A DNA stretch of 13,647 nt from positions 1 to 13,647 of the forward strand of contig CAMNFW010000031.1 in assembly GCA_946537565.1 (NCBI GenBank). The letters run 5' to 3'. The position numbers and the translations under genes were made by a program. The DNA comes from an uncultured Ruminococcus sp. (GTDB lineage: Bacteria; Bacillota; Clostridia; Oscillospirales; Ruminococcaceae). The notes under the pieces were generated by a model. That model was given only the letters and a program-made list of their open reading frames with translations. It had not been told where the DNA came from and ran no database searches. Shown one piece after another: positions 1 through 13,647 of this stretch (position 1 is its first letter; each line of letters begins with the position of its first letter).

Positions 1-119
1 TAGCAAGCGTCAACGTGAGCTAAAAAAGTGCTGTATGCGATCGTATGTTACAAATGCCGGAAAGAGTGAGCGAGTTTACGAGCGGCAACGTGAGTTGAAA
101 AAACGTGAGTTAAAAAAAA
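1..119 (+). repeat. Dispersed A-tailed repeat, copy 1
   Basis: This copy matches the pair at 3751-3918. The core GTGCTGTATGCGATCG begins at 28, followed by GAGTGAGCGAGTTTA, GAGCGGCAACGTGAG and an A-rich tail. Positions 1-27 look like the diverged end of a preceding unit (CAACGTGAGCTAAAAAA). The copy ends with the same shortened extra unit seen in the second locus, ACGTGAGTT plus A8 at 103-119. CGATCG in the core is palindromic, and the surrounding bases extend it with a G-U wobble. No transposase or target-site duplication is visible. It could be a MITE- or REP-like intergenic element, but the family is not one I can name. It lies 4 nt upstream of a promoter -35 box. Confidence 0.75.
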
Positions 120-122
120 GGG

Positions 123-151
123 TTGCAAAAAGGGGGGAGGTGTGGTATAAT
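123..151 (+). promoter_or_regulatory. Sigma-A type promoter for the corA-like leader
   Basis: TTGCAA (123-128) and TATAAT (146-151) are separated by exactly 17 nt. A TGG triplet directly before the -10 box gives an extended -10. Transcription should start near 158, leaving a leader of about 280 nt before the transporter gene at 437. The repeat's A-tract (112-119) lies just upstream of the -35 box. Confidence 0.75.
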
Positions 152-313
152 AGGGGTGGATATTGTTTGCGGTAAGATCAAACGAATTGTGGTAAATGCA
201 TTGCGTCAACCGTAAAAATTGCCCGGAATACACTGCATGACGTAAACAAGCAAAAATGTAGAGTAATGCAAAATGTTAGTGTTGAAGCACTGCGGAAAAT
301 AAGGAGGTGCATT

Positions 314-391
314 ATGAGTTCTGACCCTTATGGGAATGTGAAAATTTATTCCATACTCCGGCAGGCTTGTAATGCTTCTGCGCCGGAGTAA
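314..391 (+). CDS. 25-codon upstream ORF / candidate leader peptide
   Basis: ATG at 314 is preceded by AAGGAGGT (301-308) with a 5-nt spacer, one of the best ribosome binding sites in the window. The peptide begins MSSDPYGNVK and ends NASAPE, with TAA at 389-391. It has no membrane segment and no homology I recognise. Its last third and stop codon lie inside a 9-bp hairpin (354-362 with 382-390), and its stop is 9 nt upstream of the AAAGGAG of the transporter gene. That arrangement is typical of leader peptides whose translation sets the fold of the downstream mRNA; CorL ahead of corA and MgtL ahead of mgtA in Salmonella are described precedents for Mg2+ transporters. Whether the peptide or only the act of translation matters cannot be seen. 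Confidence 0.55.
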   Translation: MSSDPYGNVKIYSILRQACNASAPE

Positions 392-400
392 ATCCCGGCG
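354..400 (+). promoter_or_regulatory. Two mutually exclusive hairpins in the corA-like leader
   Basis: Hairpin 1 pairs TACTCCGGC (354-362) with GCCGGAGTA (382-390): nine perfect base pairs around a 19-nt loop. Hairpin 2 pairs CGCCGG (381-386) with CCGGCG (395-400): six G-C pairs around an 8-nt loop. Both need 382-386, so they cannot coexist. When hairpin 2 forms, CTCC (356-359) is freed and could pair with GGAG (404-407) of the downstream Shine-Dalgarno. In hairpin 1 that CTCC is occupied by a Shine-Dalgarno-like GGAG at 385-388. The pairings are read directly from the sequence; the switch is inferred. Confidence 0.5.
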
Positions 401-436
401 AAAGGAGATTCTCTGCAATAGCAGATAATACTTATC
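401..436 (+). promoter_or_regulatory. Ribosome binding site with hairpin-filled spacer
   Basis: AAAGGAG (401-407) is the only Shine-Dalgarno upstream of the ATG at 437 but is 29 nt away, far outside the usual 5-10 nt. The intervening bases fold: ATT (408-410) pairs with AAT (427-429), and TCTGC (412-416) pairs with GCAGA (421-425), with a C/T mismatch between the two helices and an AATA loop. Folding leaves a linear spacer of 7 nt (430-436), which is optimal. An in-frame TAG at 419-421 rules out an earlier start closer to the Shine-Dalgarno. Phage T4 gene 38 is a known case of such a spacer hairpin. Confidence 0.55.
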
Positions 437-1363
437 ATGATCAATTACTATACTTTTGAAAACGGCAAGATCTGTCAGCTCAATGAAGTTCAGAACGGCT
501 GCTGGGTCTCTGTCGTTGACCCCTCTTCTCAGGAAATTAATCTGCTGATCGATAAATTTGGTCTCGACAGCGGCTTCGTTAAATCTTCCCTCGATGAAGA
601 GGAATCTTCCCGTATCGAACGTGAGGACGATCAGACCCTCGTCATCATAGACACCCCAGTCTCTTCTAAAGATGATGCCGATAACCTGCTGTTCTTCACT
701 ATGCCTATCGGTATTATCCTGACTGAGGAAAATGTCTTCACTATCTCCCTCCAGAAATCCCAGATCATCAACGATGCAGTCAGCGGCGTTATCCGTAACT
801 TCCGTCCCAGCTTCAAAACCCGTTTCGTTCTCCAGCTGCTGCTCAGGATCGCTGCTCTGTTCTTAACTTATCTGAAACAAATTGATAAAATTTCATCAGC
901 CGCTGAACAACAGCTCCACGATGCTATGAAAAATGAGCTTCTTATGCAGCTCCTCGCCCTCGAAAAATCCCTCGTTTATTTCTCTACTTCCCTTAAAGCT
1001 AATGAGGCTACTATCGAAAAAATCTTCCGTGGCAGAGTTATCAAACTCTATGACGAGGATCAGGACCTGCTCGAAGATGTCCTCATCGAAATGAAACAGG
1101 CTATCGAAATGGCAAGCATCTACACCGGTATCCTCTCCAGTATGATGGACGGCTTCTCTTCTGTTATCTCCAATAACCTGAATATCGTCATGTGGAGACT
1201 CACTATCGTCACTATCCTCATGGAAATCCCTAATATAATCTTCGCCCTCTACGGTATCAATACCGTTGACCTGCCTATCCCTTATACCTGGTTCCCTATC
1301 AGCCTTGCCGCTTTCCTGACTATCGTCGCTGCTATCATTCTTATGAAGTGGAAGAAAAAATAA
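437..1363 (+). CDS. CorA-family divalent cation transporter (GIN variant)
   Basis: This 308-residue protein has the CorA/MIT architecture. It has an N-terminal soluble alpha/beta domain (about 1-130), a long helical region (about 130-245), and two C-terminal membrane segments (about 252-272 and 286-303) with a short loop and a basic KWKKK tail. The family forms homopentameric inner-membrane channels for Mg2+, Co2+ or Ni2+, or H+-coupled Zn2+ carriers (ZntB). The usual GMN signature at the end of the first membrane helix is GIN here (residues 273-275, in YGINTVDLP), and no MPEL loop follows. The substrate therefore cannot be assigned from family alone. The start is the only ATG after an in-frame TAG. 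The gene has its own promoter and a complex leader, and is probably co-transcribed with the small gene 87 nt downstream. Isoleucine is coded almost entirely by ATC, unlike its neighbours. Confidence 0.85.
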   Translation: MINYYTFENGKICQLNEVQNGCWVSVVDPSSQEINLLIDKFGLDSGFVKSSLDEEESSRIEREDDQTLVIIDTPVSSKDDADNLLFFTMPIGIILTEENVFTISLQKSQIINDAVSGVIRNFRPSFKTRFVLQLLLRIAALFLTYLKQIDKISSAAEQQLHDAMKNELLMQLLALEKSLVYFSTSLKANEATIEKIFRGRVIKLYDEDQDLLEDVLIEMKQAIEMASIYTGILSSMMDGFSSVISNNLNIVMWRLTIVTILMEIPNIIFALYGINTVDLPIPYTWFPISLAAFLTIVAAIILMKWKKK

Positions 1364-1450
1364 TCTCTCCTGTGATCGTTTTTCTGCCCGGCTAAGCTGT
1401 CTGACGGCGGCTTTCACTATTAAGATTATTATTCCTCTGGAGTTGATACA

Positions 1451-1639
1451 ATGACACGAAAATCTGCCTCAAACTGCGATACCTGCACTTATTATGTCTA
1501 CGACGATGACTACGACTGCTATACCTGTATGATCAATCTCGATGAGGACGAAATGGCTCACTTCCTGCAAGGTACTAATTACTCCTGCCCATATTACCGC
1601 CTCGACGATGAATACGGCGTTGTCAGACACCAGAATTAA
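1451..1639 (+). CDS. Small Cys-rich acidic protein, DUF6472-like
   Basis: This is a 62-residue soluble protein with CDTC (residues 9-12), CYTC (23-26) and a later single Cys at 46 in SCPYYRLDDEY. It is rich in Asp and Tyr. The two CxxC pairs suggest a small metal-binding or redox fold. The pattern resembles what I remember of the clostridial DUF6472 family, whose function is unknown. The ribosome binding site is TGGAG, 8 nt before the ATG. It follows the CorA-like gene on the same strand and is followed directly by a terminator, so the two probably form a transcription unit. A link to metal handling is suggested only by the neighbour and the cysteines. Codon choice (C-ending Ile, Leu and Asp codons) matches the transporter. 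Confidence 0.75.
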   Translation: MTRKSASNCDTCTYYVYDDDYDCYTCMINLDEDEMAHFLQGTNYSCPYYRLDDEYGVVRHQN

Positions 1640-1640
1640 T

Positions 1641-1676
1641 AAAAAAAATTGAGCACCCGAAAGTGCTCTTTTTTTT
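1641..1676. terminator. Bidirectional intrinsic terminator
   Basis: GAGCAC (1651-1656) and GTGCTC (1663-1668) pair around a CCGAAA loop. They are followed on the plus strand by T8 (1669-1676) and preceded by A8 (1641-1648), which gives a T-run for the minus strand too. It sits between two convergent units, the DUF6472-like gene (ends 1639) and uvrC (ends 1733), and should stop both. Confidence 0.93.
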
Positions 1677-1732
1677 ATCGGCTTTTAATGTTAAATATTT
1701 TTAGATCAATTTTTTATATGCCGCAGACTTTT

Positions 1733-3556
1733 TCAGCTCTCTTCCTGTATGACCTTCCAAAGCTCACGGGCTGTTTCAATATTAACTCCAGCTGTGACCG
1801 CAAGCTCCTCCGGCGATGCCTTGAGAAGATTGTCCCTGGTCTTGTATTTCAGCATTATCTTATCCGCTTTTTTCTGACCTATGCCCTTTACTGTCAGCAG
1901 TACGGAGCTGTAGGTCTTTTTCTTATGCCGAGAGTGCATGAAGCTGACTGAATAACGGTGTACCTCGTCCTGAATCCGGGTCACAAGGTCAAAGGCTGAG
2001 CGTATATGGTTTATTTGTATCTCTCTGCCGCCGGTGGCTATGGCACGGGTGCGGTGCTTGTTATCCTTCACCATGCCGAAAAGTGCTATATTCAATCCCA
2101 GCTCTCTAAGCAGCGGCTGGATCGTGTTAACGTGTCCCTTTCCGCCGTCAAGAAGTATCAGGTCAGGTGTACGGTTGAAATACTCATCTCCGTCCTGGTT
2201 GATAATGTGCATAAGTCTCCGCTTAAGCACCTCACGCATACTGCCATAGTCGTTCTGGAGCTGTTGTTCTTTTATGGTGAAACGCTTATAGGCTTTTTTC
2301 TGGGGTCTGCCGTCCTCAAATACCACCATTCCTGCTACCATTGATTCTGACGAAAGATTCGATATGTCATACGCTTCGATATACTTAGGCGGACGCTCCA
2401 GTCCCAGCAGCTTTCCCAGCTGTTCAAGGGCTATGACCTCTCTTCCTGTCCGGTCATTTTTCAGCGCCGCATACTCTGCGGAATTATTCTTTGCCAGTCT
2501 CAGCAGCTCAAAAAGCCTGCCCTTCTGAGGCTGCTGAAGCTTTACGCTTCTGCCGGTTCTTTTCTCCAGCATTTCGGTGATTATATCACTCTCCGCCGGA
2601 ATATGGTCAACGGCTATTATCTTCGGTATATCCTCACGGCTGTGATAATACTGGGCAAGAAATAAACTCAGTATATCCTCCTCAGTTTTTTCAAGCTCGA
2701 AAACTGCCTTGTCATACAAACGGTTTTCACGGTACATCAAAACTGAAACATATATTCCTTCATAAAATTCCGCTATGCCTATTACGTCTGCTGACTCAAC
2801 TCCGCTGTTTATCATTTTCTGCTTTTCTGATGCCTTCTTGACCGCTATTATCCTGTCTCTCAACAGCGCTGCTTTCTCAAAATCAAGCTCCTCTGCTGCC
2901 TGCATCATCTCCCGTTCCATGCGCTCTACTGAATCTGCACTTCCGGAGCGTATAAATTCCACTGCCTGTTCAACGGTATTCCGGTAGGTCTCCTTGTCAA
3001 TGTTTCCCCGGCATACTCCCATGCACAGCTTTATCTGATAGTTCAGGCAAGGTCGCTGTTTGCCGAAATCCTGCGGAAAACGTCTTGTGCAGGTGGGAAG
3101 CATGAACACCCGGTTCGCCTCATTCACCGCTTCCTTTGTAACTGTTCCGCTGATATACGGTCCGAGATATCTGCCGCCTGCCTGCGTATTCTTTTCATTG
3201 GTGATGCGTGGATATTCTTCATCTGAGATCCGGATATAATGATATCCCTTGTCATCTTTAAGCAGGATATTATACTTCGGCTTATGCTGCTTTATCAGGC
3301 TGCATTCCAGCAGCAGCGCTTCACATTCACTGTCGGTAACAATGAAATCATAGTCATACACGTTCGAGACCATTGCGGCTACCTTCGGAGTATGATCTGG
3401 ATTCTCCCGAAAATAACTGGTCACTCGGTTTTTCAGGTTTTTAGCCTTGCCGATGTATATTATGCCGCTGTCCTTATTTCTCATTATATAAACTCCCGGC
3501 GAGCTGGTCAGCTTTGACGTTTTCTCCCGGAGATACGGCAGTCTTTGATTCATCAT
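1733..3556 (-). CDS. uvrC: Excinuclease ABC subunit C (UvrC)
   Basis: This 607-residue protein is full length for UvrC, the dual-incision nuclease of nucleotide excision repair that acts with UvrB on damaged DNA. A GIY-YIG domain occupies about 19-98 (GVY at 21-23, YIGKAKNL at 34-41, Arg44, SECEALLLE at 76-84). Four cysteines at 156, 170, 178 and 182 match the spacing of the iron-sulfur cluster reported for UvrC. A UVR/UvrB-binding helix pair spans about 211-235. The C-terminal RNase H-like nuclease shows Asp397 (AYDISN), Asp470 (LLDGGKGH) and His533, then tandem helix-hairpin-helix motifs (about 552-600). AGGAGG precedes two adjacent ATGs. The first is only 3 nt away and the second (3553) 6 nt, so translation may begin at the second. 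The gene has its own leader, and I could not identify a clear promoter. Confidence 0.97.
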   Translation of the reverse strand: MMNQRLPYLREKTSKLTSSPGVYIMRNKDSGIIYIGKAKNLKNRVTSYFRENPDHTPKVAAMVSNVYDYDFIVTDSECEALLLECSLIKQHKPKYNILLKDDKGYHYIRISDEEYPRITNEKNTQAGGRYLGPYISGTVTKEAVNEANRVFMLPTCTRRFPQDFGKQRPCLNYQIKLCMGVCRGNIDKETYRNTVEQAVEFIRSGSADSVERMEREMMQAAEELDFEKAALLRDRIIAVKKASEKQKMINSGVESADVIGIAEFYEGIYVSVLMYRENRLYDKAVFELEKTEEDILSLFLAQYYHSREDIPKIIAVDHIPAESDIITEMLEKRTGRSVKLQQPQKGRLFELLRLAKNNSAEYAALKNDRTGREVIALEQLGKLLGLERPPKYIEAYDISNLSSESMVAGMVVFEDGRPQKKAYKRFTIKEQQLQNDYGSMREVLKRRLMHIINQDGDEYFNRTPDLILLDGGKGHVNTIQPLLRELGLNIALFGMVKDNKHRTRAIATGGREIQINHIRSAFDLVTRIQDEVHRYSVSFMHSRHKKKTYSSVLLTVKGIGQKKADKIMLKYKTRDNLLKASPEELAVTAGVNIETARELWKVIQEES

Positions 3557-3573
3557 ATTCCTCCTTCCTGTGG

Positions 3574-3619
3574 AAAGCTCTTAGGGGGAAAACCCCTTTT
3601 CCTAAAACTTTTAGCTTCT
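3574..3619 (-). promoter_or_regulatory. Imperfect inverted repeat in the uvrC leader
   Basis: Reading on the minus strand, CTAAAA-G-TTTTAG (3614-3602) forms one perfect short hairpin. TTAG (3605-3602) can instead pair with CTAA (3584-3581) around GGGG-TTTT-CCCC (3596-3585), and an outer AAGCT/AGCTT pair extends this second fold. The two folds share 3602-3605. The structure lies within 65 nt of the uvrC start. It could be a leader control element, part of a dispersed inverted repeat or a weak terminator; nothing here decides which. The remaining gap up to 3750 shows no gene or clear promoter. Confidence 0.4.
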
Positions 3620-3750
3620 TGATGTATAGCTGCTGATTTCCGCCGCCCATGAAAAGTAAACTGTCACTGAACCGCCGTTGTTAAAAAAGTAACATGAACC
3701 AAAATCGGATTACAGAAATAGTTGCACCACAAAGTACCGCAGATGTCGTT

Positions 3751-3918
3751 GTGCTGTATGCGATCGAAATGTAACTAATCACGAAAAGAGTAAGCGAGTT
3801 TATGAGCGGCAACGTGAGCCAAAAAAGTGCTGTATGCGATCGTATGTTACAAATTTCAAAAAGAGTGAGCGAGTTTATGAGCGGCAACGTGAGCCAAAAA
3901 AACGTGAGCCAAAAAAAA
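3751..3918 (+). repeat. Tandem 76-bp A-tailed repeat, two units plus short tail
   Basis: Units begin with GTGCTGTATGCGATCG at 3751 and 3827, a period of 76 bp. Each continues through GAGTRAGCGAGTTTATGAG and GCGGCAACGTGAGCC into an A6-A7 tract. A shortened third unit, ACGTGAGCC plus A8 (3902-3918), closes the array, exactly as in the copy at 1-119. The middle of the unit (about 17 nt after CGATCG) is the least conserved part. The open frames running through it translate the repeat and show no ribosome binding site, so I do not call a gene. The final A-tract is shared with the secDF terminator. Confidence 0.88.
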
Positions 3919-3942
3919 GCGGATATGGTATCCGCTTTTTTT
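3911..3942 (-). terminator. Intrinsic terminator of secDF
   Basis: AGCGGATA (3918-3925) pairs perfectly with TATCCGCT (3929-3936) around a 3-nt loop. The flanking A7 and T6 extend the stem. Read from the minus strand, the hairpin starts 5 nt after the secF stop and ends in T8, the complement of the repeat's A-tail. The T-run on the other strand would also allow termination of plus-strand transcripts. Confidence 0.93.
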
Positions 3943-3947
3943 GATTA

Positions 3948-4946
3948 TTATGCCTCTTCCTTTGAGGATTTCTTGCCGCCGGACTTGCCCTTTCTCTTGT
4001 TCTCTATCCATGACCATGTTACCGGTGCTACGAACAGTGATGTGTAAGTTCCGGAGATAAGTCCAAATACCAGCGGAAGTGAGAAGCTCAGCAGTGATGT
4101 GTAACCGCTTACCAGCACTACGATCGTTACTATCACCATCGTTCCGATTGTTGTGACAGATGTTCTTATCGAACGGGTAAGTGACTGCGTACAGCCTAAA
4201 TTGATAAGCTGATTCAGTGTTGCCTTCGGATAAAGCGTTCTGTTCTCACGGATACGGTCGTATATTACGATGGTATTGTTAATTGAATAACCCAGTATCG
4301 TCAGTATTACTGCTACTACATTGGAGTTGAACTCGAATCCAAATATGATCGATGCTGCCAGTGCTACTGCCAGATCCTGACAAAGTGCAAGCACTGAGCA
4401 GATACCTGCTGTCCAGCCGCCTATCTTGCGGAATCTTATCGCAATGTATATGATGATCACTATTGCCGCAAATATTATCGCTATAAGACACTTAAGCAGG
4501 AATTCTCGTCCAGATGTCGGGCTTACATCGTTGGAGTCCGAAAGCTCAATTTCATTGTCCGGCATCGCTGTCTGGAGCGCTTCTGTAAGCTCATGCTGTC
4601 TGTCAGCGGTTAAGCCTTCGTTTGATGTAAACGAAATTGTCATTTCCCTTCCGCCGCTGTTAAGACTCTCACCAGTACGAACTGTTACATTCGTATCAAC
4701 TACGCCCTTTACTGTGCTTTCAACATCTGCGGTGCTGATATCGCCGCTGTAGGTGTAAGTCAGCATTGTGCCGCCCTTGAACTCGATCGCAAGCTTTACT
4801 CCTCTGATAAGTATTCCCAGAAGAATCGCTGCAATTACACAGATTCCGATCACAAGGATCATTTTCTTCTTCCCGCAAAAGTTATATGCTTTAATATTCT
4901 CGATAGCGTTAACCTTTGCTTCGGAGGTTTTCTTTTTCTTGCTCAC
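3948..4946 (-). CDS. secF: Protein translocase subunit SecF
   Basis: This 332-residue membrane protein, with SecD, assists SecYEG by using the proton (or sodium) gradient to pull exported proteins across the membrane. A first membrane helix lies at about 28-50, followed by an external domain opening with EFKGGTMLTY (about 55-64), and then membrane helices at about 150-170, 178-204, 208-228, 263-281 and 285-310. The tail is Lys-rich. GYSINNTIVIYDRIRE (219-234) is the SecF signature, but the Asp usual at the second position after SIN is Asn224. The start codon is GTG, overlapping the secD stop as GTGA, with GGAGGTGAAG just upstream. The 4-nt overlap suggests coupled translation. The terminator follows at once. 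Confidence 0.95.
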   Translation of the reverse strand: MSKKKKTSEAKVNAIENIKAYNFCGKKKMILVIGICVIAAILLGILIRGVKLAIEFKGGTMLTYTYSGDISTADVESTVKGVVDTNVTVRTGESLNSGGREMTISFTSNEGLTADRQHELTEALQTAMPDNEIELSDSNDVSPTSGREFLLKCLIAIIFAAIVIIIYIAIRFRKIGGWTAGICSVLALCQDLAVALAASIIFGFEFNSNVVAVILTILGYSINNTIVIYDRIRENRTLYPKATLNQLINLGCTQSLTRSIRTSVTTIGTMVIVTIVVLVSGYTSLLSFSLPLVFGLISGTYTSLFVAPVTWSWIENKRKGKSGGKKSSKEEA

Positions 4947-6352
4947 TTTTCTTCACCTCCATAAAGCTTTCTGTTCTGGAGTCCCTTGAACTTTGAAAGG
5001 GAGGTTACCATAAGTCTTGCAAAGAATACACCAAAGATGAAATTGCATACTACACCTGCAAGGAGTGTGAAGCCAAAGGAGTATACTACACCCTCAGTTG
5101 TTGCTCCAAACATGAAGAATATCGTCTTGTTCAGTATCTTCGAGAAGAAACTGCTCGGTACGCCAAATGCACCCATAAGTATTACTGCAATAAGTACGTT
5201 GGTTACATTACCGTCAAGGATTGCAGAAAATGCTCTCTTGTAAGCAACTCTTATTGATGAATCCAGGGATTTTCCGCTGCGAAGCTCTTCCTTTATACGC
5301 TCACCTGTGATGATGTTTGCGTCAACTCCCATGCCGACTGAAAGTATGATACCTGCAATGCCGGGGATTGTAAGGGTCGAGCCGGGCATAAAGCCAAACC
5401 AGCCTGTTATCGCTGCAAGTGATCCTGCGATCTGTCCGCACAGTGCAAGTACAGCTACAAAACCAGGCAGCCTGTAAAGTACGATCATGTAAATAGCTAT
5501 GAATATGAATGCGATAAGTCCTGCAAGAAGAATCGCATCAAGTGATCCTTCACCCATTGTCGGTGAAATGGTTTTGAAGCTCTTGGTCTCCATTTTGAAC
5601 GGGAGCGCACCGGAATTGATCTGGTCAGACAGCTGCTTTGCAGACTCGTTGGTGAAGTTTCCGGTGATAACTGCGTTTCCGTCAGTGATAGCGCTGTTTA
5701 CGGAAGGTGCGGATATCATTGTGCTGTCCATCCATATGGATATCGGTGTGCTTGAACCAGCCAGCTCTGCGGTCGCTTCTGCAAACTTTGATGCGCCGTT
5801 GGAGTTGAGTGAGAGCAGCACTACCCACTGATAGTCGCCGTAATCATCCGGCTGCTGTCCATAGCTTGCCTCTGCAATGTCCTCGCCGTTGAGAACTATC
5901 TCGCCGGTGGGAACAGTATTTCCGTCCTCATCAGTTTCAGAATCAGTGCCCTTGCGGAAGGTCAGCTCAGCCATTTCGCCCAGCTCCTTTACGGCAGCTT
6001 CCGGGTCGAAGTTGCTCTCTCCTGCCTGCCAGGGGAAACGAACGATGATCCTGTCGCTCTTATTGTCGCTGTATACCTCGTTATCGTTGATACCAAGAGA
6101 GCTAAGTCTTGTCTTGATTATCTCGGTGGCAGCATCCAGCTGAGCTTCTGTGGCATCATAGTCACCGGCAGGTGCGAAAGTCACGTCAACACCGCCCTTG
6201 ATGTCTATACCCAGTCGGATATCATCAACGCCTTTTACGACAACAGTCTCGTTGTCACCATAGAAATAATTGAATCCTAAGGTTGCCGAAACTGCAAACA
6301 GAACAATAAAAGCAACGACGATGAAGAAAGTCGATTTTCCAATCTTTTTCAC
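4943..6352 (-). CDS. secD: Protein translocase subunit SecD
   Basis: This protein of about 469 residues is the partner of SecF in post-initiation protein export. Numbering from the upstream ATG, it has one N-terminal membrane helix (about 11-29), the motif RLGIDIKGGVDVTF (48-61), a large external domain to about 270, and five further membrane helices (about 275-450). The transport motif GMGVDANIITGERIKEEL keeps the conserved Asp (346). A candidate ATG lies at 6358, but AGGAGG (6365-6360) is only 1 nt from it. The in-frame GTG two codons later (6352) has a 7-nt spacer, so I prefer GTG; the alternative adds only Met-Thr. It overlaps secF by 4 nt and has its own promoter downstream of the ATP synthase operon. 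Confidence 0.93.
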   Translation of the reverse strand: MKKIGKSTFFIVVAFIVLFAVSATLGFNYFYGDNETVVVKGVDDIRLGIDIKGGVDVTFAPAGDYDATEAQLDAATEIIKTRLSSLGINDNEVYSDNKSDRIIVRFPWQAGESNFDPEAAVKELGEMAELTFRKGTDSETDEDGNTVPTGEIVLNGEDIAEASYGQQPDDYGDYQWVVLLSLNSNGASKFAEATAELAGSSTPISIWMDSTMISAPSVNSAITDGNAVITGNFTNESAKQLSDQINSGALPFKMETKSFKTISPTMGEGSLDAILLAGLIAFIFIAIYMIVLYRLPGFVAVLALCGQIAGSLAAITGWFGFMPGSTLTIPGIAGIILSVGMGVDANIITGERIKEELRSGKSLDSSIRVAYKRAFSAILDGNVTNVLIAVILMGAFGVPSSFFSKILNKTIFFMFGATTEGVVYSFGFTLLAGVVCNFIFGVFFARLMVTSLSKFKGLQNRKLYGGEEK

Positions 6353-6375
6353 AGTCATGCCTCCTATTCAGATAT

Positions 6376-6413
6376 GCCGGCTCTTCCTTCTCAGCAGACT
6401 GTGAGCTGCCGGC
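6376..6413 (-). promoter_or_regulatory. Hairpin in the secD leader
   Basis: GCCGGC at 6376-6381 and again at 6408-6413 (self-complementary hexamers) can form a 6-bp stem. A second stem, CTCA (6390-6393) with TGAG (6402-6405), can form inside it. It lies about 10 nt upstream of the secD Shine-Dalgarno in the predicted transcript. No T-run follows, so it is not a terminator. Its function is unknown, and it could simply protect the 5' end or tune translation. Confidence 0.4.
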
Positions 6414-6470
6414 GGTAAAAAATTTTTCCCTGCATATCTTTGATTATGTGTCTCTACGACAATTATATTT

Positions 6471-6499
6471 ATTGTACTATAATTTTCTAAAAAAGTCAA
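6471..6499 (-). promoter_or_regulatory. Sigma-A type promoter of secDF
   Basis: On the minus strand TTGACT (6499-6494) and TACAAT (6476-6471) are separated by exactly 17 nt, in an A/T-rich context. Transcription would start near 6464, giving a leader of about 110 nt. The ATP synthase operon ends at 6644. I see no convincing intrinsic terminator between atpC and this promoter, so some read-through into secDF is possible. Two direct copies of TTGCACAAT (6534-6542 and 6560-6568, plus strand) lie just upstream. Confidence 0.8.
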
Positions 6500-6643
6500 G
6501 CATAACGCAGAATACAATGTATTTTTTAAATTATTGCACAATTATCCTCAGTGTTACTGTTGCACAATAAACAAAAATCAGCCCTGCCCTGCTTTTCTCA
6601 ATTTCAGGAGATATACCAGGTACAGCAGTATAGTTCACTGATA

Positions 6644-7054
6644 TTACTTAAAATGCTTCTGGGATACCTTAAGCCTGTTCATCGCACGGTTGAGGGCTGC
6701 CTGAGTCTGGTAGTACTCAACTATGCTCTGCTTCTGGCGGAGCGCTTCTTCGGCACGCTGTTTTGCTTCCTCAGCACGCTTTATGTCTATCTCCTCCGGA
6801 AGCTCGCAGGAATCCGCAAGTATTACTGCCCTGTCCGGCTGCACCTGTATGAATCCCTCGGATATGGCGGCGTATTTCCACTGTCCGTCCACCATATATT
6901 TCAGCTCTCCCGTGGGAAGCACAGTTACCAGCGGCTCGTGACCTGCCATTATTCCCATGAGACCGTCTATCGCTGTTATCACAAGATGCTCGGTCTCGCC
7001 CTGAAAAAATATGCGGTCAGTTGCGATTATTTCGAGTTTAAAGGTCTTTGCCAT
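6644..7054 (-). CDS. atpC: ATP synthase F1 subunit epsilon
   Basis: This 136-residue protein is the usual length for epsilon, which sits on the central stalk with gamma and restrains ATP hydrolysis. The N-terminal beta-sandwich (about 1-86) carries the family motif GLMGIMAGHEP (31-41). The C-terminal helical hairpin (about 87-130) is rich in Ala, Glu, Arg and Lys, as in regulatory epsilon subunits. AAGGAGGT lies 4 nt before the ATG, and the gene starts 10 nt after the atpD stop. It is the last gene of the operon. The 290 bp beyond it contain the secDF promoter and leader but no gene. Confidence 0.96.
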   Translation of the reverse strand: MAKTFKLEIIATDRIFFQGETEHLVITAIDGLMGIMAGHEPLVTVLPTGELKYMVDGQWKYAAISEGFIQVQPDRAVILADSCELPEEIDIKRAEEAKQRAEEALRQKQSIVEYYQTQAALNRAMNRLKVSQKHFK

Positions 7055-7064
7055 AATGACCTCC

Positions 7065-8611
<1,547 letters not shown>

Positions 8612-9523
8612 TTAATCTTCTTTAAGACCGTTGGCACCGCCGCAGACCTCGGTTATCTCCTGAGTTATTGCAGCCTGTCTTGCCCGGTTATACATCAGCG
8701 AAAGGTCTTTTATCATATCCTTTGCACTGGTGGTGGCTGCGTCCATTGCCGTCATTCTCGACTGCTGCTCACAGCAGAACGCTTCTACCATTGCACCGTA
8801 GATTATACCCTTTGCATACTGGGGTATGAGATAATCCATTACCTCCTCCGGCGACGGCGAGAACGATGCCTTCGGCAGCTTCTTTATTGTGCCGTCCGCA
8901 GCCTTTCCGAAATGCCGCCGCTCAAAAGGCAGCAGCCGGAGAGTTCTTGTCTCCTGAACATTCGATGTGACCATATCGGTATACAGCAGGTATACTTCGT
9001 CCAGCTCTCTTGCCTTGAACTTTTCTATCACAAGCTCAGCTATCTCCATTGCCCTGTAGAGGGTGGGATTCTGGGTGGTGTAGAGAAATTCACTGTCAAC
9101 GCTGGCTTTGTTCTCATTCCTGCTCCTGCGCTGGAAGTACATTCTTCCAACCTGTCCCATTACGAACAGATAGCAGTTGCTGAGGTCAGCAGTCTCGTTC
9201 AGGGTCTGCTCGGCATATTTCAGTATGTTATGATTATAGCTTCCGCAGAGTCCCTTGTCTGCGGTTATGACGATATATCCCTTTTTGCGCTTATCCTCCG
9301 GAATATCCGAACGTCTGTCAAAAAACAGCTGCTTGGTATGGGGAGTATGTTCAAGGACGCTTTCAATGGTCTCCTGGAGCTTGTAAAAATACGGCTCGGT
9401 GGAATCCAGGGATTTTCTCGCCTTTTTAAGCTTTGAAGAGGACATAAGATACATCGCATTGGTTATTTTCAGTATCTGCTGTATACTTGCTATCCTCTCC
9501 CTGATCTCTCTCATATTGGGCAT
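8612..9523 (-). CDS. atpG: ATP synthase F1 subunit gamma
   Basis: This 303-residue rotor shaft subunit has an N-terminal helix with MREIRERIASI (4-14) and KITNAMYLMSSSKLKKA (19-35), the usual partner of the C-terminal helix in the coiled coil. The central Rossmann-like domain lies between. The C-terminal signature ITQEITEVCGGANGL closes the protein. It is slightly longer than the typical 285-290 residues. The start follows the atpH-atpA stop by 11 nt, with GGGGTG as ribosome binding site. A second ATG three codons in would also fit the family but has poorer spacing. Confidence 0.97.
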   Translation of the reverse strand: MPNMREIRERIASIQQILKITNAMYLMSSSKLKKARKSLDSTEPYFYKLQETIESVLEHTPHTKQLFFDRRSDIPEDKRKKGYIVITADKGLCGSYNHNILKYAEQTLNETADLSNCYLFVMGQVGRMYFQRRSRNENKASVDSEFLYTTQNPTLYRAMEIAELVIEKFKARELDEVYLLYTDMVTSNVQETRTLRLLPFERRHFGKAADGTIKKLPKASFSPSPEEVMDYLIPQYAKGIIYGAMVEAFCCEQQSRMTAMDAATTSAKDMIKDLSLMYNRARQAAITQEITEVCGGANGLKED

Positions 9524-9534
9524 AGCTTCACCCC

Positions 9535-11562
9535 TTATTCCTCATAGGCTGTGAGTATCTTCTCAATGCGCTCCATAAGGTCATCGGTAAGCACCTTTCC
9601 TTCGTCGATCTCAGTGATTATATCCTGACCGTAGGAACGGATATAGCTCATAAGATCACTGCAATGCTCCTTAAGCTCCTTAAGCGGTATGCCGTCAAAG
9701 AAACCATGCTGGGCTGCATAGAGAAGTATGACCTGTTCATGGTGGGGCAGCGGATTGTACAGCGGCTGTTTCAGCAGCTCTGTAAGCATATGTCCGTGGT
9801 TGAGCAGATCGGTGGTGGACTGGTCAAGCTCTGAGGAGAACTGTGTGAATATCTCCATTTCCTTGAACTGGGCAAGGTCTATACGGAGATTTCCCGATGC
9901 CTTTTTCATTGCCTTTGTCTGGGCTGCACCGCCTACACGGGATACCGAAAGTCCATAGTTGACTGCCGGACGAAGACCTGAATTGAACAGCTCGCTCTCC
10001 AGGAATATCTGTCCGTCTGTTATGGATATAACGTTGGTGGGGATATATGCTGAGATATCTCCCGCAAGTGTTTCTATTACCGGCAGTGCTGTAAGCGAAC
10101 CGCCGCCGTGTTCATCGTCAAGACGGCTGGAGCGTTCAAGAAGCCTTGAATGAAGATAGAATACATCTCCAGGATATGCCTCTCGTCCCGGCGGTCTGTG
10201 AAGAAGCAGCGACATCGCACGGTATGCAACTGCGTGCTTTGAAAGGTCATCGTATATTATCAGCACATCTTTGCCCTTTGACATGAAATATTCAGCTATA
10301 GCTGTGCCTGAATACGGCGAAATGTACTGGAATGGCGCAGGCTCGCTGGCTGAGGCTGATACTACTACTGTATAAGCCATTGCATTGTACTTCTTAAGAG
10401 TATTCACCACCTGTGCAACTGTTGAGGACTTCTGTCCGATTGCAACGTATACACAGATAACGTCCTGACCTCTCTGGTTTATTATCGTATCAATTGCGAT
10501 AGAAGTCTTTCCGGTCTGGCGGTCGCCTATGATAAGCTCACGCTGTCCCCGTCCGATAGGGAACATCGAATCTATCGCAAGTATACCCGTCTGGAGCGGC
10601 ACGCTTACCGGCTTTCGCTCAATAACGCCAGGTGCTTCACGCTCAATAGGAAAGTAATCCTCTGCTTTTATTGTGCCCAGTCCATCAATAGGACTTCCCA
10701 GCGCATCGACTACTCTTCCCAGAAGCTCGTCACTTACACCGATTCCGGCACGCTTTCCTGTTCTGACTACCGACGAACCTTCCGTCAGTCCGTGGTCATC
10801 GCCAAGAAGCACTACGCCTACGCCCTTTTCTTCAAGATTCTGTACGATACCCCTGACACCGGTCTCGAACTCCACCAGCTCGCCGTACATTACAGAATTC
10901 ATTCCCTTTACGGAAGCTATACCGTCGCCCAGTCTTACGATGAAGCCGGTCTCAGTAGCACCGGACTTTACTTCAAAATCCTTGACCTCAGTTTTGAGAA
11001 CGGATATGATATCGCTTTTTGCTGACGGCTTGTCAGCGTTATTTTCTGCAACTTCCGCAGCCTTGCTTTGGAGCGTATCCTTCATAAGTCTGAGGCTTGT
11101 GCGGTAGCTCTTATCGTACTCGATATCGCCGGCTGTAAGGATAAAACCGCCCAGGATATCCGGGTCCTTCCGGTACTCGATATCCACGTCCTCCTTGACG
11201 AATCTTTCCATTATGAATTTTTTAAGGTCAGCCTGCTGAGTGTCGGTAAGAGGCGTAACATAGCGGACTACGACCTTTATGCTGCCCTGCTTTTCGATAA
11301 GCACATCGGTATACTCTTCAAGTATATCCTTAACTTTTTCAACAGCACCGTTCCGCACTGCGCTCATCATGAAGCGTTCAAGGCTTGCCGGAAACAGCTT
11401 TTTTATGATGCTGTTTTTCTCGTCATAAGTCACAAGGGGATTTGACAGAGTTTCAGCCACGTCCGGACAGGCTGTGAAGACATTCTTTGCCGCAGCTGTA
11501 TCCTCCCTGGATATATTCAGGCGGATAAGCTCTTTAAGCATATCCTTCGGATTCACCTTCAT
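9535..11562 (-). CDS. atpHA: Fused ATP synthase F1 subunits delta and alpha
   Basis: This single 675-codon frame encodes two normally separate subunits. Residues 1-165 are delta/OSCP, the peripheral-stalk cap: LSNPLVTYDEKNSIIKKLF (39-57) and the C-terminal DPDILGGFILTAGD (133-146) match the family, but the first helix with the usual RYAxAL is missing. A linker rich in Ala, Glu, Asn and Lys (about 166-181) leads into alpha. Its N-terminal helix SDIISVLKTEVKDFE (183-197) is retained, then RLGDGIASVKG (210-220), P-loop GDRQTGKT (346-353), LIIYDDL (434-440), and the signature PAVNYGLSVS (532-541) with the arginine finger Arg542. The alpha part is about 495 residues, normal length. Between the domains there is no stop, no Shine-Dalgarno and no ATG except Met160, which lies before delta ends and lacks a ribosome binding site. 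The gene starts in a 4-nt ATGA overlap with atpF. Confidence 0.95.
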   Translation of the reverse strand: MKVNPKDMLKELIRLNISREDTAAAKNVFTACPDVAETLSNPLVTYDEKNSIIKKLFPASLERFMMSAVRNGAVEKVKDILEEYTDVLIEKQGSIKVVVRYVTPLTDTQQADLKKFIMERFVKEDVDIEYRKDPDILGGFILTAGDIEYDKSYRTSLRLMKDTLQSKAAEVAENNADKPSAKSDIISVLKTEVKDFEVKSGATETGFIVRLGDGIASVKGMNSVMYGELVEFETGVRGIVQNLEEKGVGVVLLGDDHGLTEGSSVVRTGKRAGIGVSDELLGRVVDALGSPIDGLGTIKAEDYFPIEREAPGVIERKPVSVPLQTGILAIDSMFPIGRGQRELIIGDRQTGKTSIAIDTIINQRGQDVICVYVAIGQKSSTVAQVVNTLKKYNAMAYTVVVSASASEPAPFQYISPYSGTAIAEYFMSKGKDVLIIYDDLSKHAVAYRAMSLLLHRPPGREAYPGDVFYLHSRLLERSSRLDDEHGGGSLTALPVIETLAGDISAYIPTNVISITDGQIFLESELFNSGLRPAVNYGLSVSRVGGAAQTKAMKKASGNLRIDLAQFKEMEIFTQFSSELDQSTTDLLNHGHMLTELLKQPLYNPLPHHEQVILLYAAQHGFFDGIPLKELKEHCSDLMSYIRSYGQDIITEIDEGKVLTDDLMERIEKILTAYEE

Positions 11563-12128
11563 GAAGCGTCATCCTCCTTCTGAGAGAGGAATTCATCGAC
11601 CAGCTTACGGTTCTTTTCGTCGTCAAGATTTGCGCCGACCACCTTTGATGCAGCTTCGATAGCCAGGTCAGCGATCTCGGACTGAGCCTGCTGGAGAACT
11701 CTTCTGCGCTCGTTCTCGATAGTTTTTCCGGCATCAGCGATTATCTGGTCAGCCTCTTCCTGGGATTTTTTGATGATAGCAGCCTTTTCGTTCTCTGCGT
11801 CCTCATGGGCTTTCATGATGATTTTTTCAGCCTCAGCCTTGGCGTCGCCCAGGTCTTCCTCATACTGTTTTTTAATCTCCTCAGCCTCCTGCTTAGCTTT
11901 CTCAGCATCGTCTATATCCTTCTGAATGGACTGAGTTCTGTCGTCCATGAGCTTATTGATAGGCTTGAAGAGAAAAATTCTGAGAAGTATGAAGAGCAGG
12001 ATTATATTGACTGCCGGCCAGATGAAATTCCATATATTTACATCAAGCATCGTGCCGTCCAGTGCAGAGCCTTCCTCTGCAACTGTAATGATATTCCAGC
12101 TGCTGATATTCAGCAATGTGCTAAACAT
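11559..12128 (-). CDS. atpF: ATP synthase Fo subunit b
   Basis: This 189-residue peripheral stalk subunit has an N-terminal membrane helix (about 31-54, in IWNFIWPAVNIILLFIL) followed by FKPINKLMDDRTQSI and a long, highly charged helix (about 58-185) that dimerises and binds delta. About 25 residues precede the membrane segment. A start at Met27 would remove them, but AAGGAAGAG lies 5 nt before the first ATG and nothing lies before Met27, so I keep the long form. It overlaps the delta-alpha gene by 4 nt (ATGA), suggesting coupled translation of the stalk parts. Confidence 0.96.
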   Translation of the reverse strand: MFSTLLNISSWNIITVAEEGSALDGTMLDVNIWNFIWPAVNIILLFILLRIFLFKPINKLMDDRTQSIQKDIDDAEKAKQEAEEIKKQYEEDLGDAKAEAEKIIMKAHEDAENEKAAIIKKSQEEADQIIADAGKTIENERRRVLQQAQSEIADLAIEAASKVVGANLDDEKNRKLVDEFLSQKEDDAS

Positions 12129-12151
12129 AGTTACTCTTCCTTTCAGTCAGA

Positions 12152-12373
12152 TTATTTAAGCAGAAAGATTATAAGTATCGCAATTACGAAGCCATAGATA
12201 GCTGTTGCTTCTGCCAGAGCGCAGCCGAGAAGGAGCGCCTTGTTGATATCACCCTTAGCCTCCGGCTGACGGGCAATGGATTCTGCTGCCTTTGCGGTAG
12301 CCAGACCGATTCCTATACCTGCGCCTGCACCGGTGAGAACGGCGATAGCAGCGCCTAATGCAATAGTTGACAT
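12152..12373 (-). CDS. atpE: ATP synthase Fo subunit c, second copy
   Basis: This 73-residue proteolipid is the rotor-ring subunit that carries ions across the membrane. It has two membrane helices (about 5-30 and 47-72), the polar loop ARQPEAKGD (34-42) and the ion-carrying Glu55. The protein is identical in every residue to the copy at 12481-12702, although the DNA differs at about 25 positions. GGAGGT sits 7 nt before the chosen ATG. An in-frame ATG 19 codons upstream lies in the spacer and would add a non-family extension, so it was rejected. At Na+-ring ligand positions it has Ile22 for Gln and Ala56 for Ser but keeps Thr57 and Tyr60, which favours H+ as the coupling ion. Confidence 0.97.
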   Translation of the reverse strand: MSTIALGAAIAVLTGAGAGIGIGLATAKAAESIARQPEAKGDINKALLLGCALAEATAIYGFVIAILIIFLLK

Positions 12374-12444
12374 AAAATTTACCTCCGGTATTTTTTTGCT
12401 GTGGACGGCTTGATATTGCAGCTGAATCACAAATTTCCGTTTTC

Positions 12445-12478
12445 AGCCGGGCAGCTCATGCCGTTCGTTTTCCCGGCT
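12445..12478 (-). promoter_or_regulatory. Hairpin between the two atpE genes
   Basis: AGCCGGG (minus strand, 12478-12472) pairs with CCCGGCT (12451-12445) around a 20-nt loop, beginning 2 nt after the stop of the first atpE. No T-run follows. Stems just after the gene for the c subunit could protect or process the mRNA and raise c output, but that is inference. Confidence 0.45.
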
Positions 12479-12480
12479 CA

Positions 12481-12702
12481 TCACTTGAGCAGGAATATGA
12501 TAAGTATAGCGATTACGAAGCCGTAGATAGCGGTTGCTTCTGCCAGCGCACAGCCAAGAAGGAGTGCCTTGTTGATGTCGCCCTTAGCCTCCGGCTGACG
12601 AGCGATAGATTCTGCTGCCTTTGCGGTAGCCAGACCGATTCCTATACCTGCGCCTGCGCCTGTAAGAACGGCGATAGCAGCGCCTAATGCGATAGTGCTC
12701 AT
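12481..12702 (-). CDS. atpE: ATP synthase Fo subunit c, first copy
   Basis: This is the promoter-proximal of two tandem c genes; its 73-residue product is identical to that of the second copy. AGGAGG lies 8 nt before the ATG, and the gene begins 21 nt after atpB. The sequence contains the R35-Q36-P37 loop and the membrane Glu55 in CALAEATAIY. Silent differences from the second copy include a Ser2 codon switch (AGC here, TCA there), which needs more than one base change. The duplication is therefore not recent unless gene conversion acted on parts of it. With ring stoichiometry near 10, a second gene copy may simply raise dosage. Confidence 0.97.
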   Translation of the reverse strand: MSTIALGAAIAVLTGAGAGIGIGLATAKAAESIARQPEAKGDINKALLLGCALAEATAIYGFVIAILIIFLLK

Positions 12703-12723
12703 AGTATTTTCCTCCTGATCATA

Positions 12724-13446
12724 TTATTTAGCTTTTGCAGTATTGTGGTGTTCTTCTTCCTCTGCGCCCTCCATTGCCTCTGCCATGAACAGCGAGGTCA
12801 GGAAGACGAAAACATACGCCTGGATACAGCCGTCGAAAATATCAAAATAAAAGCTCAGCACCAGCGGTACTCCCACTGGTATAACCATTTTTATAAGCTC
12901 CATTACTACGAATGCGCCCAGTACGTTTCCGAAAAGTCGCATACAAAGTGACAGAGGTTTTATGAACAGCTCCAGGATATTTATTGGCAGCAGCAGCGGC
13001 ATTGGTTCGATGAAGCTGTGCAGCCAGCCGCCGAAGCCACGCTCACGGATACCGCTGAACTGTATCAGAAGTATCGCAAAAGCTGCCATTGCAGCGGTTA
13101 CGCCGATATCCTTCGTTGGCGGTCTGAGACCAAACAGTCCCACGATATTTGATATACCTATATAAATAAGGAATGTTTCCAGTATCGGCAGATATTTTTT
13201 ACCCTTCGGACCGAGTATTTCCAGGAAGAAATTATTCATCCAGTTGATACCTATTTCCAGCAGACACTGTGTACCTGTGGGGACTTTTTTAAGTTTTCTG
13301 ACCAGAAGTATTGAAGCGATGACCACCACCAGCATTATACCCCAAGTCATTACGCAGGATTCCGGGACGGGAATTCCGCCAAAAATTGGTATTGTAAAAG
13401 CTGTCCTGCATTCAAGCTCTTCCATAAGCTTTTCACCGATGTCCAT
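12724..13446 (-). CDS. atpB: ATP synthase Fo subunit a
   Basis: This 240-residue membrane subunit forms the ion half-channels beside the c-ring. The essential Arg170 lies in SLCMRLFGNVLGAF (166-179), and the C-terminal helix GCIQAYVFVFLTSLFMAEAM (206-225) is typical. Several membrane helices are visible (about 35-50, 86-106, 117-131, 152-165 and 175-200). I chose the ATG at 13446, 7 nt after AGAAGGTG. An in-frame ATG 46 codons upstream (13584) coincides with the predicted transcription start and cannot be used. It is the first gene of the operon; no atpI or other gene precedes it in the window. Confidence 0.96.
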   Translation of the reverse strand: MDIGEKLMEELECRTAFTIPIFGGIPVPESCVMTWGIMLVVVIASILLVRKLKKVPTGTQCLLEIGINWMNNFFLEILGPKGKKYLPILETFLIYIGISNIVGLFGLRPPTKDIGVTAAMAAFAILLIQFSGIRERGFGGWLHSFIEPMPLLLPINILELFIKPLSLCMRLFGNVLGAFVVMELIKMVIPVGVPLVLSFYFDIFDGCIQAYVFVFLTSLFMAEAMEGAEEEEHHNTAKAK

Positions 13447-13477
13447 ACTTTTACACCTTCTTTCGTTATAAGAATAG

Positions 13478-13512
13478 AAAAACGGAGCCAGCGCACTGCA
13501 TTGAACTCCGTT
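13478..13512 (-). promoter_or_regulatory. Terminator-like hairpin in the atp leader
   Basis: On the minus strand AACGGAG (13512-13506) pairs with CTCCGTT (13487-13481) around an 18-nt loop, and TTTTT (13482-13478) runs out of the stem. It lies between the promoter and atpB, about 32 nt before the start codon. This has the form of a weak intrinsic terminator or attenuator. The U-run is short and two of its bases belong to the stem, so efficiency is probably partial. No competing antiterminator was worked out. Confidence 0.4.
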
Positions 13513-13590
13513 GTTTTGCCAGATTAGCGTGTGCAGTATATATTTGTCCTGCCGGACTTTTATTCCGGAGGCATCAATGCCCACCTGTTA

Positions 13591-13619
13591 ATTATAAAAC
13601 AAATCCACAACAAAGTCAA
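13591..13619 (-). promoter_or_regulatory. Sigma-A type promoter of the ATP synthase operon
   Basis: TTGACT (13619-13614) and a perfect TATAAT (13596-13591) are separated by exactly 17 nt on the minus strand. Transcription would start near 13584, leaving a leader of about 137 nt. A7 followed by T-rich sequence lies 15-20 nt upstream of the -35 box, in the position of an UP element. Confidence 0.87.
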
Positions 13620-13633
13620 TACTTCATTTAAAA

Positions 13634-13647
13634 TTTTTTTAGCTCAC
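13634..13647 (-). repeat. Tail end of an A-tailed repeat, third locus
   Basis: The last bases read GTGAGCT followed by A7 on the minus strand, the same sequence as the end of the repeat units at 1-119 and 3751-3918. Only 14 nt are inside the window, so the call rests on a short match and on its position directly upstream of a promoter, as in the first locus. Confidence 0.4.

Follow-up and report, generated by a model that had tools for sequence, protein, structure and literature searches.

Complete delta and alpha subunits of F-type ATP synthase encoded as one polypeptide in Ruminococcus

A single gene of an uncultured Ruminococcus sp. encodes both the delta and the alpha subunit of F-type ATP synthase. 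In the 13,647-nucleotide stretch of DNA analyzed here (the window), positions 9535 to 11562 of the minus strand hold a complete delta (OSCP), a variable linker and a complete alpha in one stop-free frame of 675 amino acids. The gene encodes delta and alpha at a ratio of 1:1, as against the one delta per three alphas expected of an F-type enzyme. The first-pass annotation had pointed out that three delta domains per enzyme would result if the gene is translated as read, and this is supported at the gene level. We put the probability at about one half that the delta-alpha chain is used whole, in three copies per F1, which would provide three docking sites and let the head take on b2 stalks beyond the first, together with an a-subunit for each. 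That the protein remains uncleaved, and the number of stalks in the window enzyme, are both points that we infer.

The operon and the domains of the fused protein

The F-type ATP synthase operon lies on the minus strand in the order a-c-c-b-[delta-alpha]-gamma-beta-epsilon, and Pfam matches in seven proteins of the window cover all eight F-type subunits (a, c, b, delta, alpha, gamma, beta, and epsilon). Upstream of the fused gene are atpB (subunit a, 240 amino acids; 12724 to 13446; ATP-synt_A), two copies of atpE (subunit c; ATP-synt_C), and atpF (subunit b, 163 amino acids; 11559 to 12050; ATP-synt_B). The lengths of a and b are counted from the likely ATG as judged from the translations, the mechanical open reading frames extending to 13584 and 12128, respectively; subunit b is 162 amino acids long in 20 of 29 relatives. 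Downstream, Pfam identifies atpG (gamma, 303 amino acids; 8612 to 9523), atpD (beta, 465 amino acids; 7065 to 8462), and atpC (epsilon, 136 amino acids; 6644 to 7054), all on the minus strand. The ATG of the fused gene overlaps the stop codon of b by 4 bp and is preceded by an AGGAGG ribosome-binding site within the end of atpF (11573 to 11578, minus strand).

The tandem c genes (copy 1, 73 amino acids, 12481 to 12702; copy 2, 12152 to 12373; both on the minus strand) encode identical proteins despite differing at 26 of 222 bases (196 identical). Two c open reading frames are present in at least 24 of the 35 Ruminococcus loci examined, some of which are incomplete. Where paired c frames were compared (23 loci, leaving out L009), they were 86 to 97% identical in DNA and 94 to 100% in protein, the protein being the same in 13. 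Elsewhere in the window, a 62-amino-acid protein with a DUF6472 match (1451 to 1639) follows a gene for a CorA-like transporter, and positions 1733 to 6358, on the same strand as the adjoining ATP synthase operon, carry UvrC, SecF-like, and SecD-like Pfam matches. An Rfam search of the window returned no match.

In the 675-residue protein, Pfam detects OSCP at residues 19 to 164 (E 3e-25) and the three alpha domains ATP-synt_ab_N (204 to 269), ATP-synt_ab (326 to 541), and ATP-synt_ab_C (548 to 672). Based on the AlphaFold2 model and an alignment, the delta N-terminal domain comprises residues 1 to 95 (11278 to 11562, minus strand). The delta C-terminal domain, which in known enzymes is the part that binds b, comprises residues 98 to 164 (11071 to 11271, minus strand), where the OSCP match ends; the model places strands and a helix at 94 to 173. 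A variable linker of low model confidence follows (residues 166 to 182; 11017 to 11067, minus strand), then the N-terminal helix of alpha (residues 183 to 195, SDIISVLKTEVKD; 10978 to 11016, minus strand), nearly invariant within the genus, and the alpha core (residues 204 to 675; 9538 to 10953, minus strand; Pfam). The model has a mean pLDDT of 73.4 and a pTM of 0.60. It predicts a six-helix delta N-domain (residues 5 to 91), a C-domain sandwich, and a low-confidence stretch at 170 to 202; ten-residue means of pLDDT are 62 to 86 over residues 1 to 90, and parts of the alpha core fall below 50.

An alignment of 30 fused genes revealed no stop in any of them and an SD-like site at the start of the fused gene in all 30. 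The first-pass annotation had described an unbroken run from delta into alpha through a short polar linker. The frame is borne out by the open reading frame, its Pfam domains, and its maintenance across the genus. A linker is indeed present; however, the linker proper amounts to only about 10 to 20 residues, variable in length and sequence, after which the alpha N-terminal helix begins (SDIISVLKTEV), hardly changed across the 30 genes.

The fused gene is fixed in the genus

When relatives were searched for the same frame, it was found stop-free and at full length in 53 of the 60 genomes of the genus, with identities of 67 to 85% (the window itself, 100%). In two further genomes the fusion is kept as far as it is visible: the frame begins at a contig end in G035 (match to residues 133 to 674) and is split inside alpha in G032. 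In three genomes that are 64 to 82% complete (G016, G021, and G036), the genus search found no F-type alpha. The first-pass annotation would have taken an unfused atpH and atpA at the same position in near relatives as evidence against a fusion, and this does not hold for the genus. Separate genes are the sole form in two of the 60 genomes (G015 and G053), where they are of the canonical kind (L075 and L080); four others (G020, G033, G041, and G042) have separate delta and alpha genes in addition to the fused gene. Among the best 120 of 1701 protein relatives are entries from Ruminococcus flavefaciens, three of which (P0013, P0040, and P0104) have a UniRef name starting with "Multifunctional," and the fused frame is present in an R. 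flavefaciens protein cluster (P0083) whose longest contig is 3.6 Mb. The window belongs to a draft assembly of 310 contigs, where a sequencing or assembly error might join two genes; yet the same frame in 53 of 60 genomes and in the cluster with the 3.6-Mb contig excludes such a frameshift or artefact, and we regard its probability as negligible.

Are free delta and alpha also produced?

The first-pass annotation saw three ways out of the stoichiometric conflict: the protein is cleaved, alpha is also made separately, or the peripheral stalk is built differently. The window genome, which is 90% complete, contains one OSCP match, and no second delta was found in it. Nor did the genus search find a second F-type alpha in it: the genome has six matches at E ≤ 0.001, the fused protein and beta are among those listed, and a separate F-type alpha would be expected at about 600 bits, as among the matches listed for other genomes.

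An internal start could also yield free alpha, and each head would then combine one fused and two free alphas. In favor of this, the codon for Met160 (window residue) is kept in 28 of the 30 aligned genes; however, just 1 of these 28 has an SD-like site, and in the model Met160 sits within the last delta helix (153 to 173). A gamma-gene control for SD sites performed poorly (5 of 29), probably owing to first-in-frame starts, and control windows within the same genes were used instead. A start with an SD at the junction was seen in 2 of 36 Ruminococcus genes, versus 5% of control windows. Such a start also occurs in 3 of the 11 fusions of the delta C-domain alone that were examined (18 were given and the rest skipped), which would favor an internal start; the control there is 17%. 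The other full-length fusions gave 0 of 8 (9 given; control 19%) and the fusions that include b gave 1 of 6 (control 12%). No conserved internal start was found at the junction in either the 30 aligned or the 36 Ruminococcus genes. The suggestion that alpha is also made separately is therefore unsupported, given this count at the junction and the lack of a detectable second F-type alpha, and we consider it very improbable.

Alternatively, the chain may be cut in the linker after translation, yielding ordinary delta and alpha, with the surplus delta degraded. A linker that varies in length and sequence and is modeled at low confidence would suit this scheme. On the other hand, a conserved linker motif was not seen by eye across the 30 aligned genes, two thirds of the delta produced would be wasted, and relatives that lack the N-domain or that also include b (see below) would gain little from fusing first and cutting later. 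We therefore judge cleavage unlikely. Conservation in the genus, the failure to find another delta or F-type alpha, and the lack of a conserved internal start together favor the use of the whole chain, and a peripheral stalk that is built differently is the best supported of the three ways out.

The delta C-domain appears unusually constrained

Among 36 Ruminococcus fusions, mean identity is 0.812 for the delta C-domain and 0.552 for the N-domain, whereas in 23 canonical deltas the two are close (0.344 and 0.290). When pairs with an alpha identity of 0.82 to 0.90 are compared, C-domain identity is 0.785 in fused proteins (142 pairs) versus 0.465 in separate deltas (9 pairs), and N-domain identity is 0.491 versus 0.379 for the same numbers of pairs; these pairs lack independence, and the canonical deltas span a wider range than the Ruminococcus set. 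Because of these matched-alpha identities, the fused C-domain appears to be under unusual constraint and the N-domain does not seem to decay more than is usual. This conservation of the C-domain could stem from contact with alpha rather than with b.

We also considered whether the N-domain is decaying. Identity at matched alpha divergence does not support this, and only the loss of a tyrosine in helix 1 favors it: this residue is Tyr in 4 of 36 Ruminococcus fusions (Phe in 11, Leu in 18, and others in 3), and it is Tyr in all 23 canonical deltas, in all 9 other full-length fusions, and in 6 of 7 separate deltas of the main group of fused loci.

Related stalk arrangements in Bacillota

Operons were read in other genomes across the family, order, class, and phylum. 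Beyond Ruminococcus, nine loci carry full-length delta-alpha fusions (L062, L064, L094, L095, L102, L103, L104, L130, and L131). Other relatives have the delta C-domain alone fused to alpha (572 to 654 amino acids as mechanical frames; e.g., L066, L067, L100, L105, L139, and L222), the N-domain being absent in kin such as L067, L105, L100, and L222. One locus (L089, 5541 to 7568) encodes two tandem delta C-domains followed by alpha, with two Pfam OSCP stretches. In L083 to L088, a stand-alone delta C-domain gene of 72 to 74 amino acids lies between b and alpha (Pfam OSCP positions 104 to 172 in L083 and 104 to 170 in L087); it has neither an N-domain nor a fusion for attachment. In L082, the gap between alpha (4182 to 5678) and b (5905 to 6405) holds a delta C-domain with an in-frame TAG, which may reflect decay, error, or readthrough, and L097 (5399 to 6154) encodes a separate delta of 251 amino acids carrying an extra C-domain.

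Fused frames were also counted in samples. In the order, OSCP matches within an open frame of 579 or more amino acids occur in 33 of 245 genomes, and 20 of the 33 were read; the corresponding count for the family is 11 of 119. In the phylum sample (378 genomes), at least 14 genomes, some of them in other families, have a frame of 585 or more amino acids that spans the delta C-domain and alpha without a stop; ten of the 14 loci were read (the window, L103, and L222 to L229). No F operon is present at the locus in L074 and L098, and L081 and L085 are interrupted by contig ends. Separate and fused genes occur together in at least ten genomes (G020, G033, G041, G042, G112, G168, G093, G264, G531, and G671).

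A further arrangement joins b, the delta C-domain, and alpha in one protein of 736 to 755 amino acids (L090 to L093, L136, and L137), with a separate b gene upstream. The b part is N-terminal, OSCP positions from about 98 on come next, and alpha follows; Pfam was run on L090, L091, and L093, and the b match of L093 falls below the Pfam cut-off. A scan of 84,980 species with a b-deltaC query yielded 378 confirmed relatives, and a protein search yielded 974 relatives. The best 80 of the 378 (L142 to L221) are all metagenome-assembled genomes of Clostridia, from Oscillospiraceae and similar groups, and most of their sample labels are ruminant, rabbit ("Lapin"), or horse gut. Within these 80, the triple frame is whole in 71 (734 to 789 amino acids), and 66 have an open reading frame of 100 to 230 amino acids just upstream, the position of the separate b in annotated loci. 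In the remaining nine the full frame was not found by the script, several of these being short contigs. On these gene counts the triple fusion is common. It would anchor every alpha to the membrane if uncleaved; a structure model of the triple fusion (six sequences, mean pLDDT 49) was too poor for use.

Evolutionary history

Beta is independent of the fused gene, and a tree was built from 72 beta sequences; L069, whose beta is broken, was left out, as were loci lacking a full beta. On this tree the fused and unfused states require at least six changes. A single clade of all 39 fused entries was rejected (p 2.7e-83), as was a placement of the 31 main-group fused entries apart from the separate-gene entries nested among them (p 3.9e-124). 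Both constraint tests rule out one ancestral fusion without return, and because a single fused clade is rejected, the fused state must have arisen or been lost repeatedly. Gain and loss appear indistinguishable here, as fission back to two genes would look like repeated fusion.

The separate genes of L075 have a beta that groups with canonical operons; the contig of L080 carries no beta, so this locus is unplaced. Separate delta and alpha genes do occur in another family whose beta genes are close relatives (L120 and L129). In L120, delta and alpha overlap by 4 bp and alpha has a similar helix start; on beta, this locus falls in a group with L102, L130, and L131, all of them fused. Among 31 separate-gene loci (mechanical starts), delta and alpha overlap by 4 bp in 12 and share a frame in 7, so the fused state seems easy to reach.

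Comparison with known enzymes and the number of stalks

In known enzymes, b2 binds delta, which in turn touches the N-terminus of each of the three alphas; the delta N-domain lies on the symmetry axis (PMC12229609, PMC5214741), where the wild type has room for one; this domain is said to restrict the wild-type enzyme to one stalk (PMC12229609). The closest likeness to the window protein is the Bacillus PS3 enzyme engineered by Ueno et al. in 2025, in which delta residues 2 to 104 were removed and the C-domain (105 to 178) was fused to alpha (PMC12229609). A fold search with the window model placed chains of 9jc1, which its title, release date, and molecule name link to that paper, at ranks 1, 2, and 4, and among the 50 matches listed their alignments span 577 to 578 columns versus about 469 to 512 for other chains. 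In both proteins the delta C-domain is joined by a short linker to the alpha N-terminus, with three copies per F1 where the chain is used whole. However, the PS3 enzyme is man-made and lacks the N-domain, whereas the window protein is natural and retains the N-domain; it has the one-frame fusion of C-domain and alpha that marks the engineered class, and not the absence of the N-domain. According to the same paper, the delta C-domain is fused to alpha in nature too, in Acidaminococcus fermentans and in two UniProt entries, for which its authors predict multiple stalks (PMC12229609). The A. fermentans protein is likewise a natural delta-alpha fusion; its N-domain is absent, whereas that of the window is present (PMC12229609). 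The first-pass annotation, which knew of no characterized delta-alpha fusion, is therefore out of date. The available part of PMC12229609 makes no mention of a full-length fusion, a b-deltaC-alpha fusion, or repeated origins, and a search of the open-licence literature (preprints excluded) found no other account of a delta-alpha fusion. The window protein thus appears to be a further variant of a known fusion, and what seems to be new is that the N-domain is kept, that b can be included, and that such fusions are recurrent and widespread in the phylum.

Two other systems differ more. A b-delta fusion is found in Mycobacterium and Gordonia (PMC5709465); there too delta is covalently bound to another stator subunit, but it is joined to b, whereas in the window b is separate (11559 to 12050) and delta is linked to alpha, so that an enzyme built from whole chains would have three. 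The N-ATPase operon lacks delta and has the order beta-epsilon-a-c-b-alpha-gamma (PMC5709465), whereas delta is present in the window and the gene order differs, which places the window operon outside the N-ATPases.

We propose that the fused chain stays intact and that each F1 head would contain three of them. Every alpha would then bear its own delta C-domain, the part that binds the b2 stalk, and stalk attachment would no longer depend on a single delta settling at the center of the head. The three docking sites could accept b2 stalks beyond the first, every one paired with an a-subunit. More protons would then be used per ATP, and the enzyme could operate on a weak proton-motive force. A rotary ATPase head with multiple outer stalks has a precedent in the V-ATPase with three peripheral stalks, although its stalk parts differ from the F-type b and delta of the window.

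The constrained C-domain, the engineered multi-stalk PS3 enzyme, and relatives whose fusions comprise the C-domain only or include b favor this reading. The PS3 enzyme bears as many as three stalks and a-subunits, contains 2.2 times as much a and 1.8 times as much b as the wild type and has an H+/ATP ratio of 5.8, and cryo-EM assigned 0, 1, 2, and 3 stalks to 15, 51, 26, and 8% of particles, respectively (PMC12229609); that most particles had none or one (15% and 51%) counts against the multi-stalk reading. In our reading, the window enzyme has three alpha-borne docking sites and probably more than one stalk.

Because the N-domain of the window protein is intact, a single stalk is a serious rival, though in our view the less probable one. 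Three fused chains would be present, with one N-domain in the central pit and its C-domain holding b2; the other two delta domains would be unoccupied passengers, and the fusion would serve no purpose beyond ensuring stoichiometry and assembly. The retained N-domain, with its intact predicted fold and ordinary conservation, agrees with this, as does the room for just one such domain on the wild-type axis (PMC12229609). On the other hand, a single stalk leaves unexplained the relatives with a fused C-domain and no N-domain, the triple fusions that place a b helix on every alpha, and the high constraint on the C-domain.

Implications

Because the window enzyme has kept its N-domain, it provides a test from nature of whether, as has been claimed, that domain holds the number of stalks at one. 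More broadly, and tentatively, we suggest that natural multi-stalk F-type ATP synthases may be widespread in gut Bacillota, having evolved many times by placing delta, or b plus delta, on every alpha. If this is true, the b-deltaC-alpha gene would itself force three membrane-anchored stalks on each head, proton-to-ATP ratios would roughly double or triple, and genomes with both canonical and fused operons would possess a two-gear system. How many protons an ATP costs is one of the basic constants of bioenergetics, and its natural variation is thought to come mainly from the size of the c-ring. Should these enzymes carry several stalks and a-subunits, they would represent a second natural way to set that cost, in gut fermenters that perhaps live on small gradients.
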